Positions 1 through 64,000 of a DNA stretch of 64,000 nucleotides are shown here, one piece after another. The stretch is from Raineyella sp. W15-4 (lineage in GTDB: Bacteria; Actinomycetota; Actinomycetes; Propionibacteriales; Propionibacteriaceae). Location of the stretch: contig NZ_CP137079.1 in assembly GCF_033170155.1 (NCBI RefSeq), positions 1,054,001 through 1,118,000 on the forward strand, in the 5' to 3' direction. Within the stretch, counting starts at the first letter, position 1; each line of letters begins with the position of its first letter. A program made the position numbers and the translations under genes. Below the pieces are notes generated by a model. The model searched no databases, was not told where the DNA came from, and worked only from the letters and a program-made list of their open reading frames with translations.

Positions 1-401
1 TCGGGCTCGTTGCGGACCGCAGTCCCCGCGGCGCCCTGCTCTTCGCGGTGTCCGCCGCCGTCGCCGGCGTGCTGTTGTGCTGGCTCGGCGCGGGGTCCCT
101 GCCGCTGCTCTACACCGGCGCGTTCATCTTCGGGTTCTTCTACGCCACCGCCCTGGTCCTGGTGCCGGTGCTCGCCCGGACCGTCTTCGGGGTGCGTGAG
201 TACCCCATCATCTACTCCCGGGTGAGCATGGTGTTCAATCTCATTGCGGCCTTCGCCTCGGTGTTCTGGGCCTCCCTCGGCAGCACCTTCGGATTCGCCG
301 CGGTGTTCGTGGTGGGACTGGCGCTGATCGGCGTGGTCCTGGTGACCTGCGGCTACGTCGTCCGCTCGGCCGGATCACTGCAGGCACGCTGGAACGAGTG
401 A
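1..401 (+). CDS. MFS transporter, C-terminal part (5' end outside window)
   Basis: The open frame enters from the left edge (first full codon at position 3) and ends at 401, so only about the last 130 residues are visible. They form several hydrophobic helices (roughly residues 13-32, 35-55, 75-95 and 98-118 of the visible part) separated by short polar loops, ending in a basic tail. This matches the last transmembrane bundle of a major facilitator. It lies 7 bp before the acid:CoA ligase on the same strand, so it may bring in the acid that the ligase activates; that role is inference from position. The substrate cannot be read from this fragment. Confidence 0.65.
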   Translation, partial: GLVADRSPRGALLFAVSAAVAGVLLCWLGAGSLPLLYTGAFIFGFFYATALVLVPVLARTVFGVREYPIIYSRVSMVFNLIAAFASVFWASLGSTFGFAAVFVVGLALIGVVLVTCGYVVRSAGSLQARWNE

Positions 402-408
402 CCTGACC

Positions 409-2160
409 ATGATCTGCACAACATCCTCCGGATCCGCCGCCGTCGACGGCCGATCGCCGACCGGCGAGCGGCGGCGACCGCCGGCCGAGGCCGTCGTCGC
501 CAGGATCAGCCCGGCCCTCGACGCCGAGTACCGCACCGCGTCGCTGTGGAGCGACGCCAGCGTGTACGACCTGTGGCGAGCCTGCCTGGCATCGGCGCCC
601 GACCAGGACGTGGTCGTGGACTCCCGGGGCTTCCGAGCCAGCTACCGACAGGCGGACGACCGGGCCGCCCGGCTGGCGGGCTTCCTGCGATCGGTCGGGG
701 TCGGCCGGGGAGACGTCGTGTCCGTGGTGCTGCCGAACTGGGCCGAGTACCTCGTCGTGAACGTCGCCTGCCTGAAGCTCGGGGCGATCATCAACCCGAC
801 TCTCCCGCAGTACGGCTACCGCGAACTCCGTTACCTGCTCGATCAGAGCTGTGCGAAGGCCCTGGTCGTGGTGACCCGGTTCCGGTCGATCGACCATCGC
901 GAGGACGCCCGACGGCTCGCCGCGGCCGCTCCCTGGCTGCGGACCGTCCTGACGGTCGGCCCGAGGACGCCCGACGACCTCCCGTTCGCCACCCTGGACG
1001 AGGCCCTGGTCGGCGACCCACTCCCGGAGGCGGAGTGCACGCCGGGGAAAGGCAACGCCGTGGTCGCCGTGCTCTTCACCTCGGGGAGCGAGACACAACC
1101 GAAGGGGGTGATGCTGACCCACAACAACGTGCTGGCCAGCGAACGAGGGTTCGGCGAGGCCCTCGGGCTGCGCGTGGGGGAGCGGATGTTCATGCCGGCA
1201 CCGCTGGCGCACGCCACCGGGTACCTGCACGGGCTGACGATGCCGCTGATGTTCCGGGGAACCGTCATCCTGCTGGACAGGTTCCGGGGTCTCGACGCCC
1301 TGCGGCTGATCAACACCGAGCAGGCGACCTGCCTGATGGGTTCCACCACGATCGTCGATGACATCGTCGAGGCGGCCCGGGAGCGGGGAGGGTTCCACCC
1401 GGGCCTGCGGCGGATCTGCTGCGGTGGGGCGCCCGTCCCGGCCGGTCTGGTCGAACGGGCGCTGGACCTGGGCGTGCCGGTCCACGCCGTCTACGGGGCG
1501 ACCGAGAGCGCCCCGCACACCATGACCCGCCCCAGCGATCCTCTGGACCGGGTCATCCACTCCGACGGTCGCGCCGTTCCCGGAACACGGATCCGGATCG
1601 TGGACCACCAGACCCACGAAACGCTGCCGCCGGGAACCGAGGGCGAGGAGGCCTCGCGCGGTCCGGCCGTGTTCGTCGGCTACCTGCGCGACCCGGAGCG
1701 GACGGCCTCGGTGCTGGACGACGACGGGTGGTACTACTCGGGCGACCTCGCCGTGATGGACGCCGACGGATACATCCGGGTCACCGGCCGGATCAAGGAC
1801 ACCATCCTGCGCGGAGGAGAGAACATCTCGGCCCGCGAGGTCGAGGAGATCCTGCTGCAACACCCGGCCGTCCGGGACGTCGCCGTCGTCGCGATGCCGC
1901 ACCCGAGGCTGGGCGAGTCCGCCTGCGCGTTCGTGGTCCCACGGGCCGGGGCGGACCCGCTCACCCTGGACGGCGTCCGGGCCTTCTTCACGTTGATGGA
2001 GGTCGCGCGGTTCAAGACCCCCGAACGGGTGGAGAACGTCGATGCCCTGCCGATCACGCCCACCGGCAAGGTCTGCAAGGGCCTGCTGCGGGCCCGGATC
2101 GCCGCCCTCGTCGCGCAGGAAGCCGCCGCACGCGGCGACCGCCCTCAGGAGGAGCGATGA
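409..2160 (+). CDS. AMP-forming acyl/aryl acid:CoA ligase (CaiC/FadK-like)
   Basis: This 583-residue adenylate-forming enzyme activates a carboxylic acid to its acyl-CoA through an acyl-adenylate. Visible family motifs are the P-loop-like FTSGSETQPKGV (about residues 223-234), the VYGATES adenine-site motif, YSGDLAVMDADGYI with the following TGRIKD hinge, and PTGK with the catalytic lysine near the C-terminus. It heads a run of ETF genes, a membrane b-cytochrome-like gene and an acyl-CoA dehydrogenase, as CaiC or caffeyl-CoA synthetase do in carnitine or caffeate reduction systems. Substrate is unknown. The start at 409 has no strong ribosome site, so a start near codon 30 is possible. The next gene overlaps by 4 bp. 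Confidence 0.88.
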   Translation: MICTTSSGSAAVDGRSPTGERRRPPAEAVVARISPALDAEYRTASLWSDASVYDLWRACLASAPDQDVVVDSRGFRASYRQADDRAARLAGFLRSVGVGRGDVVSVVLPNWAEYLVVNVACLKLGAIINPTLPQYGYRELRYLLDQSCAKALVVVTRFRSIDHREDARRLAAAAPWLRTVLTVGPRTPDDLPFATLDEALVGDPLPEAECTPGKGNAVVAVLFTSGSETQPKGVMLTHNNVLASERGFGEALGLRVGERMFMPAPLAHATGYLHGLTMPLMFRGTVILLDRFRGLDALRLINTEQATCLMGSTTIVDDIVEAARERGGFHPGLRRICCGGAPVPAGLVERALDLGVPVHAVYGATESAPHTMTRPSDPLDRVIHSDGRAVPGTRIRIVDHQTHETLPPGTEGEEASRGPAVFVGYLRDPERTASVLDDDGWYYSGDLAVMDADGYIRVTGRIKDTILRGGENISAREVEEILLQHPAVRDVAVVAMPHPRLGESACAFVVPRAGADPLTLDGVRAFFTLMEVARFKTPERVENVDALPITPTGKVCKGLLRARIAALVAQEAAARGDRPQEER

Positions 2161-2924
2161 CCGTGGTCGTGGGCTATCTCTGGGTGGCGCCGCCGAAGGA
2201 GGCGACCGTCGAGGCGGACGGGACCGTGACCTGGCCGGGCGTGCACCGCGTCGTCGGGGACAGCGAGCGGGTGGCGATCGCCTTCGCGCGGGGTCTCGCG
2301 GAGGCGACGGAGGACCGCCTGGTCGGCGTGACCGTCGGGGACGCGCTCACCGCGGCTCCCCAGGCCGCGAGCGCGGGACTGGCCCGCGGCCTCGACGAGG
2401 CCCTGGTGGTCCGGACCACCGAGGCGCCGGGCACCGCGGAGGCAGCCGCGGCGATGGCCGCCGCCGTCCGGTCGATCGGGGATGCCTGGGCGGTGGTGAT
2501 CGGCAGCGCCGCCTCCGACTCCGGCACCCGGATGTTCGGGCCCTGCCTGGGCGGGGCACTGGCCTGGCCGGTGCTCGACGAGGTGATGGACGCCGGGTAC
2601 GACGGCTCAGCGCTCTGGGCGGTCAGTGAGGCCCATGGCGCCGCTCGCCGGTACCGCATCGACGTCCCGGCCGTCCTGGCGGTCTCGGTCGCGTCGCGGA
2701 CCCCGCGCCCGATGGGGTTGCAGGACATCCTGGCCGCGGCGCACAAGCCGTCGCGTACGGTCACGCCCGACGCACTGGGGGCCGCCCGGATCGGTCCCGT
2801 CACCGTGCGCGGCCGGGCCGGGATCGAGACCGGGAACCGCCAGGGCCGGGTGATCGACGGCGCCGACCCGGACCGGGCGGCCGCCGACCTCCTCGACGAG
2901 TTGGCGACCAGAGGAGTGCTGTGA
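2157..2924 (+). CDS. ETF beta / FixA-like subunit, divergent (pair 1)
   Basis: A 255-residue protein related to the electron-transfer-flavoprotein beta subunit. It has the alternating hydrophobic strands of the ETF nucleotide fold and a motif resembling FixA (FARGLAEATED...VTVGDAL), but is clearly more diverged than the second beta subunit downstream. The start overlaps the ligase stop as ATGA, preceded by AGGAGG. It is followed by its alpha partner in a TGATG junction, so the two are translationally coupled. Expected role is to carry electrons to or from an acyl-CoA dehydrogenase. Whether it binds AMP or a second FAD, as in bifurcating ETFs, cannot be decided by eye. Confidence 0.75.
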   Translation: MTVVVGYLWVAPPKEATVEADGTVTWPGVHRVVGDSERVAIAFARGLAEATEDRLVGVTVGDALTAAPQAASAGLARGLDEALVVRTTEAPGTAEAAAAMAAAVRSIGDAWAVVIGSAASDSGTRMFGPCLGGALAWPVLDEVMDAGYDGSALWAVSEAHGAARRYRIDVPAVLAVSVASRTPRPMGLQDILAAAHKPSRTVTPDALGAARIGPVTVRGRAGIETGNRQGRVIDGADPDRAAADLLDELATRGVL

Positions 2925-3877
2925 TGACTGGTGCCGTGATGACCGGAAGCTGGCTCGTGGTGGCCGAGGACGCTGCCCTGGGTGACCTGCTGGGCACGGC
3001 CCGCGGCCTCGGAGGGCCGGTGGCCGCCGCCGTGATCGGGTCGCGCGACCTGGCCCAGTACGTCGCGCCGAGGGCCGACCGGGTGGACTGGTTCCCCACC
3101 ACGCGGGACGTCCCGGCCGAGGCGTGGTCGTCCGCCGTCGCCGACCAGCTGGCCGGCGAGGGCGCGATCGTCACTCTGGCGGGCAATGATGCCGCTTCCC
3201 GCATCATCCTGGGCGCAGTGGCGGCCCGACTGCGGGCCCCGGTGCTCGCCCCGGTGCAGGACCTGCGGATCACCGAAGCCGGTGTCGAGGCGACCCGGTT
3301 GGTGTACGGCGGGATCGCCGTGGAACACGACGCGGTGGCGGGGCCGGTGTGCCTCGTCGTCGAGGGAGGCACCCGACGGGCACCGTACGCCGTGCATGAT
3401 CCTGTCGAGGTGCGACGCATCCAGGCGGACCCGCTGTTCGTCACCTGTCCGATCGACCCGGTGGCGCCGCACCTCGACCGGGACCTCGCCAGCGCCGACC
3501 GCGTCATCGGGGTGGGCCGCGGACTCGGCGACCCGGCCCGTCTCGCCGAGATCGAATGCCTCGCCGAGGCGCTCGGGGCGGAGATCGCCTGCAGCCGTCC
3601 CGTCGCGGAAGACCTCGGTTGGTTGCCGCGCGACCGGTATCTGGGGGTCTCCGGCCGCCGGATCGCCCCGAAGCTCTACCTGATGCTCGGCATCTCCGGT
3701 GAGATCCAGCACATGATCGGCGTCCGTGACGCCGGACTGATCGTTGCGGTCAACACCGACGCCCGGGCGCCCGTGGTGACCGGCGCCGACCTCACCGTCA
3801 TCGGAGACCTGCACGCCATCGTCCCTGCGCTGATCCGTCAGCTGACGTCGGCCGGAAGGAGGAGCGCTCATGCGTAG
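2924..3877 (+). CDS. ETF alpha / FixB-like subunit, divergent (pair 1)
   Basis: A 317-residue ETF alpha subunit. The C-terminal FAD domain is clear: GVGRGLGDP, the SRPVAEDLGW flavin motif, a VSGRRIAPKLY stretch where canonical ETFs have QVGQTG or QVGQSG, and GISGEIQH. The ATG at 2924 overlaps the preceding TGA and has GAGGAG 7 nt upstream; a GTG at 2921 is an alternative. The altered flavin motif sets it apart from the canonical alpha subunit encoded 0.8 kb downstream. It forms a dimer with the preceding gene product and overlaps the next gene by 8 bp. Two ETF pairs in one operon imply two electron routes or a complex with distinct flavin potentials (inference). Confidence 0.82.
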   Translation: MTGAVMTGSWLVVAEDAALGDLLGTARGLGGPVAAAVIGSRDLAQYVAPRADRVDWFPTTRDVPAEAWSSAVADQLAGEGAIVTLAGNDAASRIILGAVAARLRAPVLAPVQDLRITEAGVEATRLVYGGIAVEHDAVAGPVCLVVEGGTRRAPYAVHDPVEVRRIQADPLFVTCPIDPVAPHLDRDLASADRVIGVGRGLGDPARLAEIECLAEALGAEIACSRPVAEDLGWLPRDRYLGVSGRRIAPKLYLMLGISGEIQHMIGVRDAGLIVAVNTDARAPVVTGADLTVIGDLHAIVPALIRQLTSAGRRSAHA

Positions 3878-4634
3878 CGTCGTCCTGGTCAAGCAGGTCC
3901 CGGACAGCGATGCACCGCGGGGGCTCGACCCGCACGGCCGGCTGGTGCGCTCGGCCGGCAAGCAGGTGCTCGACGAGATCGGTGAACGCGCCCTGGAGGT
4001 GGTGCTCAGCCATCGCGACACGACCGGTGCGGTCGAGGTGGTGGCGATGACGATGGGACCTCCCGGCGCCCGCGACGCCGTACGATCGGCCCTCGCGATG
4101 GGCGCCGACCGGGGGGTCCACCTCTGCGACGACCGCCTCGCCGGCGCCGACCAGATCCGGACCGCACAGGCCCTGGCGGCGGCGCTGCGCATCGAGCAAC
4201 CGGACCTGATCGTGGCGGGGCAGGCGTCGAGCGACGGTGCGGGCGGGGTGCTCCCCGCGCTGCTCGCGCACCTGCTGGGGCTGCCGCTGCTGTCCGACCT
4301 GGCCTCCGTGCAGCTGACCGAGCACGAGGTCACCGGCACCCGTCTGGCCGATGCCGGGACCGTCCGCCTGCGCGTCGCGCTCCCGGCGATCGTCACCGTC
4401 ACCGACCAGCTGCCCGAGGGCCGGCTGCCGTCCCTGCGTGGCGTGCTCGGAGCCCGACGCAAGCACCTGGCGACGCGGAGCCTGGCGGAGCTGGGGATCG
4501 TCGATGCAGATCCGCGGACGGTCGTCCTCTCGGTGCAGCACCGTCCCGGGCGGGCGGCAGGGGTGAAGGTGACCGACGACGGCACCGCCGCCGGGACGCT
4601 GACGGCGTTCCTGGCCGAGCGCCGGCTGATCTGA
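3870..4634 (+). CDS. etfB: ETF beta subunit, canonical (pair 2)
   Basis: A 254-residue ETF beta subunit. It begins MRSVVLVKQVPDSD, the usual beta-subunit opening, and has the LAMGADRGVHL and AGQASSDGAGGVLPALLAHLLGLP blocks around the AMP-binding region. Start ATG at 3870 overlaps the preceding FixB-like gene and has an AAGGAGGAG ribosome site. With the following etfA it should form a soluble dimer that accepts electrons from the acyl-CoA dehydrogenase encoded at 6553. It is more conventional than pair 1, which argues that the two pairs are not recent duplicates. Confidence 0.9.
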   Translation: MRSVVLVKQVPDSDAPRGLDPHGRLVRSAGKQVLDEIGERALEVVLSHRDTTGAVEVVAMTMGPPGARDAVRSALAMGADRGVHLCDDRLAGADQIRTAQALAAALRIEQPDLIVAGQASSDGAGGVLPALLAHLLGLPLLSDLASVQLTEHEVTGTRLADAGTVRLRVALPAIVTVTDQLPEGRLPSLRGVLGARRKHLATRSLAELGIVDADPRTVVLSVQHRPGRAAGVKVTDDGTAAGTLTAFLAERRLI

Positions 4635-4646
4635 GGGGAGAGTTCC

Positions 4647-5627
4647 GTGGCAACCGCCTTCGCTTTCATCGAACTCGACGAGCGCGGCCAGGTGACCGCC
4701 GACGCCGCCGAGGTGGTCGCCGGCGCCACGCGTCTGGGGGAGCCGATCGCCGTGGTGGCCACCGACGGCGATCCCGCCCCGGTGCTGGCCCGGCTGGGCC
4801 AGGTGGGGGCCACCGACGTGGTCATCGCCCACCATCCGCTGGCGACACCGGCGACCGCGGTTCCTGCCGCGGCGGCCCTTCTGGCGGCCGCGGCCGACGC
4901 CGCCACTCCTCCCAGGGCCGTCGTCCTTCCGCACACCCGCTGCGGCCGTGAGGTCGCCGCCCACGTCGCGTTGGGGCTCGACGGCGGTCTGCTGACCGAC
5001 GTGGTCGACCTCGTCGGCGGCCCGGAGATCCGGACCACCCAGGCCGTGCTCGGCGGCGGCTGGACCACCGTCGCCGCGGTGCTGTCGGGCCCGGCGGTGA
5101 TCACCGTACGTCCGGGCTCGCTGCCCGAGGTGCTGCCCCCCGCGCAGCCCCGGGTCACCCGGGTGCGGATCGATCCCGACCCCCGACTCATCGAGGAGGT
5201 GCAGGGGGTCGCCCCGTACGCCGGGGTGACGTCGCGTCCCGCTCTGCGGTCGGCGTCCACCGTCGTCGCCGGAGGCCGGGGGATGGCGTCCGCCGGGGGG
5301 TTCTCGCTCGTCGAGCGGCTCGCCGACGAGCTGGGTGCTGCCGTGGGGGCGTCCCGAGCCGCCGTGGATGCCGGTCTCGCGCCCCGTTCCGCCCAGGTGG
5401 GTCAGTCCGGGACGACCGTCTCCCCGGACCTCTACCTTGCGCTGGGGATCTCGGGCGCGATGCAGCACCTGGCCGGGATGTCCGGGGCGGGGACCGTGGT
5501 GGCGGTCGACCTCGACCCGGCCGCCCCGATCTTCGACATCGCCGACTTCGGGGTGGTCGGTGATGTGACCACTGTGGTCCCGGCCCTGATCGAGGCGCTC
5601 CGCAGCCGCCGCGACGGTGCCCGATGA
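4647..5627 (+). CDS. etfA: ETF alpha subunit, canonical (pair 2)
   Basis: A 326-residue ETF alpha subunit starting at a GTG preceded by GGGGAG. The FAD domain near the C-terminus is textbook: ASRAAVDAGLAP, QVGQSGTTVSPDLY, GISGAMQHLAGM, and AAPIFDIADFGVVGD. Its stop overlaps the start of the membrane cytochrome-like gene by 4 bp (ATGA), so the two are translationally coupled. No FixC or ETF:quinone oxidoreductase is present in the operon, which makes the membrane protein the natural candidate electron partner (inference). Confidence 0.92.
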   Translation: MATAFAFIELDERGQVTADAAEVVAGATRLGEPIAVVATDGDPAPVLARLGQVGATDVVIAHHPLATPATAVPAAAALLAAAADAATPPRAVVLPHTRCGREVAAHVALGLDGGLLTDVVDLVGGPEIRTTQAVLGGGWTTVAAVLSGPAVITVRPGSLPEVLPPAQPRVTRVRIDPDPRLIEEVQGVAPYAGVTSRPALRSASTVVAGGRGMASAGGFSLVERLADELGAAVGASRAAVDAGLAPRSAQVGQSGTTVSPDLYLALGISGAMQHLAGMSGAGTVVAVDLDPAAPIFDIADFGVVGDVTTVVPALIEALRSRRDGAR

Positions 5628-6529
5628 CCGGCCTGACGATACGACGGGGCCGGCACGGCACGGTCCTCCGGGCCGTCACGCTGGCCTGCCTCGCCGCCGC
5701 GGTGCTGGTGCTCGCGGTGCTGTCGGCACGCTGGGCGTGGAGCCGGCCGGCGGTGGCGGCCTTCGTGGCGCGCTATCCCGGCGTGGCGACGGGGGCGTCG
5801 TACCCGGGGACTCCGGTCTGGGTCGCCGCCCTGCATGCCCTCAATGTGTTCTGCCTGGCACAGATCGTCCGGTCGGGCCTGGCGCTGCGCAGGATCGGGC
5901 GGCCCATCGGGCACTGGTCGCCGCCCACCCGTCGGCGGAGCGGGGAACCGGTCACGGTCGAGCAGTGGTTCCACGTCGCGCTCGATCTGCTGTGGCTGGT
6001 CGCCGGCGCGGTGTTCGTCGTGCTGATGGTCGTGAGCGGCCGGTGGGTGCGGCTGGTCCCGACGAGCTGGGACGTCTTCCCGAACGCGCTGTCGGCCGCG
6101 CTGCAGTATCTGTCGCTGCACTGGCCGCCCCACGACGGCTGGGTGGCCTACAACGCCCTGCAGATGCTGTGCTACTTCGGCGTGGTCTTCGTGCTGGCGC
6201 CGCTCGCGGCGGTCACCGGACTGCGGATGTCACTGCTGTGGCCGGCGCGGGCACCGATCAACCGGTGGTTCACCGTCGAACGCTCCAGGGTGGTGCACAC
6301 CGTGGTGATGGTCCTGTTCATCGTCTTCGCCGTCGTCCACATCGGGCTGGTGGCCGCCACCGGCGCCGTCCGGGCCCTCGACCACATGTTCGCCGCCCGC
6401 AACGACGACTCGCCGCTCGGCGTGCTCGTGCTGGCCGGCGTCCTCGTCCTCACCGCCGCGGCGATCGCGGCGGCGCGTCCCGCCATTCTGCGTGCCCTGG
6501 CCGGGCTCACCGGCCGGGTCACCCGTTAG
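5624..6529 (+). CDS. b-type-cytochrome-like integral membrane protein
   Basis: A 301-residue membrane protein with about five to six hydrophobic helices (roughly residues 17-34, 63-83, 115-137, 177-200, 223-246 and 264-284). Histidines sit inside or at the ends of helices: H71, H117, and H225 with H239 in one helix 14 residues apart. This spacing suits bis-histidine haem b ligation as in cytochrome b561, FdnI or HyaC-like quinone-reducing anchors. The family call is from these features, not from a close match. It lies between etfA (4 bp overlap) and the acyl-CoA dehydrogenase, suggesting it passes ETF electrons to or from the quinone pool. Haem binding is inferred. Confidence 0.6.
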   Translation: MTGLTIRRGRHGTVLRAVTLACLAAAVLVLAVLSARWAWSRPAVAAFVARYPGVATGASYPGTPVWVAALHALNVFCLAQIVRSGLALRRIGRPIGHWSPPTRRRSGEPVTVEQWFHVALDLLWLVAGAVFVVLMVVSGRWVRLVPTSWDVFPNALSAALQYLSLHWPPHDGWVAYNALQMLCYFGVVFVLAPLAAVTGLRMSLLWPARAPINRWFTVERSRVVHTVVMVLFIVFAVVHIGLVAATGAVRALDHMFAARNDDSPLGVLVLAGVLVLTAAAIAAARPAILRALAGLTGRVTR

Positions 6530-6552
6530 TCCGATCACCGGAGGTCGTCGCC

Positions 6553-7695
6553 ATGCCATTCTTCGAGCCGGAACAGGACGACTATCGCGAGATCGTCCGA
6601 GACTTCGTCGACCGCGAGGTGATGCCGCACTACGCCCGGTGGGAGGCCGCCGGTCAGGTCGATCCCGCGGTATGGCGGGCGGCCGCACAGCGCGGTCTGC
6701 TCGGCCTGGAGGTCGGCCCGGAGCACGGCGGGATGGGTCTGCGCGACTGGCGGTTCCGCCTGGTGGTGATCGAGGAGCTCGGATTCGCCGGCGCCGCGGC
6801 CCTCAACACGGGGTTCGCCGCCCACGACGACCTGGTGCTGCCCGCGATCCAGGGGCACGGCTCGGAGGAGTTGCGCCGGCGGTGGCTCCCGCGGATGGCG
6901 ACGGGGGCATCCATCGGGGCGATCGCGCTGACCGAGCCCGGTGCCGGCTCCGACCTGCGCGCGATCCGGACCAGAGCCGTCGCGGCCGGCGACGACTGGG
7001 TGCTCGACGGGCAGAAGGCCTTCGTGTCGAACGGGTCGCTCGCGGAGGTCCTGGTGGTCGCCGCCAGCACCGACGGCGGGAAGAGCCTCACGCTGTTCGC
7101 GCTGGACGGGGACACCCCCGGCATCGATCGCGGTCACCATCTCGACAAGCTCGGCCTGCGCGCCCAGGACACCGTCGAGGTGTTCCTCACCGACTGCCGG
7201 GTGCCGGCCGGGAACGTGCTGGGCGAGGTGGGCGACGGCCTGGCGATCCTGCGGCGCCTGCTGCCCCGGCAGCGGCTCGCCCAGGCCGCGATCAGTTGGG
7301 CGGAGGCGGCGGGTGCGCTGCGGTGGACCGAGAACCACGTCTTCGCTCGCCGGGCCTTCGGACAACGGATCGGGGACTTCCAGAACACCCGGTTCACCCT
7401 CGCCGAGATCGAGACCGGACTGGACGTGACCCGCAGCTACCTCGAACGCTGCGTGGACCGGCTCGACGACGGCACCCTCTCCCCGGTGGAGGCCGCGAAG
7501 GCCAAGTGGTGGGCCGGTGAGCAGGCCGTCGCGGCGGTGTCGGGACTGCTGCAGCTCTTCGGCGGCTACGGCTTCATGGAGGAGTACCCGATCGCGCGGG
7601 CCTTCCGCGACAGCCGGGTCCAGACCATCTACGCCGGTGCCACCGAGGTGATGAAGGATCTCATCGGGCGGGACATCGCCCGACGGCATCACTGA
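6553..7695 (+). CDS. Acyl-CoA dehydrogenase
   Basis: A 380-residue FAD-dependent acyl-CoA dehydrogenase of usual family length. The N-terminal helical domain is followed by the ALTEPGAGSDL flavin/acyl-binding motif (near residues 130-140) and QKAFVSNGS. The C-terminal helical domain carries the R-x-FGQ dimer motif (FGQRIGDFQ), LFGGYGFMEEYP, and the catalytic glutamate in AGATEVMK (E365). The ATG at 6553 follows a GGAGG about 9 nt upstream. It ends the ETF/cytochrome operon and overlaps the convergent hypA by 7 bp. It may oxidise an acyl-CoA or, like CaiA or caffeyl-CoA reductase, reduce an enoyl-CoA; the sequence alone does not say which. Confidence 0.92.
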   Translation: MPFFEPEQDDYREIVRDFVDREVMPHYARWEAAGQVDPAVWRAAAQRGLLGLEVGPEHGGMGLRDWRFRLVVIEELGFAGAAALNTGFAAHDDLVLPAIQGHGSEELRRRWLPRMATGASIGAIALTEPGAGSDLRAIRTRAVAAGDDWVLDGQKAFVSNGSLAEVLVVAASTDGGKSLTLFALDGDTPGIDRGHHLDKLGLRAQDTVEVFLTDCRVPAGNVLGEVGDGLAILRRLLPRQRLAQAAISWAEAAGALRWTENHVFARRAFGQRIGDFQNTRFTLAEIETGLDVTRSYLERCVDRLDDGTLSPVEAAKAKWWAGEQAVAAVSGLLQLFGGYGFMEEYPIARAFRDSRVQTIYAGATEVMKDLIGRDIARRHH

Positions 7696-8135
7696 GGCCC
7701 CGGATCCCTGCCCGCCCCCGCTCTCTCGGCTTCGTCCCCGGCCGCTCTCTCGGCTTCGCCGTCGGTCGTCACGGCGTCCGTCGTTCCGGGAAGGTCGAGA
7801 TCGGCCCAGGTCACCTCGAACTCCCGTCCGTGGGTCAGGGTGCCGGTCGGTGTGCCGCACACCGGGCAGGTCAGTGCGAAGAACTCGTCGATCGGCTGGT
7901 CGCTCCCGCACGCGGGGCACCACACCGTCGCCGGCACCACCTCCAGCTCCAACCGTGCCCCTGCCACGGCGGTGCCGGCCACCGCGATCGGCCAGGCCCC
8001 GACCAAGGCCTCGGGAGTGACACCGCTGAGCGTCCCGACCCGCAGCCCCACCGCCTGCACCCCGGCGGCGCCGGCCCGGGCGGCGGCGGTGTCGACCGCC
8101 TCGGCCACTGAACGGAGCAGTCCCAGTTCGTGCAC
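7689..8135 (-). CDS. hypA: HypA, hydrogenase nickel metallochaperone
   Basis: A 148-residue protein (GTG start) beginning MHELGL, where His2 and Glu3 form the nickel site of HypA. Two zinc-knuckle pairs follow, CPACG (C73, C76) and CPVCG (C90, C93). The last 35 residues are an acidic, disordered extension beyond the usual length of about 115. HypA delivers nickel to [NiFe]-hydrogenase large subunits, and the divergently oriented hydrogenase-like gene starts only 37 bp away. HypB, the GTPase that normally works with it, is not in the window. Its 3' end overlaps the acyl-CoA dehydrogenase tail by 7 bp. Confidence 0.88.
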   Translation of the reverse strand: MHELGLLRSVAEAVDTAAARAGAAGVQAVGLRVGTLSGVTPEALVGAWPIAVAGTAVAGARLELEVVPATVWCPACGSDQPIDEFFALTCPVCGTPTGTLTHGREFEVTWADLDLPGTTDAVTTDGEAERAAGDEAERAGAGRDPGPQ

Positions 8136-8172
8136 GGCTCTATCGTGTCACTTGTCCGGGAGGTCGGAGGTC

Positions 8173-9513
8173 ATGGTGCAGCGGTGGGTGCTCGACGAGA
8201 TCATCGACCCGTTCGGGGCGAAGGTCGTGGTGGACCGTGCCCCCGACGGGACCATACGGGAGGCGAGGTTCGACCTTGCCGGGCTGCCCCGGGTCGACGC
8301 GCTGCTCACCGGCCATCCGGTCGCCGAGGTGCCGTCCCTGGTCGAACGGCTGTGCGGAGTCTGCCCCGCGGCGCACCACCTGGCCGGGATCCGGGCCCTG
8401 GAGTCCCTGTCCGGTGGGGTCGCTCTCCCCACCGCCGCCGACCTCTCCCGCCGGCTGCTGCACCACGCCTCTGCGATCGCCACCCACGCCGTCCGGGCCG
8501 TCACCACCAGCCGCGACGACGCGGTGACCCTGCGGCGGTTCGCCAAGGAGGTGACGGTGGCGGTGGGATCACCCGGCCACTTCCCGGTCACCGCAGTGCC
8601 GGGCGGTGTCGCCGTACCGGTCGACGCCGAGGCACGCGACCGCTGTCTCACTCTGGTGCCCGCCGCGCTGGCCGCCGCCGTCCGGATCGCGGAGCGTACG
8701 CTGCCCGTCCCCGGCCCGGTCGACGCCTTCACCGGCGCGGACGTCGCGCTGATCGACGAGAAGGGCCGGCCGGACCTGTTCGGCACCCGGCTGCGGGCGG
8801 TGGCCGCCGACGGTCGCGTGGTCATCGACGCAGCCGTGGCAGCGGAGTGGGACAGGCTGGTCGCCGAGTCGGTGCCCGGCGATCCCGCCCCCCGGCCCTA
8901 CCTGCTGGCTCTGGGCCCGGAGCACGGCCGGTACCGGGTCGGGCCGGTCGCGCAGTTGCGTATCGGCGGGCTCGGCACCCCGCAGGCCGCCGCGCTGCAG
9001 GCCGACTGGTCACGTCGGGGCGGGCACGCGGCCGCCGCCCGTACGGTCGTCACCGTCCACTCGGTGGAGGCGATCGCCGCGCTGCTGGCCCGCCCGGAAC
9101 TGCTCGATCGACGGGTCCGCATCGACCCGCCGGACCGGACCGGCCCGGGTGTCGGCATCGGCTGGGTGGACGGGCCCCGTGGTCTGCTGGTGCACCGCTA
9201 CCAGGTGGCCGCCGACGGCCGGGTCAGTTCGGCCACCGTACTGACCCCCACGGCACAGAACGAGTACTGGCTGGCCCAGTTGCTGCGCCGCGCGATCGAC
9301 ACCGGTCACGACCCGGGTCATCCGGCCGGCGAATCCGGCCGGGGGCAGACCGGCCCGATCGTCGAGCTGGAGGACGCCATCCGTGAGGCCGACCCGTGTC
9401 TGCCCTGCTCCTCGGCGCCCGTCGGTGCGATGGGTCTGGTGGTCGAGGAAACAGTGCCCGATGCACCGTACGACCCGCCGGACCAGGTACCCGACCCCTC
9501 AGGAGGGCAGTAG
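8173..9513 (+). CDS. [NiFe]-hydrogenase-like large subunit, divergent
   Basis: A 446-residue protein (ATG at 8173 behind AGGTCGGAGG) resembling group 3 (HoxH-like) large subunits. The L1 motif RLCGVCPAAHH gives C61 and C64, and the C-terminal DPCLPC gives C409 and C412, so all four NiFe-ligand cysteines are kept. Three features depart from known enzymes. The N-terminal Glu-Gly-His proton-gate motif is replaced by Pro-Phe-Gly (residues 13-15). The His or Arg expected three residues after the last cysteine is Ala415. A 34-residue proline-rich tail follows with no visible protease site. No small subunit gene is nearby. Flanked by hypA and hypC. It may be an active noncanonical enzyme or a repurposed NiFe protein. 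Confidence 0.75.
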   Translation: MVQRWVLDEIIDPFGAKVVVDRAPDGTIREARFDLAGLPRVDALLTGHPVAEVPSLVERLCGVCPAAHHLAGIRALESLSGGVALPTAADLSRRLLHHASAIATHAVRAVTTSRDDAVTLRRFAKEVTVAVGSPGHFPVTAVPGGVAVPVDAEARDRCLTLVPAALAAAVRIAERTLPVPGPVDAFTGADVALIDEKGRPDLFGTRLRAVAADGRVVIDAAVAAEWDRLVAESVPGDPAPRPYLLALGPEHGRYRVGPVAQLRIGGLGTPQAAALQADWSRRGGHAAAARTVVTVHSVEAIAALLARPELLDRRVRIDPPDRTGPGVGIGWVDGPRGLLVHRYQVAADGRVSSATVLTPTAQNEYWLAQLLRRAIDTGHDPGHPAGESGRGQTGPIVELEDAIREADPCLPCSSAPVGAMGLVVEETVPDAPYDPPDQVPDPSGGQ

Positions 9514-9514
9514 C

Positions 9515-9757
9515 GTGTGTGTCTCCGTACCGTCCAGAATCGTCCGGATCACCCCTGGCGTGCTGCCGATGGGTGACGTCCGGGTCGGTGACCGGGAGGT
9601 GTCCTGCTGCCTGGCGTACGTTCCCGAGGCGCAGGTCGGCGACTTCGTCCTGGTGCAGAACGGCTTCGCCATCGATCTGCTGGATCCGGAGTCGGCCGCC
9701 CTGTCGCTGAGCGCGTTCGCCGAGCTGGGCGTGCTGGACGCCCCGGAGGACCTCTGA
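9515..9757 (+). CDS. hypC: HypC/HybG-type hydrogenase maturation chaperone
   Basis: An 80-residue protein starting at GTG 9515, which gives (M)CVSVPSRIV, keeping the essential Cys2 that carries the Fe(CN)2CO precursor with HypD. The start follows AGGAGGGCAG and sits one base after the large-subunit stop, so the pair is co-translated. The OB-fold core GDFVLVQNGFAID aligns with the usual VLVHxGFA block, but the conserved histidine is Gln48. HypD, HypE and HypF are not in the window and must come from elsewhere if iron-cyanide chemistry is used. The change parallels the altered residues in the neighbouring large subunit. Confidence 0.82.
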   Translation: MCVSVPSRIVRITPGVLPMGDVRVGDREVSCCLAYVPEAQVGDFVLVQNGFAIDLLDPESAALSLSAFAELGVLDAPEDL

Positions 9758-9781
9758 ACCCGGTGCGGGGAGGGGCGTACG

Positions 9782-10405
9782 CTACGACTTCTCGACGGCC
9801 AGCGCGACGCTGAATCCGCCCAGGACGGTGCCGGTGATCGCGTCCAGCCACCTCCGGACGCGGCGGCGGGCCAGCCAGCCGGAGGCGCGGTGCATCAGGG
9901 TGACCAGCAGGCCGAGCCACAGCAGGGCGATGGCGGCGTGGGTGAGGGCCAGCCCGGCCAGAGCGAGCCCGCCGCTGCCCGGTCCGATGAACTGGGGCAG
10001 GATCGCCAGGTAGAAGACCAGGACCTTCGGGTTAGTGATGTTCGACAGGAATCCCTGCCGGAGGCCGCGGGCCGGGTCGGCCTCGGCCCGTCCGGCGACC
10101 ATCGGCCGGTAGGTCCCACGCCAGGAGGACCGCAGCGACAGGGCGGCCAGGTAGGCGAGATAGGCGACGCCGGCCCACTTGATCGTCAGGAACACGGGCT
10201 GGGAGCGGAGGACGAACGCTCCGAGCCCGGCGGCGGCCGCGACTCCCTGGACGGCACAGGCGCCGGCCACGCCCAGCGCGGTGGCCCAGCCGCGGCGCCG
10301 GCCGCCCGCGAGAGTGTTGGCGGACACGACGGCGAAGTCCGGGCCGGGCACCAACGCCACCACGACAGCGACGGTCAGAAACGCCAGGTAGCCGTGCAGG
10401 GTCAT
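9782..10405 (-). CDS. LysE/RhtB-family amino-acid exporter
   Basis: A 207-residue membrane protein, the usual size of RhtB/LysE exporters. It has about six hydrophobic helices, an N-terminal helix with the family PGPDFAVVSANTLAGGRRRG block (residues 20-40), and the conserved FLSNITNPKVLVFYLAILPQF segment in mid-protein. ATG at 10405 has GGAGGG 7 nt upstream. It exports amino acids or their analogues across the cytoplasmic membrane; the substrate is not predictable. It converges on hypC with 24 bp between stops. Confidence 0.88.
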   Translation of the reverse strand: MTLHGYLAFLTVAVVVALVPGPDFAVVSANTLAGGRRRGWATALGVAGACAVQGVAAAAGLGAFVLRSQPVFLTIKWAGVAYLAYLAALSLRSSWRGTYRPMVAGRAEADPARGLRQGFLSNITNPKVLVFYLAILPQFIGPGSGGLALAGLALTHAAIALLWLGLLVTLMHRASGWLARRRVRRWLDAITGTVLGGFSVALAVEKS

Positions 10406-10968
10406 GGGCCCGTCCCTCCGATGTTCTCTGGTCCCCGGTGTTCTCTGCGGTCTGCCTCCGCGTGGGGGTCTGCCTCCACTGCGGTCGCCCCGGGTGCGGT
10501 TCGCCCGCGACGACAGGAGCTTCAGCATAAGCGGCCGGACGAACGCCCCCTCGGGGGGAAGGGGGACCGGATGCTCGGCGGTGTTCCCTCGTCCCGGCCC
10601 GTGTCGTCCCGGCCCGTATCGTCCCGGCATGTGCCCGCCGTGGCGCTGATCAGCGGGACGACGTTCTGCGGCATGTGCCCACCGAACGCAGGGAGTGTGT
10701 TCGAGCAAGAGATGCACCCGGGGGATGACACTTCTCCCACCCGAAAAGCGCAGCCTGTCGGCCGGATTCACGCTGATCCCGCGGAACGGCGGGGAACGAG
10801 CCGGCGTCGAGGTTGGTGCCTGGTTGGAGCGAACGTCACCCCCCCTGGTGAAACCTGCCGACGACAACAGACTCTGGAAAGGGCAGCGGCTGGGTGGGTG
10901 AGGGTTGCGGCTGAGCTCGCGGGCGTGGGGCCCGAGCCGGCTCTTCCGGTCCGCTGCGCTTCCCGTGA
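10406..10968. other. Intergenic stretch with short tandem repeat, no gene seen
   Basis: This 563-bp gap between the RhtB gene start and the patatin gene end holds no open frame with convincing family features. It contains 2.7 copies of a 15-bp tandem unit (gtcccggcccgtgtc type) at 10591-10630. The upstream part should carry the exporter promoter, but no clear -35/-10 pair is visible by eye. Confidence 0.5.
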
Positions 10969-11970
10969 TCAGCTGCGGTACTTGGCGACGTACGCCGCGA
11001 AGTCCCAGCCCGGGCGATCGGCCGTCCCGTCGAGGAACTGCTCGGCCGCCGTGCGGCCGTTGCGGTACAGCATGTCCCGGTCCTCGTCGGACAGGTCGAA
11101 TTGAGTGGTCCGGATCTTGCCGGTGTCGATGAAGATGGTCCGGTCGATGGTGCCGTCCTCGTCGATGTGCATCCGGTCGTAGAAGCCCATCATCGTCCGG
11201 AGCAGCGCGAACCCGAAGCTGAGCGTCCCTCTGACCGGGTTGGCGACGCCCAGGGTGGCATCGGGCCGGGAGCCCAGCATGATCCCGAAGGTCGGCCACC
11301 GTGGGGTGACGCCCGGGGGCGCGTCGAACACGTCGACGGGAAAGTTCGACAGCATGCCCCCGTCCACGAACCAGGTCCGTCGGCCACCGGGCGTCGTCCA
11401 GCGCACCGGTCGGTAGAAGAAGGGGATCGACATCGAGGTCCGGACGGCGTCGGCGACCGACTCGGCGGACGGGTCGCGACCGAAGTCGCGGTAGTCCCAG
11501 GGAAGGTAGCGCAGCCGGCCGGCACTGATGTCGGAGGTCGCCACGATCAGCCGGAACCGCCGCTCCGGGGGCAGCGGATGGTGCTCCGGATCCGGATCCT
11601 GATAGGCGAGATCGGCGAAGGTGCCGGTCCGGCCGTACGCGCCGTACGTCCTGAGCTGTTCGCCGAGCCACCGGCGCAGGTACTCCCCGTGGTAGATCCC
11701 GTTGCGGGTGACCAGGTCGATGACCTTGCCGATCAGGGTGTCGTCCCACCAGCTGCCGTCCTGGAACCTCCGGTAGTCGGCGGTCTTGAGGATCTCGACC
11801 ATCCGTGTGGCCGGGATACCGGCCGCGACCAACGACGCGGCGATCGCCCCGGCCGAGGTGCCGGCGACCCGGTGGAAGGTGTAGCCGCGTTCTTCCAGTA
11901 CCTCCACGGCGCCGACCAGGGCGATGCCTTTGACGCCCCCGCCCTGCATGACCAGATCAGCTTCGGGCAT
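10969..11970 (-). CDS. Patatin-like phospholipase
   Basis: A 333-residue patatin-domain lipid acyl hydrolase. The start ATG at 11970 gives MPEADLVMQGGGVKG, placing the oxyanion-hole motif GGGVKG at residues 10-15; a longer form from 12036 is possible but adds an atypical basic leader. The nucleophile elbow is GTSAG (Ser39) and the second dyad residue is Asp203 in VDGGMLSNFP, both intact. A GGGAGA lies about 6 nt upstream of the chosen start. Expected to hydrolyse membrane lipids or acyl esters in the cytoplasm or at the inner membrane face. It stands alone between unrelated genes. Confidence 0.88.
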   Translation of the reverse strand: MPEADLVMQGGGVKGIALVGAVEVLEERGYTFHRVAGTSAGAIAASLVAAGIPATRMVEILKTADYRRFQDGSWWDDTLIGKVIDLVTRNGIYHGEYLRRWLGEQLRTYGAYGRTGTFADLAYQDPDPEHHPLPPERRFRLIVATSDISAGRLRYLPWDYRDFGRDPSAESVADAVRTSMSIPFFYRPVRWTTPGGRRTWFVDGGMLSNFPVDVFDAPPGVTPRWPTFGIMLGSRPDATLGVANPVRGTLSFGFALLRTMMGFYDRMHIDEDGTIDRTIFIDTGKIRTTQFDLSDEDRDMLYRNGRTAAEQFLDGTADRPGWDFAAYVAKYRS

Positions 11971-12066
11971 GTCGTCTCCCGTGGCGTCTTGCCTCGCGCG
12001 GGTGCCCGAGGGCCGGACAGCCACCGCTTGTGACAAGAGTCACACTCGGGCCTGATGTGGTCAAGG

Positions 12067-12140
12067 AGGTGTGGGCCCGAGCTGTCCGCCGAGGTGTGGG
12101 CCCGGGCTGTCCGGTGCGGTATGCGCCGAGCTGTCCGCCG
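12067..12140. repeat. Three imperfect 25-bp tandem repeats
   Basis: Three adjacent units of about 25 bp, each ending in gctgtccg(c/g), lie upstream of the YedY-like gene and behind the patatin start. The first two differ at only a few positions; the third is 24 bp and more diverged. No coding function is evident. Confidence 0.6.
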
Positions 12141-12225
12141 CGGTGAGTGCTGTGATTGGCCGGTGGAAGGGCGGCGCCGGACGCTCTCATTGTGGCGTAC
12201 GTCACGCAGTCGTACCCTGGTTGCC

Positions 12226-13827
12226 ATGGACAGGCTCGCCGCCCTCGTCGGCGTGACCTCCGCCGGGCTCGGTGTCGCCGCGGGACACCTGGTCGCGGCG
12301 CTGACTTTTCCCGCCGCCTCGCCCCTCGTTGCCCTCGGTGGCGCGGTCATCGACCTCACCCCGACGGCACTGCGGGAGTTCGCGATCCGCACCTTCGGTG
12401 CGACGGACAAGGTGGTGCTCACCAGCGTGATCGTGCTGGTCGCCGCCGTCCTGGCCGGCGCGGCCGGGGCGTGGGGACGACGCTCCCTCAGGTCGGCGCT
12501 GCTCCTGGTCGGCGGTCTGGGCGTCGTGCTGATCGCGGCCGCGCTGACCCGTCCCGGCGCACAGGTGGCGTACGCGCTGCCCGGAGTGGTGGCCGGGCTG
12601 ATCGGTGGAGCGGCTCTCGTCGTCCAGTTGCGCTGGGCGTACGGCCCACGGCGAGCGATCCCGGCGGTCCGGGTCGCTCCGGAGCCCGGTGAGGCTACCC
12701 CCGGCCACGGCGGGACCACCCTGGACCTCACCCCGGTGGAGGCCCGCCCGCTGGCCATCGATCGGCGCACCCTGTTCGTCGAGTCCGCCGGGGTCGTGGC
12801 CGCGGCCGGGCTGATCGGCTGGGTGGGGTCCCGGGTGGCGGGCCCCGGCGGTGCCGGCACGGCCCTCGCGCCGGTCTCCGCGGTGACGCTGCCCCCGGTC
12901 GCCTCCCCGCCGCCCGCCGTACCGGCCGGTCTGGAGGCGAGTGTGCCCGGCGTGAGCCCCCTGGTCACCCCGATCGGCGACTTCTACCGGGTCGACACCG
13001 CGCTGTCCGTTCCGCGGCCCGACCCGACCACCTGGCGGCTCAGCATCGGTGGCCGGGTCGCCCACTCGTACACCCTCACGATGGCCGACCTGCTGGCGAT
13101 GCCGATGGTCGAGCGCGACATCACCCTGACCTGCGTCTCCAACCCGGTCGGCGGCCCGTACGTCGGCAGTACCCGCTGGACCGGTGTCCTGGTCGCAGAC
13201 CTGATTCGGCGCGCCGACCCGGAACCCGGCGCCGACATGGTGCTCAGCCGATCGGTCGACGGCTTCACCGCTTCGACCCCCTTGGCAGTGCTGCTGGACG
13301 GCCGGGACGCGATGATCGCCCTCGGCATGGACGGCCGTCCGCTCACCGCCACCCACGGGGCGCCGGCCCGGCTGCTCACCCCCGGCCTCTACGGCTACGT
13401 CGGGGCCACGAAATGGCTCACCGAGCTCACGGTGACGACCTTCGCCGCGGACACCGCCTACTGGACCGCGCGCGGCTGGGCGGCCCAGGCCCCGGTGAAG
13501 ACCGCCGCCCGGATCGACACCCCGTCGGGCACGGTCGCCGCCGGGCCGGTGCCGATCGCCGGGGTGGCCTGGGCCACCCACCGGGGGGTCGGCCGGGTCG
13601 AGGTGCAGGTGGACGACGGCCCCTGGCAGCCGGCGACCCTCGGGCCGGACGTCGGGCTCGACTACTGGCGCCAGTGGTACCTGCCGTGGCAGGCGACGCC
13701 CGGCCAGCACACGCTGAAGGCCCGGGCCTACGACGACTCCGGGCAGGTGCAGACCGCGGAGGTCGCCGACGTGCTGCCCGACGGCGCCACTGGCTACCCG
13801 GTGGCCACCGTGGCCGTTCGCGGTTGA
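12226..13827 (+). CDS. Membrane-anchored sulfite-oxidase/YedY-like molybdopterin oxidoreductase
   Basis: A 533-residue fusion. Residues 1-135 form about four transmembrane helices, and another hydrophobic helix lies near 184-204. Residues 245-440 form a molybdopterin-binding sulfite-oxidase fold with the Mo-ligand cysteine at C303 (LTCVSNPVGGPYVG) and the THGAPARLLTPGLYG block. Residues 455-533 look like the Mo-cofactor dimerisation beta domain. The catalytic domain is probably outside the membrane. ATG 12226 was chosen because it begins the hydrophobic region; the longer frame adds an unsupported leader. Similar proteins occur in actinobacteria, but the physiological electron donor is unknown. 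Confidence 0.85.
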   Translation: MDRLAALVGVTSAGLGVAAGHLVAALTFPAASPLVALGGAVIDLTPTALREFAIRTFGATDKVVLTSVIVLVAAVLAGAAGAWGRRSLRSALLLVGGLGVVLIAAALTRPGAQVAYALPGVVAGLIGGAALVVQLRWAYGPRRAIPAVRVAPEPGEATPGHGGTTLDLTPVEARPLAIDRRTLFVESAGVVAAAGLIGWVGSRVAGPGGAGTALAPVSAVTLPPVASPPPAVPAGLEASVPGVSPLVTPIGDFYRVDTALSVPRPDPTTWRLSIGGRVAHSYTLTMADLLAMPMVERDITLTCVSNPVGGPYVGSTRWTGVLVADLIRRADPEPGADMVLSRSVDGFTASTPLAVLLDGRDAMIALGMDGRPLTATHGAPARLLTPGLYGYVGATKWLTELTVTTFAADTAYWTARGWAAQAPVKTAARIDTPSGTVAAGPVPIAGVAWATHRGVGRVEVQVDDGPWQPATLGPDVGLDYWRQWYLPWQATPGQHTLKARAYDDSGQVQTAEVADVLPDGATGYPVATVAVRG

Positions 13828-13895
13828 CCTCGGGTTGACCTCGGGCTGGTTTCGGCTCGACTCGGGTTGACGACGGGGCCAGCCGCCAGTCCCCG

Positions 13896-13928
13896 CTGTA
13901 CGATTGCACAGCTAACTGTACGAACGTA
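13896..13928. promoter_or_regulatory. Candidate TetR operator upstream of the ABC-2 exporter operon
   Basis: The octamer CTGTACGA occurs at 13896-13903 and again at 13916-13923, exactly 20 bp (two helical turns) apart. The second copy merges into TACGAACGTA (13919-13928), whose TACG/CGTA arms are inverted. The cluster ends 10 bp before the TetR start codon, the position expected for autoregulation. Binding is inferred. Confidence 0.45.
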
Positions 13929-13938
13929 TGGTGGAGCC

Positions 13939-14679
13939 ATGAGGGCAGCTGAGAGTGACCTCACCGCCAAGGCCCGGATCCGCGACGCGGCGCTGGAGGT
14001 CTTCGCCGAACGGGGGGAGAAGGGCGCGACGATCCGGACGATCGCCGCCCGGGCCGCGGTCTCCCCGGCGCTGGTCCAGCACCACTTCGGGACCAAGGCC
14101 GGCCTGCGGGCGGTGTGCGACGCGTACGCCCTGGACTACCTGCGGACGGAGGCCGCCGCGGGTCTCGAGGACGGTCGGGTCGCCGATCCGACCTTCACCG
14201 CGGAGGTGCTGCGCTCCGGACCGTCGGTGACCCGCTACCTGGTGCGGGCACTGGTCGACGACTCGCCCGGGTCGGAGGCCCTGTTCGACGAGATGGTCGC
14301 GATCAGCGAGCCCTATCTGCGAGCGCAGGATCCCGAGCTGCCGGTCCGCGCCAAGGCGGCCGTCCTGGTAGCGATGAAGCTCGGTGTCACGGCCTTCGCC
14401 CCGCAGCTCTCCCGTACGTTCGGCGTCCCGCTTTACTCCCCGGCCGGGATGGCCCTGAGCGGCCGGGCCCAGTTGGAGCTCCTCAATCCCGACCTGACCG
14501 ACCCGGCGGTCTTCGAACAGGCGCGGCAGGGTCTGGCCGGGCTGGATCCGGACGATGCCGAGCCGGTGCTCAGCCAGCCGGCAGCCGGCGCCGCCTCGCA
14601 GCCTGATCAGCCGGCGGCGGCCATCGCCCCGACACCCGACCCAAGCCCTCACCCATCGATCAGGAGTGATGATGTCTGA
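13939..14679 (+). CDS. TetR-family regulator of the adjacent ABC exporter
   Basis: A 246-residue TetR regulator. The N-terminal helix-turn-helix (about residues 12-58) contains ATIRTIAARAAVSPALVQHHFGTK, with the typical F-x-x-K end of the recognition region. The C-terminal ligand domain is helical, and the last 40 residues are Ala/Pro-rich and probably disordered. The gene overlaps the ABC ATPase start by 8 bp, so regulator and transporter are one operon. It probably represses that operon until the exported compound binds. Confidence 0.9.
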   Translation: MRAAESDLTAKARIRDAALEVFAERGEKGATIRTIAARAAVSPALVQHHFGTKAGLRAVCDAYALDYLRTEAAAGLEDGRVADPTFTAEVLRSGPSVTRYLVRALVDDSPGSEALFDEMVAISEPYLRAQDPELPVRAKAAVLVAMKLGVTAFAPQLSRTFGVPLYSPAGMALSGRAQLELLNPDLTDPAVFEQARQGLAGLDPDDAEPVLSQPAAGAASQPDQPAAAIAPTPDPSPHPSIRSDDV

Positions 14680-15577
14680 TTCCGATGCGGTGATCCGCAC
14701 CGTACGCCTCACCAAGACCTTCGGACCCACCCGGGCGCTCGACGGTCTCGACCTGACCGTGACCCCCGGCGAGGTGCACGGCTTCCTCGGCCCGAACGGC
14801 GCCGGCAAGACCACCACCCTGCGTATCCTGCTGGGGCTGCTCCGCCCCACCTCGGGCCGCTCGGAGGTGCTCGGGCTCGACCCGTGGACCGACCAGGTGG
14901 CGGTGCACCGGCGGGTCGCGTACGTCCCGGGCGATGTGGTGCTGTGGCCAGGCCTCTCCGGAGGTGAGGTGATCGACCTGCTCGGCCGGCTGCGGGGACG
15001 GACCGACCAGGCCCGCCGGGATGCGCTGGTGGAGCGGTTCGACCTGGACCCGACGAAACGCTGCCGGGACTACTCCAAGGGGAACCGGCAGAAGGTCGCC
15101 CTGGTCGCGGCCTTCGCCGCCCGGGCCGACCTGATGGTGCTCGACGAACCCACCTCCGGGCTGGATCCGCTGATGGAGCGGGTCTTCCGGCAGCTGGTCG
15201 GCGAGGGGCGCGAGGAGGGACGTACGGTCCTGCTGTCGAGCCACATCCTCTCCGAGGCGGAGGAGCTGTGTGACCGGGTGAGCATCATCCGGGCCGGCCG
15301 CCTGGTCGACTCCGCTCCGCTCAGCGAACTCCGCGGCGCCCATCACACGCTGGTCGACGCCCGGCTGGCGGCCCCGGTGAGCCCGGCGACCTTCTCAGGG
15401 ATGGCCGGGCTCAGCGATCTCGAGGTGGCCGGCGGTTCGGTGCGCTGCCGGGTCGAGCCGACCGGCCTGGCCCCGCTGCTGGCACTGCTGGCCACTCTCG
15501 ACCCACTGAGCCTGACCTGCAGCCCGCCCTCGCTGGAGGACGTCTTCCTCGCCCACTATGACCCGGAGCCGGTGTGA
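14672..15577 (+). CDS. ABC-2 exporter ATP-binding subunit
   Basis: A 301-residue ATPase with Walker A GPNGAGKTTT, an unusual signature YSKGNRQKV in place of LSGGQ, Walker B LMVLDEPTSGLDP, and the H-loop SSHILSEAEELCDRV. A C-terminal domain of about 80 residues follows, as in DrrA-like drug exporters. AGGAG lies 5 nt before the ATG at 14672. The YSKGN signature is typical of ATPases paired with large 'polyketide antibiotic' type permeases, which fits the next gene. Confidence 0.9.
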   Translation: MSDSDAVIRTVRLTKTFGPTRALDGLDLTVTPGEVHGFLGPNGAGKTTTLRILLGLLRPTSGRSEVLGLDPWTDQVAVHRRVAYVPGDVVLWPGLSGGEVIDLLGRLRGRTDQARRDALVERFDLDPTKRCRDYSKGNRQKVALVAAFAARADLMVLDEPTSGLDPLMERVFRQLVGEGREEGRTVLLSSHILSEAEELCDRVSIIRAGRLVDSAPLSELRGAHHTLVDARLAAPVSPATFSGMAGLSDLEVAGGSVRCRVEPTGLAPLLALLATLDPLSLTCSPPSLEDVFLAHYDPEPV

Positions 15578-17166
15578 TGACCACCCGGGTGGAGCGTGGA
15601 CCGGCGCCACTGGCGGGGTTCGGGACGGTACTGCGCCTCGTGCTGCGCCGGGACCGCGCATTGTTGGTGACCTGGCTGATCGCGATGTCCGCCCTGGTGA
15701 TCGGGATGGTGACGAGCGTACGGATCGGTTACCCGACGCCGGAGGCGATGAGCGCCTTCGCCGCCTCCGCGACGGCGAACCCCTCCGAGCTGGCGCTGCG
15801 GGGACCGATCTACCAGGCCTCCGTCGGCGGCCTGCTGGCCTGGACCCTCGCCTCGTCCGGCTCGCTCGTCAACGGGGTGGTCGGCATCCTGCTGGCCGTC
15901 CGCAACACCCGCACCGAGGAGCACTCCGGGCGCAGCGAGATGCTGCGGTCCGTTCCGGTCGGCCGCCTCACCCTGCCCGCGGCAGCGGTCGCCGCGCCGG
16001 GGCTCACCGCCCTGACGATGGGGCTGGTGGCCTTCCTCGGACTGTTCGCCCAGGGGCTGCCGGCCGCCGGCTCCGCCACGCTGGCCGGCATCCTGGCCGG
16101 CAACGCGATCCTCTTCGTGGCTGTCGGCACCCTGGCGGGACAGCTCACCGAGTCGCCCGGCCCCGCCCGGGCACTGGGGTTCATCGTGCTCGGCGTCGTC
16201 TTCGCCGCCGCGGCAGTGGGGGATCTCGCCGGCAGCCCGGTGGTCTGGGTCAGCCCGTTCGGTTGGGCCCGGCACGCCGCGGCGTTCGCGTACGACCGGG
16301 GCTGGGTGCTGTTGTTGCCGGTGGCGGCAACCGTGGTGGTGCTGGCCCTGGTGGTTCTCGGCGCCTGGCGGCGCGATCTGGGCGGTGCCCTGGTGCGGCC
16401 GCGCCCGGCGCCGGCCCAGGCCGCACGCTGGTTCGCTTCCCCGCTGGCGGTCGCCTGGCGTCGTCAGCGCGGGGCGTTGGCGGGGTGGGCCGTCGGCCTG
16501 GGCGCCCTGGGCCTGCTGATGGGCTCGGTGACCGGCTCCCTGTCGGCACAGCTGGACACCCCGACGTTCCGGCAGTTCGCCCAGCGCATCGCCGGTGACC
16601 TCAGTGTCGGCCGGGCGTTCTTCCTGTTCATCCTCTACGTACTGGCCCAGGTGGCGACCGCCGCCGCACTCGCGGCAGTCCTGCAACTGCGCACCGACGA
16701 GACCTCCGGGCTCGCCGAGACCCTGCTGGCCACGCCGGTCGGCCGGCCGTGCTGGCTGGTCGCCCAGATGGTCGTCGCGGTGGCGGTCGGCGGCGGCGTG
16801 ATCGCCGGCATCGGGTTCGGCGCGGCGCTGTCGTCCGGCGACTGGGTGGTGTTCGTCCTGGGACTGGGCTATCTGCCGGCCGTCGTACTGATGGTGGGGC
16901 TGGCGGCGGCGCTGGTCGGCTGGGTTCCGCGGGCGGCGGTGTCGGCGTCCTGGGCGGTGCTCGCGCTCCTGCTGTTCCTCGATCTGCTGGGCGAGTTCGG
17001 CCTGGTGCCGGCCACCACGATGAACGTCTCCCCGTTCGCGCTGCTGTTCAACGGCCTGGTGGGCACCGGCTCCTGGCCGGTGGCCGCGCTCGGCCTGGCG
17101 GCGGCGGGGGTCGTGCTGGGCTGGCTCGGAGCGGTCGGCATCCGGCGTCGCGACCTGCGGCCCTGA
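15577..17166 (+). CDS. ABC-2 type permease, large (polyketide-exporter type)
   Basis: A 529-residue permease with about twelve hydrophobic segments arranged as two similar halves (first half about 1-270, second from about 290), each opening with an Arg-rich amphipathic stretch (LRRDRALLVTW; WRRQRGALAGW). A conserved cytoplasmic loop, EEHSGRSEMLRSVPVGR in the first half and DETSGLAETLLATPVGR in the second, repeats the internal duplication. TGATG coupling with the ATPase stop. Likely exports a hydrophobic compound, such as an antibiotic or lipid, under TetR control. Confidence 0.87.
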   Translation: MTTRVERGPAPLAGFGTVLRLVLRRDRALLVTWLIAMSALVIGMVTSVRIGYPTPEAMSAFAASATANPSELALRGPIYQASVGGLLAWTLASSGSLVNGVVGILLAVRNTRTEEHSGRSEMLRSVPVGRLTLPAAAVAAPGLTALTMGLVAFLGLFAQGLPAAGSATLAGILAGNAILFVAVGTLAGQLTESPGPARALGFIVLGVVFAAAAVGDLAGSPVVWVSPFGWARHAAAFAYDRGWVLLLPVAATVVVLALVVLGAWRRDLGGALVRPRPAPAQAARWFASPLAVAWRRQRGALAGWAVGLGALGLLMGSVTGSLSAQLDTPTFRQFAQRIAGDLSVGRAFFLFILYVLAQVATAAALAAVLQLRTDETSGLAETLLATPVGRPCWLVAQMVVAVAVGGGVIAGIGFGAALSSGDWVVFVLGLGYLPAVVLMVGLAAALVGWVPRAAVSASWAVLALLLFLDLLGEFGLVPATTMNVSPFALLFNGLVGTGSWPVAALGLAAAGVVLGWLGAVGIRRRDLRP

Positions 17167-17251
17167 GGCAGCCGACGCTGTCGGTGGTGGCGGACCCGCA
17201 CCGGCGCCGGGCGGCGTGGGCGGCTGACCGACCGCGTGAAAGGATCGGTCG

Positions 17252-18304
17252 GTGAGTGTCGTCGCCGGTCCCCGTCGTACCCGTGCCAACCTCCTCCTGC
17301 TGCTGGCCTCGGCCATCTGGGGGTTCGCGTTCGTGGCGCAGGTGGCGGGCACCCAGGTCGGCGCCTTCACCTTCAACTCCTCGCGGTTCCTGCTCGGGGC
17401 ACTGTCGCTGCTGCCGGTGATCGTCTGGCTGGATCGCCGCAACGGCCTGACCGGCGCCGAGCGTCGACGTCGTTGGCGGGCCGTCGCCCGGCCCGGCCTG
17501 CTGATCGGGGTGCTGCTGTTCGCGGGTTCCTCCCTGCAGCAGCTCTCGCTGCAGTTCACCACCGCCGGCAACGCGGCGTTCGTCACGGGGCTGTACGTGG
17601 TGACGGTGCCGTTGGCCGGGCTTGCCCTCGGACACCGGATCCGGGGCAGCATCTGGGTGGGGGCGGGCCTCGCGGTGGCGGGGCTCTACCTGTTGACGAT
17701 GACCGGCGGACTGGCCGCGATGAACACCGGCGACCTGCTGTGCCTGGTCAGCACGCTGTTCTGGACCGGACACATCCTCGCGGTGAGCCGGTTCTCCCGA
17801 CGGCTGGATCCACTGCGGCTGTCGGTCGCGCAGTTCGTCGCCAACAGCCTGTACGCCGCGGTGGCGGCCCTGGTCTTCGAGGACGCCCCGTTCACCGGTC
17901 TGCCCACGGTGATCGGGCCGATCGCGTACGCCGGCCTGATCTCGGTGGGGGTTGCCTACACCCTGCAGGTGGTCGGCCAGCGGGAGGCGCTCCCGTCGCA
18001 TGCCGCGCTGATCATGAGCCTGGAGACGGTGTTCGGTGCCCTCGGTGGTGCGCTGTTCCTGGGCGAACGGATGGCGCCGACCGGCTACGCCGGGGCCGCT
18101 CTGATGCTCGCCGGGATCATCGTGTCGCAGCTGCCGACCGGGGGCCCGCGGCCGCCGTCGCGCCCGGAGCCGACGACCGGCACCGAGGTGTCGACGCGTG
18201 CTGGGGTGTCGACGCGTGCTGGGGTGTCGACCCGTGCCGAGTCGATGATCCGCCCGGAGCCGACGGGGTACGACGGCTCCGACCCCCGCCCCGCTGTGGT
18301 CTAG
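17252..18304 (+). CDS. EamA/DMT-family transporter with repetitive C-terminal tail
   Basis: A 350-residue protein with ten hydrophobic helices in two EamA repeats (about residues 12-150 and 155-290). The DMT signatures include LLLLASAIWGFAFVAQ near the start and LETVFGALGGALFLGE in the second half. A GTG start at 17252 follows AAAGGA. The last 50 residues are polar and contain three copies of VSTRA(G/E) encoded by an 18-bp tandem repeat, beyond the normal end of the family. Substrate unknown; members export metabolites or amino acids. Confidence 0.87.
   Translation: MSVVAGPRRTRANLLLLLASAIWGFAFVAQVAGTQVGAFTFNSSRFLLGALSLLPVIVWLDRRNGLTGAERRRRWRAVARPGLLIGVLLFAGSSLQQLSLQFTTAGNAAFVTGLYVVTVPLAGLALGHRIRGSIWVGAGLAVAGLYLLTMTGGLAAMNTGDLLCLVSTLFWTGHILAVSRFSRRLDPLRLSVAQFVANSLYAAVAALVFEDAPFTGLPTVIGPIAYAGLISVGVAYTLQVVGQREALPSHAALIMSLETVFGALGGALFLGERMAPTGYAGAALMLAGIIVSQLPTGGPRPPSRPEPTTGTEVSTRAGVSTRAGVSTRAESMIRPEPTGYDGSDPRPAVV
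18188..18241. repeat. Three 18-bp tandem repeats in the EamA gene tail
   Basis: Units at 18188-18205 and 18206-18223 are identical (gtgtcgacgcgtgctggg) and the third (18224-18241) differs at a few bases. They encode VSTRAG repeats in the disordered tail, so copy-number change would alter only tail length without a frameshift. Confidence 0.8.
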
Positions 18305-18330
18305 ATCACATTTGGTGGCATCCTGGTGCC

Positions 18331-19113
18331 ATGACCGGCACGTTCGCCGTCGTCGTGGCACACCCCGATGACGACGCCCTGACCTGGGCGGGGACGGTGG
18401 CGAAACACGCCCAGGAGGACGGCTTCCGGTTCGTGTTGGTGCAGGCCACCGACGGCGAGGCGGGCCACATCCGGGACGACTTCCCGGCGACCCGGGAGAC
18501 GTTGGGTGGGATCCGGCGGGGCGAGTGTGCCGCTGCGTGGCACGCTGTCGGCCGGCCGCCGGACCGCCTCGAATGGCTCGGCCTCCCGGACGGGCGACTG
18601 GCCGAGATGCCCCGGATCGAGCTGGTCGAGCGGATCGCCGCGGTCCTTGCGGCCGAGGCGCCCGACGTGGTCGCGACCTTCGGTCCCGACGGCGTCACCG
18701 GTCACCCGGACCACATCGCGGTCGGTGCCGCCGCCGATGCGGCGTTCACCCGGCTTCGGGCGGATGGGCGGCCGGGCTTCCGACGACTGCTGCACCACGT
18801 GCTGCCACAGACCGAGTTCGACCACTGGCAGCAGCGGCGACGCGCCCAGGACCTGCCGCCCTTCGACCCGACGAGCCTCTACCACTGGCGAGGGGTGCCG
18901 GACGACCAGATCGGACTGACGGTCGACTGCCGGGCGGTGCTCGACCGGGTGATGGCCGGGATCCAGGAGCACCGCAGCCAACTGCACGTGCTGGCCGGCC
19001 CACCCGCAGACGTCGCCCAACTGGGACCGATCGTCAGCCACGAATGGGCCACCGTCGCCTGGCCGCCGCAGCCCCCGGGCGGGATGCTGCAGGACGTCTT
19101 CGACCGGTGCTGA
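18331..19113 (+). CDS. PIG-L/MshB-like N-acetyl deacetylase
   Basis: A 260-residue LmbE-like zinc deacetylase. The metal motif AHPDDD (residues 10-15) and GHPDH (H125, H128) are intact, giving the expected His-Asp-His zinc site. Related actinobacterial enzymes are MshB (mycothiol biosynthesis) and Mca (mycothiol conjugate amidase). The length and WRGVPDDQIGLTVDC block suit this group, but the exact substrate cannot be set from motifs. ATG at 18331; no strong ribosome site is seen. Confidence 0.85.
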   Translation: MTGTFAVVVAHPDDDALTWAGTVAKHAQEDGFRFVLVQATDGEAGHIRDDFPATRETLGGIRRGECAAAWHAVGRPPDRLEWLGLPDGRLAEMPRIELVERIAAVLAAEAPDVVATFGPDGVTGHPDHIAVGAAADAAFTRLRADGRPGFRRLLHHVLPQTEFDHWQQRRRAQDLPPFDPTSLYHWRGVPDDQIGLTVDCRAVLDRVMAGIQEHRSQLHVLAGPPADVAQLGPIVSHEWATVAWPPQPPGGMLQDVFDRC

Positions 19114-19211
19114 GCCGGGTTCGGCGGTGTCAGACCTGGTTTCGCGAACCCCTGCCTGCCTAGGGTGAGCCCACAGCCCGTCTTCCGGGCGGGCAGGAGG
19201 GAGAAATCGAC

Positions 19212-19979
19212 ATGCAGAATCCACCGATGAGCAAGCGGCTGTGGGCCGAGCTCCTGGGCACCTTCTGGCTGGTCTTCGGGGGCTGCGGGTCGGCCGTACT
19301 CGCCGCCAAGGTGCTGGCGCCGGAGGGCATCAACCTGGGCATCGGGTACGTCGGCGTCGCGCTGGCCTTCGGCCTGACCGTGCTCACCGGGGCGTACGCC
19401 CTGGGGCACATCTCCGGAGGCCACTTCAACCCGGCCGTCACCCTCGGCTGTGCGATCGCTCGCCGGGTCGAGTGGTCCGCCGTCATCCCGTACTGGATCG
19501 CCCAGCTGGTGGGTGCCACCGTCGCCGGTGGTGTCCTCTTCGTCATCGCCGCGGGCAAGTCCGGGTTCGACCCGGTCCGGTCGGGCTTCGCCACCAACGG
19601 CTACGGTGCACTGTCCCCGAACGGCTACGGCCTGGCCTCGGCGGCGATCATCGAGATCGTGCTGACCGCCGTGTTCCTCTGGGTGATCCTCGGCGTCACG
19701 TCCAACAAGGCGCCCAAGGGCTTCGCCCCGTTGGCCATCGGGCTGACCCTGACGCTGATCCACCTGATCTCGATCCCGGTCACCAACACGTCGGTCAATC
19801 CGGCCCGCTCGCTGGGTGTGGCCTGGTTCGCCGGTGTCGGTCCACTGTCCCAGGTGTGGCTGTTCATCCTCGCCCCGCTGCTCGGCGCGGCGATCGCAGG
19901 CTTCACGTACGCCGCGCTGACCGGCGACGAGGACGAGACGCCCGCCGAGGAGGAGGCCAGGGTCGGCGCGGAGGGCTGA
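19212..19979 (+). CDS. aqpZ: Aquaporin Z
   Basis: A 255-residue MIP channel with six helices and two NPA loops, HFNPAV (N73) and SVNPARS (N196). Counting from these, the selectivity filter is F53, H184, T193 and R199, the same set as E. coli AqpZ, so it should be a water channel rather than a glycerol channel. The tail is acidic ([11 protein letters not shown]). AGGAGGGAGAAA precedes the ATG at 19212. Monocistronic, with a 6-bp hairpin (gcccg/cgggc) just upstream of the start. Confidence 0.95.
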
Positions 19980-20022
19980 GCGTCCCTCCGGCGCCGACCC
20001 GGTCGGTCGCCGAGTACGTCGG

Positions 20023-20901
20023 TCAGCCGCCGGGGTGCTGCCGGTCGGGGGACCGCGGAGGCCTCTGCAGGTCCTGCACCAGACGTGCCACATGCAGGGC
20101 GACGAAGGCGATCTCGTCGGTGCTGATCGACGTGCCGCCCCACATCTGCACCAGATAGGCGATCCGGTGCGCGCAGACCATGGCAGCGGAGTAGTTGTCC
20201 GCGATGGACCGGACCAGATGGTCCGGGGTATCGGCCAACTGGGCATCGCCATGGATCCGGGCGAACAGATAGCGCAGGTGGGTGACGAACCGGGCGGCGC
20301 TCATCGACTCCCGGTCGATCGACACCTCGAAGGAGGAGTCCACCAGGTCGAAGATCTGGCCGATCATGGTCAGCTGACGCATCCCCGGCGTGTCGTACGG
20401 ATCGCCCTCCGCGTCGGCGATGATCAGGTGCATCGCGAAGCTGACCGCCTCCTCCGCCGGTAGCCGTACGCCGACCCGGTCCTCGACCATCTGCAGTGCC
20501 CGTTTGCCCATCCGCAGGTAGTCCGGGTAGAGCTGGGCCACCTCCCAGGCGAGGGGATAGTCGACCCGGACATCGTCGGCCTGCCGCCGGATGGCGAAGC
20601 TGAGATGGTCGGCGACCGCGATCAGCAGGCTCTGATGGAGGGGGACGGACAACCGGCTGGCCGCCTCGTCGCAGATCTCGACTGCCAGCTCGAGATGCTC
20701 CGCGGGGATCTCGGCCAGGAACGCGGTGAGGCGCTCCATCGGCTGGGTCGGGGTCGGGTAGAAGACCCGCTCCACCCTGTCCGCCGCCAGCTCCGCGCCG
20801 CGCTTCGCCCCGAAGCCGATGCCCGGCCCCATGACGATCACCTCGTGTCCGTCGCGCTCGGCGACCACGGCGTTGTTGTTGAGGGCACGTCGTACGAGCA
20901 T
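20023..20901 (-). CDS. LicT/BglG-family transcription antiterminator
   Basis: A 292-residue antiterminator. Residues 1-55 match the RNA-binding CAT domain (MLVRRALNNNAVV...VIVMGPGIGF). Two PTS regulation domains follow, about 65-170 and 175-285, with candidate phosphorylated histidines in PLHQS and FAMHLI (PRD1) and FVTHLR and ALHVA (PRD2). The ATG at 20901 matches the family start and has AAGGA upstream; an in-frame ATG at 20922 also has a ribosome site. It is the last gene of the PTS operon and should bind the RAT element at about 24523-24550, with activity set by EII phosphorylation. Confidence 0.92.
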   Translation of the reverse strand: MLVRRALNNNAVVAERDGHEVIVMGPGIGFGAKRGAELAADRVERVFYPTPTQPMERLTAFLAEIPAEHLELAVEICDEAASRLSVPLHQSLLIAVADHLSFAIRRQADDVRVDYPLAWEVAQLYPDYLRMGKRALQMVEDRVGVRLPAEEAVSFAMHLIIADAEGDPYDTPGMRQLTMIGQIFDLVDSSFEVSIDRESMSAARFVTHLRYLFARIHGDAQLADTPDHLVRSIADNYSAAMVCAHRIAYLVQMWGGTSISTDEIAFVALHVARLVQDLQRPPRSPDRQHPGG

Positions 20902-20968
20902 CGTCGTCCGTCCTTCCTCCATCGCGCCTTCCTCCGTCACGGGCCGTACGCCGCGCCGGCCCTGCCGC

Positions 20969-26225
<5,257 letters not shown>

Positions 26226-26229
<4 letters not shown>

Positions 26230-27170
26230 CGGGTGCTCACTTCCTGGGGGTCGGTGGTGGGGAGGGCGTGGCTGAGGAGCTCGTGGACGACCTCGGGGGG
26301 ACGGTGGCCCCAGGAGTGCAGCCGGTCGAGGGTCTGGACCTGCCAGGTGTCGTCGTCGATGAGCAGGCCGCCCCAGCCGTACTCGACCGCGAACCCGGAG
26401 GGGGTGCGGACGTAGAAGCTGAACATCTGGTCGTTGGGGTGCATGCCGAGCGTCATCTCGAAGGGCTGCCCGGCGTCCAGGCACCGGTCGTACGCCAGGC
26501 CGACGTCGCGGATGTCGGTGACCTCCACCATGAAGTGGTGGGTCCTCTTGGGGTGCGGCATCTCGCCGAGCGCCAGACTGTGGTGGCGCGGGTTGCAGTG
26601 CAGGAAGATCAGGTCGGCCACAATGCCGGGAGCGAGTTCCTCGACGATCAGATCGCTGATCCGGAAGCCGAGCAGCCCCTGGTAGAACGCCAGGTAGTCC
26701 TCGCGGGCAACGCCCTTGGAGAGCAACACTTGGTGTCCGGCGCCGCCGGCACCGGTGACGAAGCCGCCCAGCAGGACGTCGGAGTGGAACGGGACGTCGG
26801 CGTCGGCGAAGCCGGTGACCAGTTCGATCCGATTGCCGATCGGATCAGCGGTGATCGCGATCCGATCCACCCGCCGGGCGGTGGCCAGAGCGGCGTCGCC
26901 CTCGGTGATCACGAGTCCGGCCGACCGTACCCGGTCGATGATCCGGTCCAGTGCGGCGCTGCTCCCGACCTCGTAGCCCGACGCGACCAGATCGTCTGCG
27001 GGGCCCCGCTGGACCAGCCAGCGGTAGGCCTTCTCGTCGGTGCGCAGCATGAGCGTCTCCGCGTGCCGCCCGCCCACCTGCATACCGAGCAACTCGCTGC
27101 TGAAGCGCTCCCAGTCAGCCAGGTCGCTGGCCTCGTAGACGACGTACGCGAGTTCTTTGACTTCGGTCAT
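26226..27170 (-). CDS. Type I extradiol ring-cleavage dioxygenase (VOC family)
   Basis: A 314-residue two-module VOC dioxygenase. Fe(II) ligands fit H146 (AGHQVLL), H212 (HHFMVE) and E263 (FAVEYG), essentially the spacing of BphC (146/210/260). It cleaves a catechol next to its hydroxyls using O2. The ATG at 27170 has AAGGAG 8 nt upstream. It is the middle gene of the meta-cleavage set; the catechol would come from the flavin hydroxylase upstream. Candidate substrates are 2,3-dihydroxyphenylpropionate-like, biphenyl-like or steroid-ring catechols. Confidence 0.92.
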
Positions 27171-27190
27171 GATGTCTCTCCTTCGGGCGA

Positions 27191-28744
27191 TCACAGGGTC
27201 GGGACAGCCAGGCCGCTGGTGTCGGCCGCGGCGACGAACCTGTCGGGGCGTACAGCGACGGCGCGGACGCCGTACCGCTCGAACCAGGCGATCAGGACGT
27301 CCTGCAGGTCGACCAGTTCGTCAGGTCCCTGGGTGTAGGCGTCCCGCGGCCGTACGGCGAGGTAGCGGGCGCCCAGGGCATCCCACTCCGCCTTCTCCGC
27401 CGGCGTCAGCAGGGTCGCCGGATCGACGTCGGCGCCGAGCAGCACGAAGTCGTCGGCCAGAAACTCGTCGACGCGCTCCATCCGGCCCACGGTGTCGCCC
27501 ACGATCGGTTGCGGCAGCATCCGGCCGATGATGCTGGCGTCGCCGCGTTCGCCGCGCAACCAGCCGGCAGCCAGCACCGGAGGAGCGGTCAGCGGCGGTT
27601 CGAACGGCGTCACGGTGTCCCGTGGCACCGCGTTCATCGCCTCGATCTCCTCGGGGCTGGCCTCCTGCTTGATCACCCGGCCCAGGCCGACGGCGAGGTC
27701 GGTGAAGAACTTCACGTTCGGCCGACGCTCGACCTCGTAGGTGTCCAGCCACTCCTCGGCCAGCTCGCCGCGCAGGACGCGGGCCAGCTTCCATCCCAAG
27801 TTGTGGGCGTCGCGCATGCCGGACTGCATGCCGGCGCCCGCCCATGGCGGCATCAGGTGGGCGGCGTCGCCGGCGAGGAACACCCGCCCCTGGTGCCAGG
27901 ATTCGGCCGCCCGTACGTGGTGGCGGTAGAACGCGTGCTGGAGGATCTCGACGTCTTCGGTCGTCTTGCCCATCGCCTCGAGCAGTGGCCAGACCTCGGC
28001 ACTGGTCGGGAAGTCGGCCTCGGTCTCGTCCGGGCGCAGCGGGATCTCCCAGCGGTGGTTGCCGGCTGAGAGGGCAATGTCGACGACCGGGCGCTCCTTG
28101 TCGGTCCAGAAGGTGAGGAAGTCGCGGTCGGGCCACCAACGGTGGACCTTGCAGTCGATGACGACCCACAGGGTGTTGACCGTGTCGCCGGTCATCGGGA
28201 TACCCAGTGCCTTGCGCACCGAGGACGAGCCGCCGTCGGCAGCGATGACGTAGCGGGTACGGGTGGTGGTCTCGACACCGGTCTCCCGGTCCCGCGACAT
28301 GATCGTCACGCCGTCGGCGTCCTGCTCGATGCCGATCACCTCGGTGCCGTAGCGCACCTCGAGGTTGTCGAGTTCCTCACCGCAGCGGCGCAGCTCGGCC
28401 TCCATGGTGGGTTGGTAGATGTTGTAGAAGCGCGGCCTGGCGTTCCGCGTGCCGAGGGCCGACGGCGGATGCTCCACCCGCATGACCTCCCGGCCGTCGT
28501 ACGTCACCCAGCGCAGCGCGCGCTGCGGCTCGATGACCTCCTCGATCCGCTCGTCGATGCCGAGATCCTGGAAGATCCGCATCGTCCAGTCGTTGACCGT
28601 GACGGCCCGGGCCCGGGTGTAGATGTCCTTGTCGCGCTCGAAGGCGACCACATCGGCCCCCTTGGTGGCCAACGTGAGCGCACCCACCAGGCCGGTGGGT
28701 CCGTAGCCGATGACGGCGACGTCGTTGTCGTACCGCTGTGTCAT
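27191..28744 (-). CDS. FAD-dependent aromatic hydroxylase (MhpA-like)
   Basis: A 517-residue class A flavoprotein monooxygenase. The FAD Rossmann motif is GYGPTG (13-18), the DG motif is AADGGSSSVRKALG near 170, and the second FAD motif is GDAAHLMPP (292-300). A thioredoxin-like C-terminal domain follows, as in MhpA and phenol hydroxylases. It inserts one oxygen atom into a phenolic ring with NAD(P)H. ATG 28744 has GGGGAG upstream. First gene of the catabolic operon, divergent from a TetR regulator. Confidence 0.9.
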   Translation of the reverse strand: MTQRYDNDVAVIGYGPTGLVGALTLATKGADVVAFERDKDIYTRARAVTVNDWTMRIFQDLGIDERIEEVIEPQRALRWVTYDGREVMRVEHPPSALGTRNARPRFYNIYQPTMEAELRRCGEELDNLEVRYGTEVIGIEQDADGVTIMSRDRETGVETTTRTRYVIAADGGSSSVRKALGIPMTGDTVNTLWVVIDCKVHRWWPDRDFLTFWTDKERPVVDIALSAGNHRWEIPLRPDETEADFPTSAEVWPLLEAMGKTTEDVEILQHAFYRHHVRAAESWHQGRVFLAGDAAHLMPPWAGAGMQSGMRDAHNLGWKLARVLRGELAEEWLDTYEVERRPNVKFFTDLAVGLGRVIKQEASPEEIEAMNAVPRDTVTPFEPPLTAPPVLAAGWLRGERGDASIIGRMLPQPIVGDTVGRMERVDEFLADDFVLLGADVDPATLLTPAEKAEWDALGARYLAVRPRDAYTQGPDELVDLQDVLIAWFERYGVRAVAVRPDRFVAAADTSGLAVPTL

Positions 28745-28774
28745 GTGCTCCCCAAAGGTGATGTTCGGCCAGTT

Positions 28775-28812
28775 TTGGACCGAACGTTCCGTTCAATAGT
28801 GACTAAGGTCAC
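28775..28812. promoter_or_regulatory. Operator palindromes between the hydroxylase and its TetR gene
   Basis: A 22-bp imperfect palindrome at 28775-28796 is centred on GAACGTTC, with 9 of 11 base pairs matched (outer arms TTGGAC and GTTCAA). A second inverted pair, GTGAC/GTCAC with a 4-bp spacer, follows at 28799-28812. The first lies about 31 bp upstream of the hydroxylase start, suited to repression by the divergent TetR protein. Confidence 0.55.
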
Positions 28813-28893
28813 ATGTGATCGCCGTCTCGTCAACCCCCTTGTTCGAAGGAGTGGTGCTGCCCGTGCTGGATTCCGAGGGCCTATGCTCGCCCG

Positions 28894-29535
28894 GTGATGA
28901 ATGGACGCACCGGGAACAGGCGCGGTGAGCGCTCGCGGGAGGAGATCCTCGACGCGGCTTCCCGGGTGATGGCCGCGCGCGGATATGCCGGCGCCTCCAT
29001 CTCCGCCCTGGCTGCGGAGGCCGGATTGCCGAAGAGTGCGATCTACCACCACTTCCACTCGAAGGGTGGGCTGCTCTCCGCGGTGATGGCGCGCGGCGCC
29101 CAGGCATTCTTCGACGGCATGCGAACGGCGCATGCCCGGCCACCCGAGGGTGGAACGTCCCGGGAGCGCTTGACCTGGTATCTCCAGCGCACCGGCGAGG
29201 TCTTCACCGCCAACCCGGACTTCCTGCGGCTGCACATGCTGCTGATCCTGAGCAGCGAGGCGGTCGAGGTCGAGGTGGCCGACATCATTCGCGACGTCCG
29301 GACCGAGGGGCGGGCGTACATGAACGAGATGATCCGCTCCGCCTTCGCCGGCGAAGGGCCTGCTGTCGCGCAGGCGGTGGCGGACGAACTGGACTACTTC
29401 GGCATCGCCGGCTTCGACGGCGCGTTCATCGCCTCCCAGGCCGAGCCGGATCGGTCGGTGGCCTCTCAGATGGTCAGACTGGCCGACGCGATGGCTGGCC
29501 TCGGTGACGCCGTCGTCGCACGGATGGGGGCGTGA
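28894..29535 (+). CDS. TetR-family regulator, probable repressor of the aromatic operon
   Basis: A 213-residue TetR protein. The helix-turn-helix spans about residues 14-60 (ASISALAAEAGLPKSAIYHHFHSK). The C-terminal domain is helical and should bind the aromatic inducer. The frame starts at GTG 28894 or ATG 28897; neither has a clear ribosome site, so it may be leaderless. It is divergent from the hydroxylase gene with 149 bp between them carrying the palindromes at 28775-28812. Confidence 0.9.
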   Translation: MMNGRTGNRRGERSREEILDAASRVMAARGYAGASISALAAEAGLPKSAIYHHFHSKGGLLSAVMARGAQAFFDGMRTAHARPPEGGTSRERLTWYLQRTGEVFTANPDFLRLHMLLILSSEAVEVEVADIIRDVRTEGRAYMNEMIRSAFAGEGPAVAQAVADELDYFGIAGFDGAFIASQAEPDRSVASQMVRLADAMAGLGDAVVARMGA

Positions 29536-29820
29536 TGCGTCCATGTCGAGAGGTGGGCCTGCCCTCGCTCGGTCGGTGAACGGCCACGTCGACCGGCCGG
29601 GTCGAACGCGTTGTCGGGTCGCCCGGCGTGGTCGGTGCGCGGCGAGGATCCGTGTCGGCCCGGCGGTGCCCGTGATGTGCCGCTCCGGTAGTGGTGGCCG
29701 CCGGGCTGCAATAGGCTGTCCCCGTTCGGCCGTACGCGGTCCCGGAGCCTGTCCGGCAGGATTTCTTCTGCTGGGGAGCCTGCTCGCGTACGCCACCATC
29801 ACCGACTGAGGAGTGTCACA

Positions 29821-30213
29821 GTGGCCACCGAGACCCGCGAGCGCCTGTACCCCCGGACCGAGTCGCAGATCAAGGCGGAGATCGCCGAGGCGCGGGCCCG
29901 GTTGGAGGCCTCCATCGAGCAGTTGGCCAAGGAAGTGCACCCGACCACCATCAAGAACCAGACGATCGACCAGGCCAAGGCCTTCGTCGACACCCAGGTT
30001 TCGGCGATCAAGGGACAGTTCGTCGACGACAACGGCGTACGCATCGACCGGGTCACCATGATCGCCGGCGCGGCCGTGGGGGTCCTGGTGACCATGGTCA
30101 CGCTGCGCGGGATCGTCCGCGGCGGCCAGAAGCGCAAGGCGCTGCGAGTGGCGCAGAAGCAGGCCGCCGCGATCGCCGGCGGGCCGGTCAAGGTCACCGT
30201 GAAGAAGGGCTGA
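29821..30213 (+). CDS. DUF3618 membrane protein
   Basis: A 130-residue protein with the DUF3618 pattern: a charged N-terminal helix (SQIKAEIAEARARLEASIEQLAKEV, residues 15-39) likely to form a coiled coil, one transmembrane helix (about 79-98), and a basic C-terminus. The GTG start at 29821 follows GAGGAG. It ends 4 bp before a GroES-like gene, implying co-expression. Function is unknown; relatives accompany cell-envelope or stress genes in actinobacteria. Confidence 0.85.
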   Translation: MATETRERLYPRTESQIKAEIAEARARLEASIEQLAKEVHPTTIKNQTIDQAKAFVDTQVSAIKGQFVDDNGVRIDRVTMIAGAAVGVLVTMVTLRGIVRGGQKRKALRVAQKQAAAIAGGPVKVTVKKG

Positions 30214-30217
30214 CGCG

Positions 30218-30589
30218 TTGCCCGACAACAGCTCCGGAACCACCGCATCCGGACCGGCCGACGGGGCCGCCGGGAGTGGCCTGCCGATCCGGATGCTGCA
30301 CGACCGCGTCCTGGTGTCCACCGAGGGGGAGGCGGGGGAGCGGCGCTCCGGCGGCGGCATCGTGATCCCCGCGACCGTCGCGATCGGCAAGCGGCTCAGC
30401 TGGGCGATGGTGGTCGCCTCCGGGCCGAACGTACGGTCCGTGAAGGTCGGCGACCGAGTGCTTTACGATCCCGAGGACCGTGCCGAGGTCGAGCTCAAGG
30501 GCCGGGACTACATCCTGCTGCGCGAGCGGGACCTGCACGCGGTGAGCGCGGAGCAGGTCGACGTCGAGGCCACTGGGCTCTACCTCTGA
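30218..30589 (+). CDS. GroES-like (cpn10) protein without adjacent GroEL
   Basis: A 123-residue protein with a cpn10 core: MLHDRVLVSTEGEAGERRSGGGIVIP, then VGDRVLYDPEDRAEVELKGRDYILLRERDLHAV, ending TGLYL. A 22-residue Ser/Gly/Ala-rich leader precedes the core. The start is TTG 30218, with an internal ATG near the core as an alternative. The mobile-loop region differs from ordinary GroES, and no groEL is nearby, so this is an actinobacterial GroES paralogue rather than the main co-chaperonin. Coupled to the DUF3618 gene. Confidence 0.82.
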   Translation: MPDNSSGTTASGPADGAAGSGLPIRMLHDRVLVSTEGEAGERRSGGGIVIPATVAIGKRLSWAMVVASGPNVRSVKVGDRVLYDPEDRAEVELKGRDYILLRERDLHAVSAEQVDVEATGLYL

Positions 30590-30730
30590 TACGTAAGTGC
30601 TTCTGTCCGGGGGGAAAGTCCCGCCAGGCTGGTGAGGCACGGCGGACCGTCGCACCTCCTGACGTCGAGCAGCGCGGAACAGCGCCGATTTGGTGCGCCA
30701 GGGGTCGCCTGCTAGAGTTTCTACTCGCGC

Positions 30731-30806
<76 letters not shown>

Positions 30807-31196
30807 AATGGCGTGTTGACGCGGATTCTGCGGACGTTGCACGCAGTGAAGACGAGGCCGTTGCACGGTTTCATCCCCGGGACGATACCCGGTCCCTGCC
30901 GTGGGGCCGGGTCGTTCTGGTGTTCGGGACGACTGTCGGCCATCCCTCGGGACCAGACTCGATCCTCCCGCGCGCATCCTGGTCGTGACGATCTCCAGCA
31001 CCGCGGCATCGGCCCATGAGAACGCCTGCGCATGTGACGGCCGGTCCGGCGGTCTCGGCCGAGGTGACCGACCCATTCCCTTCGACGACAGCTACCTTGC
31101 GCCCGGGACGCGTCGCGCGTCCGCGACTTCGTGCGTGTGTACGCGCCGGGCAGCGACGGTCGTTGAGGGTTTGGCGCCTCCTGCCACGATGTGGCC
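30807..31196. other. Intergenic stretch after tRNA-Lys, no gene seen
   Basis: About 390 bp between the tRNA 3' end and marP. Several short frames cross it but none shows recognisable protein features, and codon use is not consistent. No integrase or transposase remnant is visible, although the position beside a tRNA is typical for integration. Confidence 0.5.
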
Positions 31197-32408
31197 ATGG
31201 TCAATCCTGCGTGGGCGCCGCTTGTCCTGGATGCGGTGATCGTGCTCCTCGTGGTGGCTCTGGCTCTCCGGGGGTGGCGGCGCGGTCTCCTCGCCGGCGG
31301 CCTCGGTCTGCTCGGGGAGATCGGTGGGGCGGCGCTCGCCCTGTCGTTCTGGCCGCAGGTGCAATCCTGGCTGGCCGCCCAGGCACTGGGGCCGGGCGAA
31401 CGGACCCTGGTCCTGGTCCTGCTCGTGTTCGTGGGTGCTGCTGCGGGACAGGCCTTGCTGGGCGGGCTGGCCCGCCGGCTGCGTTCGCACGACAACGTGG
31501 TGGTGCACACGGGGGATCGCGTGTTGGGGATGACCGGGTCCCTGATCGCGGCCGTCCTCGTTCTCGGTGCGCTCGCCGCGGTGATCCGGCCCATCGCCCC
31601 TGCGGCGTGGGCGGAGACGATGGACGGATCTCGCGCCGTTACCACCTCGGAGGCGCTCATCCCCGCGCCACTGCGGCGCGCGGCCTCGGGGCTCGGTCGG
31701 ATCGCGAAGGACACCGGATTCCCGCGTGTGTTCGTCGCGCCGACGCCGGAGCCGACGCTCCCTGCCCACGATCCGGATTCCAGCATCACCGCCTCGGCCG
31801 GCGTGGTCGCGGCGTCCGCCAGCGTGGTGAAAGTGACGTCGGTCGGCTGCGGGGGCGAGATCCTCGGCAGCGGCTGGGTCTCCTCCGACGAACGGGTGGT
31901 GACCAATGCCCACGTCGTCGCCGGAGGCACCCAGTTCCTCGTGCAGGTCGGCGGAACGGGCCGCCCGCGCCGAGCCAGGCTGGTGGCCTTCAATCCGGAC
32001 GTCGATCTGGCCGTGCTGTACATTCCCGGCCTGACAGCGCGCGCTCTGACCACCACGTCGACCCTGCCCGACCAGTCGGACGTCGTTGTCGCGGGCTTCC
32101 CGGGCGGCGGCTCGTACACCCTGCTGCCGGGTCGGGTCAGCGGGAGCCTCGAGGCGATGGGCACCAACATCTACGGCCAGCCGGGCACCACCCGCACGAT
32201 CTATGTCCTGCGCGCCACGGTTGAGCACGGTGATTCCGGCGGTCCCGTCCTCACCCGCGACGGGAGGGTGGCCGGGACGGTCTTTGCGCGCTCGCTCTCC
32301 GATCCCGGGACGGGCTACGCCCTGACGGATGGCCAGACCTCGGGCTTCGTCGACCGGGCCGCGGACGACGTCGCCGCCGTGCCCAGCGGAGCCTGTGCCA
32401 GCAACTGA
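31197..32408 (+). CDS. marP: MarP-like membrane serine protease (CvpA + trypsin domains)
   Basis: A 403-residue protein. Residues 5-135 hold four transmembrane helices of the CvpA/colicin V type. Residues 200-400 form a chymotrypsin-like protease outside the membrane, with His239 (TNAHVV), Asp270 (NPDVDLAVL) and Ser347 (HGDSGGP), the same order and nearly the same numbering as M. tuberculosis MarP (235/264/343). Two extra cysteines near C218 and the C-terminus may pair. MarP confers acid and oxidative stress resistance by processing a peptidoglycan hydrolase. ATG 31197 or GTG 31191 are both possible starts. Confidence 0.9.
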   Translation: MVNPAWAPLVLDAVIVLLVVALALRGWRRGLLAGGLGLLGEIGGAALALSFWPQVQSWLAAQALGPGERTLVLVLLVFVGAAAGQALLGGLARRLRSHDNVVVHTGDRVLGMTGSLIAAVLVLGALAAVIRPIAPAAWAETMDGSRAVTTSEALIPAPLRRAASGLGRIAKDTGFPRVFVAPTPEPTLPAHDPDSSITASAGVVAASASVVKVTSVGCGGEILGSGWVSSDERVVTNAHVVAGGTQFLVQVGGTGRPRRARLVAFNPDVDLAVLYIPGLTARALTTTSTLPDQSDVVVAGFPGGGSYTLLPGRVSGSLEAMGTNIYGQPGTTRTIYVLRATVEHGDSGGPVLTRDGRVAGTVFARSLSDPGTGYALTDGQTSGFVDRAADDVAAVPSGACASN

Positions 32409-32627
32409 GGCCCGTGCGGTGGCCGTCACCCGGTTGCAGTGCGGCCTCCGCTCGGCCGGGGGTGTGGATCACCGATGGGCTTCTCGAATTTCGCACCATT
32501 TTCGTCATACGCTTTGTTCGTGGTCGAGCGGGCGGGCGCTGTGGATCGAACCGCTCGATGACGGGCCTCCGATCAGGGATCCGCGGCGTTCTGTGTCAGG
32601 TTCCCGAGGCAGTCATGAGTACATGGG

Positions 32628-33164
32628 GTGTCGGGAGGTCTGCGATGCGCTTCGGACGGTTGCTGGCCGTGGTTGACCCAGGTGGGTTGGCACCGCGCCG
32701 GCTGGTACACCCCGCGCTGGGTCGATGCCCTGTTCTTCCCCGCCAACTGGCCCAGCGCTGACCATCTCGACCCCCGACTCGTACGAAAACTCACCCCTGG
32801 CGACACGATCCCCGACGGTCCGCCGGGTACGGCGGAGTTCGTCGTCGAGCGTGCCGACGCTCCACGGGTGTTGGTGCTGCACTCACGCACACATCTCCCT
32901 CCGGGATGGGCGAAGAAGCTCAACGCCGAGTTGGACTGGGCGTGGACCTTCAGGTTGGCCCCGACCGGCGAGGGCGGCACACGGTTGCTGATACGCAGCC
33001 GGGGATTCGCCCGGCCGAGATGGCTCGACGTCGGCTACCGGGCCGCCATCGTGCCCGCTGACCACGTCATGGCCACCGGAATGCTCAAGGGCTTGGCCAA
33101 GCGTGTCGGCGAGGCCCCCGGAAGGCAGGCGCCGGGTGCCACGGACCCGGGTCGGGAAGGGTGA
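32628..33164 (+). pseudogene. SRPBCC-family protein, N-terminally truncated
   Basis: A 178-codon frame whose body (WPWLTQVGWHRAGWY... through the C-terminus) matches a family of small SRPBCC proteins that normally begin with a 15-25 residue strand ending in WPWLvQ. Here that part is replaced by an unrelated leader, MSGGLRCASDGC, from a GTG at 32628 with no ribosome site. The 220 bp upstream show no in-frame continuation. It may be a gene that lost its 5' end or a real gene with an unusual start. Function of the family is unknown (lipid-like ligand fold). Confidence 0.5.
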
Positions 33165-33316
33165 CGCGGACGCGGGGCGCTCGCTGACCAGCAGGCGACC
33201 GGCGGGTGAACACTGGATGACGCTGGTAGCTGCCCTCTCCCGGCGGCGGGAGCTCGGGGCCTAGCCTTGTGCTGTCGACCTCGTGTCGGCGCTGGTCGGA
33301 TTCCCGGGGGCGGATC

Positions 33317-34447
33317 ATGTCGAGGATCAGAATCGGGTCGTTCAACGTCGAGAACCTGTTCGAGCGGCCGAAGGCGATGAGCCAGCCGATGACCGCGGGA
33401 GGCAACCCGGTCCTTGATGCCCACGCACGGGTGAACACGCTGTTGCGGCTGACCGAGTACACCGCCGACGTGAAGGCGGAGATCCTGCAGCATCTGGCCA
33501 CCCTCGGCCTGGAGCGCTCCGACTCCGCCGAGTTCGCCGTCCTGCAACAGGTCCGGGGGAGGCTGCTGAAGCGACCGGCTGCGCCGGCGCCGGTGGAGGT
33601 GGTCGCGTCCGGTCGGGCGGACTGGATCGGCTGGGTGGACCTGACCCGGGAGCGGGTCGACGAGCTGGCGATGACCCACACGGCTCGGGTGATCTCCGAC
33701 GTGGATGCGGATGTCATGGCGGTGGTGGAGGCCGATTCCCGGGTCGCGTTGAAGCACTTCACCGATGCCGGGGTGGTCACCGCCGACGGGAAGCCGCTGT
33801 TTCCCCGGGTGATGCTGGTCGACGGGAACGACGACCGCGGGATCGACGTGGGCCTGCTGGCGAAGGGGCCGCACCGGATCGTCGACATCGTCTCCCACGT
33901 CGACGATTCCGACGACTCCGGCCGGCACATCTTCAGCCGGGACTGTCCGGAATACACCGTCGAGCTGGACGGCGGGTCCCGGCTCACCCTGCTGGTGAAC
34001 CACCTGAAGTCCAAGGGGTACGGCCGACAGGCCGACAACGACGCGACCCGGCGCCGGCAGGCCGTACGGGTCGCGGAGATCTACCGAGGGCTCCGCGCAG
34101 CGGGCCGGGACAACGTGGTGGTGCTGGGTGATTTCAACGACACCCCGGACAGCGCCCCGCTGCGCCCTCTCCTCGTCGACACCGATCTGCGTGACATCAC
34201 CACCCACCCCACGTTCGTCAGCGACGGCCGCCCCGGCACGTACGCGAACGGCACCGCGCGTCAGAAGATCGACTACGTGCTGCTGTCCCCGGCCCTCTAC
34301 GACCATGTCCTGGGTGGCGCGATCTTCCGGATGGGAGTCTGGGGCGGCAAACACGGCACGTTGTTCCCGCACTACGACACGATGACCTCGCCGATCCAGG
34401 CCGCCTCCGACCATGCGGCGATCTACGCCGACCTCGACCTGGCCTGA
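33317..34447 (+). CDS. Endonuclease/exonuclease/phosphatase-family hydrolase
   Basis: A 376-residue EEP-fold protein. Catalytic blocks visible are IRIGSFNVENLF (N-terminal Asn), DVDADVMAVVEAD with the metal-binding Glu, NHLKSKG, VLGDFNDTPDS (Asp and Asn), and SDHAAIYADL with the terminal Asp-His pair. The family includes nucleases, phosphatases and sphingomyelinases; the substrate here is undetermined. ATG 33317 was preferred over a longer frame because MSRIRIGSFNVEN is the usual opening. Residues 45-110 form an insertion beyond the minimal fold. Confidence 0.85.
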   Translation: MSRIRIGSFNVENLFERPKAMSQPMTAGGNPVLDAHARVNTLLRLTEYTADVKAEILQHLATLGLERSDSAEFAVLQQVRGRLLKRPAAPAPVEVVASGRADWIGWVDLTRERVDELAMTHTARVISDVDADVMAVVEADSRVALKHFTDAGVVTADGKPLFPRVMLVDGNDDRGIDVGLLAKGPHRIVDIVSHVDDSDDSGRHIFSRDCPEYTVELDGGSRLTLLVNHLKSKGYGRQADNDATRRRQAVRVAEIYRGLRAAGRDNVVVLGDFNDTPDSAPLRPLLVDTDLRDITTHPTFVSDGRPGTYANGTARQKIDYVLLSPALYDHVLGGAIFRMGVWGGKHGTLFPHYDTMTSPIQAASDHAAIYADLDLA

Positions 34448-34517
34448 CTGTCCCGGGTGTCGGGGACGGGGTCAGGAGATCGGGGCGATCGTGGCCGCCG
34501 CCGTCACCGGCCGGCGC

Positions 34518-34925
34518 TCATGCGCCGCCGGCGCTCCGGCGCAGGGCCTGCAACACGGACATCGCCCGGTCCTTCTCTCCCGCCGGGACCAGCAGATGAT
34601 CGTGGTGGAAGCCGGCCAGCACGTTACAGCTGATCCCCGCCTCGGCCAGCGCCCGGGAGAAGGCCGCGGTCAGCCCGACGGCCTCCAGCGCCGAGTGCAC
34701 GGTCAGGGTGATCCAGGCCGCGACGAAGTCGTACGTGACGCCCAGGCGATCGGCATCCTCACGCGCCAGCACGACGGTCAGCCCCTCGTCCTCGACGACG
34801 GTCGCCGAGGCGAGGGGGACCGCGGGATGCCCGGGCGGCACGACGGCGAAGACGTACTCCCCGGCTCGTGCGGTCGCGTCCAGGGTCCGCAGCATCTGGT
34901 CAAGATCGGTCATCCCGGTGGTCAT
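34518..34925 (-). CDS. ACT-domain protein (ACT_7 type)
   Basis: A 135-residue protein with two ACT-like halves. The second half has ITLTVHSALEAVGLTAAFSRALAEAGISCNVLAGFHHDHLLVP, typical of stand-alone ACT_7 proteins (about residues 70-115). Such proteins bind amino acids and may act as small regulators. No enzymatic domain is attached. It converges on the EEP hydrolase and lies just after the DrrB-like permease gene on the same strand. Confidence 0.85.
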   Translation of the reverse strand: MTTGMTDLDQMLRTLDATARAGEYVFAVVPPGHPAVPLASATVVEDEGLTVVLAREDADRLGVTYDFVAAWITLTVHSALEAVGLTAAFSRALAEAGISCNVLAGFHHDHLLVPAGEKDRAMSVLQALRRSAGGA

Positions 34926-34953
34926 GGTCCGATGGTGCCGCAGTCCGTCCGCC

Positions 34954-35781
34954 TCAGGCCCGCCGCATGTAGGCGCGGACGGTGACGGGGGCGAAGATCG
35001 CCACGATCACCGCGGCGCCGAGCAGTGAGAGCAGCACGTCGGCCCCGGCCGGGGCGGCGTTCGCCAGGCCGCGGACGGCCGTGATCAGGTGCGAGATCGG
35101 GTTGACGGTGGCGAACCAGCGCAGCGCCGACGGCAGGGTGTCGACCGGGACGTACGCGTTGGACAGGAACGTCAGCGGGAACAGCACCAGCATCGAGATG
35201 CCCTGGACGCTGGAGGCGCTGCGCGCGACCACGCCGAGGAAGGCGAAGATCCAGCTGATCGCCCAGGAGCAGGTGATCACCAGCAGCCCGGCGAGGACCA
35301 CCATGCCGAGCCCACCGGCTGGGCGGTAGCCCAGCACGTAGCCCATCGCGAAGGTCAGGGTGGTGGCCAGGGCGTAGCGCACGGTGTCGGCCAGCAGTGC
35401 CCCTGCCAGCGGGGCGATGCGGGCGATCGGCAGCGACCGGAACCGGTCGAAGACGCCGGTGTCCATGTCCTCGCGCAGCTGGGTGCCGGTGACCAGGGAG
35501 GTGGTGATCACGGTCTGCACCAGGATGCCGGGGATCAACTGCGGCAGGTAGGTGGACACATTGCCGGCGATCGCTCCGCCGAAGATGTAGGCGAACATCA
35601 GGGTGAAGATGATCGGCTGGAGGGTGACGTCGATGAGCTGTTCGGGCGTCCGCCGGATCCTCACCAGACCGCGCCAGGCCATGGTCAGCGAGTTGGCGAG
35701 GGTCTGCTGCAGATCGGCGTGCGGGCGCAGTTGGCGCTCCAGCGGGAGGGTTCGCTCGGGGACGGTGATGGTGGTCGTCAT
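34954..35781 (-). CDS. ABC-2 type permease (DrrB-like)
   Basis: A 275-residue permease with six hydrophobic helices and the DrrB-type opening TLANSLTMAWRGLVRIRRTPEQLIDVTLQPIIF-like segment, plus EDMDTGVFDRFRSLPIAR as the conserved cytoplasmic loop. Its ATG overlaps the ATPase stop (ATGA). With the ATPase encoded upstream it forms a drug or lipid exporter controlled by the MarR-type regulator at the head of the operon. Confidence 0.9.
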   Translation of the reverse strand: MTTTITVPERTLPLERQLRPHADLQQTLANSLTMAWRGLVRIRRTPEQLIDVTLQPIIFTLMFAYIFGGAIAGNVSTYLPQLIPGILVQTVITTSLVTGTQLREDMDTGVFDRFRSLPIARIAPLAGALLADTVRYALATTLTFAMGYVLGYRPAGGLGMVVLAGLLVITCSWAISWIFAFLGVVARSASSVQGISMLVLFPLTFLSNAYVPVDTLPSALRWFATVNPISHLITAVRGLANAAPAGADVLLSLLGAAVIVAIFAPVTVRAYMRRA

Positions 35782-36767
35782 GCGGGGATCCTTTCGTCGG
35801 ACTCCTCGTCATCGGCCGCGTCGGGCGTGGTCTCGTGGCCGGTGATGGCGAGGAACACCTCGTCGAGGGTGGGCTTCTGCACACTGAACTCGGTCAGCCG
35901 GATGCCGTTGTCGCGGAAGCGGACCAGCAGGTCGGTGACCCGATCGGGGTCGGACATCGGCACGGTGATCCGGGCCGCCTCCGGGGAGGCGACACCCGGG
36001 GTGCCCAGGACGGCGTGGATCGTACGTTGCGCCGGCGCGGTGTCATCCGGGTCGGCCAGCCGCAGGATCAGCGAGGCGCTGCCCACCGAGCCCTTCAGCT
36101 CGTCGGCGGTGCCCTCGGCCACGACCGTGCCGCGGTCGATCACCGCGATGCGGTCGGCGAGTTGGTCCGCCTCGTCGAGGTACTGGGTGGTGAGCAGCAC
36201 CGTCGATCCGGAGGCCACCAGATCGCGGATGGTGTCCCACATCTGCCCGCGGGTCCGCGGGTCCAGGCCGGTGGTGGGTTCGTCGAGGAAGATCAGCGGC
36301 GGCTGGGAGATCAGCGACGCCGCCAGATCGAGGCGCCGGCGCATGCCGCCGGAGAAGTTCTTCAGCGGACGGGAGGCGGCCTCGGTCAGGCCGAAGCGTT
36401 CCAGCAGTTCGACGGACTTGGTCTTCGCCTGCTGGCGAGACAGACCCAGCAGCCGGGCGAAGATCATCAGGTTCTCGGTGGCCGACAGCTTCTCGTCGAC
36501 CGAGGCGTACTGCCCGGTGACCCCGATCAGCTGGCGGACGATGTGGGGCTCGCGCACCACGTCGTGGCCGAAGATCGTCGCCCGCCCGGCATCGGGGCGC
36601 AGCAGGGTGGCGAGCATCGAGATGGTGGTGGTCTTGCCGGCGCCGTTGGGCCCGAGCACGCCGTAGACGCTGCCGGCGGGGACCCGCAGGTCGACCCCGT
36701 CGACGGCCCGGGTGGCGCCGAAATGCTTGACCAGACGGGTGGCCTCTACTGCCAGGACATCGTTCAT
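35778..36767 (-). CDS. ABC exporter ATPase (DrrA-like)
   Basis: A 329-residue ATPase with Walker A GPNGAGKTTT, signature FSGGMRRRLDLA, Walker B LIFLDEPTTGLDP and H-loop TTQYLDEADQL. The C-terminal extension (about 230-329) is the DrrA regulatory domain. GGAGGG lies 5 nt before ATG 36767, which overlaps the stop of the MarR gene. This family powers efflux of daunorubicin-like drugs. Confidence 0.93.
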   Translation of the reverse strand: MNDVLAVEATRLVKHFGATRAVDGVDLRVPAGSVYGVLGPNGAGKTTTISMLATLLRPDAGRATIFGHDVVREPHIVRQLIGVTGQYASVDEKLSATENLMIFARLLGLSRQQAKTKSVELLERFGLTEAASRPLKNFSGGMRRRLDLAASLISQPPLIFLDEPTTGLDPRTRGQMWDTIRDLVASGSTVLLTTQYLDEADQLADRIAVIDRGTVVAEGTADELKGSVGSASLILRLADPDDTAPAQRTIHAVLGTPGVASPEAARITVPMSDPDRVTDLLVRFRDNGIRLTEFSVQKPTLDEVFLAITGHETTPDAADDEESDERIPA

Positions 36768-37567
36768 CGTTCCCTCCAATCCTCACGGCCCTCACGGCCA
36801 CGGTGCTGCCCGGCGAACCAGGGTCCGCCCGGGCCGCCGCCGAACCAGAAGCCGAACCCTCCGCGTCCACCGTCCCAGGGGCCGGAGCCGGGGCCGAAGT
36901 CGTTCTCGTCGCCGAACCACAGTTGGCGCATCATCCGCAGGCGCTGGTCGAGGCCACCGGGGAACTGGCGCTCCAGCACCTCGATCACCCGATCGAGCAG
37001 CTCGGCCAGGTGCCGACGTTCCTCGCTGTCGAGCACGGTGAACGGGTCGTCGACGTGCACGTCCTGGTCCTCGACCGCACGCCGACCGGCCTCGGTGATC
37101 TCGACGACGTAGGTCCGCTTGTCATCGGGGTTCGGCGAGCGGCGCACCAGGCCCTGGGCCTCCAGTTTGCCGAGCAGCTCGCCCAGGGACTGGGAGCGGA
37201 TGCCGAGCAGGTAGACCAGGTCCTTCTGGGCCACCGGGGAGTGCAGCGACAGCAGCCGCAGCACCCGTCCCTGTCCCTGCAGCAGACCGGGTCCGGGCTT
37301 GCTGCCGTGGCGTACGCGTGCCTCGCCGCGGCGCAGCAGGACGAACAGATAGAGCAGTCGGCCGACCAGATTGACGTCGGAGGTGTCGTTGCCCGGCTGC
37401 TCGTCGCGCGGGGTGTCGTCGCGCGGCTGCTCGTCGCGCGGGGTGTCGTTGCCCGGGGTGTCCTCGGGCGGGGTGTCGTTGCCCGGGGTGTCCTCGGGCG
37501 GGGTGTCGTTGCCCGGAGTCCCCTCGGGCGGGGTGTCCTCGGGCTGCTGCCCGGTGTCGTCGACCAT
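36764..37567 (-). CDS. MarR-family regulator with decapeptide-repeat N-terminus
   Basis: A 267-residue regulator. Residues 1-62 are disordered and contain five decapeptides of the type PPEDTPGNDT or PRDEQPRDDT. Residues 65-165 hold the winged helix (VAQKDLVYLLGIRSQSLGELLGKLEAQGLVRRSPNPDDKRTYVV). The tail is Gly/Trp/Phe-rich (GGRGGFGFWFGGG). AAAGGAG precedes the ATG. It overlaps the DrrA-like gene by 4 bp, so it heads a three-gene exporter operon. The palindromic promoter at 37646-37687 suggests it represses its own operon. Confidence 0.88.
   Translation of the reverse strand: MVDDTGQQPEDTPPEGTPGNDTPPEDTPGNDTPPEDTPGNDTPRDEQPRDDTPRDEQPGNDTSDVNLVGRLLYLFVLLRRGEARVRHGSKPGPGLLQGQGRVLRLLSLHSPVAQKDLVYLLGIRSQSLGELLGKLEAQGLVRRSPNPDDKRTYVVEITEAGRRAVEDQDVHVDDPFTVLDSEERRHLAELLDRVIEVLERQFPGGLDQRLRMMRQLWFGDENDFGPGSGPWDGGRGGFGFWFGGGPGGPWFAGQHRGREGREDWRER
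37381..37530. repeat. Five 30-bp tandem repeats in the MarR gene
   Basis: Five consecutive 30-bp units begin at 37381, 37411, 37441, 37471 and 37501. The third and fourth are identical; the others carry substitutions. Each unit encodes ten residues of the acidic Pro/Asp-rich N-terminal region, so copy-number variation would keep frame. Confidence 0.85.
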
Positions 37568-37645
37568 GATGGTCTCCTTTCGCTAGAGCCCTGTCACGGA
37601 TCCCGGTCGGGGCTCCGTGGGTGGCGTCGGGGACCTCACGTACGA

Positions 37646-37687
37646 AGGCCCCTTCACAAGTATGTGAAGGGGCCTGATGAAAGTCAA
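37646..37687 (-). promoter_or_regulatory. Promoter with 13-bp inverted-repeat operator for the MarR-DrrAB operon
   Basis: On the minus strand TTGACT (37682-37687) and CATACT (37659-37664) are exactly 17 bp apart. A perfect 13-bp inverted repeat (AGGCCCCTTCACA and its complement, 4-bp centre, 37646-37675) covers the spacer and the -10 box, so a bound dimer would exclude RNA polymerase. Confidence 0.7.
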
Positions 37688-37718
37688 CAGGACCCTTCTT
37701 ACTTCCTCAGGGTCCTGT
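37687..37718. promoter_or_regulatory. 10-bp perfect inverted repeat upstream of the MarR promoter
   Basis: Arms ACAGGACCCT (37687-37696) and AGGGTCCTGT (37709-37718) flank 12 bp directly upstream of the -35 box. It may be a second regulator site or the end of an upstream transcript; no T-run follows on either side. Confidence 0.5.
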
Positions 37719-37778
37719 GCACTTGTGGAGTGTGGTCTGCGATGCCGTTCGGCGACACACGGAAGGGGGCTCGCGTTG

Positions 37779-37821
37779 CCCGGTGTTCCCTCCCCACCAA
37801 AGGACGGAAGGGAACACCGGG
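37779..37821. terminator. 13-bp perfect inverted repeat, probable terminator of the SQR transcript
   Basis: Arms CCCGGTGTTCCCT (37779-37791) and its exact complement (37809-37821) enclose 17 nt. It lies about 50 bp downstream of the small gene that ends the SQR operon on the minus strand. No T-run is present, as is common for high-GC actinobacterial terminators. Confidence 0.5.
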
Positions 37822-37869
37822 GCCCGGACGCGTACGTCGGCCGGCGTCAAGCTACCTCGACGCGGATGG

Positions 37870-38049
37870 TCAGTGATGACCCTTGATCACCATCCGCATG
37901 ATCCGCAGGTCGAACGCCACGAAGCGCAGGAACTGCAGCGGGATGTTGCGACGCCTCCGCAGCGTCGCCCGGGTGGGGAGTGGGGCTCTCGACAGGTCGA
38001 CGATCGGGGCGCCGCCGTGGCTGGGTTCGGACATCGTGAGTTGCGTCAT
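37870..38049 (-). CDS. Small 59-residue protein coupled to the SQR-like gene
   Basis: A 59-residue basic protein starting 3 bp after the SQR-like stop codon, with start ATG 38049. It opens with a polar segment, continues with an Arg-rich stretch (RATLRRRRN) and ends with a hydrophobic-basic helix, IPLQFLRFVAFDLRIMRMVIKGHH, that could be amphipathic and membrane-facing. Tight spacing argues it is real and translated with the flavoprotein. No family is recognised; it could help dock the enzyme to the membrane (inference only). Confidence 0.55.
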   Translation of the reverse strand: MTQLTMSEPSHGGAPIVDLSRAPLPTRATLRRRRNIPLQFLRFVAFDLRIMRMVIKGHH

Positions 38050-38051
38050 GG

Positions 38052-39506
38052 TCACTCCGGAATGAATCGCCAGCCAAGGTAGGCCTTGGCCTTGTACAGG
38101 AACAGGTAGTGCAGCATCAGCTTCACCCAGTGGCCGTGCAGGCCCAGCTCGCCGCGGGTCTCGCGCTCGTCCCGTCCGGTGGCGAAGCGCTGGTAGTCCG
38201 GCACCACCGGCAGCATGGTCATCGCGGCCGCCGAGCCCTTCGTCAGGCCGGTACCGGCGGACGCGACACAGGCCGCACCCATCCGGGCCATGGATGCGGT
38301 GTGCGGCTCGGCGTCGCCGCCGCGCCTGATCCGATCGGCGATGGTCATCGCGACCGTCTTGCCCATCACTCCCGACGGCATGCCGGTGCGCGGCGGTGAA
38401 GGGGCGATCACCGTCCCGTTGGGGGACGTACGCGGCTTCGAGATCTGGTGCGGCGGTGCGAAGGCGATCCCGACCGCCCAGATGTTGTCGTGGCCGACAG
38501 CGGCGTAGGTGGTCGGCCAGTCCTCCGCGCGCCACTCCGCGTAGGGCTTGACAGTGTAGTCGGCGTCCACCTTCATGAAGCCGGACGGAGCGAACAGCTC
38601 GCCGGTGATGTCGCCGCCGTCCGCGTCGTAGGCCTTCAGCGGCACACCGCCGAAGGGCGGGAGCAGCATGGCGAAGTCGAAGTCGAGAGTGTGGGAGGTG
38701 CCGTCCAGGGTCTCGTAGTGGACTACCCGCTCCTCGACCTTCGACACGTGCGCGCCGAGGATCGCCTCGACGCCGCGCTCGCGGAACAGGGAACCGGTCC
38801 ACAGCTCGCTGGTGGTCTGGAACCCCTGTTGGTCGAAGACCATGCCGTCCACGCCGAAGTCGCCCAAGGCGGCTTCGTTGGTGAGGTACACCACGCGGGC
38901 AAGGTCGCGAACACCTGCCTCCCGCAGCTCGTGGTCGACGTTGAACACGTACTCGAACGCGGCACCCTCGCAGGTGCAGGTGCCATGCCCCATGCCGACC
39001 ACCAGCGTCTGCCGCTTGCCGGTCCGGAGCACCTCGATCACGTCGCGCAGCTTCTCGCTCGCCGCGACGGCGTGGTCCGCGGTGCACACCGACTGGCTGT
39101 AGCCGTTCGGCCCCATCCCCTCGGTGGCGTCGAAGCGAAGCTTCGGACCGGTGGCATTGATCAGGTAGTCGTAGCGGAGGCGTTCGGTCGTCCCGGCCCG
39201 GTCGGGGGAGGTGTACTCGATGTCCACCGCGCCGCGGGAATCGTCCTGATCGCCGTCGGGGCGGATCGCGACCGCCTTGGCCTGGCGGAAGCCGATGTGC
39301 TTGCGTGCGTAGACCGGGGCCAGCGGGAACACCACGTCCCTCTTGGCCATCTCACCCACCCCCACCCAGATGTTCGAGGGGATCCAGTTCCATTCCGAGT
39401 TCGGTGACACGACCGTCACCGAGTGCCGACGGCCCACCAGCCGCTTCAGGTGCAACGCTGCGGTGTGACCGGACACCCCCGCTCCCAGAATGACTACGTC
39501 TGCCAT
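38052..39506 (-). CDS. Sulfide:quinone-reductase-like FAD oxidoreductase
   Basis: A 484-residue flavoprotein of the SQR/FCC family. The N-terminal FAD fold has VVILGAGVSG (4-13). C141 in SVCTADHA and the C177/C179 pair in GHGTCTCEGAAFEY match two of the SQR redox-active cysteine positions; C413 might serve as the third, but its context is not canonical. The C-terminal region ends in an aromatic, amphipathic stretch that suits membrane docking. AAGGAG precedes the ATG. It would oxidise sulfide or persulfide to polysulfide and pass electrons to quinone. A CsoR/CstR-like palindrome lies upstream. Confidence 0.75.
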   Translation of the reverse strand: MADVVILGAGVSGHTAALHLKRLVGRRHSVTVVSPNSEWNWIPSNIWVGVGEMAKRDVVFPLAPVYARKHIGFRQAKAVAIRPDGDQDDSRGAVDIEYTSPDRAGTTERLRYDYLINATGPKLRFDATEGMGPNGYSQSVCTADHAVAASEKLRDVIEVLRTGKRQTLVVGMGHGTCTCEGAAFEYVFNVDHELREAGVRDLARVVYLTNEAALGDFGVDGMVFDQQGFQTTSELWTGSLFRERGVEAILGAHVSKVEERVVHYETLDGTSHTLDFDFAMLLPPFGGVPLKAYDADGGDITGELFAPSGFMKVDADYTVKPYAEWRAEDWPTTYAAVGHDNIWAVGIAFAPPHQISKPRTSPNGTVIAPSPPRTGMPSGVMGKTVAMTIADRIRRGGDAEPHTASMARMGAACVASAGTGLTKGSAAAMTMLPVVPDYQRFATGRDERETRGELGLHGHWVKLMLHYLFLYKAKAYLGWRFIPE

Positions 39507-39546
39507 CTGCGTCTCCTTCTGCCGGCGCCTTTACCGGAGCAACACT

Positions 39547-39562
39547 ATGCCCCGTGGGGTAT
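39547..39562. promoter_or_regulatory. CsoR/CstR-like operator upstream of the SQR-like gene
   Basis: The palindrome ATGCCCCGTGGGGTAT lies about 41 bp upstream of the SQR-like start. It has the C4/G4 core and AT flanks of CsoR-family (copper or persulfide sensor) operators, and one arm mismatch. A -10-like CATAGT on the minus strand overlaps it. No csoR or cstR gene is in the window. Confidence 0.5.
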
Positions 39563-39648
39563 CGGGGCAGGGTGTTGATGCCGCGATGGCACGGGGCGTG
39601 ATCGGCCGTGGTCGGCAGCACGGCGTCCGTGCCCGCCGCGGCGCCGGC

Positions 39649-40485
39649 CTACCGTACGAGGCGTTCCAGCGCCACGGCTGCACCCCAGATGCCGAGGGCC
39701 GCGGCGACGAGGAGCACCGCGAAGTCGAGCAGGAGGTTCGCCGGGGTGCCGACCATCAGTCCGCGCAGGGCGTCCACCTGGTAGCTCAGCGGATTGATCC
39801 GGCTGATCACCCGCAGCCATGCCGGCATGATGTCGATCGGGTAGAGCGCGTTCGACGCGAAGAACAGCGGCATGGTGATCGCCTGGCCGATGCCCATCAG
39901 CCGATCACGCACCCGGACGATCCCGGCGATGATCATCGACAGGCAGGAGAAGAATGCCGCCCCGAGGACCGTCGCGACCACCACGCCGAGCAGCTTGAAC
40001 GGGTTGAGGTTGATCGCCACCCCCATCAGCAGGGCGATGATGACGATCACCACCACCTGGGAGACCGCCCGGACGCCGGCCGAGAAGGCCTTGCCGGCGA
40101 TCAACGCCGCCCGCGGGCTGGGCGTCACCATCAGCTTGCTCAGGATGCCCGCATCCCGGTCCCAGATGATCATGATGCCGTAGAAGATCGAGATGAACAG
40201 CGCCGACTGGGCCACGATGCCCGGCGCCAGGAAGGCCAGGTACGAGACCTGTCCGGTGGGGATCGCCCGCAGGCGGCTGAAGGTCTGGCCGAAGATCAGC
40301 ATCCACAGGGCCGGCTGGATCGCTCGGGTGCCGAGCTCGATCGGGTCGTGGCTGAGCTTCTGGATCTCGACGATGCAGAACGTCCAGACCCGCCGGATCA
40401 GCGCGCTGGCCTGGTGCCAGCCGCGCGGGGCCTGGACCAGGGGCCGCGCCAGCGGCTCAGCGGCCGGAGCGAGACTGTCTGACAT
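39649..40485 (-). CDS. ABC-2 type permease (DrrB-like)
   Basis: A 278-residue permease with six hydrophobic helices, the opening ALIRRVWTFCIVEIQKLSHDPIELGTR, and the conserved loop DRDAGILSKLMVTPSPR. The ATG 40485 has GGAGG about 8 nt upstream and overlaps the ATPase 3' end by 29 bp. It forms an exporter with that ATPase; the substrate is unknown. Confidence 0.9.
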   Translation of the reverse strand: MSDSLAPAAEPLARPLVQAPRGWHQASALIRRVWTFCIVEIQKLSHDPIELGTRAIQPALWMLIFGQTFSRLRAIPTGQVSYLAFLAPGIVAQSALFISIFYGIMIIWDRDAGILSKLMVTPSPRAALIAGKAFSAGVRAVSQVVVIVIIALLMGVAINLNPFKLLGVVVATVLGAAFFSCLSMIIAGIVRVRDRLMGIGQAITMPLFFASNALYPIDIMPAWLRVISRINPLSYQVDALRGLMVGTPANLLLDFAVLLVAAALGIWGAAVALERLVR

Positions 40486-41272
40486 TGCGCAGACCTCCCT
40501 GTTCGGTGACGTTGCCGGAGAGGTCGGCCCCGGCATAGTGGCGGAAGACGTCCTCCAGCGAGGCCTCCGGCCCCAACCGGGCCTTCAGCTCGTCTGGGCT
40601 GCCGACGGCCTGCAGCCGGCCGTGGTGCATCAGGCCGACCCGGTCGCAGAGCGTGTCGGCCTCCTCCATGTAGTGGGTGGTCAGCAGCACCGTCATCCCG
40701 AGCCTGGTACGCAGGGCGCTGACGTGCTCCCAGACCGAGTCCCGGGCCATCGGGTCCAGCCCGATGGTGGGCTCGTCGAGGATCAGCAGCGAGGGGTAGT
40801 TGACCAGGGCCTGGGCGAGCTCCAGTCGTCGCACCATGCCTCCGGAGTACGTCGACACCAGCCGGTCGGCGACGTCGCTCAGGCCCATGGTGGCCAGTGC
40901 CTCCGCCACCCGTTCCCGGCGTTCACGTCGCGGCACGTCGTAGAGCCGGGCGAACCACATCACGTTCTGCCGGCCGGTGAGCGCGCCCTCGACCGACAAC
41001 TGCTGCGGGACGTAGCCCAGATTGCTGCGTACGTCCATCGCCCGGCGCATCACATCCATGCCGAACACCCGGATCCGCCCCTCCTGCACCGGGACCAGGG
41101 TGTTGACGACGCGGATGGTGGTGGTCTTGCCGGCGCCGTTCGGGCCGAGCAGGCCGAACATCTCGCCACGTTCGATCCGCAGGTTGAGATCGTCCACCGC
41201 GATCAGGTCGCCGTAGCGGTGGGTCAGCCGCTCACATTCGATCGCGGGGATCGACAATTCCTCTGGTGTCAT
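40457..41272 (-). CDS. ABC exporter ATPase (DrrA-like)
   Basis: A 271-residue ATPase with Walker A GPNGAGKTTT, signature YSGGMVRRLELA, Walker B LLILDEPTIGLDP and H-loop TTHYMEEADTL. An alternative ATG at 41284 overlaps the DUF72 stop as TGATG. GGGGTGGAG precedes ATG 41272. It pairs with the permease downstream, overlapping it by 29 bp. It lacks the long C-terminal domain of the other DrrA-like ATPases here. Confidence 0.92.
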   Translation of the reverse strand: MTPEELSIPAIECERLTHRYGDLIAVDDLNLRIERGEMFGLLGPNGAGKTTTIRVVNTLVPVQEGRIRVFGMDVMRRAMDVRSNLGYVPQQLSVEGALTGRQNVMWFARLYDVPRRERRERVAEALATMGLSDVADRLVSTYSGGMVRRLELAQALVNYPSLLILDEPTIGLDPMARDSVWEHVSALRTRLGMTVLLTTHYMEEADTLCDRVGLMHHGRLQAVGSPDELKARLGPEASLEDVFRHYAGADLSGNVTEQGGLRNVRQSRSGR

Positions 41273-41283
41273 GCTCCACCCCA

Positions 41284-42081
41284 TCAGGCCGAACCAACAC
41301 GTCCCCCCGCCGATCCACGATACCCGGCGGCCGCGGACACCATCGCCCGTAGTCGCCGCGCGTCCCGGACCGCGTTGCCCGCGCCGTCGTTGTTGAAGTA
41401 GCAGACCACCGAGTGACCGGCCGAGCGCCATCCGACGATGCGCTGCGACCACCGGCCGAGGGCATCGTCGCTGTAGCTGCCGACGTAGAGCTGCTGTGGA
41501 TCCGGCCCGTGGAAGCGTACATACACCGTCTCCGCGGTCACGCGGAGCTCGCACGGCAGGTGCGCGCCACTCATGATGCAGTAGCAGGTCCGGTGACGCT
41601 CCAGCAAGGAGAAGACGTCGTCGTGCAGCCAGGACGGATGCCGCAGCTCGACCGCGACCCGTGTTCCGGCGGGCATCGCCCGCAGCGTACGGACCAGCCG
41701 CTCGTCGTCGCGGGCCAGGTCGGGAGGAAGCTGGAGCAGCAGCAGGCCGCAGCGGTCGCCCAGCGCGGACAGACCCTCGTCGAGGCGCGCGGACCACTCC
41801 TCCGGTGCGTCCAGCCGGCGGGCGTGGGTCAGGCCCCGGGGCGCCTTCACCGTCATCAGGAATCCGGCCGGCACCCGGGCCCGCCAGGCCCGGAACGTGT
41901 CGGCGTGCGGCCAGTGGTAGAAGCTGGCGTTGAGCTCCACGGTGTCGAAGCTCTCCGCGTACACCTCGAGACGACGCGAGGCCGGCGTGCCCGGCGGATA
42001 GAGCACGCCGCGCCAGTCGTCGTAGCTCCACCCCGAGGTGCCGATCCGCACCTCGCCAGGCGCCAGTGCGATGTCCTGCAT
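41284..42081 (-). CDS. DUF72 (YecE-family) protein
   Basis: A 265-residue TIM-barrel-like protein. It opens with VRIGTSGWSYDDWRGVLYPPG and contains ASFYHWPHADTFRAW, FLMTVKAPRGLTHARRL, VAVELRHPSW and VYVRFHGPDPQQLY, all conserved DUF72 blocks. The ATG at 42081 follows AGGGGG. Biochemical function is not established for the family. It is coupled to the ABC ATPase by overlapping stop and start codons, possibly a chance arrangement in a compact genome. Confidence 0.88.
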   Translation of the reverse strand: MQDIALAPGEVRIGTSGWSYDDWRGVLYPPGTPASRRLEVYAESFDTVELNASFYHWPHADTFRAWRARVPAGFLMTVKAPRGLTHARRLDAPEEWSARLDEGLSALGDRCGLLLLQLPPDLARDDERLVRTLRAMPAGTRVAVELRHPSWLHDDVFSLLERHRTCYCIMSGAHLPCELRVTAETVYVRFHGPDPQQLYVGSYSDDALGRWSQRIVGWRSAGHSVVCYFNNDGAGNAVRDARRLRAMVSAAAGYRGSAGGRVGSA

Positions 42082-42126
42082 GGGGCCTGCCCCCTGCTCT
42101 CGTTGGTGTCCCGTTGTGTGACCAGG

Positions 42127-42374
42127 ATGCCGCCGGATCGCGGCGCTGCGGAACTGTGCACGATCCTGCACCTGGATGATCCCGACGAGCGTGCAATTCT
42201 GGAGGCCGATCCGATCCGCATCACCCGAGTGCCCGGAGCCGTTCTGCTGGATGAGTGGCCGGAATGGCCGCGAGCCTGGAACGTCGTACGCCATGCGGTC
42301 GACGACGGTGCCGCTGCAGGACGGTACCTATTGACCGGCTCGGCGACTCCCGTGGCGCGGTTCTGGGTCCACCG
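42127..42374 (+). pseudogene. Remnant of an AAA/DUF4143-type ATPase
   Basis: The plus-strand frame here reads LDDPDERAILEADP, then VLLDEWPEWPRAWNVVRHAVDD, then GRYLLTGSATP. These match the Walker B (DEW) and sensor (LTGSATP) blocks of AAA_14/DUF4143 proteins in the right order and spacing. The Walker A region before it and everything after it are missing, and the frame runs into the 3' end of the opposite-strand permease gene. It is about 75 codons of a gene that is normally near 400. A decayed or truncated copy is the best reading. Confidence 0.6.
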
Positions 42375-42383
42375 GGTCACCCT

Positions 42384-43205
42384 TCAGATCGTCGTCCGGG
42401 TCTTCCGGATCCCGACGGCGATGCCGACCACCGCGGTCAGCACCGCAGCGACCACGCCCCACAGCACGGCGGTGCTGGCGAACGTGCCGCCGGCCAGGGC
42501 CCGTTCGGCGTCGACGATGTAGGTCAGCGGGCTGAACCGGGACGCCAACCGCATCCAGGCCGGTCCGGCCTCCAGCGGCAGCATCATCCCGGACAGGATC
42601 AGCAGCGGGAACAGCAGGGTCTGCTGGACACCCCAGAAGATCCACTCGCGGCCCTTGCTCGCCAGGCCGAGGGCGTACGACAGGGCGCCGACCCCGACCC
42701 CGAAAACCCCCAGCAGCACCAGACCGGCCAGCAGCTGCAGCGGGTACAGCCGGAAGCCGAACGGCACGCAGGCGATCGCGATGATCAGGCCCTGGACGAA
42801 CAGCGGGGCGAACTCCTTCAGCGACCGCCCGACCAGGATCGCCGAGCGGTCCAGCGGGGTGGCGAGCACCCGTTCGTACGATCCGGTCATCAGCTCGTAG
42901 AGCAGGTTCGACCCGGTCATCGACGTCCCGAAGAGGCTGATCATCACGATCACGCCGGGCACGAACCACTGCAGGGTGCTGCCGGCGCCGGTCCCGGCGG
43001 GACCGCCCATCCCGCCGAACGCGCCGCCGAGCAGTGGCCCGAACAGCGCCAGGAAGACCAGCGGTTGCACCAGGGAGAACACCAGCGAGAACGGGTCGCG
43101 GAGGAACAGCAGGATCTCCCTGACGAACACCGCGGCGGTGTCGCCGACGAGCTTCCGCAGGTCCGTCGGTGTGCTCGACGTCGTGGTCACCGAGGGCGTG
43201 GTCAT
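42384..43205 (-). CDS. ABC-2 type permease
   Basis: A 273-residue permease with six hydrophobic helices and the loop YELMTGSYERVLATPLDRSA typical of ABC-2 drug exporters. The region GGAFGGMGGPAGTGAGS (about 60-77) is a glycine-rich external loop. The ATG 43205 overlaps the ATPase stop (TGATG). It forms an exporter with the ATPase upstream. Confidence 0.9.
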   Translation of the reverse strand: MTTPSVTTTSSTPTDLRKLVGDTAAVFVREILLFLRDPFSLVFSLVQPLVFLALFGPLLGGAFGGMGGPAGTGAGSTLQWFVPGVIVMISLFGTSMTGSNLLYELMTGSYERVLATPLDRSAILVGRSLKEFAPLFVQGLIIAIACVPFGFRLYPLQLLAGLVLLGVFGVGVGALSYALGLASKGREWIFWGVQQTLLFPLLILSGMMLPLEAGPAWMRLASRFSPLTYIVDAERALAGGTFASTAVLWGVVAAVLTAVVGIAVGIRKTRTTI

Positions 43206-44239
43206 CAGGTGGTCTCCTCGCGCAGGCTGCGGCCGGTGAGATTGAGGAAGACGTCGTCGAGGCTGGCCCGGGCCAGCTCCGCGGCGGTCACCGTGAGGCC
43301 GCCGGCCCGGAGCCGTTCGATCGCCGCCGGCAGCACCCGGTCGCCGTGGGCGGTCGAGATGGTGGCGCGCAGCGACCCGTCCGGCGGTGATCCGTCGGAC
43401 AGCGATCCGTCCGTCCTGGAGGGCGGGTCGACCGGATCCACCGCGACGCTGCCGAGGGTGTCCGGCAGCGCCGCGCGGATCGCGGCCGGATCGGCGTGAT
43501 CGACGGCGGCCACCCGCAGCGTGATCACGTCGTCGGCGTAGTCCCGCTTGAGCACCTCCGGGGTGGCGTCGGCGACGATCCGGCCGTGGTCGATGATCAC
43601 CACCCGCTCGGCCACGCTGTCCGCCTCGTCGAGGTAGTGGGTGGTCAGCACCAGTGTCATCCCGTAGTGCTCCCGCATCGCGGTGATGTGGTGCCACAGA
43701 TTGGCCCGGGACTGCGGGTCCAGGCCGGTGGTCGGCTCGTCGAGGAAGAGCAGCGGCGGGCGGTTCATCAGCCCGAGTGCGACATCGAGCCGGCGCCGCT
43801 GCCCACCGGACAACGACTGCACCCGGCGTTTGGCGAGTCCGGTCAGTTCCAGGGCCTCCATCAGGTCGGCGGCCCGCTGCCGGTACTCCGTGGCGGGCAG
43901 ATGGTAGAAGCGGCCCTGGTTGTGGAGCTCGTCGAGGACGCGGTAGGAGTAGCCGCCGCCCGTCCCCTGGCCGATATAGCCGATCCGGGCGCGTACGCTC
44001 GCCGGATCGGTCACCACGTCGTAGCCGGCCACCTCGGCGGTGCCGGCGGTGGGCGTCAGCAGGGTGGTGAGCATCCGCAGGGTGGTGGACTTCCCGGCGC
44101 CGTTCGGTCCCAGGAAGGCGACCATCTCGCCTTCCCGTACGTCGACGTCGATGGCCCGGACCGCCTCGACGACATCCTTCCCGCGGCGGAAGGTCCGGGT
44201 GAGGCCTCGAGCAGTGATCACCGTTCCAGGGTGCCTCAT
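43205..44239 (-). CDS. ABC exporter ATPase (DrrA-like)
   Basis: A 344-residue ATPase with Walker A GPNGAGKSTT, signature LSGGQRRRLDVA, Walker B LLFLDEPTTGLDP and H-loop TTHYLDEADSV. A DrrA-like C-terminal domain carries a short repeated Asp-Gly-Ser tract (DGSLSDGSPPDGSL). Starts at 44239 or 44263 are both possible; neither has a Shine-Dalgarno sequence. Third exporter ATPase within 9 kb. Confidence 0.9.
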   Translation of the reverse strand: MRHPGTVITARGLTRTFRRGKDVVEAVRAIDVDVREGEMVAFLGPNGAGKSTTLRMLTTLLTPTAGTAEVAGYDVVTDPASVRARIGYIGQGTGGGYSYRVLDELHNQGRFYHLPATEYRQRAADLMEALELTGLAKRRVQSLSGGQRRRLDVALGLMNRPPLLFLDEPTTGLDPQSRANLWHHITAMREHYGMTLVLTTHYLDEADSVAERVVIIDHGRIVADATPEVLKRDYADDVITLRVAAVDHADPAAIRAALPDTLGSVAVDPVDPPSRTDGSLSDGSPPDGSLRATISTAHGDRVLPAAIERLRAGGLTVTAAELARASLDDVFLNLTGRSLREETT

Positions 44240-44494
44240 CCTCGCCCGGAGGAGTACCCCCATCGCAGGTTCACCGGCCTGTCCCTGCGGACTCCCACCG
44301 GGAGTAGAGTCGGCCTCGGGCGGTGGGGCTCGCCCGACCCAAACTGCCGTGTCTACGGCCAACAGTCCCTACCTCGTGCACAGCCTGGCTGGACGCGACG
44401 GTGGGGACCCTTTTTCTCCGGGCCCCAGCCTCCGGCGCGGCTGCGCACGCCGTACGACCCCAGGGTGGGGCCGGCGATGCGAAAGGGGCCGATG

Positions 44495-45763
44495 ATGGCT
44501 TTCGAGATCAACCAGGTGCAGGCGATCGAGGTGCTGGACTCCCGCGGGCGTCCCACCCTGCAGGTGACCGTGACGCTCGCGGACGGCACGGTGGCCGAGG
44601 CGGGCGTCCCCTCCGGGGCGTCCACCGGCAGCCGCGAGGCGGTGGAGCTGCGTGACGGAGACCCGGCCCGGTTCGGCGGCGCCGGGGTGCTGACGGCCGT
44701 CTCCAACGTCAACACGGTGCTGAGCCCGGGACTGGCCGGCCGATCCTGGCAGGACCTGGCCGAGGTCGACCTGGCGATGCGGGACCTCGACGGCACCCCG
44801 AACAAGGCCCGGCTCGGTGCCAACGCGATCGTCGGCACCTCGATGGCCGTGGCCCGAGCCCTGGCCACGGCCGTCGGCCGGCCACTGCACGTCTGGCTTC
44901 CCGGTGTCGGCCGGCCGGCCCGGCTGCCCGTGCCCTGCTTCAACGTCCTCAACGGTGGCGTGCATGCACCGAACCCGCTGGACTTCCAGGAGTTCATGAT
45001 CTGCCCGCTCGGCGCCCCGTCGCTGTCCGAGGCGGTCCGGGCCGGGGCCGAGGTCTACCAGGCGCTGCGCAAGCGGCTGGCCGCCGGCGGTCATGCCACC
45101 GGGCTGGGGGACGAGGGCGGGTTCGCGCCCGATCTGGCCGAACCGGAGGATGTGCTGGAGCTGATCGTCGCCGCCATCGGCGACGCCGGCTACCCGACCG
45201 GATCGGCCGGGGTGGGGATCGCCCTGGACCCGGCTGCCTCCGAGTTCCGCCAGGCCGACGGCAGTTACCGGGTCAACGGGACCGTCTTCAGCAGCAGTGA
45301 GCTGATCGAACGGTACCGGGCGATCATCGAGCGGTTCCCGGTCTGGAGCATCGAGGACGGCCTGGGTGAGGACGACCAGGACGGCTGGAAGGAGCTCACC
45401 GCGGTCCTCGGCGAGCGGGTGCAGCTGGTCGGCGACGACAACTTCTGCACCAACCCGGAGCTGATCCGGGCCGCCATCGCCGACGGGATCGCGAACGCGT
45501 CGCTGATCAAGCTCAACCAGATCGGTACAGTCACCGAGACCCTCGACGCGATGCGGATCTGCCACCAGGCCGGCTACGGGCAGATGATCTCCCACCGCTC
45601 CGGGGAGACCCCCGACACCTTCATCGCCGACCTCGCGGTGGCCACCGGGTGTGGCCAGCTGAAGAGCGGCGCCCCCGCCCGCGGTGAGCGGGTCGCCAAG
45701 TACAACCGGCTGATCCGGATCCAGACCGAGCGGCCGGAGCTGTCGTACGGTCTGGTCCGGTAG
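44495..45763 (+). CDS. eno: Enolase
   Basis: A 422-residue phosphopyruvate hydratase. Visible active-site elements are SGASTG (substrate loop), GDEGGFAP, the metal ligands in LDPAASEF, SIEDG and VGDDNF, the catalytic lysine in SLIKLNQIGT, and SHRSGET with SGAPARGERVAKYN at the C-terminus. It interconverts 2-phosphoglycerate and phosphoenolpyruvate in glycolysis. The chosen ATG follows GAAAGGGG; ATGs at 44477 and 44492 are possible. It stands alone, divergent from the ABC operon. Confidence 0.96.
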   Translation: MAFEINQVQAIEVLDSRGRPTLQVTVTLADGTVAEAGVPSGASTGSREAVELRDGDPARFGGAGVLTAVSNVNTVLSPGLAGRSWQDLAEVDLAMRDLDGTPNKARLGANAIVGTSMAVARALATAVGRPLHVWLPGVGRPARLPVPCFNVLNGGVHAPNPLDFQEFMICPLGAPSLSEAVRAGAEVYQALRKRLAAGGHATGLGDEGGFAPDLAEPEDVLELIVAAIGDAGYPTGSAGVGIALDPAASEFRQADGSYRVNGTVFSSSELIERYRAIIERFPVWSIEDGLGEDDQDGWKELTAVLGERVQLVGDDNFCTNPELIRAAIADGIANASLIKLNQIGTVTETLDAMRICHQAGYGQMISHRSGETPDTFIADLAVATGCGQLKSGAPARGERVAKYNRLIRIQTERPELSYGLVR

Positions 45764-45836
45764 GTCGTCCTCCTCGTCGGCCCCCGTCCCCGTCGTCGGC
45801 GTTCGCCGTCTTCCGCGGGGGCGGCGAGCCGCGACG

Positions 45837-46493
45837 TCAGCGGCGCAGGACCTTGCGCGCACCCCAGTTGCCGAGGACTTGCGCCAGCTGCACGATCACC
45901 ACGATGACGGCCACCGTGATCCAGGTGACCACCCAGTTGAACTGCTGGTAGCCGTACGTGATGGCGAAGTCACCCAGCCCGCCGCCACCGATGGTGCCGG
46001 CCATCGCCGACATGTCGACGATGCCGATGAACATGAAGGTGTAGCCGAGGATCAGCGGCCCCAGCGCTTCCGGGACGAGGACGGTGAGGATGATCCGCAG
46101 CCGTCCGGCGCCCATCGCCCGGGCGGCTTCGATCACCCCCGGATCCACCGCGACCAGGTTCTGCTCCACCACCCGCGCGATCGCGAACGTCGCCATGAAG
46201 GACATCGGGAAGATCGCCGCCGAGGTGCCGATGGTGGTGCCGACCACGAGCAGGGTGAGCGGTCCCACGGCGGTGATGAAGATGATGAACGGGATCGGCC
46301 GGACGATGTTCACCACGACGTTCAGGATCCAGTACACGACCGGCTGGGCGTAGAGGTTGCCGGCGCGGGTGACGAACAGTGCCACCCCGACGGCGAGCCC
46401 GAGCAGTCCGCCGATGACCAGGGTGGACAGCACCATTGCCATGGTCTGCTGCAGGGCCGAGACGAAGGTCGGCCCGAGGAGGTCCCAGTTCAT
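45837..46493 (-). CDS. metI: Methionine ABC transporter permease MetI
   Basis: A 218-residue permease with five to six helices and the MetI coupling loop EAARAMGAGRLRIILTVLVPEA (about residues 122-143). The segment NIVRPIPFIIFITAVGPLTLL is characteristic of D-methionine permeases. Its ATG overlaps the metN stop by 4 bp. Third gene of the metQ-metN-metI operon on the minus strand. Confidence 0.94.
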   Translation of the reverse strand: MNWDLLGPTFVSALQQTMAMVLSTLVIGGLLGLAVGVALFVTRAGNLYAQPVVYWILNVVVNIVRPIPFIIFITAVGPLTLLVVGTTIGTSAAIFPMSFMATFAIARVVEQNLVAVDPGVIEAARAMGAGRLRIILTVLVPEALGPLILGYTFMFIGIVDMSAMAGTIGGGGLGDFAITYGYQQFNWVVTWITVAVIVVIVQLAQVLGNWGARKVLRR

Positions 46494-47566
46494 CGTGCGT
46501 TCCCGTTCCCGTGCTCGGTGACCTCGGTGCGGGCCCTCAGCCGGGCGACCAGGGCATCCACATCCGCCGCGTCGCCGACGAACTCGTACGTCAGGGAGCC
46601 GAAGGGACGTCGGGCCACCTCCTGGATCCCACCGTGGACCACGGTCGCCCGTACTGTCCGGTCCTGCAGCAGGTCGAACACGTCGCGCAGACCGGACGCG
46701 CCGTCGGCTGACTCGACCACCTTGATGGTGACCAGGCGCCCGGAGTGGCGGCTGCGCAGCCGTTCCAGGGTCTCCTCGTCGGGCAGGTCGCGCAGCGCAC
46801 TGTGCACGAAGCCGCGGGCGGCCTCGTGCTGCGGGTCGGCGAACACGTCGTAAACGTCCCCCTGTTCGATGACCTTGCCCTTCTCCATCACGGCCACCCG
46901 GTCGCAGATCGACTTCACCACCTCGGGCTCGTGGGTGATCACCACGATCGTCGTGCCGAGGTCCTCGTTGATCCGGCGCAGCAGCGCGAGCACGCCCTGC
47001 GTCGTCTCCGGGTCCAGGGCACTGGTCGCCTCGTCGGCGAGCAGGATGCTGGGTCGGGTTGCCAGCGCCCGGGCGATCCCGACCCGCTGCTTCTGACCGC
47101 CGGACAGCTGTCCGGGGTAGCGGCCCGCCAGGTCCTGGAGGCCGACGAACTGCAGCAGTTCGGCGATCCGGGCGTTCCGCTGCTCCCTGGACACGCCGGC
47201 GAGCCGCAGCGGATAGCCCACGTTTCCGGCCACCGTACGGGAGTTGAACAGGTTGAACTGCTGGAAGACCATCCCCACGTCGGAGCGGACCTTGCGCAGG
47301 TCCGACTCGGAGGCGCCGGTGAGGTCGCGGCCGTGCACGAACACCTGGCCCTCGTCGGTCCGTTCCAGGGCGTTGATCAGCCGGACCAGGGTGCTCTTGC
47401 CCGCGCCCGAGTAGCCGATCACCCCCGTGACAGAGCCGCCGACGATGTCGAAGCTGACATCGTCGACGGCTACTGTCCCACCGGGGAACCGCTTGGTGGC
47501 GTGGACGAAACGGATGGCCGATCCGGCCCCCTGCGCACTCGCCTTCGTGACGGTGTCGGTGGGCAT
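46490..47566 (-). CDS. metN: Methionine ABC transporter ATPase MetN
   Basis: A 358-residue ATPase with Walker A GYSGAGKSTL, signature LSGGQKQRVGIARAL, Walker B ILLADEATSALDP, and a C-terminal NIL domain (about 265-345) that senses methionine in MetN proteins. ATG 47566 directly follows a GTG at 47569 and lies 3 bp after the metQ stop; GGAAAG at the end of metQ serves as ribosome site. Drives uptake of D/L-methionine. Confidence 0.95.
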   Translation of the reverse strand: MPTDTVTKASAQGAGSAIRFVHATKRFPGGTVAVDDVSFDIVGGSVTGVIGYSGAGKSTLVRLINALERTDEGQVFVHGRDLTGASESDLRKVRSDVGMVFQQFNLFNSRTVAGNVGYPLRLAGVSREQRNARIAELLQFVGLQDLAGRYPGQLSGGQKQRVGIARALATRPSILLADEATSALDPETTQGVLALLRRINEDLGTTIVVITHEPEVVKSICDRVAVMEKGKVIEQGDVYDVFADPQHEAARGFVHSALRDLPDEETLERLRSRHSGRLVTIKVVESADGASGLRDVFDLLQDRTVRATVVHGGIQEVARRPFGSLTYEFVGDAADVDALVARLRARTEVTEHGNGNAR

Positions 47567-47569
47567 CAC

Positions 47570-48460
47570 TTACTTTCCGGCCTGGGCGATGTTGTCCTGG
47601 ATGCTCTTCAGCGTGGCCTGGAGATCGGTGGCAGAGTTGGTCTTGAAGACGCCGTCACCGCCGAGATCCTTCACGATCGCCGCCTCCACTTCGGGATCGT
47701 GGTAGAGCTGCGCCAGCTTCAGATAGGTGGGGTTGTCCTTGTCGGCGGCGCGGGCGACGAACACGTTGATGTACGGCTTGTACTGATCGGCGTTCACGTC
47801 GTCAGCGTAGATGATGTTGTCCTTCGACAGCTTGGCGGCGGTGGCGTAGTTGTTGTTCACCACGGCGGCCTCGACGCTCGGCAGGTTCTGCGCGGTCTGG
47901 CTGGCATCGATCGGCACGACGGTCACCTTGGAGGTGGCGACGTCCGCCGGGGTGGACAGCGAGTTGCCGCCGTTCTTGAGGGTGAGCAGGCCGGCGGACT
48001 GCAGCACCAGCAGGGCCCGGGCCTGGTTGGTCGGATCGTTCGGGATGGCGACCTTGCCGTTGGCGGGGATGTCGGCGGGGGTCTTGTACTTGGTGGAGTA
48101 CAGCGGCAGCGGGTAGACCGCGGTGGCGCCGATCGGCGTCAGGGTGTCGTTGTTCTTCACGTTGTACTGCGCCAGGTACTGCAGGTGCTGGAACTCGTTG
48201 AGGTCGAGCTGCTTCTGGGACAGCGCCGGATTCGGCTGGTTGTAGTCGCTGAAGTTGACGAAGTCGACGGTGATCCCCGCGTCCTTGGCCTTCTGCTTGA
48301 AGACCTGCCAGTACGGCTCACCGCCGTCGGCGACGCCGATCTTCACCGTCGCCTGGGCCGAGGAACCGCCTCCCGCCGGGGCGCCACTGCCGGACGAGCA
48401 GGCCGCGGCGAGCAGCACGAGCAGCACGGAGAACCCGGCCGCGATCTTTCGGAAAGACAT
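47570..48460 (-). CDS. metQ: Methionine-binding lipoprotein MetQ
   Basis: A 296-residue NlpA/MetQ protein. The signal peptide ends in a lipobox, LLAAAC with Cys21, for lipid anchoring. The body has the family blocks FVNFSDYNQPNPALSQKQLDLNEFQHLQYL and IPNDPTNQARALLVLQSAGLL. It captures methionine outside the membrane and hands it to MetNI. ATG 48460 has GGAG upstream. The 239-bp divergent gap to the S49 peptidase holds an AT-rich stretch suited to promoters; no S-box riboswitch is recognisable. Confidence 0.95.
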   Translation of the reverse strand: MSFRKIAAGFSVLLVLLAAACSSGSGAPAGGGSSAQATVKIGVADGGEPYWQVFKQKAKDAGITVDFVNFSDYNQPNPALSQKQLDLNEFQHLQYLAQYNVKNNDTLTPIGATAVYPLPLYSTKYKTPADIPANGKVAIPNDPTNQARALLVLQSAGLLTLKNGGNSLSTPADVATSKVTVVPIDASQTAQNLPSVEAAVVNNNYATAAKLSKDNIIYADDVNADQYKPYINVFVARAADKDNPTYLKLAQLYHDPEVEAAIVKDLGGDGVFKTNSATDLQATLKSIQDNIAQAGK

Positions 48461-48699
48461 CTGTCTCCAATCTTCTGAAGTGCGCGTCATGCGCGTCATA
48501 CTGGTCGGCGTGACCGTTCGCCGGGAGGTGTCGAACCCGGCGTGGCATAACGCTAGCACATGTTACCCATTGCTTTTTATTATGTTTTGCGATGGGACCA
48601 GCCCGGTACGCCGGGCGACGGGTAGTACCGTGCGGAGCCCGGATGACCGTACCGACGGATACGCTGACCGTGCCCGCGTCACCGTCGAAAGGGACCCCG

Positions 48700-49959
48700 A
48701 TGTCCGACCAGGCCGACCACGATTCGCCGTCCGAGGAGCCGGTCGGACCGGCGCCCACGGACCCGGCGAGCTGGCCACCGCCGCAGCCGCCGGCCGGGTC
48801 GGTGGCATCGGTGGGGGCTCCGTCGGCACCGGCACCCGGAGGACCGGTGATCGTCCCGCCGCGGCCGGTCGGTCCGTTCCGGCACGGCTTCGGTCTGGGG
48901 GCCGGGGCCGGTCTCGGTCTCGGCGTCGCGGTGCTGGCCCTCGGCATCGTCGGCGCACTGCTCTCGACCCTCACCCTGGTCGTCGTACCGTTGAGTAGCG
49001 GGGTCGGCAGGAGTGCGTCACTGCAGACGATCTGGGGCTCTCCCACCGCCAAGCACACCCTGCGCGCCATCCCGATCACCGGCACGATCATGGCCGACAC
49101 CTCCGATGGCCTGGGGCTGACCGTCGGCACGTACGGCTACGAGGTGGCCCGGACGATCGACCAGCTCACCGCCAAGGACGCCGATGGCATCGTGCTGCTG
49201 ATGAACACCCCCGGCGGCTCGATCACCGGTTCCCGGGCGATCGCCGACGCCGTGGACCGATACCGGGCCCGGACGGGCAAGAAGGTGTTCGCCCACGTCG
49301 AGGGGATGTCCGCCTCGGGCGGGATGTACACGATGGCCAACGCCGACCGGATCATCGCCGACCACGGCTCGCTGATCGGCAGCGTCGGGGTGGTCTCGGG
49401 GCCCTTCGCCCGCTACAAGGACATCACCGGTACCACCGGCACCCTGCTGGAATCGGGCGTCACCACCCAGGGCGGGGTGACGTACGAATACCTCTCGATG
49501 GGCCGGGACAAGGACTTCGGTAGTCCCTACCGGGACATCACCCCCGAGGAGCGGCAGGTCTGGATGACCATGCTCGGCATCGAGTACGACGCCTTCGTCG
49601 ACTGGGTCTCCGAGCACCGCGGGATCCCGGTGGACACCATCAAGGACACCTACGGCGCCCACATGTTCGACGGGCAGACCGCGGTGGCCAACAAGTACGC
49701 CGATGCGGTCGGCGGCCAGGACGAGGCCTTCCGGGAGTTCGCCACTCTGGCGGGGGTCGATCCGGCCGACACCCGGGTGGCCCAGGTGGCCTCGCCGGGC
49801 CTGCTCTCCTCCCTGCTCGGCGCCGATGTCCGGGTCCCCGGCGTCGCGCCCGCCGCGAAGCCGGAGGGTGGCCAGGCGGCCCGGGCCACCGCCCGGCTCT
49901 GCTCGGGCGCCCCGCAGGTCCTCGCCTATCAGGGTGACGTCGCCGCCTTCTGCGGCTGA
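48700..49959 (+). CDS. S49-family signal peptide peptidase (SppA-like)
   Basis: A 419-residue protein. Residues 1-60 are Pro-rich and cytoplasmic, a single transmembrane helix spans about 68-100, and the S49 protease domain follows. It contains IVLLMNTPGGSITGSRAIADAV, the nucleophile in MSASGGMY (Ser206), and LIGSVGVV. It degrades cleaved signal peptides or membrane proteins. The two C-terminal cysteines (ARLCSGAP and AAFCG) may pair outside the membrane. AAAGGGA precedes ATG 48700. A terminator hairpin follows at 49990. Confidence 0.9.
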   Translation: MSDQADHDSPSEEPVGPAPTDPASWPPPQPPAGSVASVGAPSAPAPGGPVIVPPRPVGPFRHGFGLGAGAGLGLGVAVLALGIVGALLSTLTLVVVPLSSGVGRSASLQTIWGSPTAKHTLRAIPITGTIMADTSDGLGLTVGTYGYEVARTIDQLTAKDADGIVLLMNTPGGSITGSRAIADAVDRYRARTGKKVFAHVEGMSASGGMYTMANADRIIADHGSLIGSVGVVSGPFARYKDITGTTGTLLESGVTTQGGVTYEYLSMGRDKDFGSPYRDITPEERQVWMTMLGIEYDAFVDWVSEHRGIPVDTIKDTYGAHMFDGQTAVANKYADAVGGQDEAFREFATLAGVDPADTRVAQVASPGLLSSLLGADVRVPGVAPAAKPEGGQAARATARLCSGAPQVLAYQGDVAAFCG

Positions 49960-49989
49960 TCCCTCCCGGTGCCGATCCCCGTCTCCCAC

Positions 49990-50024
49990 CGGTGTCCAAC
50001 CTCACCGGTAGGACACGGGTTTTT
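49990..50024 (+). terminator. Rho-independent terminator after the S49 peptidase
   Basis: GTGTCC (49992-49997) pairs with GGACAC (50011-50016) across a 13-nt loop, followed by GGGTTTTT. It lies 33 bp after the peptidase stop codon and also faces the convergent FMN-binding gene. Confidence 0.65.
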
Positions 50025-50091
50025 CGGTGCCGCGGCGGGCACTGTCAGTCGGAGACCGCCGGCACGCCGTCACGGGTGTTCGGGCTCGGCG

Positions 50092-50622
50092 TCAGGCCTT
50101 GAACCCGGCCTTGCTCAGGGCGGACTGCAGGGACTGCTGGAAGGCGCCCGAGGTGTACGTCGCCCCGGAGACCCCGTCGACCTGGGCGGACTGCGCCTGC
50201 AGCGCCTCCTGGACCAGGGCCGGTGCGGCGTAGCTGTTGATCCGCTGGGAGTGGCCGTCGCTCGGCAGCTGGACCCACTGGATGTCGGTGATCTTGCCGC
50301 CGCTGACGGTCGCCTTGACCTGCATACTGCCGTACGGCGTCGAGACGGACGAGCCCGTCGCCGTCTTGCTGCCGGAGCTGGAGGAACTGGACGAGGACGA
50401 CGAGGAGCCGGACGAGGACGACCCCGAGGACGACCTAGAACTCGAGGCGCTGGGGCTGCTCGAGCCGGAGGGGGTCGTGCCGGCGGACGAACCGCCGGTG
50501 TCGGTGGAGCCGGTCGAGCCGGCCTCTGCGGTGACGGAGTGGGACGTCGGGTTGAGCGCCAGGACCCCCGCGACGGCGGCGACAGTGGCTCCGACGATGG
50601 CAGCGGGCTTGACGATCTTCAT
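50092..50622 (-). CDS. FMN-binding domain protein with poly-serine linker
   Basis: A 176-residue exported protein. Residues 1-25 form a signal or anchor helix, and residues 35-92 are a Ser/Gly-rich linker with long Ser runs. Residues 95-176 are an FMN-binding domain with the flavinylation-type motif SGATYTS (152-158). Such domains carry covalently bound FMN in extracytoplasmic electron transfer. No Apb​E flavin transferase is nearby. GAAGGAACC precedes ATG 50622. The electron partner is unknown. Confidence 0.87.
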   Translation of the reverse strand: MKIVKPAAIVGATVAAVAGVLALNPTSHSVTAEAGSTGSTDTGGSSAGTTPSGSSSPSASSSRSSSGSSSSGSSSSSSSSSSSGSKTATGSSVSTPYGSMQVKATVSGGKITDIQWVQLPSDGHSQRINSYAAPALVQEALQAQSAQVDGVSGATYTSGAFQQSLQSALSKAGFKA

Positions 50623-50829
50623 GGTGGTTCCTTCCAGGCGTGATGTGCTGGCACCGTCAAGACAACGGCGGGAGCCTTTGCCAGGTCTGTGAATCCAGTG
50701 GGGTGGGATTGGGAGTCGCCCTCGCCTCACCTGATCCTCAGGATCGGGCTGCTGGTCAGATCGGGCTACTGGTCAGGGGGTGCGGGGTGCCTGGTCCGGG
50801 CCGCAAGTGGTCAGGATCGCGGGTGCCGG

Positions 50830-51660
50830 TCAGGGGCGGACGTCCTCGACCGGGCGCCAGCCGGCCTCACCGGCGTCGATGCGGGCCCGGATCTGGTCGC
50901 TGAGGGTGGTCGCGGTCCGTCGGAGGGCCGTGCTGAGCTCATCGGTCAACTCCGCCGCCGCGGAAGTGGACACAGCGATCGCCGCCACCTGCCGCCGGTG
51001 CACCACCAGGGCGCTGGCGGCGGTGAAGACGCCCGGGTCCCATTCGGCCAGGTCGAGGGCGATGTTGCTGTGCCGGATCGCGTGCAGCTGTCGCTCCAGG
51101 GCCGTCCGGTCGGTGATCGTCGCGGGGGTGAACCGCGGCAGCGGATCAGGGAGGATGCCGTCGCGTTCCTCGACGGTCAGCCAGGCCAGCAGCGCCTTGC
51201 CCAGTGCGGTGGCGTGGGCCGGGAGGATCTCGCCGGGCCGGGGAGTGGGCAGGTCGTCGTCAGGGGATGCGAGCCGTTCCAGGAACGCGACCCGGACGCC
51301 GCGCAGCACGGCCAGGTGCACGGTGCCGCCGGACCAGGCCTGCAGCCGGGCCAGAGCGGGCAGGCAGAGGTCGCGCAGGTGTGAGGCCGGCATCGAGGTG
51401 GTGATGGCGAACAGCCGCATCCCGATCCGGTAGGCCCGGTCGTGCCCCTCGATGATCCCCAGGGACATCAGCCGGCTCAGCAGCCGGTGCACCGTCGACT
51501 TGGGCAGGCCGCTGCGGTCCACCAGGTCGGTGAAGGTGAGCACCCGGTCCTCGGCCGAGAAGCACTCCAGCAGCAGGAACGCCTTCGAGAGGATCGACGG
51601 CGCCGAACCGGTGCGACCGGGCTCCGGTGGCACTGCGGTGGCGGGGATCGGGACGGTCAT
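50830..51660 (-). CDS. IclR-family regulator
   Basis: A 276-residue IclR protein. The winged helix spans about residues 22-85 (LTFTDLVDRSGLPKSTVHRLLSRLMSLGIIE). The effector domain includes HLAVLRGVRVAFLERLAS and the C-terminal block AASALVVHRRQVAAIAVS. The ATG 51660 overlaps the MFS stop by 4 bp (ATGA), so it is co-transcribed with that transporter and may control it in response to a substrate. Confidence 0.92.
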   Translation of the reverse strand: MTVPIPATAVPPEPGRTGSAPSILSKAFLLLECFSAEDRVLTFTDLVDRSGLPKSTVHRLLSRLMSLGIIEGHDRAYRIGMRLFAITTSMPASHLRDLCLPALARLQAWSGGTVHLAVLRGVRVAFLERLASPDDDLPTPRPGEILPAHATALGKALLAWLTVEERDGILPDPLPRFTPATITDRTALERQLHAIRHSNIALDLAEWDPGVFTAASALVVHRRQVAAIAVSTSAAAELTDELSTALRRTATTLSDQIRARIDAGEAGWRPVEDVRP

Positions 51661-53177
51661 CGCGGGTCGGTGCGATCCGCGGACTCCGGACGCCCGGTGC
51701 CGTACGGGTCGTCGGTGCGGCGCGGGTCGTCGGAACTGTGCGCTTCGGTCCGGTGCGGGTGCAGCCGGCGCCCGGCCAGGTGGGACACCACGGTCAGCGG
51801 GAGGCCGGCGACGGCCAGCCCGTAGAGCAGGATCGAGTAGTCGGCGTACGCGCTCGCCCAGGCCAGCAGGAACGGCAGCCCGAAGCCGGCGTACGCGAAG
51901 GCATAGAGCAGCGCGGACAGCAGCGCCTCGGCCCGGGCGGGGGCGACGAGCTGGATGCGGACCAGGGATCCGCTGATCACCAGGCCGTACGCCACGCCGA
52001 GCACCCCGGACATCGCCCAGACGGTCCACGGGTCGAGGTGGGGCAGCCGCCAGGCGGCGACGGCGGTGACGGCGGCGAAGAGCAGCATGCCGACCGTCGG
52101 TGCCGGGGTCCGCAGCGGGGAGCGGACCCGCCGCACCGCCTGCTGGATGCCGAACCCCGCGGTGAGAGCGGTGGCGCACAGCAGGGTCAGATAGAGCACC
52201 GACACCGGGCCGTGGGCGGCGGCCAGCCGCTGCGGCAGGATCGCGTACGCCAGCCCGAGGGAGCCGAAGATCCACGGCGCGACCGGCAGCACGGCCAGCA
52301 GCAGCCGGCCGATACCGCCGGCCCGCCCACTGTCGGCCTGTCCACCGCCGGCCCGCTCACCGGCGGGCGCTGGTCCGTCGGTCGTCGCTCGGTCGGTCCC
52401 GGCTGGGATCTTCGTCCTCGGGGCGTCGCGGTGGGCCAGGGCGATCACCAGCAGTGCGCAGACGGCCAGCAGCAGGTGCGGGACGTACGCGCTGACCAGT
52501 GGTGCGGGGGCGGCGTAGGCGAGCAGGCCGGCGGCGGTGGCGCCCAGCCCGAAGCCGGTGGTCAGGCTGAGCGCCGACACCCTCGCGGCCTCGGCGAGCA
52601 GCCGGGAGCTGAGCACCGCCCCGGAGAGGGTGAGCCGGCGGATCCAGGCGCTACCGTTGACCATCCCCATCCCCAGGGCGAGGCCGCTCAGCACCCGTCC
52701 GGCCACCAGCATCGCCACCTGGTGGCCGGCGCTCGCCAGCAGGATGCTGCCGGCCAGGCTGAGCACCACCGCGACGGCGGCGAGGGTCCGCAGCCGCACT
52801 GCCCGCTGTAGCCGCGCCGCCAGGAACAGCGCCGGGACGATCCCGGTGACGTAGGCGCCGAGCAGCATGTTGACCGTCAGCTGGTCGAAGCCCTGCAGGG
52901 TCTCGTACGGGCCGAGCAGCGGGGTGAACTGGTTGCCGCCCCAGGCGACGGTGGTGGTGGCCAGCGCCGCCGGGAGCCACGGCGCGCGTCCCGCCGGCCG
53001 CTGTTGTTCGGTGGGCGTCTGTTCGACAGACGTCTGTCGAACAGACGTCTCTCCGGCCGGGGTTTGTTCGGCCGGGGCCTGTACGGCCGGGGCCGGCCCG
53101 GGTGAGACCTGCGTGGGTGGGGTCGGTGCGGCAGGGGCGTCGAGGTCTGGGGCCGGTGCGGGTCGAAGGACGGTCAC
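51657..53177 (-). CDS. MFS transporter with Pro/Thr-rich N-terminal tail
   Basis: A 506-residue major facilitator with about twelve hydrophobic helices. The AGRVLSGLALGMGMVNG segment after the second or third helix matches the family signature region, and the central loop (about 255-290) is Ala/Gly-rich and hydrophilic. Residues 1-65 are unusual: a Pro/Ala/Thr/Gln-rich cytoplasmic tail whose gene carries a perfect 32-bp palindrome. GTG 53177 is the likely start; the tail makes start choice uncertain. Coupled to the IclR regulator. Confidence 0.85.
   Translation of the reverse strand: MTVLRPAPAPDLDAPAAPTPPTQVSPGPAPAVQAPAEQTPAGETSVRQTSVEQTPTEQQRPAGRAPWLPAALATTTVAWGGNQFTPLLGPYETLQGFDQLTVNMLLGAYVTGIVPALFLAARLQRAVRLRTLAAVAVVLSLAGSILLASAGHQVAMLVAGRVLSGLALGMGMVNGSAWIRRLTLSGAVLSSRLLAEAARVSALSLTTGFGLGATAAGLLAYAAPAPLVSAYVPHLLLAVCALLVIALAHRDAPRTKIPAGTDRATTDGPAPAGERAGGGQADSGRAGGIGRLLLAVLPVAPWIFGSLGLAYAILPQRLAAAHGPVSVLYLTLLCATALTAGFGIQQAVRRVRSPLRTPAPTVGMLLFAAVTAVAAWRLPHLDPWTVWAMSGVLGVAYGLVISGSLVRIQLVAPARAEALLSALLYAFAYAGFGLPFLLAWASAYADYSILLYGLAVAGLPLTVVSHLAGRRLHPHRTEAHSSDDPRRTDDPYGTGRPESADRTDPR
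53016..53047. repeat. Perfect 32-bp palindrome inside the MFS gene 5' region
   Basis: Each 16-bp arm begins CGTCTGTTCGACAGAC and is followed directly by its exact reverse complement with no spacer. It lies about 130-160 bp inside the MFS gene and encodes part of SVRQTSVEQ. Nested within are shorter palindromes centred on ACGT. Confidence 0.85.
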
Positions 53178-53280
53178 GCTGCCACGGTAGGCAATGTGGC
53201 GGATGTCACGTGGTCCGAGTTCCGGCGGTCGGAACTCGCTGCCGGTGTCGACGGCTGACTGGAAATGGCCGGCCTGCTGG

Positions 53281-53347
53281 GCCGTGAGCCGTGAGCCGTG
53301 AGCCGTGAGCCGTGAGCGTGGGCCGTGGGCCGTGGGCCGTGGGCCGA
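53281..53347. repeat. Heptamer tandem repeats between the MFS and thioesterase genes
   Basis: Consecutive 7-bp units gccgtga (about five copies) pass into gccgtgg (about four copies). The array lies in the 245-bp intergenic gap, upstream of both divergently transcribed genes, where length changes could shift promoter spacing. Confidence 0.8.
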
Positions 53348-53422
53348 GTGTCGTCACGACCCGGCCGGACCGTGGGCCGAGCACGGCACGGACTTCCGCC
53401 CGGGGCTGGCAGGCTGGGCGTC

Positions 53423-53881
53423 ATGACGATCTGGTACGACGACGCGATCGACGTCGACGCGATCAACGAACGCGGTCGTGGCTCCGCGGTGGAGCGGCTC
53501 GGCATCGTGATCACCGCCGCCACTGACGATGCCCTGCGGGGCACCATGACGGTCGACGAACGTACGGTGCAGCCGGCCGGCGTGGTGCACGGCGGGGCGA
53601 GCGTCCTGTTCGCGGAGACCTTGGCCAGCTGGGGGGCGACCTACACCCTGGACCAGTCGAAGCAGTACGCGGTCGGGATGGAGATCAACGCCAACCACGT
53701 CCGCCCCGGCCTGCCGGGGGTGCTGCGCGGTGAGGCGAGGCCGGTGAACCTGGGGCGTACCACGCAGATCTGGGACATCCGGATCACCAACGAGGACGGC
53801 AAGCTCGTCTGCGTGAGTCGCTGCACCATGGCGGTGCTGGACGTCCCGACCCGCTACCGGGACACCGACACCGTGGGCTGA
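53423..53881 (+). CDS. PaaI-type hotdog thioesterase
   Basis: A 152-residue single-hotdog protein. The family motif VVHGGASVLFAETLASWGA (about 54-72) is clear, with the catalytic acidic residue E64. It hydrolyses acyl- or aryl-CoA thioesters, possibly for salvage of CoA. ATG 53423 lacks a strong ribosome site. Monocistronic. Confidence 0.9.
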   Translation: MTIWYDDAIDVDAINERGRGSAVERLGIVITAATDDALRGTMTVDERTVQPAGVVHGGASVLFAETLASWGATYTLDQSKQYAVGMEINANHVRPGLPGVLRGEARPVNLGRTTQIWDIRITNEDGKLVCVSRCTMAVLDVPTRYRDTDTVG

Positions 53882-54112
53882 CCGATTCGGCTGCGGTCAG
53901 ACCGTCCGTCCCGCGGGGACCACGGTCGTGACGCGTCCGGTCATGGTCCTCGGGCGATCGGCTCCACCGTAGCGAGGGCAGGGGGCACGTCCGGCGGACG
54001 CGACCGGTGGCGTTGCCTGCGGCGCGTACGATCCGCGCAGGACCGCGCACCGGGGTGACCGGACCACGGCAGACGGACCGAAACGCGGCTGGGAGAGGTG
54101 ACGGAAACGGGC

Positions 54113-54469
54113 ATGGACGAGGGCATCATCGTCGCGGAGATCGGGCAGTTTGCCGACGGGGGAGTGCTCGTCGTCCCCAGAGCCACCACCGGCACCGAGG
54201 AGGACATCGCCGTCTTCCGCAGTGGTGACGACTACTACGCCCTCGACGACATGTGCACCCACCAGGAGGCCCTGCTGTCGCGCGGCTGGGTCGAACAGGG
54301 CGAGGTCGTCTGCCCGCTGCACCTGGCCCGCTTCCGCCTGGCCGATGGGATGCCGACCTGCTTCCCCGCCACCTGGCCGGTCCCGACCCACCGGGTCGAG
54401 GCCCGCGACGGTCGGGTCATTCTCTTTCCGGGCGTGCCCGCCGACGGGGCGCCGGCGCTCGAGCGCTGA
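54113..54469 (+). CDS. Rieske-type [2Fe-2S] ferredoxin
   Basis: A 118-residue soluble Rieske protein. Cluster ligands are C48 and H50 (CTHQ) and C67 and H70 (CPLH), all present with usual spacing. It resembles HcaC/NirD-like ferredoxins of aromatic dioxygenase systems, but no oxygenase component is adjacent. A GTG at 54098 would add five residues; ATG 54113 was chosen because a GAGAGG lies about 15 nt upstream, though spacing is long. Its partner reductase is not evident. Confidence 0.87.
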   Translation: MDEGIIVAEIGQFADGGVLVVPRATTGTEEDIAVFRSGDDYYALDDMCTHQEALLSRGWVEQGEVVCPLHLARFRLADGMPTCFPATWPVPTHRVEARDGRVILFPGVPADGAPALER

Positions 54470-54605
54470 CCGCTGCCGGAGCCGGCCGTACGCCGATCTG
54501 CCGAAGCGGTGGCGGCCGGGGGCTCCGGCATGCCATCCTGACCACGACGCGGACGTGGGGCCCGCGCCGGGCCCCCGTCGCGACCGCATCGGCGACGGGA
54601 GGACG

Positions 54606-56528
54606 ATGAACGTCGAGCTCACCGGCATCCGGGACTTCCTGGCCGCCCACCACCCCTTCGACGTGCTGCCGCCGGCCGTGCTCGACGGACTGCCGGAGCG
54701 GCTGACCAGCCGCTACTTCCGTCGGGGGACCGTCATCCTGCCGGCCGGACGTCCCACCGAGGCGGCCTACATCCTGCGCAGCGGCGCGGTCGACATCACC
54801 GACGCCAACGGGGTGCTGGCCGATCGGTGCGGGGAGGGCGGCGCGTTCGGGGTCTCGTCCGCCCGCGACGACGGGCCCTCCCGGTTCACCATGACCGCGC
54901 TGGAGGACAGCCTCGCGCTGTTGATGACCCCCGAGGATTTCCGTCACCTGCTGCGCACCCAGCCGGAGTTCGCCCGCTTCTTCGACGAGCAGTCGGCGGA
55001 GCGGCTCCAGGCCGCAGTCGAGGCGCTGCGGGTGCCCGAGGCCGGCCATGAGGTGCTCCGGACGACCCTGCGGGGGATCGTCTCCCGGGAGCCGGTCAGC
55101 GTCGACGAGGACACGCCGATCCGCGCCGCGGCGCGACTGATGACCGACCGTCGGGTCTCCGCGCTGCTGGTCACCCGGCCCGCCGCGGACCTTCCCCGGT
55201 CTGCCGCGGATGCTGCGGAGACACCCGGCGTACTGACCGGCATCGTCACCGACCGTGACATGCGCCGCCTCGTCGTCGGCGAGGGGATGCCCGCCGAGGG
55301 CCCGGTGTCCGCCATCATGACGCCCCGGCCGATCACCATCGACCCGGACGCCCCGGCGGTCGAGGCGATGCTGACGATGATGCAGCGCGGCTTCCACCAC
55401 CTGCCAGTGGTCGAGCACGGCCGGCCGATCGGGATGGTCACCAGCGGCGACATCATGCGCCTGCAGCAGGCCAACCCGGTGGCCGTCGTCGGCGCCATCG
55501 CGGCCTGCCAGGACCTGGACAGCCTGATCGCCGCTCGCAGCCGGCTGCCCGGCCTGGTGCGTGAGCTCGTCCGCCAGGACGCCTCGTCCGCCGAGATCGG
55601 CCGGATCGTCACCGCGGTCGGTGACGCCGTCACCCGGACCCTGCTGCGGCTGGCCGAGGCCGAGCTGGGGCCGGCACCCGTGCCGTACGCGTGGGTGGCG
55701 CTCGGCTCACAGGGCCGACTCGAACTGGGCCTGTCGTCCGACCAGGACAACGCTCTCGTCCTGCCCGACGGGCCGGACCCGGCGGCGGGGCTCGACCCGG
55801 CGGCGGACGCCTGGTTCGCGGAGCTGGCCGAGCGGGTGACCGCCGGGCTGGCGGCGTGCGGCCATCCGCTCTGCCCGGGCGACATCATGGCCTCCAACCC
55901 CGCCTGGCGGTTGACCCGGTCGCAGTGGCGCCACGTCTTCACCCGGTGGATCGACGAGCCGGACGCCGAGGCGGTTCTGCACGCCGACACCTTCTTCGAC
56001 ATGCGGGCGATCACCGGCGCCGACCTGGTCGACCCGCTGCTCGCCGCGGTGCGCCGGGCCACCGCGGGCAACCAGCGGTTCCTCGCCCGGCTGGCCCGGG
56101 AGGCCGTCTCCTGGGTGCCGCCGATCGGATTCTTCCGCGGCTTCGTGCTCGACCGGGCCGGCCAGGGCTCGCGGGGGCTCGACCTGAAGGTCGGCGGGAT
56201 CGCGCCGATCGTGCAGATCGCCCGGGTGCACGCCCTGGCGGCCGGTCTGCCGGAGGTGAACACCGCCGCCCGGTTGTCCGCTGCCGCGGCGACCGGCACC
56301 ATCTCCCAGCGCCGGGCCGACGACCTGCGCGGGGCGTACGAGCTGATCGGCCACCTGCGCCACCGGCACCACAGCGAGCAGGCCGAGCGCGGCGTGCCCG
56401 CCGACAACGTCATCGACCCGGCCACTCTGTCGACGATCGACCAGCACAGCCTGCGTGACGCATTCCGGATCATCAAGGAGGCCGAGCAGGAGCTGGCCTT
56501 CACCTACCGGCTGCACGCGGTCTCATGA
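54606..56528 (+). CDS. cNMP-binding/CBS/DUF294 putative nucleotidyltransferase
   Basis: A 640-residue multidomain protein. A CRP-like cyclic-nucleotide-binding domain comes first (about 10-130), then two CBS domains (about 155-290). A DUF294 nucleotidyltransferase domain follows with GSQGRLELGLSSDQDNAL (near 370-388) carrying the G-S and D-x-D catalytic pattern, then a C-terminal helical substrate-binding domain. The cNMP and CBS parts suggest regulation by nucleotides. This architecture is usually paired with an epsilon-like exonuclease, which is the next gene here. The modified substrate is unknown. Confidence 0.9.
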   Translation: MNVELTGIRDFLAAHHPFDVLPPAVLDGLPERLTSRYFRRGTVILPAGRPTEAAYILRSGAVDITDANGVLADRCGEGGAFGVSSARDDGPSRFTMTALEDSLALLMTPEDFRHLLRTQPEFARFFDEQSAERLQAAVEALRVPEAGHEVLRTTLRGIVSREPVSVDEDTPIRAAARLMTDRRVSALLVTRPAADLPRSAADAAETPGVLTGIVTDRDMRRLVVGEGMPAEGPVSAIMTPRPITIDPDAPAVEAMLTMMQRGFHHLPVVEHGRPIGMVTSGDIMRLQQANPVAVVGAIAACQDLDSLIAARSRLPGLVRELVRQDASSAEIGRIVTAVGDAVTRTLLRLAEAELGPAPVPYAWVALGSQGRLELGLSSDQDNALVLPDGPDPAAGLDPAADAWFAELAERVTAGLAACGHPLCPGDIMASNPAWRLTRSQWRHVFTRWIDEPDAEAVLHADTFFDMRAITGADLVDPLLAAVRRATAGNQRFLARLAREAVSWVPPIGFFRGFVLDRAGQGSRGLDLKVGGIAPIVQIARVHALAAGLPEVNTAARLSAAAATGTISQRRADDLRGAYELIGHLRHRHHSEQAERGVPADNVIDPATLSTIDQHSLRDAFRIIKEAEQELAFTYRLHAVS

Positions 56529-56586
56529 GGGCGCGCGTCTCCCGCCGTCACGCGGTCGTGGTGAAGCCCGGCTGGTCGCGGTCGTG

Positions 56587-57279
56587 ATGGGCTGGCCGTT
56601 CGGGGCCCGGGCGCGGGGCCGGCGGGCCAGCGGGACACTGCCCGAGGGCCCGCTGCGGGCCTACCTGTCCACCCCGCAGCCGTCCTCGCGCACCCCGCTG
56701 GCCGCGCTTCCGCTGCTGGCGGTCGACCTGGAGACCACCGGCCTCGACCCGCGCCGGGACCGGATCATCAGCATCGGCTGGGTGCCGGTCGACGGGACGG
56801 TGATCCGGCTCGGCGGCGCCGGGCAGGCGGTCGTCTCCGGCGAGGAACTGGGGGAGCGCGGGGTCGGCCAGAGCGCCACCCTGCACGGGCTCACCGATGA
56901 CCGGCTCCGGGCCGGGACCCCGCTCGCCGCGGCGGTCGGGGTGCTTCTCGATGCACTGGCGGGCCGGGTACTGCTGGCCCATCACGCCGGCCTCGAGGCG
57001 GGGTTCCTGCAGGCCGCCTGCCGACGGCTGTGGGACGTACGCCTCGACCTCACCGTGGTCGACACCATGCGGCTGCACCGGCGGGTGATCGCGCCCGGGT
57101 TCGACGACGAGCCGCGGGGCGACGACCTGCGGCTGTGGAACGCCCGGGCCCGGTTCGGACTACCGGTGCTCGGTGCCCACGACGCGCTGCACGACGCACT
57201 GGCCGCGGCCGAGCTCTACCTCGCCCAGGTCGCCGAACTCGGTCTGGAGGGTGCCGACCTGCGCGCCGTACGCTCCTGA
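56587..57279 (+). CDS. DEDDh 3'-5' exonuclease (DnaQ epsilon-like)
   Basis: A 230-residue exonuclease. Exo I is DLETTGLD. Exo II is HHAGLEAGFL, in which Glu stands where polymerase epsilon has Asp, a pattern I recall for DUF294-associated exonucleases. Exo III is HDALHDALAAA with the catalytic His and Asp. ATG 56587 follows the DUF294 gene by 58 bp. The association of this exonuclease with the CBS/DUF294 protein is known in proteobacteria; its role in nucleic acid or nucleotide turnover is unclear. Confidence 0.87.
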   Translation: MGWPFGARARGRRASGTLPEGPLRAYLSTPQPSSRTPLAALPLLAVDLETTGLDPRRDRIISIGWVPVDGTVIRLGGAGQAVVSGEELGERGVGQSATLHGLTDDRLRAGTPLAAAVGVLLDALAGRVLLAHHAGLEAGFLQAACRRLWDVRLDLTVVDTMRLHRRVIAPGFDDEPRGDDLRLWNARARFGLPVLGAHDALHDALAAAELYLAQVAELGLEGADLRAVRS

Positions 57280-57335
57280 CGGGCATCCGGGTCCGGCGTT
57301 GAGCTGTGGCGGTGAGCTGCGGAGGCCGTGCGCTG

Positions 57336-57863
57336 TCACTCGTTGATGTCGAGCAGGGTCCAGGTCCGGCCCTCCCATTCCAACAGGGTGACCTGGTGGT
57401 CGTCGTTGAGCAGCACATGCGCCCACGGACCGAGCGACTCGCCGCCGACGCGGGGGGCGTCGACCATCTCGAAGACGATGCCCGAGGGCCCGTGCAGCCC
57501 CTCGATCGTCCGCACCGGGCGGTACTCGTCGCCGGCGCGACCCCACAGCGGCAGCAGCTGGGGCCACAACAGATAGAGCGCAGGGTGGTACCAGCCCGGC
57601 GGGTACTCCTCGGCCCGCCGACGCGCGCCGAGGGTGTCCTGGGTGTCGTAGGCCTGGATCGAGGTGCCGTTGCCGATCCATTCGATGGTCGAGGAGTGCA
57701 CCACCCAGCGGTCCCCCGGGGCCACCGCCACCTCGTAGCGCTCGTCGCCGTCACTGACGACGGCGGCCGCCTCACGGCGCCGGGCACGGGTGAGCACCAG
57801 TGCCACCAGTGCGATCAGCTCGGACTCTGGGGCTGGAGGCAGCGCCTCATCGGGTTCGTCCAC
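57336..57863 (-). CDS. Hypothetical protein, 175 residues
   Basis: A 175-residue acidic soluble protein without signal peptide or transmembrane helix. Blocks such as DRWVVHSSTIEWIGNGTSIQAYDTQD and HPALYLLWPQLLPLWGR are rich in Trp and Tyr. The C-terminus (HQVTLLEWEGRTWTLLDINE) looks like a beta-rich domain. No family is recognised. It lies 38 bp downstream of gatD on the same strand, so it may be the third gene of the MurT/GatD operon. Codon bias matches its neighbours, which supports a real gene. Confidence 0.7.
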   Translation of the reverse strand: MDEPDEALPPAPESELIALVALVLTRARRREAAAVVSDGDERYEVAVAPGDRWVVHSSTIEWIGNGTSIQAYDTQDTLGARRRAEEYPPGWYHPALYLLWPQLLPLWGRAGDEYRPVRTIEGLHGPSGIVFEMVDAPRVGGESLGPWAHVLLNDDHQVTLLEWEGRTWTLLDINE

Positions 57864-57901
57864 TGCGGTCTCCGTCGGGATGGGGTGGTCGGGACCGGGC
57901 G

Positions 57902-58654
57902 TCAGGCCCGGGCGGTGGCGCGGATCGCCGCCACGCGTTCTCGACGCAGTGCCGGGATCGGTGGGACCGGGAGGGGGTCGAGGCGGGTCCCCAGCGCCGT
58001 CTCGAGCAGGAAGTCGGCCAGCCCGGGGTTGCGGGCCAACACCGGACCGTGCGGGTAGGTGCCGACGACCGACCCCTGGACGGCGCCCTCGGTGCCCGAG
58101 CCGTCGCCGTTGCCGATGCCGATCTCGACGTCGGCCAGCGGAGCGGCGTCCGGCCCCAGCGTGGTCATCCCGCCGTGGTTCTCGAACCCGGTGACCAGGG
58201 TGTCCTCATCCGTCAGCGGAGTGACATCGCCGGGCAGCGGCCGCAGCCGGGTGAGGATCTCCCCGACGGCGCGCCGGTCGCTACGCCGGGTGGTGATGTC
58301 GAGCAGCCCCAGCCCGGGCATCACCTCGTCGTGTTCCCCGATGGTGAAGGTGTTGCCGAGGATCTGGTAGCCCGCGCACACCGCGAAGACGACCGCGCCG
58401 CGGTCGGCGGCCCGGTGCAGGGTGCCCTCCTGCTGGAGGAGGCGTACGGCGGTGGTCTGCGCGCCGTCCTCCCCGCCGCCCAGCAGGTAGAGGTCGGCGT
58501 CGTCGGGCAGCGGTCGGCCGGGCTCGGCGACGGTGAGGTGCGGTGCGAAGCCGCGCCACTGCAGCCGCTTCACCAGCACGGTGGCGTTGCCGCGGTCCCC
58601 GTAGATGCCCAGCAGGGACTGGTAGACGAGGACGAGGTGGACGGGGCGGGTCAT
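57902..58654 (-). CDS. gatD: Lipid II isoglutaminyl synthase, glutaminase subunit GatD
   Basis: A 250-residue class I glutamine amidotransferase of the CobB/CobQ type. The nucleophile is C93 in FAVCAGYQILG and the histidine is H202 in YPHGPVLARNP, close to S. aureus GatD (C94, H189). Nitrogen from glutamine goes to MurT, which amidates D-glutamate in lipid II. ATG 58654 overlaps the murT stop (ATGA), so the complex is co-translated. Confidence 0.93.
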   Translation of the reverse strand: MTRPVHLVLVYQSLLGIYGDRGNATVLVKRLQWRGFAPHLTVAEPGRPLPDDADLYLLGGGEDGAQTTAVRLLQQEGTLHRAADRGAVVFAVCAGYQILGNTFTIGEHDEVMPGLGLLDITTRRSDRRAVGEILTRLRPLPGDVTPLTDEDTLVTGFENHGGMTTLGPDAAPLADVEIGIGNGDGSGTEGAVQGSVVGTYPHGPVLARNPGLADFLLETALGTRLDPLPVPPIPALRRERVAAIRATARA

Positions 58655-59964
58655 GCCAGGCCTCCGAGCTTGCGCAGCTTCTGGAACGGGGTGTAGGTCG
58701 AGAGTACGTCGACGTGGCGTCCCAGATCGGTGAGCGCGGCGGCGAGATCGGTGATCACCGTGCACTCCACCTCCGCGTACGCCAGCCGGACCGCGAGGTC
58801 CTGGGCCCGCGGACCGGTCGCGATGACCCGCTTGCCGGCCAGCTGTTCGTAGTCGACGTCCCACATCCAGGACAGGTCCCGGCCGTCCGCGGCGACGGCG
58901 TCGATGGCCAGCACGACGGTGTCGGACTGCAGCAGGGGCAGCGCCTCGTGCCAGCCGGCCGGGTTCTTCGCCAGCAGCAGCCGGGCGGAGGTGGTGCCGT
59001 ACCGTGTCGTCGCGAACCGGCCGGCCGGGGAGGTGACGGTCCGCATCCCCGCCAGGGCCTCCTCGACGCCGACGCCGAGTTGTTCGGCGGCCGCGAGGGC
59101 GCAGGCGGCATTGCCGATGTTGAACCCGCCCGGGACCTGCAGCTGCGGATCGTGGGCCACCCCGTGCCGGTCGATGATCTGTCCGTTCTCCACCCGGATC
59201 GCGGCGATCGGCTCGGTCATCGAGCAGGCCGGACAGTCCCAGTCGCCCGGATCGCCGGTCTCCGGGTGCGGGTTCGTCCGCAGCAGGATCGCGCCGCACT
59301 CGGGACACATGGTGGCGTCCTCCTGCCAGGTCGAGGCGGTGTCGACCCACACCACCCGGTGGGCGGCCCGGGCCGCCCACACCACCAGCGGTTCCTCGGC
59401 GTTGGCGACCACCACCGGCCCGTCATCACCGGCGGCGGCCAGGGCGTCACGCCAGGACCGGGCCAGCTTCTTGATCTCGTGGTTGCGGTCCAGCTGGTCG
59501 CGGGAGAAGTTCAGCAGCACCAGGACCTCGGGCCGGCCGAGTCGGAGGATGTCGGCGACCACCCGCTCGTCGGTCTCCAGGACGGCGATGTCGGCCCGCG
59601 GCGCCTGCGAGAGGGCCGAGGCGATGCCGTAGTGGAGGTTCGCCCCGTCGGCGTTGGTGACCACCCGTTCGGCGTCGTGAGCTCCGAGACCCTCCCGGAC
59701 GGCTGCCGCCAGCAGGTGGGTGGTGGTGGTCTTGCCGTTGGTGCCGGAGACCGCCGCGATCCGGCGGCCCCGCAACAGCTTGGCGAGAGCCTCGGGATCG
59801 ATCCGGGTCATCACCTGGCCGCGGATGGAGGCGCCGGACCCCTTGCCGGTCAGCCGCGACAGGGTGGCCGCCAGCCGGCCCGCGCCCACCGCCGTCGCCA
59901 GCCGGAGCCGGGAAGTGGGGCTGAGCCTGGACGGCGCCCCCGGATGCTCGAGAGTCGATGCCAT
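58651..59964 (-). CDS. murT: Lipid II isoglutaminyl synthase, ligase subunit MurT
   Basis: A 437-residue Mur-ligase-like enzyme. The ATP loop is SGTNGKTTTT (about 73-82). A zinc ribbon is inserted in the central domain, CPECG and CPAC (near 215-250), as in known MurT. A DUF1727 C-terminal domain follows. With GatD it converts the D-Glu residue of lipid II to D-isoglutamine, needed for peptidoglycan cross-linking in many actinobacteria. ATG 59964. Confidence 0.94.
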   Translation of the reverse strand: MASTLEHPGAPSRLSPTSRLRLATAVGAGRLAATLSRLTGKGSGASIRGQVMTRIDPEALAKLLRGRRIAAVSGTNGKTTTTHLLAAAVREGLGAHDAERVVTNADGANLHYGIASALSQAPRADIAVLETDERVVADILRLGRPEVLVLLNFSRDQLDRNHEIKKLARSWRDALAAAGDDGPVVVANAEEPLVVWAARAAHRVVWVDTASTWQEDATMCPECGAILLRTNPHPETGDPGDWDCPACSMTEPIAAIRVENGQIIDRHGVAHDPQLQVPGGFNIGNAACALAAAEQLGVGVEEALAGMRTVTSPAGRFATTRYGTTSARLLLAKNPAGWHEALPLLQSDTVVLAIDAVAADGRDLSWMWDVDYEQLAGKRVIATGPRAQDLAVRLAYAEVECTVITDLAAALTDLGRHVDVLSTYTPFQKLRKLGGLA

Positions 59965-60089
59965 GGGCCCTATTGTCCACCACGCCCACCGCCGGTCCGT
60001 CCAGCGACCTTTCCCGTTGCCGGAACCCCGCTCCCGGCACGGCGGGGACAGGGATAAACTCCGGCTCACCGCAACGAAGGGGGCCGACC

Positions 60090-61001
60090 GTGAGCATCGA
60101 GAGTGCCACACGCGTCGATGTGGTGGGCGGCGTGTCGGTGGAGACGGTGCTGAGCGTCGACCGGCTCCCGGCCCCGGGGCAGGCCGTCGTCGCCCCACCG
60201 GTGGTCCCCGGGCTGGGTGGACGCGGTGCGAACCAGGCCGTGGCGGTGGCGCGGACCGGGGTCGAGGCCCGTCTGGTCGCGGCGATCGGCGACGATCCGG
60301 AGGGCCGCGAGCTGCTCGGTGAGCTGGCCGGCTTCGGCGTGTCCACCGAGCTCGTCTCGGTGCACCGCGGCGCCCGGACCGGGCGCAGCTTCCGGCTGGT
60401 CGCCCCGGGCGGGCATCGTACGGTCCTCATCCCGGGCGCGAACGAGCTGACCGATGTGGCGGCCGTCCACGATGTCGCCGACCGGCTGGCGACATCGGCC
60501 GTGGTGCTGCTCCAGGGCCAGGTCGGGGCGGCGGTGGTCGAGGAGACGATCCGGCTGGCGGCCGGCTGGCCGGGCCGGTTGGTCTACAACGCGGCGCCGG
60601 TGGCGGAGATCGACCCCGACCTGTACGCCGTGGTGGGGGTGCTGGTGGTCAACGAGAACGAGGCCGCGGCGCTGTGCGGCGTCCCGGTCTCCGACGATGT
60701 CGGCGACATCGAGGAGATGGCGGTCCAGCTGGCCGCACGCGGCCGGTCGGTGGTGGTGAGCATGGGGGCCGACGGCGCCGTGGTGGTGCCGTCCCGCCGG
60801 CCGGTGGAGGTGATGCTGGCCGAGCACACCGAGGTGGTCGACCCGGCCGGAGCCGGGGACGCCTTCGTCGGCGTGCTCGCGGCCGGCCTGGCGGTCGGCA
60901 TGGGGGTGCAGGAGGCCACCGCCGCGGCGGTGCGCCAGGCGACCCGGACCGTCGCCCGGCGGGGCGCCGTACGCTCCTATCCGACCTTCGAGTTCGACTA
61001 G
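60090..61001 (+). CDS. PfkB-family carbohydrate kinase (ribokinase-like)
   Basis: A 303-residue PfkB kinase. The N-terminal signature GLGGRGANQAVAVARTG (about 42-58) and the C-terminal signature DPAGAGDAFVGVLAAGL (with catalytic Asp near 257) are present. This GGxGANQA form is closest to ribokinase, but specificity is not certain. GTG 60090 follows GAAGGGGG. It is divergent from murT. Confidence 0.9.
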   Translation: MSIESATRVDVVGGVSVETVLSVDRLPAPGQAVVAPPVVPGLGGRGANQAVAVARTGVEARLVAAIGDDPEGRELLGELAGFGVSTELVSVHRGARTGRSFRLVAPGGHRTVLIPGANELTDVAAVHDVADRLATSAVVLLQGQVGAAVVEETIRLAAGWPGRLVYNAAPVAEIDPDLYAVVGVLVVNENEAAALCGVPVSDDVGDIEEMAVQLAARGRSVVVSMGADGAVVVPSRRPVEVMLAEHTEVVDPAGAGDAFVGVLAAGLAVGMGVQEATAAAVRQATRTVARRGAVRSYPTFEFD

Positions 61002-61040
61002 GCCGTGCCGCGGGCTGCAGCCGGCCGGGAGTGTCGCCGG

Positions 61041-61583
61041 TCAGCCGGTCGGTGTCTCGGGCAGCACCCAGAAGCCAGGCGATCGCGGCCGGACAGTGGT
61101 GTTCTGCGAGGAGAGCAATCGGGCACCGGTGCGCGCCGCCAGGCCGGTGCCGAAGGCGTCCATGATCCGGTCATGGTTCCAGCTGAACACCGGCCGGGCG
61201 ACCGGTGCCAGCGCCGACATCCAGCGCTTGGTCGTCTCGACCAGCCAGGCGAACCAGACCTCGAGCTCGCCGTCACCGCGCGACTCGAGCCCGAACCGTC
61301 CCCGTCCCTGGAGCTCGCCGGTGGCGAGGACATCAATGCTCCGCAGCGGCTCGAACGCGACTGCCTCCGTCTCGAACACCAGGTGGTACCCGGCCGGGGC
61401 CCGCACCGTGGACCGGTAGACGGGGCCGGTGCCGTCGTCCCCGTTCGCTGCTCGGACCACCTCGACCTGTCTGATCCAGGACCACCATTCCGGCCAGGCA
61501 TCGACGGCCACGACGGTCGCCCACACGCTGTCCGGGTCTCCGGCGTACCGGTAGTTGCTGAGGAAGTGGTAGCGCGCGGTCAT
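61041..61583 (-). CDS. SRPBCC-family protein (polyketide cyclase/dehydrase type)
   Basis: A 180-residue START-like protein. It opens with MTARYHFLSNYRYAGDPDSVWATVVAVDAWPEWWSWI, the usual first strand and helix of the fold, with WPEWW typical of the group. The family binds hydrophobic ligands; no catalytic residue can be assigned. It lies downstream of the NmrA-like gene on the same strand, separated by about 55 bp. Confidence 0.85.
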   Translation of the reverse strand: MTARYHFLSNYRYAGDPDSVWATVVAVDAWPEWWSWIRQVEVVRAANGDDGTGPVYRSTVRAPAGYHLVFETEAVAFEPLRSIDVLATGELQGRGRFGLESRGDGELEVWFAWLVETTKRWMSALAPVARPVFSWNHDRIMDAFGTGLAARTGARLLSSQNTTVRPRSPGFWVLPETPTG

Positions 61584-61638
61584 GGCGTCCCGTCCGGTCC
61601 GGCGAGCCCTGGGAGAGCTGCCCCGTCATCGGTGGACT

Positions 61639-62511
61639 CTACCGGGAAGACCCCTTCGCGGTGAAGGAGGAGGCGTAGTCCCGGGCGAACGCCTCGATGT
61701 CGCGAGCAGGGCGTCCGAGGATGTCGGGGACGGTGCTGGTGACGGCGGAGGCCTCGCCGGAGGCATAGTGCGCGTAGTCCTCGATGAGCCCGTCGACCTG
61801 CCAGCCGGGCAACACCCCGCTGAGCATCGCGGTGAACTGCTGGGGGTCGGTGTCGACGAAGCGGACGTCCCGCCCGGTCTCCTGGCCGAGGGCATCGGCG
61901 ATCTGTGCGTGGGTGATCGCCGACGGGCCGGTTAACGTCAGCACGCCGAGCGGCCGGTCGGCGGTCAGTGCCGCGGCGGCCACTTCGCCGATGTCGCGCG
62001 CGTCGATGAGGCTCACGGCCGCAGCGCCGATCGGTGCGGCGAACATGCCCTGTGTCCGGATGAGGTCGGCGAAGGCAAGGATGCCCTGCATGAACAGGTT
62101 CGGACGCAGCACGGTCGCGCCGATACCGCTGGCCGCCAGATGTGCTTCCACGACCGCGTGATAGCGCAGGAAACGTACGGGTGAGTCGGGGCGCGCGGCG
62201 AACTGCGACAGCAGCACAAGATGACCGACGCCCGCCGCGGCGGCCAGATCGATGAAGCGTAGCTGCTGGGCTTCCGCATGCTCGCTGGAGGGGGTGACGA
62301 GGTAGGCGGCTCGGACCCCGTCCAGGGCGGCGCGCAGTGCATCGTCGTCGTCCAGATCGGCACGGACGGCGACCGCGGCCGGATCGGTGATCCGATCGGG
62401 GCGGCGGGTGAGCGCTCGATACCGGATGCCCCGGGCCGCAAGGGCGGTGGTGGTGTGGCGGCCTGTCGTCCCGGTGGCACCGGCGACGAGGATGTCGGGA
62501 GCGTCGGACAT
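61639..62511 (-). CDS. NmrA/SDR-like NAD(P)-binding protein
   Basis: A 290-residue atypical SDR. The dinucleotide motif is VAGATGTTGRH (9-19), followed by RALTRRPDRI. The active-site Tyr-Lys pair of classical SDRs is not evident, as in NmrA-type sensors and NAD(P)H:quinone reductase-like proteins. It is transcribed just downstream of a TetR gene, and a 20-bp palindrome similar to the TetR gene's own operator lies immediately upstream (62534-62553). Likely a stress- or redox-inducible function. Confidence 0.87.
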   Translation of the reverse strand: MSDAPDILVAGATGTTGRHTTTALAARGIRYRALTRRPDRITDPAAVAVRADLDDDDALRAALDGVRAAYLVTPSSEHAEAQQLRFIDLAAAAGVGHLVLLSQFAARPDSPVRFLRYHAVVEAHLAASGIGATVLRPNLFMQGILAFADLIRTQGMFAAPIGAAAVSLIDARDIGEVAAAALTADRPLGVLTLTGPSAITHAQIADALGQETGRDVRFVDTDPQQFTAMLSGVLPGWQVDGLIEDYAHYASGEASAVTSTVPDILGRPARDIEAFARDYASSFTAKGSSR

Positions 62512-62533
62512 GGTGATGGACTTCCTTTCGTTA

Positions 62534-62553
62534 GTGACTGACTAGTCACTCAC
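62534..62553. promoter_or_regulatory. TetR-type operator upstream of the NmrA-like gene
   Basis: GTGACTGACTAGTCACTCAC is an almost perfect 20-bp palindrome with 9 of 10 pairs matched, centred on CTAG. It lies 23 bp upstream of the NmrA-like start and shares its arms with the site at 63197-63216. Confidence 0.6.
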
Positions 62554-62635
62554 TCTACTCGACGAGAGAGTCTGGTCAAGGAGGGGGACAGGTGTGGTCT
62601 GGTCAAGGAGAGGGTGTGAGTGGACGGACTCCGCG

Positions 62636-63196
62636 TCAGTCGAGGTGACGGATGCCGCGAGTGAGCACCTCGGCCCACTTGCCGTCCGTGGGGGCGATGT
62701 CCGCGGTGACGATGAGATGGCACAGCTGGCCGAACGCGATGAAGGACTGCACCGCCGCATCGTCGGCCCCGGAGCAGGTGGACACGGTGCGAACGATGCG
62801 GACGATGCCGCCGCGCAGCGCCGCCCTGATCTCCTCGTCGTCGCGACCGGCCGACATCCCGTGAACCTGGAGAAGTAGCAGTGAACGGTCGCGGATGAGG
62901 TCTGCGTAGGCGTCACCCATGGCGTCGAGGATGGCCCGGGGCTCCTGGTCCTGGACGACTGCCGCCGCACTCCGCAGCACCTCGTCGATGCGCTCGAAGC
63001 CTCGGGTCAGTGCTGCCGCGAACAACTCGCTCTTGGACGGGAACAGCTTGAAGGCGTAGGCCGACGAGATGCCGGCAGCGCGCCCCACCTGCGCCACCGT
63101 CGAACCCGCATATCCGGTCTCGGCGAACACCTCGACGGCCGCCTCGACGAGCTCGGCGCGCCGCTGCTCGGCAGTCGAAAGAATGCGCGCGCCCAT
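62636..63196 (-). CDS. TetR-family regulator of the NmrA-like gene
   Basis: A 186-residue TetR protein. The helix-turn-helix spans about residues 10-56 (STVAQVGRAAGISSAYAFKLFPSK). The C-terminal part is helical. ATG 63196 lies directly against the palindrome at 63197-63216, indicating autoregulation. The NmrA-like gene follows 124 bp downstream on the same strand with its own copy of the site. Confidence 0.9.
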   Translation of the reverse strand: MGARILSTAEQRRAELVEAAVEVFAETGYAGSTVAQVGRAAGISSAYAFKLFPSKSELFAAALTRGFERIDEVLRSAAAVVQDQEPRAILDAMGDAYADLIRDRSLLLLQVHGMSAGRDDEEIRAALRGGIVRIVRTVSTCSGADDAAVQSFIAFGQLCHLIVTADIAPTDGKWAEVLTRGIRHLD

Positions 63197-63216
63197 GTGA
63201 GTGACTCTACACTCAC
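63197..63216. promoter_or_regulatory. TetR-type operator at the regulator's own start
   Basis: GTGAGTG and CACTCAC form perfect 7-bp arms around a 6-bp centre, immediately upstream of the TetR start codon. The arms repeat those found at 62534-62553, which supports recognition by the same protein. Confidence 0.6.
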
Positions 63217-63291
63217 TGCCTCGGAGAGGGCCGAGCTGTGGACGGATCCTCCCGGCCACTGGCCGGCCACCTCAAGGAGCAGGGCGTGGGA

Positions 63292-64000
63292 TCAGGGTCG
63301 CGGGATCCGGCGTCGCCGATCGGGCTTCGTCGATGGGCCGGGCTCCCAGGTGGCCACCCAGGGCCGGTCGTCCTCCTCGGTGAGGACGCCCTCCTCCAGG
63401 AAGAGATAGTCGCCGGCGAGGACCTTCCTCGCGGCCGACCGGTCGCTGGCATCGGAGTTGGACCACAGCGCGGTGAACAGCGCGTCGACGCGCACCCGGG
63501 CCTGCCGACAGAAGATCCCGGCCAGTTCCACGCCCTCGGGGCGTACGTCCCGCTCCGCTGTTGCCCGGACACAGGAGGCCGCCATCGCGAACAGTTCGGC
63601 GCCGATGTCGACGATCCGGCCCAGCACCGCCTGTCGGCGCTCCAGCGCCCCCTGCCAGCGCGCCATCCCGTAGAAGACGGAGCGGGCCAGCCGCCGGGTG
63701 GCGCGTTCGACATAGCGGAGGTGGCCGGCCAGTTCGCCGTACCGGGCGTACGAGGTGGCGATCATGCCGGGGCCGGTCACCAGCGTCGGCAGCCAGCCGG
63801 CGTAGAAGCCGGTGGCTCGCCCGACGGCCCGCAGCTTCTCCTGCCGGTTCGCCTCGGGATCGATGATGGCGCCGGCCACCGCGAGGTGGGCGTCCACCGC
63901 CTCCCGCGCGATCAGCAGGTGCATGATCTCGCTCGACCCCTCGAAGATCCGGTTGATCCGGATGTCGCGCAGCATCTGCTCGGCCCGGACCACCCGCTCG
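63292..64000 (-). CDS. Acyl-CoA dehydrogenase, C-terminal part (5' end outside window)
   Basis: The frame enters from the right edge and ends at 63292, giving about 235 C-terminal residues. EQMLRDIRINRIFEGSSEIMHLLIAREAVD contains the conserved IFEGSSEI block at the end of the acyl-CoA dehydrogenase catalytic domain. A long extension of about 200 residues follows, as in very-long-chain or FadE-type enzymes with an extra C-terminal domain. The extension is mostly helical, and the tail is Arg/Pro-rich. Substrate chain length cannot be judged from this part. Confidence 0.85.
   Translation of the reverse strand, partial: ERVVRAEQMLRDIRINRIFEGSSEIMHLLIAREAVDAHLAVAGAIIDPEANRQEKLRAVGRATGFYAGWLPTLVTGPGMIATSYARYGELAGHLRYVERATRRLARSVFYGMARWQGALERRQAVLGRIVDIGAELFAMAASCVRATAERDVRPEGVELAGIFCRQARVRVDALFTALWSNSDASDRSAARKVLAGDYLFLEEGVLTEEDDRPWVATWEPGPSTKPDRRRRIPRP

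Follow-up and report, generated by a model that had tools for sequence, protein, structure and literature searches.

A [NiFe]-hydrogenase large-subunit homologue of likely group-3 descent that lacks the catalytic signature: a probable assembly scaffold for a neighbouring uptake hydrogenase

Introduction

HoxV of Cupriavidus necator and HupK of Rhizobium leguminosarum are homologues of [NiFe]-hydrogenase large subunits that are encoded in uptake-hydrogenase clusters (PMC12134894, PMC3534401). According to a 2025 review, both resemble large subunits, contain Fe(CN)2CO without Ni, and have been reported to bind to the apo-large subunit or to HypC, with HoxV binding apo-HoxG as an intermediate scaffold (PMC12134894). 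The review treats the role of HoxV-type proteins as not settled and describes ancillary proteins of this kind from Pseudomonadota. No description of an actinobacterial protein of this type turned up in a literature search that covered few subscription journals.

The window analyzed here, a stretch of 64,000 nucleotides from Raineyella sp. W15-4 (NCBI RefSeq assembly GCF_033170155.1, contig NZ_CP137079.1, positions 1,054,001 to 1,118,000), encodes a large-subunit homologue that is referred to as NLSU. A sequence-only reading had placed this protein outside the standard hydrogenase groups and had suggested that it catalyzes a different reaction, serves as a nickel-iron electron-transfer protein, or binds nickel. 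The observations presented below make it likely that NLSU is a dedicated assembly factor or cofactor scaffold for a neighbouring group-1-type uptake hydrogenase, working like HoxV and HupK.

Results

The NLSU gene and its two closest neighbours are listed in Table 1. The translation of its open reading frame contains all four cysteines that had been claimed as ligands, and PFG at the EGH site as well as Ala three residues past the last cysteine are likewise as described beforehand. The Pfam model NiFeSe_Hases (PF00374) matches NLSU at 2.9e-10, the NCBIfam model VhuA matches at 8e-30, which is far below the cut-off of that model, and the best PDB match is 5xf9, an NAD-reducing hydrogenase (3e-39). 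An AlphaFold2 model based on a four-sequence alignment was poor (mean pLDDT 55.1, pTM 0.56), and the Foldseek matches of this model, with 5xf9 again in first place at a TM of about 0.5, repeat the sequence result.

Table 1. Features of the NLSU locus in window coordinates
Feature	Position	Strand	Evidence
NLSU, 446 aa, [NiFe]-hydrogenase large-subunit homologue derived from group 3, catalytic signature lacking	8173..9513	+	
PFG at EGH site, residues 13-15	8209..8217	+	alignment
N-terminal CxxC, C61 and C64	8353..8364	+	28/28 rows
C-terminal CxxC, C409 and C412	9397..9408	+	C409 32/32, C412 30/32
Ala415 replacing cleavage-site His/Arg, three residues after C412	9415..9417	+	31/32 rows
C-terminal peptide kept (PxGxMGLxV core), with Pro-rich extension	9418..9510	+	
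HypC2, second chaperone of the HypC family, with Cys2 but with Gln in place of His51	9515..9757	+	Pfam HupF_HypC, 2.7e-18
HypA2, second nickel chaperone of HypA type, encoded divergently to NLSU	7689..8135	-	Pfam HypA, 5.7e-27; synteny

The Pro-rich tail had been thought to replace the peptide that is usually cleaved off. The extension does exist, but the peptide itself has been kept, with SSA-PVGAMGLVVEE of NLSU aligning with ATH-ALGQMPLVVSV of group-3d subunits. Past the peptide motif, the tail measures 5-17 residues in most complete NLSU rows, and long tails occur besides the window copy only in L020 from G003 (48 residues) and in L100 (46 residues; the figure for L099 results from a pattern error and was disregarded), which rules out the Pro-rich tail as a trait of the family.

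In catalytic large subunits, the cysteines serve as terminal or bridging ligands and the Glu of the EGH motif has a catalytic role. Conservation of these and other residues was assessed on 33 NLSU rows including fragments, with gapped rows left uncounted at the respective position and the split copy of G001 excluded. Loss of cysteines in orthologues, which the sequence-only reading had named as a possible objection, was restricted to C412 (Ile in L082, Phe in L095), and the single exception at Ala415 is a Gln. The Glu of the EGH motif is present in none of 28 rows. T358-P359-T360, Q362-N363, and Asp407 are kept in 32/32 rows and Arg336 in all 30 rows with a letter at this position. A segment measured from landmark to landmark, which presumably lines the active site, comprises 15 residues in 19/19 complete NLSU rows, compared to 42 in six group-3d-like and 35 in nine group-3b rows, so that 20-27 residues are missing from NLSU. 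None of the compared reference rows of groups 1-4 has the changes found in NLSU, in line with the proposed position outside the standard enzyme groups.

The dN/dS values of NLSU lie between 0.08 and 0.37 for seven pairs, three of which have a dS above 1 (saturation), and NLSU evolves faster than HupL. The near-fixed residues together with the low dN/dS indicate purifying selection and let the departures of NLSU appear as fixed features of a constrained gene. A decaying pseudogene that hitch-hikes in the cluster could account for the faster evolution and for the copy of G001, where NLSU is found in two frames; with the near-invariant motifs and the low dN/dS, this explanation is refuted for the family as a whole and retains next to no probability. 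In G001, hypF is also split into two pieces and hypE into three overlapping pieces, and the loci concerned (L022 and L023, in a genome of one contig) thus contain each of the three genes in more than one frame. Since hypF and hypE are broken as well, assembly indels are suggested as the cause of the NLSU split.

The descent of NLSU was analyzed in a tree of 53 rows (14 of 67 rows were excluded beforehand and L125 contributed no row), the reference set being one without MvhA/FrhA (F420/Mvh-type). Fifteen NLSU rows form one group (100/100) inside group 3 (98/95), and seven HupK/HoxV rows form a separate group (100/100). Forcing NLSU and HupK into one clade gave a tree 46 log units worse (p-AU 0.0015). 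Long-branch warnings were issued for HycE and some HupK rows. NLSU might hence be a true HupK/HoxV orthologue that long branches have misplaced, as the context follows the same logic with a HypC paralogue and a HypA neighbour; given the placement of both groups, the rejection of a single clade and the differing cysteine pattern, we regard this as improbable. A derivation of NLSU from a group-3 large subunit, separate from that of HupK/HoxV, is likely, and not certain because of the long HupK and HycE branches and the missing F420/Mvh-type references.

The window genome consists of one contig of 3.96 Mb and contains one other PF00374 gene, which encodes a full-length large subunit (1041.7-1043.3 kb). 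Together with the small-subunit gene, it forms hupSL of a group-1-type uptake hydrogenase at 1040.1-1043.3 kb, and as the window starts at 1054.0 kb, NLSU is located about 19 kb downstream. The genes around this large subunit code for the small subunit, cytochrome b, a maturation protease, HypB, HypC1, HypD, HypF, and a second HypA; an AIRS-domain protein in the cluster was taken for HypE. Synteny was examined in 33 loci (L018, L020, L022, and L082-L111) by tblastn with the genes of the window cluster as queries. As far as the contigs permit, the usual order is hupS-hupL-cytB-hycI, hypA2 on the opposite strand and NLSU-hypC2, with hyp genes around. The order hycI-hypA2-NLSU was found in 21 of the 24 loci that have both hycI and NLSU (not in L083, L096, and L097). 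In 25/25 cases the neighbouring HupL retains all three EGH residues together with four Cys and the terminal His, and the small-subunit motif is the ordinary ECTGC (25/25). Two loci, L095 (of whose 34 kb contig 15 kb were read) and L105 (on a contig of 4.6 kb), have NLSU-hypC2 amid hyp genes with no hupSL in the stretch covered; the copy in the former (L095:5481-6752, from G504) is the one with Phe in place of the fourth Cys.

In the window genome, acyl-CoA, ETF, and cytochrome genes are located between hycI and hypA2. A tie of NLSU to these upstream genes was rejected: since hypA2 is the only marked gene between hycI and NLSU in the 21 loci mentioned, the acyl-CoA/ETF block lies outside the conserved unit. 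The block itself (window 409-7695 and genome C1:1045110-1054401, L003/L004) contains genes for a LysR-family regulator, enoyl-CoA hydratase, an Oxidored_FMN/pyridine-nucleotide oxidoreductase, two acyl-CoA dehydrogenases, a NUDIX-like protein, class III CoA-transferase, an MFS protein, acyl-CoA ligase, two EtfBA pairs, and a Ni_hydr_CYTB-type cytochrome b. It resembles a carnitine-type or enoyl-CoA-reducing module, and H2 might be used to reduce unsaturated acyl-CoA.

The two genes flanking NLSU bear on the question of its cargo. Directly after NLSU, hypC2 was found in 30/33 loci, the exceptions being L097, in which hypC2 lies on the far side of hypA2, L110, where the contig ends, and L111, where a HupS-like match intervenes, and among the 26 loci in which marked genes precede NLSU, hypA2 is the divergent neighbour in 22. 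The latter could be explained by NLSU being a store or delivery platform for nickel, not iron, that cooperates with HypA2 and, for example, presents Ni to HupL. HypA2 stays beside NLSU even in L097, where hypC2 has moved away, the four thiolates are kept, and HypA is described to dock on the immature large subunit in the case of HyhL-HypA (PMC12134894). Against this stand the constancy of hypC2, whose family comprises chaperones of Fe(CN)2CO, its position after NLSU also in L095 and L105, which show no divergent hypA2, and in L083, which gave no hypA2 match, and the fixed change that HypC2 carries itself. A nickel platform is therefore considered unlikely, and it keeps a small share of probability because hypA2 accompanies NLSU nearly as regularly as hypC2 does. 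The nickel-binding protein of the sequence-only reading came nearest of its three suggestions, although Fe(CN)2CO appears to be the likelier cargo; that NLSU binds metal at all is likely.

The change in HypC2 became evident from an alignment of 30 rows, from the window and the 29 loci whose HypC reading frame passed the filter. At the position of E. coli His51, 28 rows have Gln, one Ala, and one Asn (His in 0/30), and Cys2 is kept in 30/30, whereas HypC1 keeps both Cys and His in 10/10 rows. In E. coli HypC, exchanging C2 or H51 is reported to eliminate both the activity and the cofactor content (PMC12134894). The retention of Cys2 and the loss of His51, seen together with these exchanges, suggest that HypC2 is specialized for transfer and not for building on HypD.

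In a first survey, NLSU was matched in 5 of 57 genomes, two of them weakly. Within the genus, NLSU is carried by G001 and G003, and no match was obtained for G002 in the first survey, the family profile search, or the HupL search. A further contig search gave three NLSU loci, two from Propionibacteriaceae MAGs and one from Corynebacterium sp. 74A. With a profile built from five copies, NLSU was found in 31 of 198 family genomes representing 6 of 29 genera; G544 showed an additional weaker match to this profile. Class-wide, 18 of 394 genomes were matched at 1e-20, 17 of them besides an NLSU carrier. The 18 matches in these 17 genomes were rejected as NLSU copies beyond the family, because the cleavage-site residue is His in every one of them, with EGH or EGE displayed in 14; weaker copies, or copies in genomes outside the sample, may exist. 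No match was found in the phage records searched, and 17 plasmid records matched, the best of which are annotated as HoxH or Ni/Fe hydrogenase subunit alpha.

Within the 198 family genomes, which are related so that the counts are not independent events, 31 carry NLSU, 30 a close HupL (66-100% identical), and 27 both; a 31st HupL match, in G589, is only 33% identical. All 15 carriers with a completeness of 90% or more and a contamination of 5% or less have both genes and none has one alone. NLSU without HupL is restricted to four drafts of 76-88% completeness (G504, G563, G599, and G602) and HupL without NLSU to three genomes of 59-89% (G568, G573, and G580). The small draft G585, with 7% contamination, contains two copies of the cluster of hydrogenase and NLSU (L091 and L092).

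A small subunit belonging to NLSU was found neither in the window genome searched with PF01058 nor in the neighbourhoods screened with the window-cluster queries. At E <= 0.001, PF01058 matched three genes of the window genome: a NuoB-like gene, hupS, and another NuoB-like gene at 668 kb. The last one was rejected as partner because NLSU-carrying genomes such as G556, G557, and G575 have one match and many genomes free of NLSU have two. At that site (L008:8229-9621), NuoB-like, NuoC-like (Complex1_30kDa), and ferredoxin-like genes stand beside 2-oxoacid:ferredoxin oxidoreductase, and second NuoB-like matches are common across the family regardless of NLSU.

These results also concern a possible catalytic or sensing role, with a different reaction, for NLSU as a [NiFe] subunit whose small subunit is encoded elsewhere or is HupS. 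The four ligands in most copies and the constancy of Arg336 and Asp407 would fit such a role, and some H2 sensors are described as uncleaved (PMC12134894). Nevertheless, the EGH Glu and the 20-27 residue segment are absent, the NuoB-like gene at 668 kb is not tied to NLSU, and the window-cluster genes used to screen the conserved block revealed no partner, one outside the query genes being conceivable in some loci; altogether, there is little probability left for this explanation. The different reaction and the nickel-iron electron-transfer role that had been suggested gained no support, as a small subunit belonging to NLSU was not detected and NLSU accompanies another hydrogenase in 27/31 family genomes, inside the maturation genes of the latter.

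Discussion

The NLSU system is conserved, syntenic, and co-occurs with one hydrogenase, and its HypC proteins are split into HypC1 and HypC2. A dedicated assembly factor could have arisen when a group-3 large subunit lost its small-subunit partner, the catalytic Glu, the segment of 20-27 residues, and the cleavage site, and kept the ligand cysteines. During hydrogenase assembly, NLSU would probably hold the Fe (or NiFe) group. Fe(CN)2CO would be built by HypC1-HypD, a step established in other bacteria, then be parked on NLSU, whichever metal or metals it holds, and presumably thereafter be passed to apo-HupL by HypC2, with HypA2 serving nickel. As Ala415 should not be cut, NLSU would stay open and precursor-like. 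In immature large subunits, the uncleaved C-terminal peptide is described to help to keep the pocket open (PMC12134894), and by analogy the peptide of NLSU should do the same. Several observations count against an assembly scaffold: NLSU has four cysteines and thus more than HoxV, R. leguminosarum HupF keeps the His that HypC2 has lost, some draft genomes contain only NLSU or only HupL, L095 and L105 are without hupSL in the stretch covered, and the kept peptide need not bar nickel, since a peptide-mutated soluble hydrogenase of R. eutropha held it (cited in PMC12134894).

Because all four ligands and a presumably uncleavable peptide are kept, NLSU may even build and carry the whole NiFe(CN)2CO. 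That actinobacteria made a scaffold from a group-3 subunit independently of the proteobacterial HupK/HoxV, and one that may carry the complete cofactor to another hydrogenase, is a rather doubtful extension of the assembly role; if true, whole-cofactor hand-over would be a step absent from the scheme in which iron comes first and then nickel. In any case, a second and probably separate scaffold lineage with a different cysteine set asks which features a scaffold needs, and this lineage comes with an extra HypC without the iron-binding His and with near-strict co-occurrence with one hydrogenase. Since the ordinary motif ECTGC is present in the small subunit, the O2-protection rationale of HupK need not apply, and the question extends to organisms with an ordinary, not O2-tolerant, proximal-cluster motif.

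Among the described systems, the large subunits of group 3 (HoxH/MvhA-like) are nearest to NLSU by sequence and in the tree and share with it four Cys in two CxxC pairs as well as the peptide core at the C-terminus. Unlike catalytic members, NLSU has neither the N-terminal Glu of EGH/EGE nor the cleavage-site His/Arg, and no cognate small-subunit gene was found beside it; because these three defining features are missing, NLSU is not classed as a hydrogenase. It is not placed in the HupK/HoxV family either, as both common descent with HoxV/HupK apart from the catalytic subunits (with the long-branch caveat of the tree) and the cysteine pattern differ. HupK and HoxV have a reduced set of ligand cysteines: an aromatic residue replaces the first Cys of the N-terminal pair in 5/7 rows (LF/LY/VF-x-LC, with no such motif in the other two), the C-terminal pair is down to one Cys in 6/7 rows, and HoxV keeps the second Cys of the N-terminal pair by alignment register, whereas most NLSU copies keep all four. 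Moreover, pHG1 has HoxQ- and HybE-type genes, neither of which was matched in L003 or L020. Of the HypC paralogues, HoxL, with a role as proposed here for HypC2, also lacks His51 (Phe), and HupF keeps the His and is described with a C-terminal extension (PMC3534401), compared to 80 aa for HypC2 of the window. What NLSU shares with HupK and HoxV is the context: a large-subunit homologue with no dedicated small subunit detected, encoded in the cluster of an uptake hydrogenase, adjoining hypA, and accompanied by an extra HypC-family gene.
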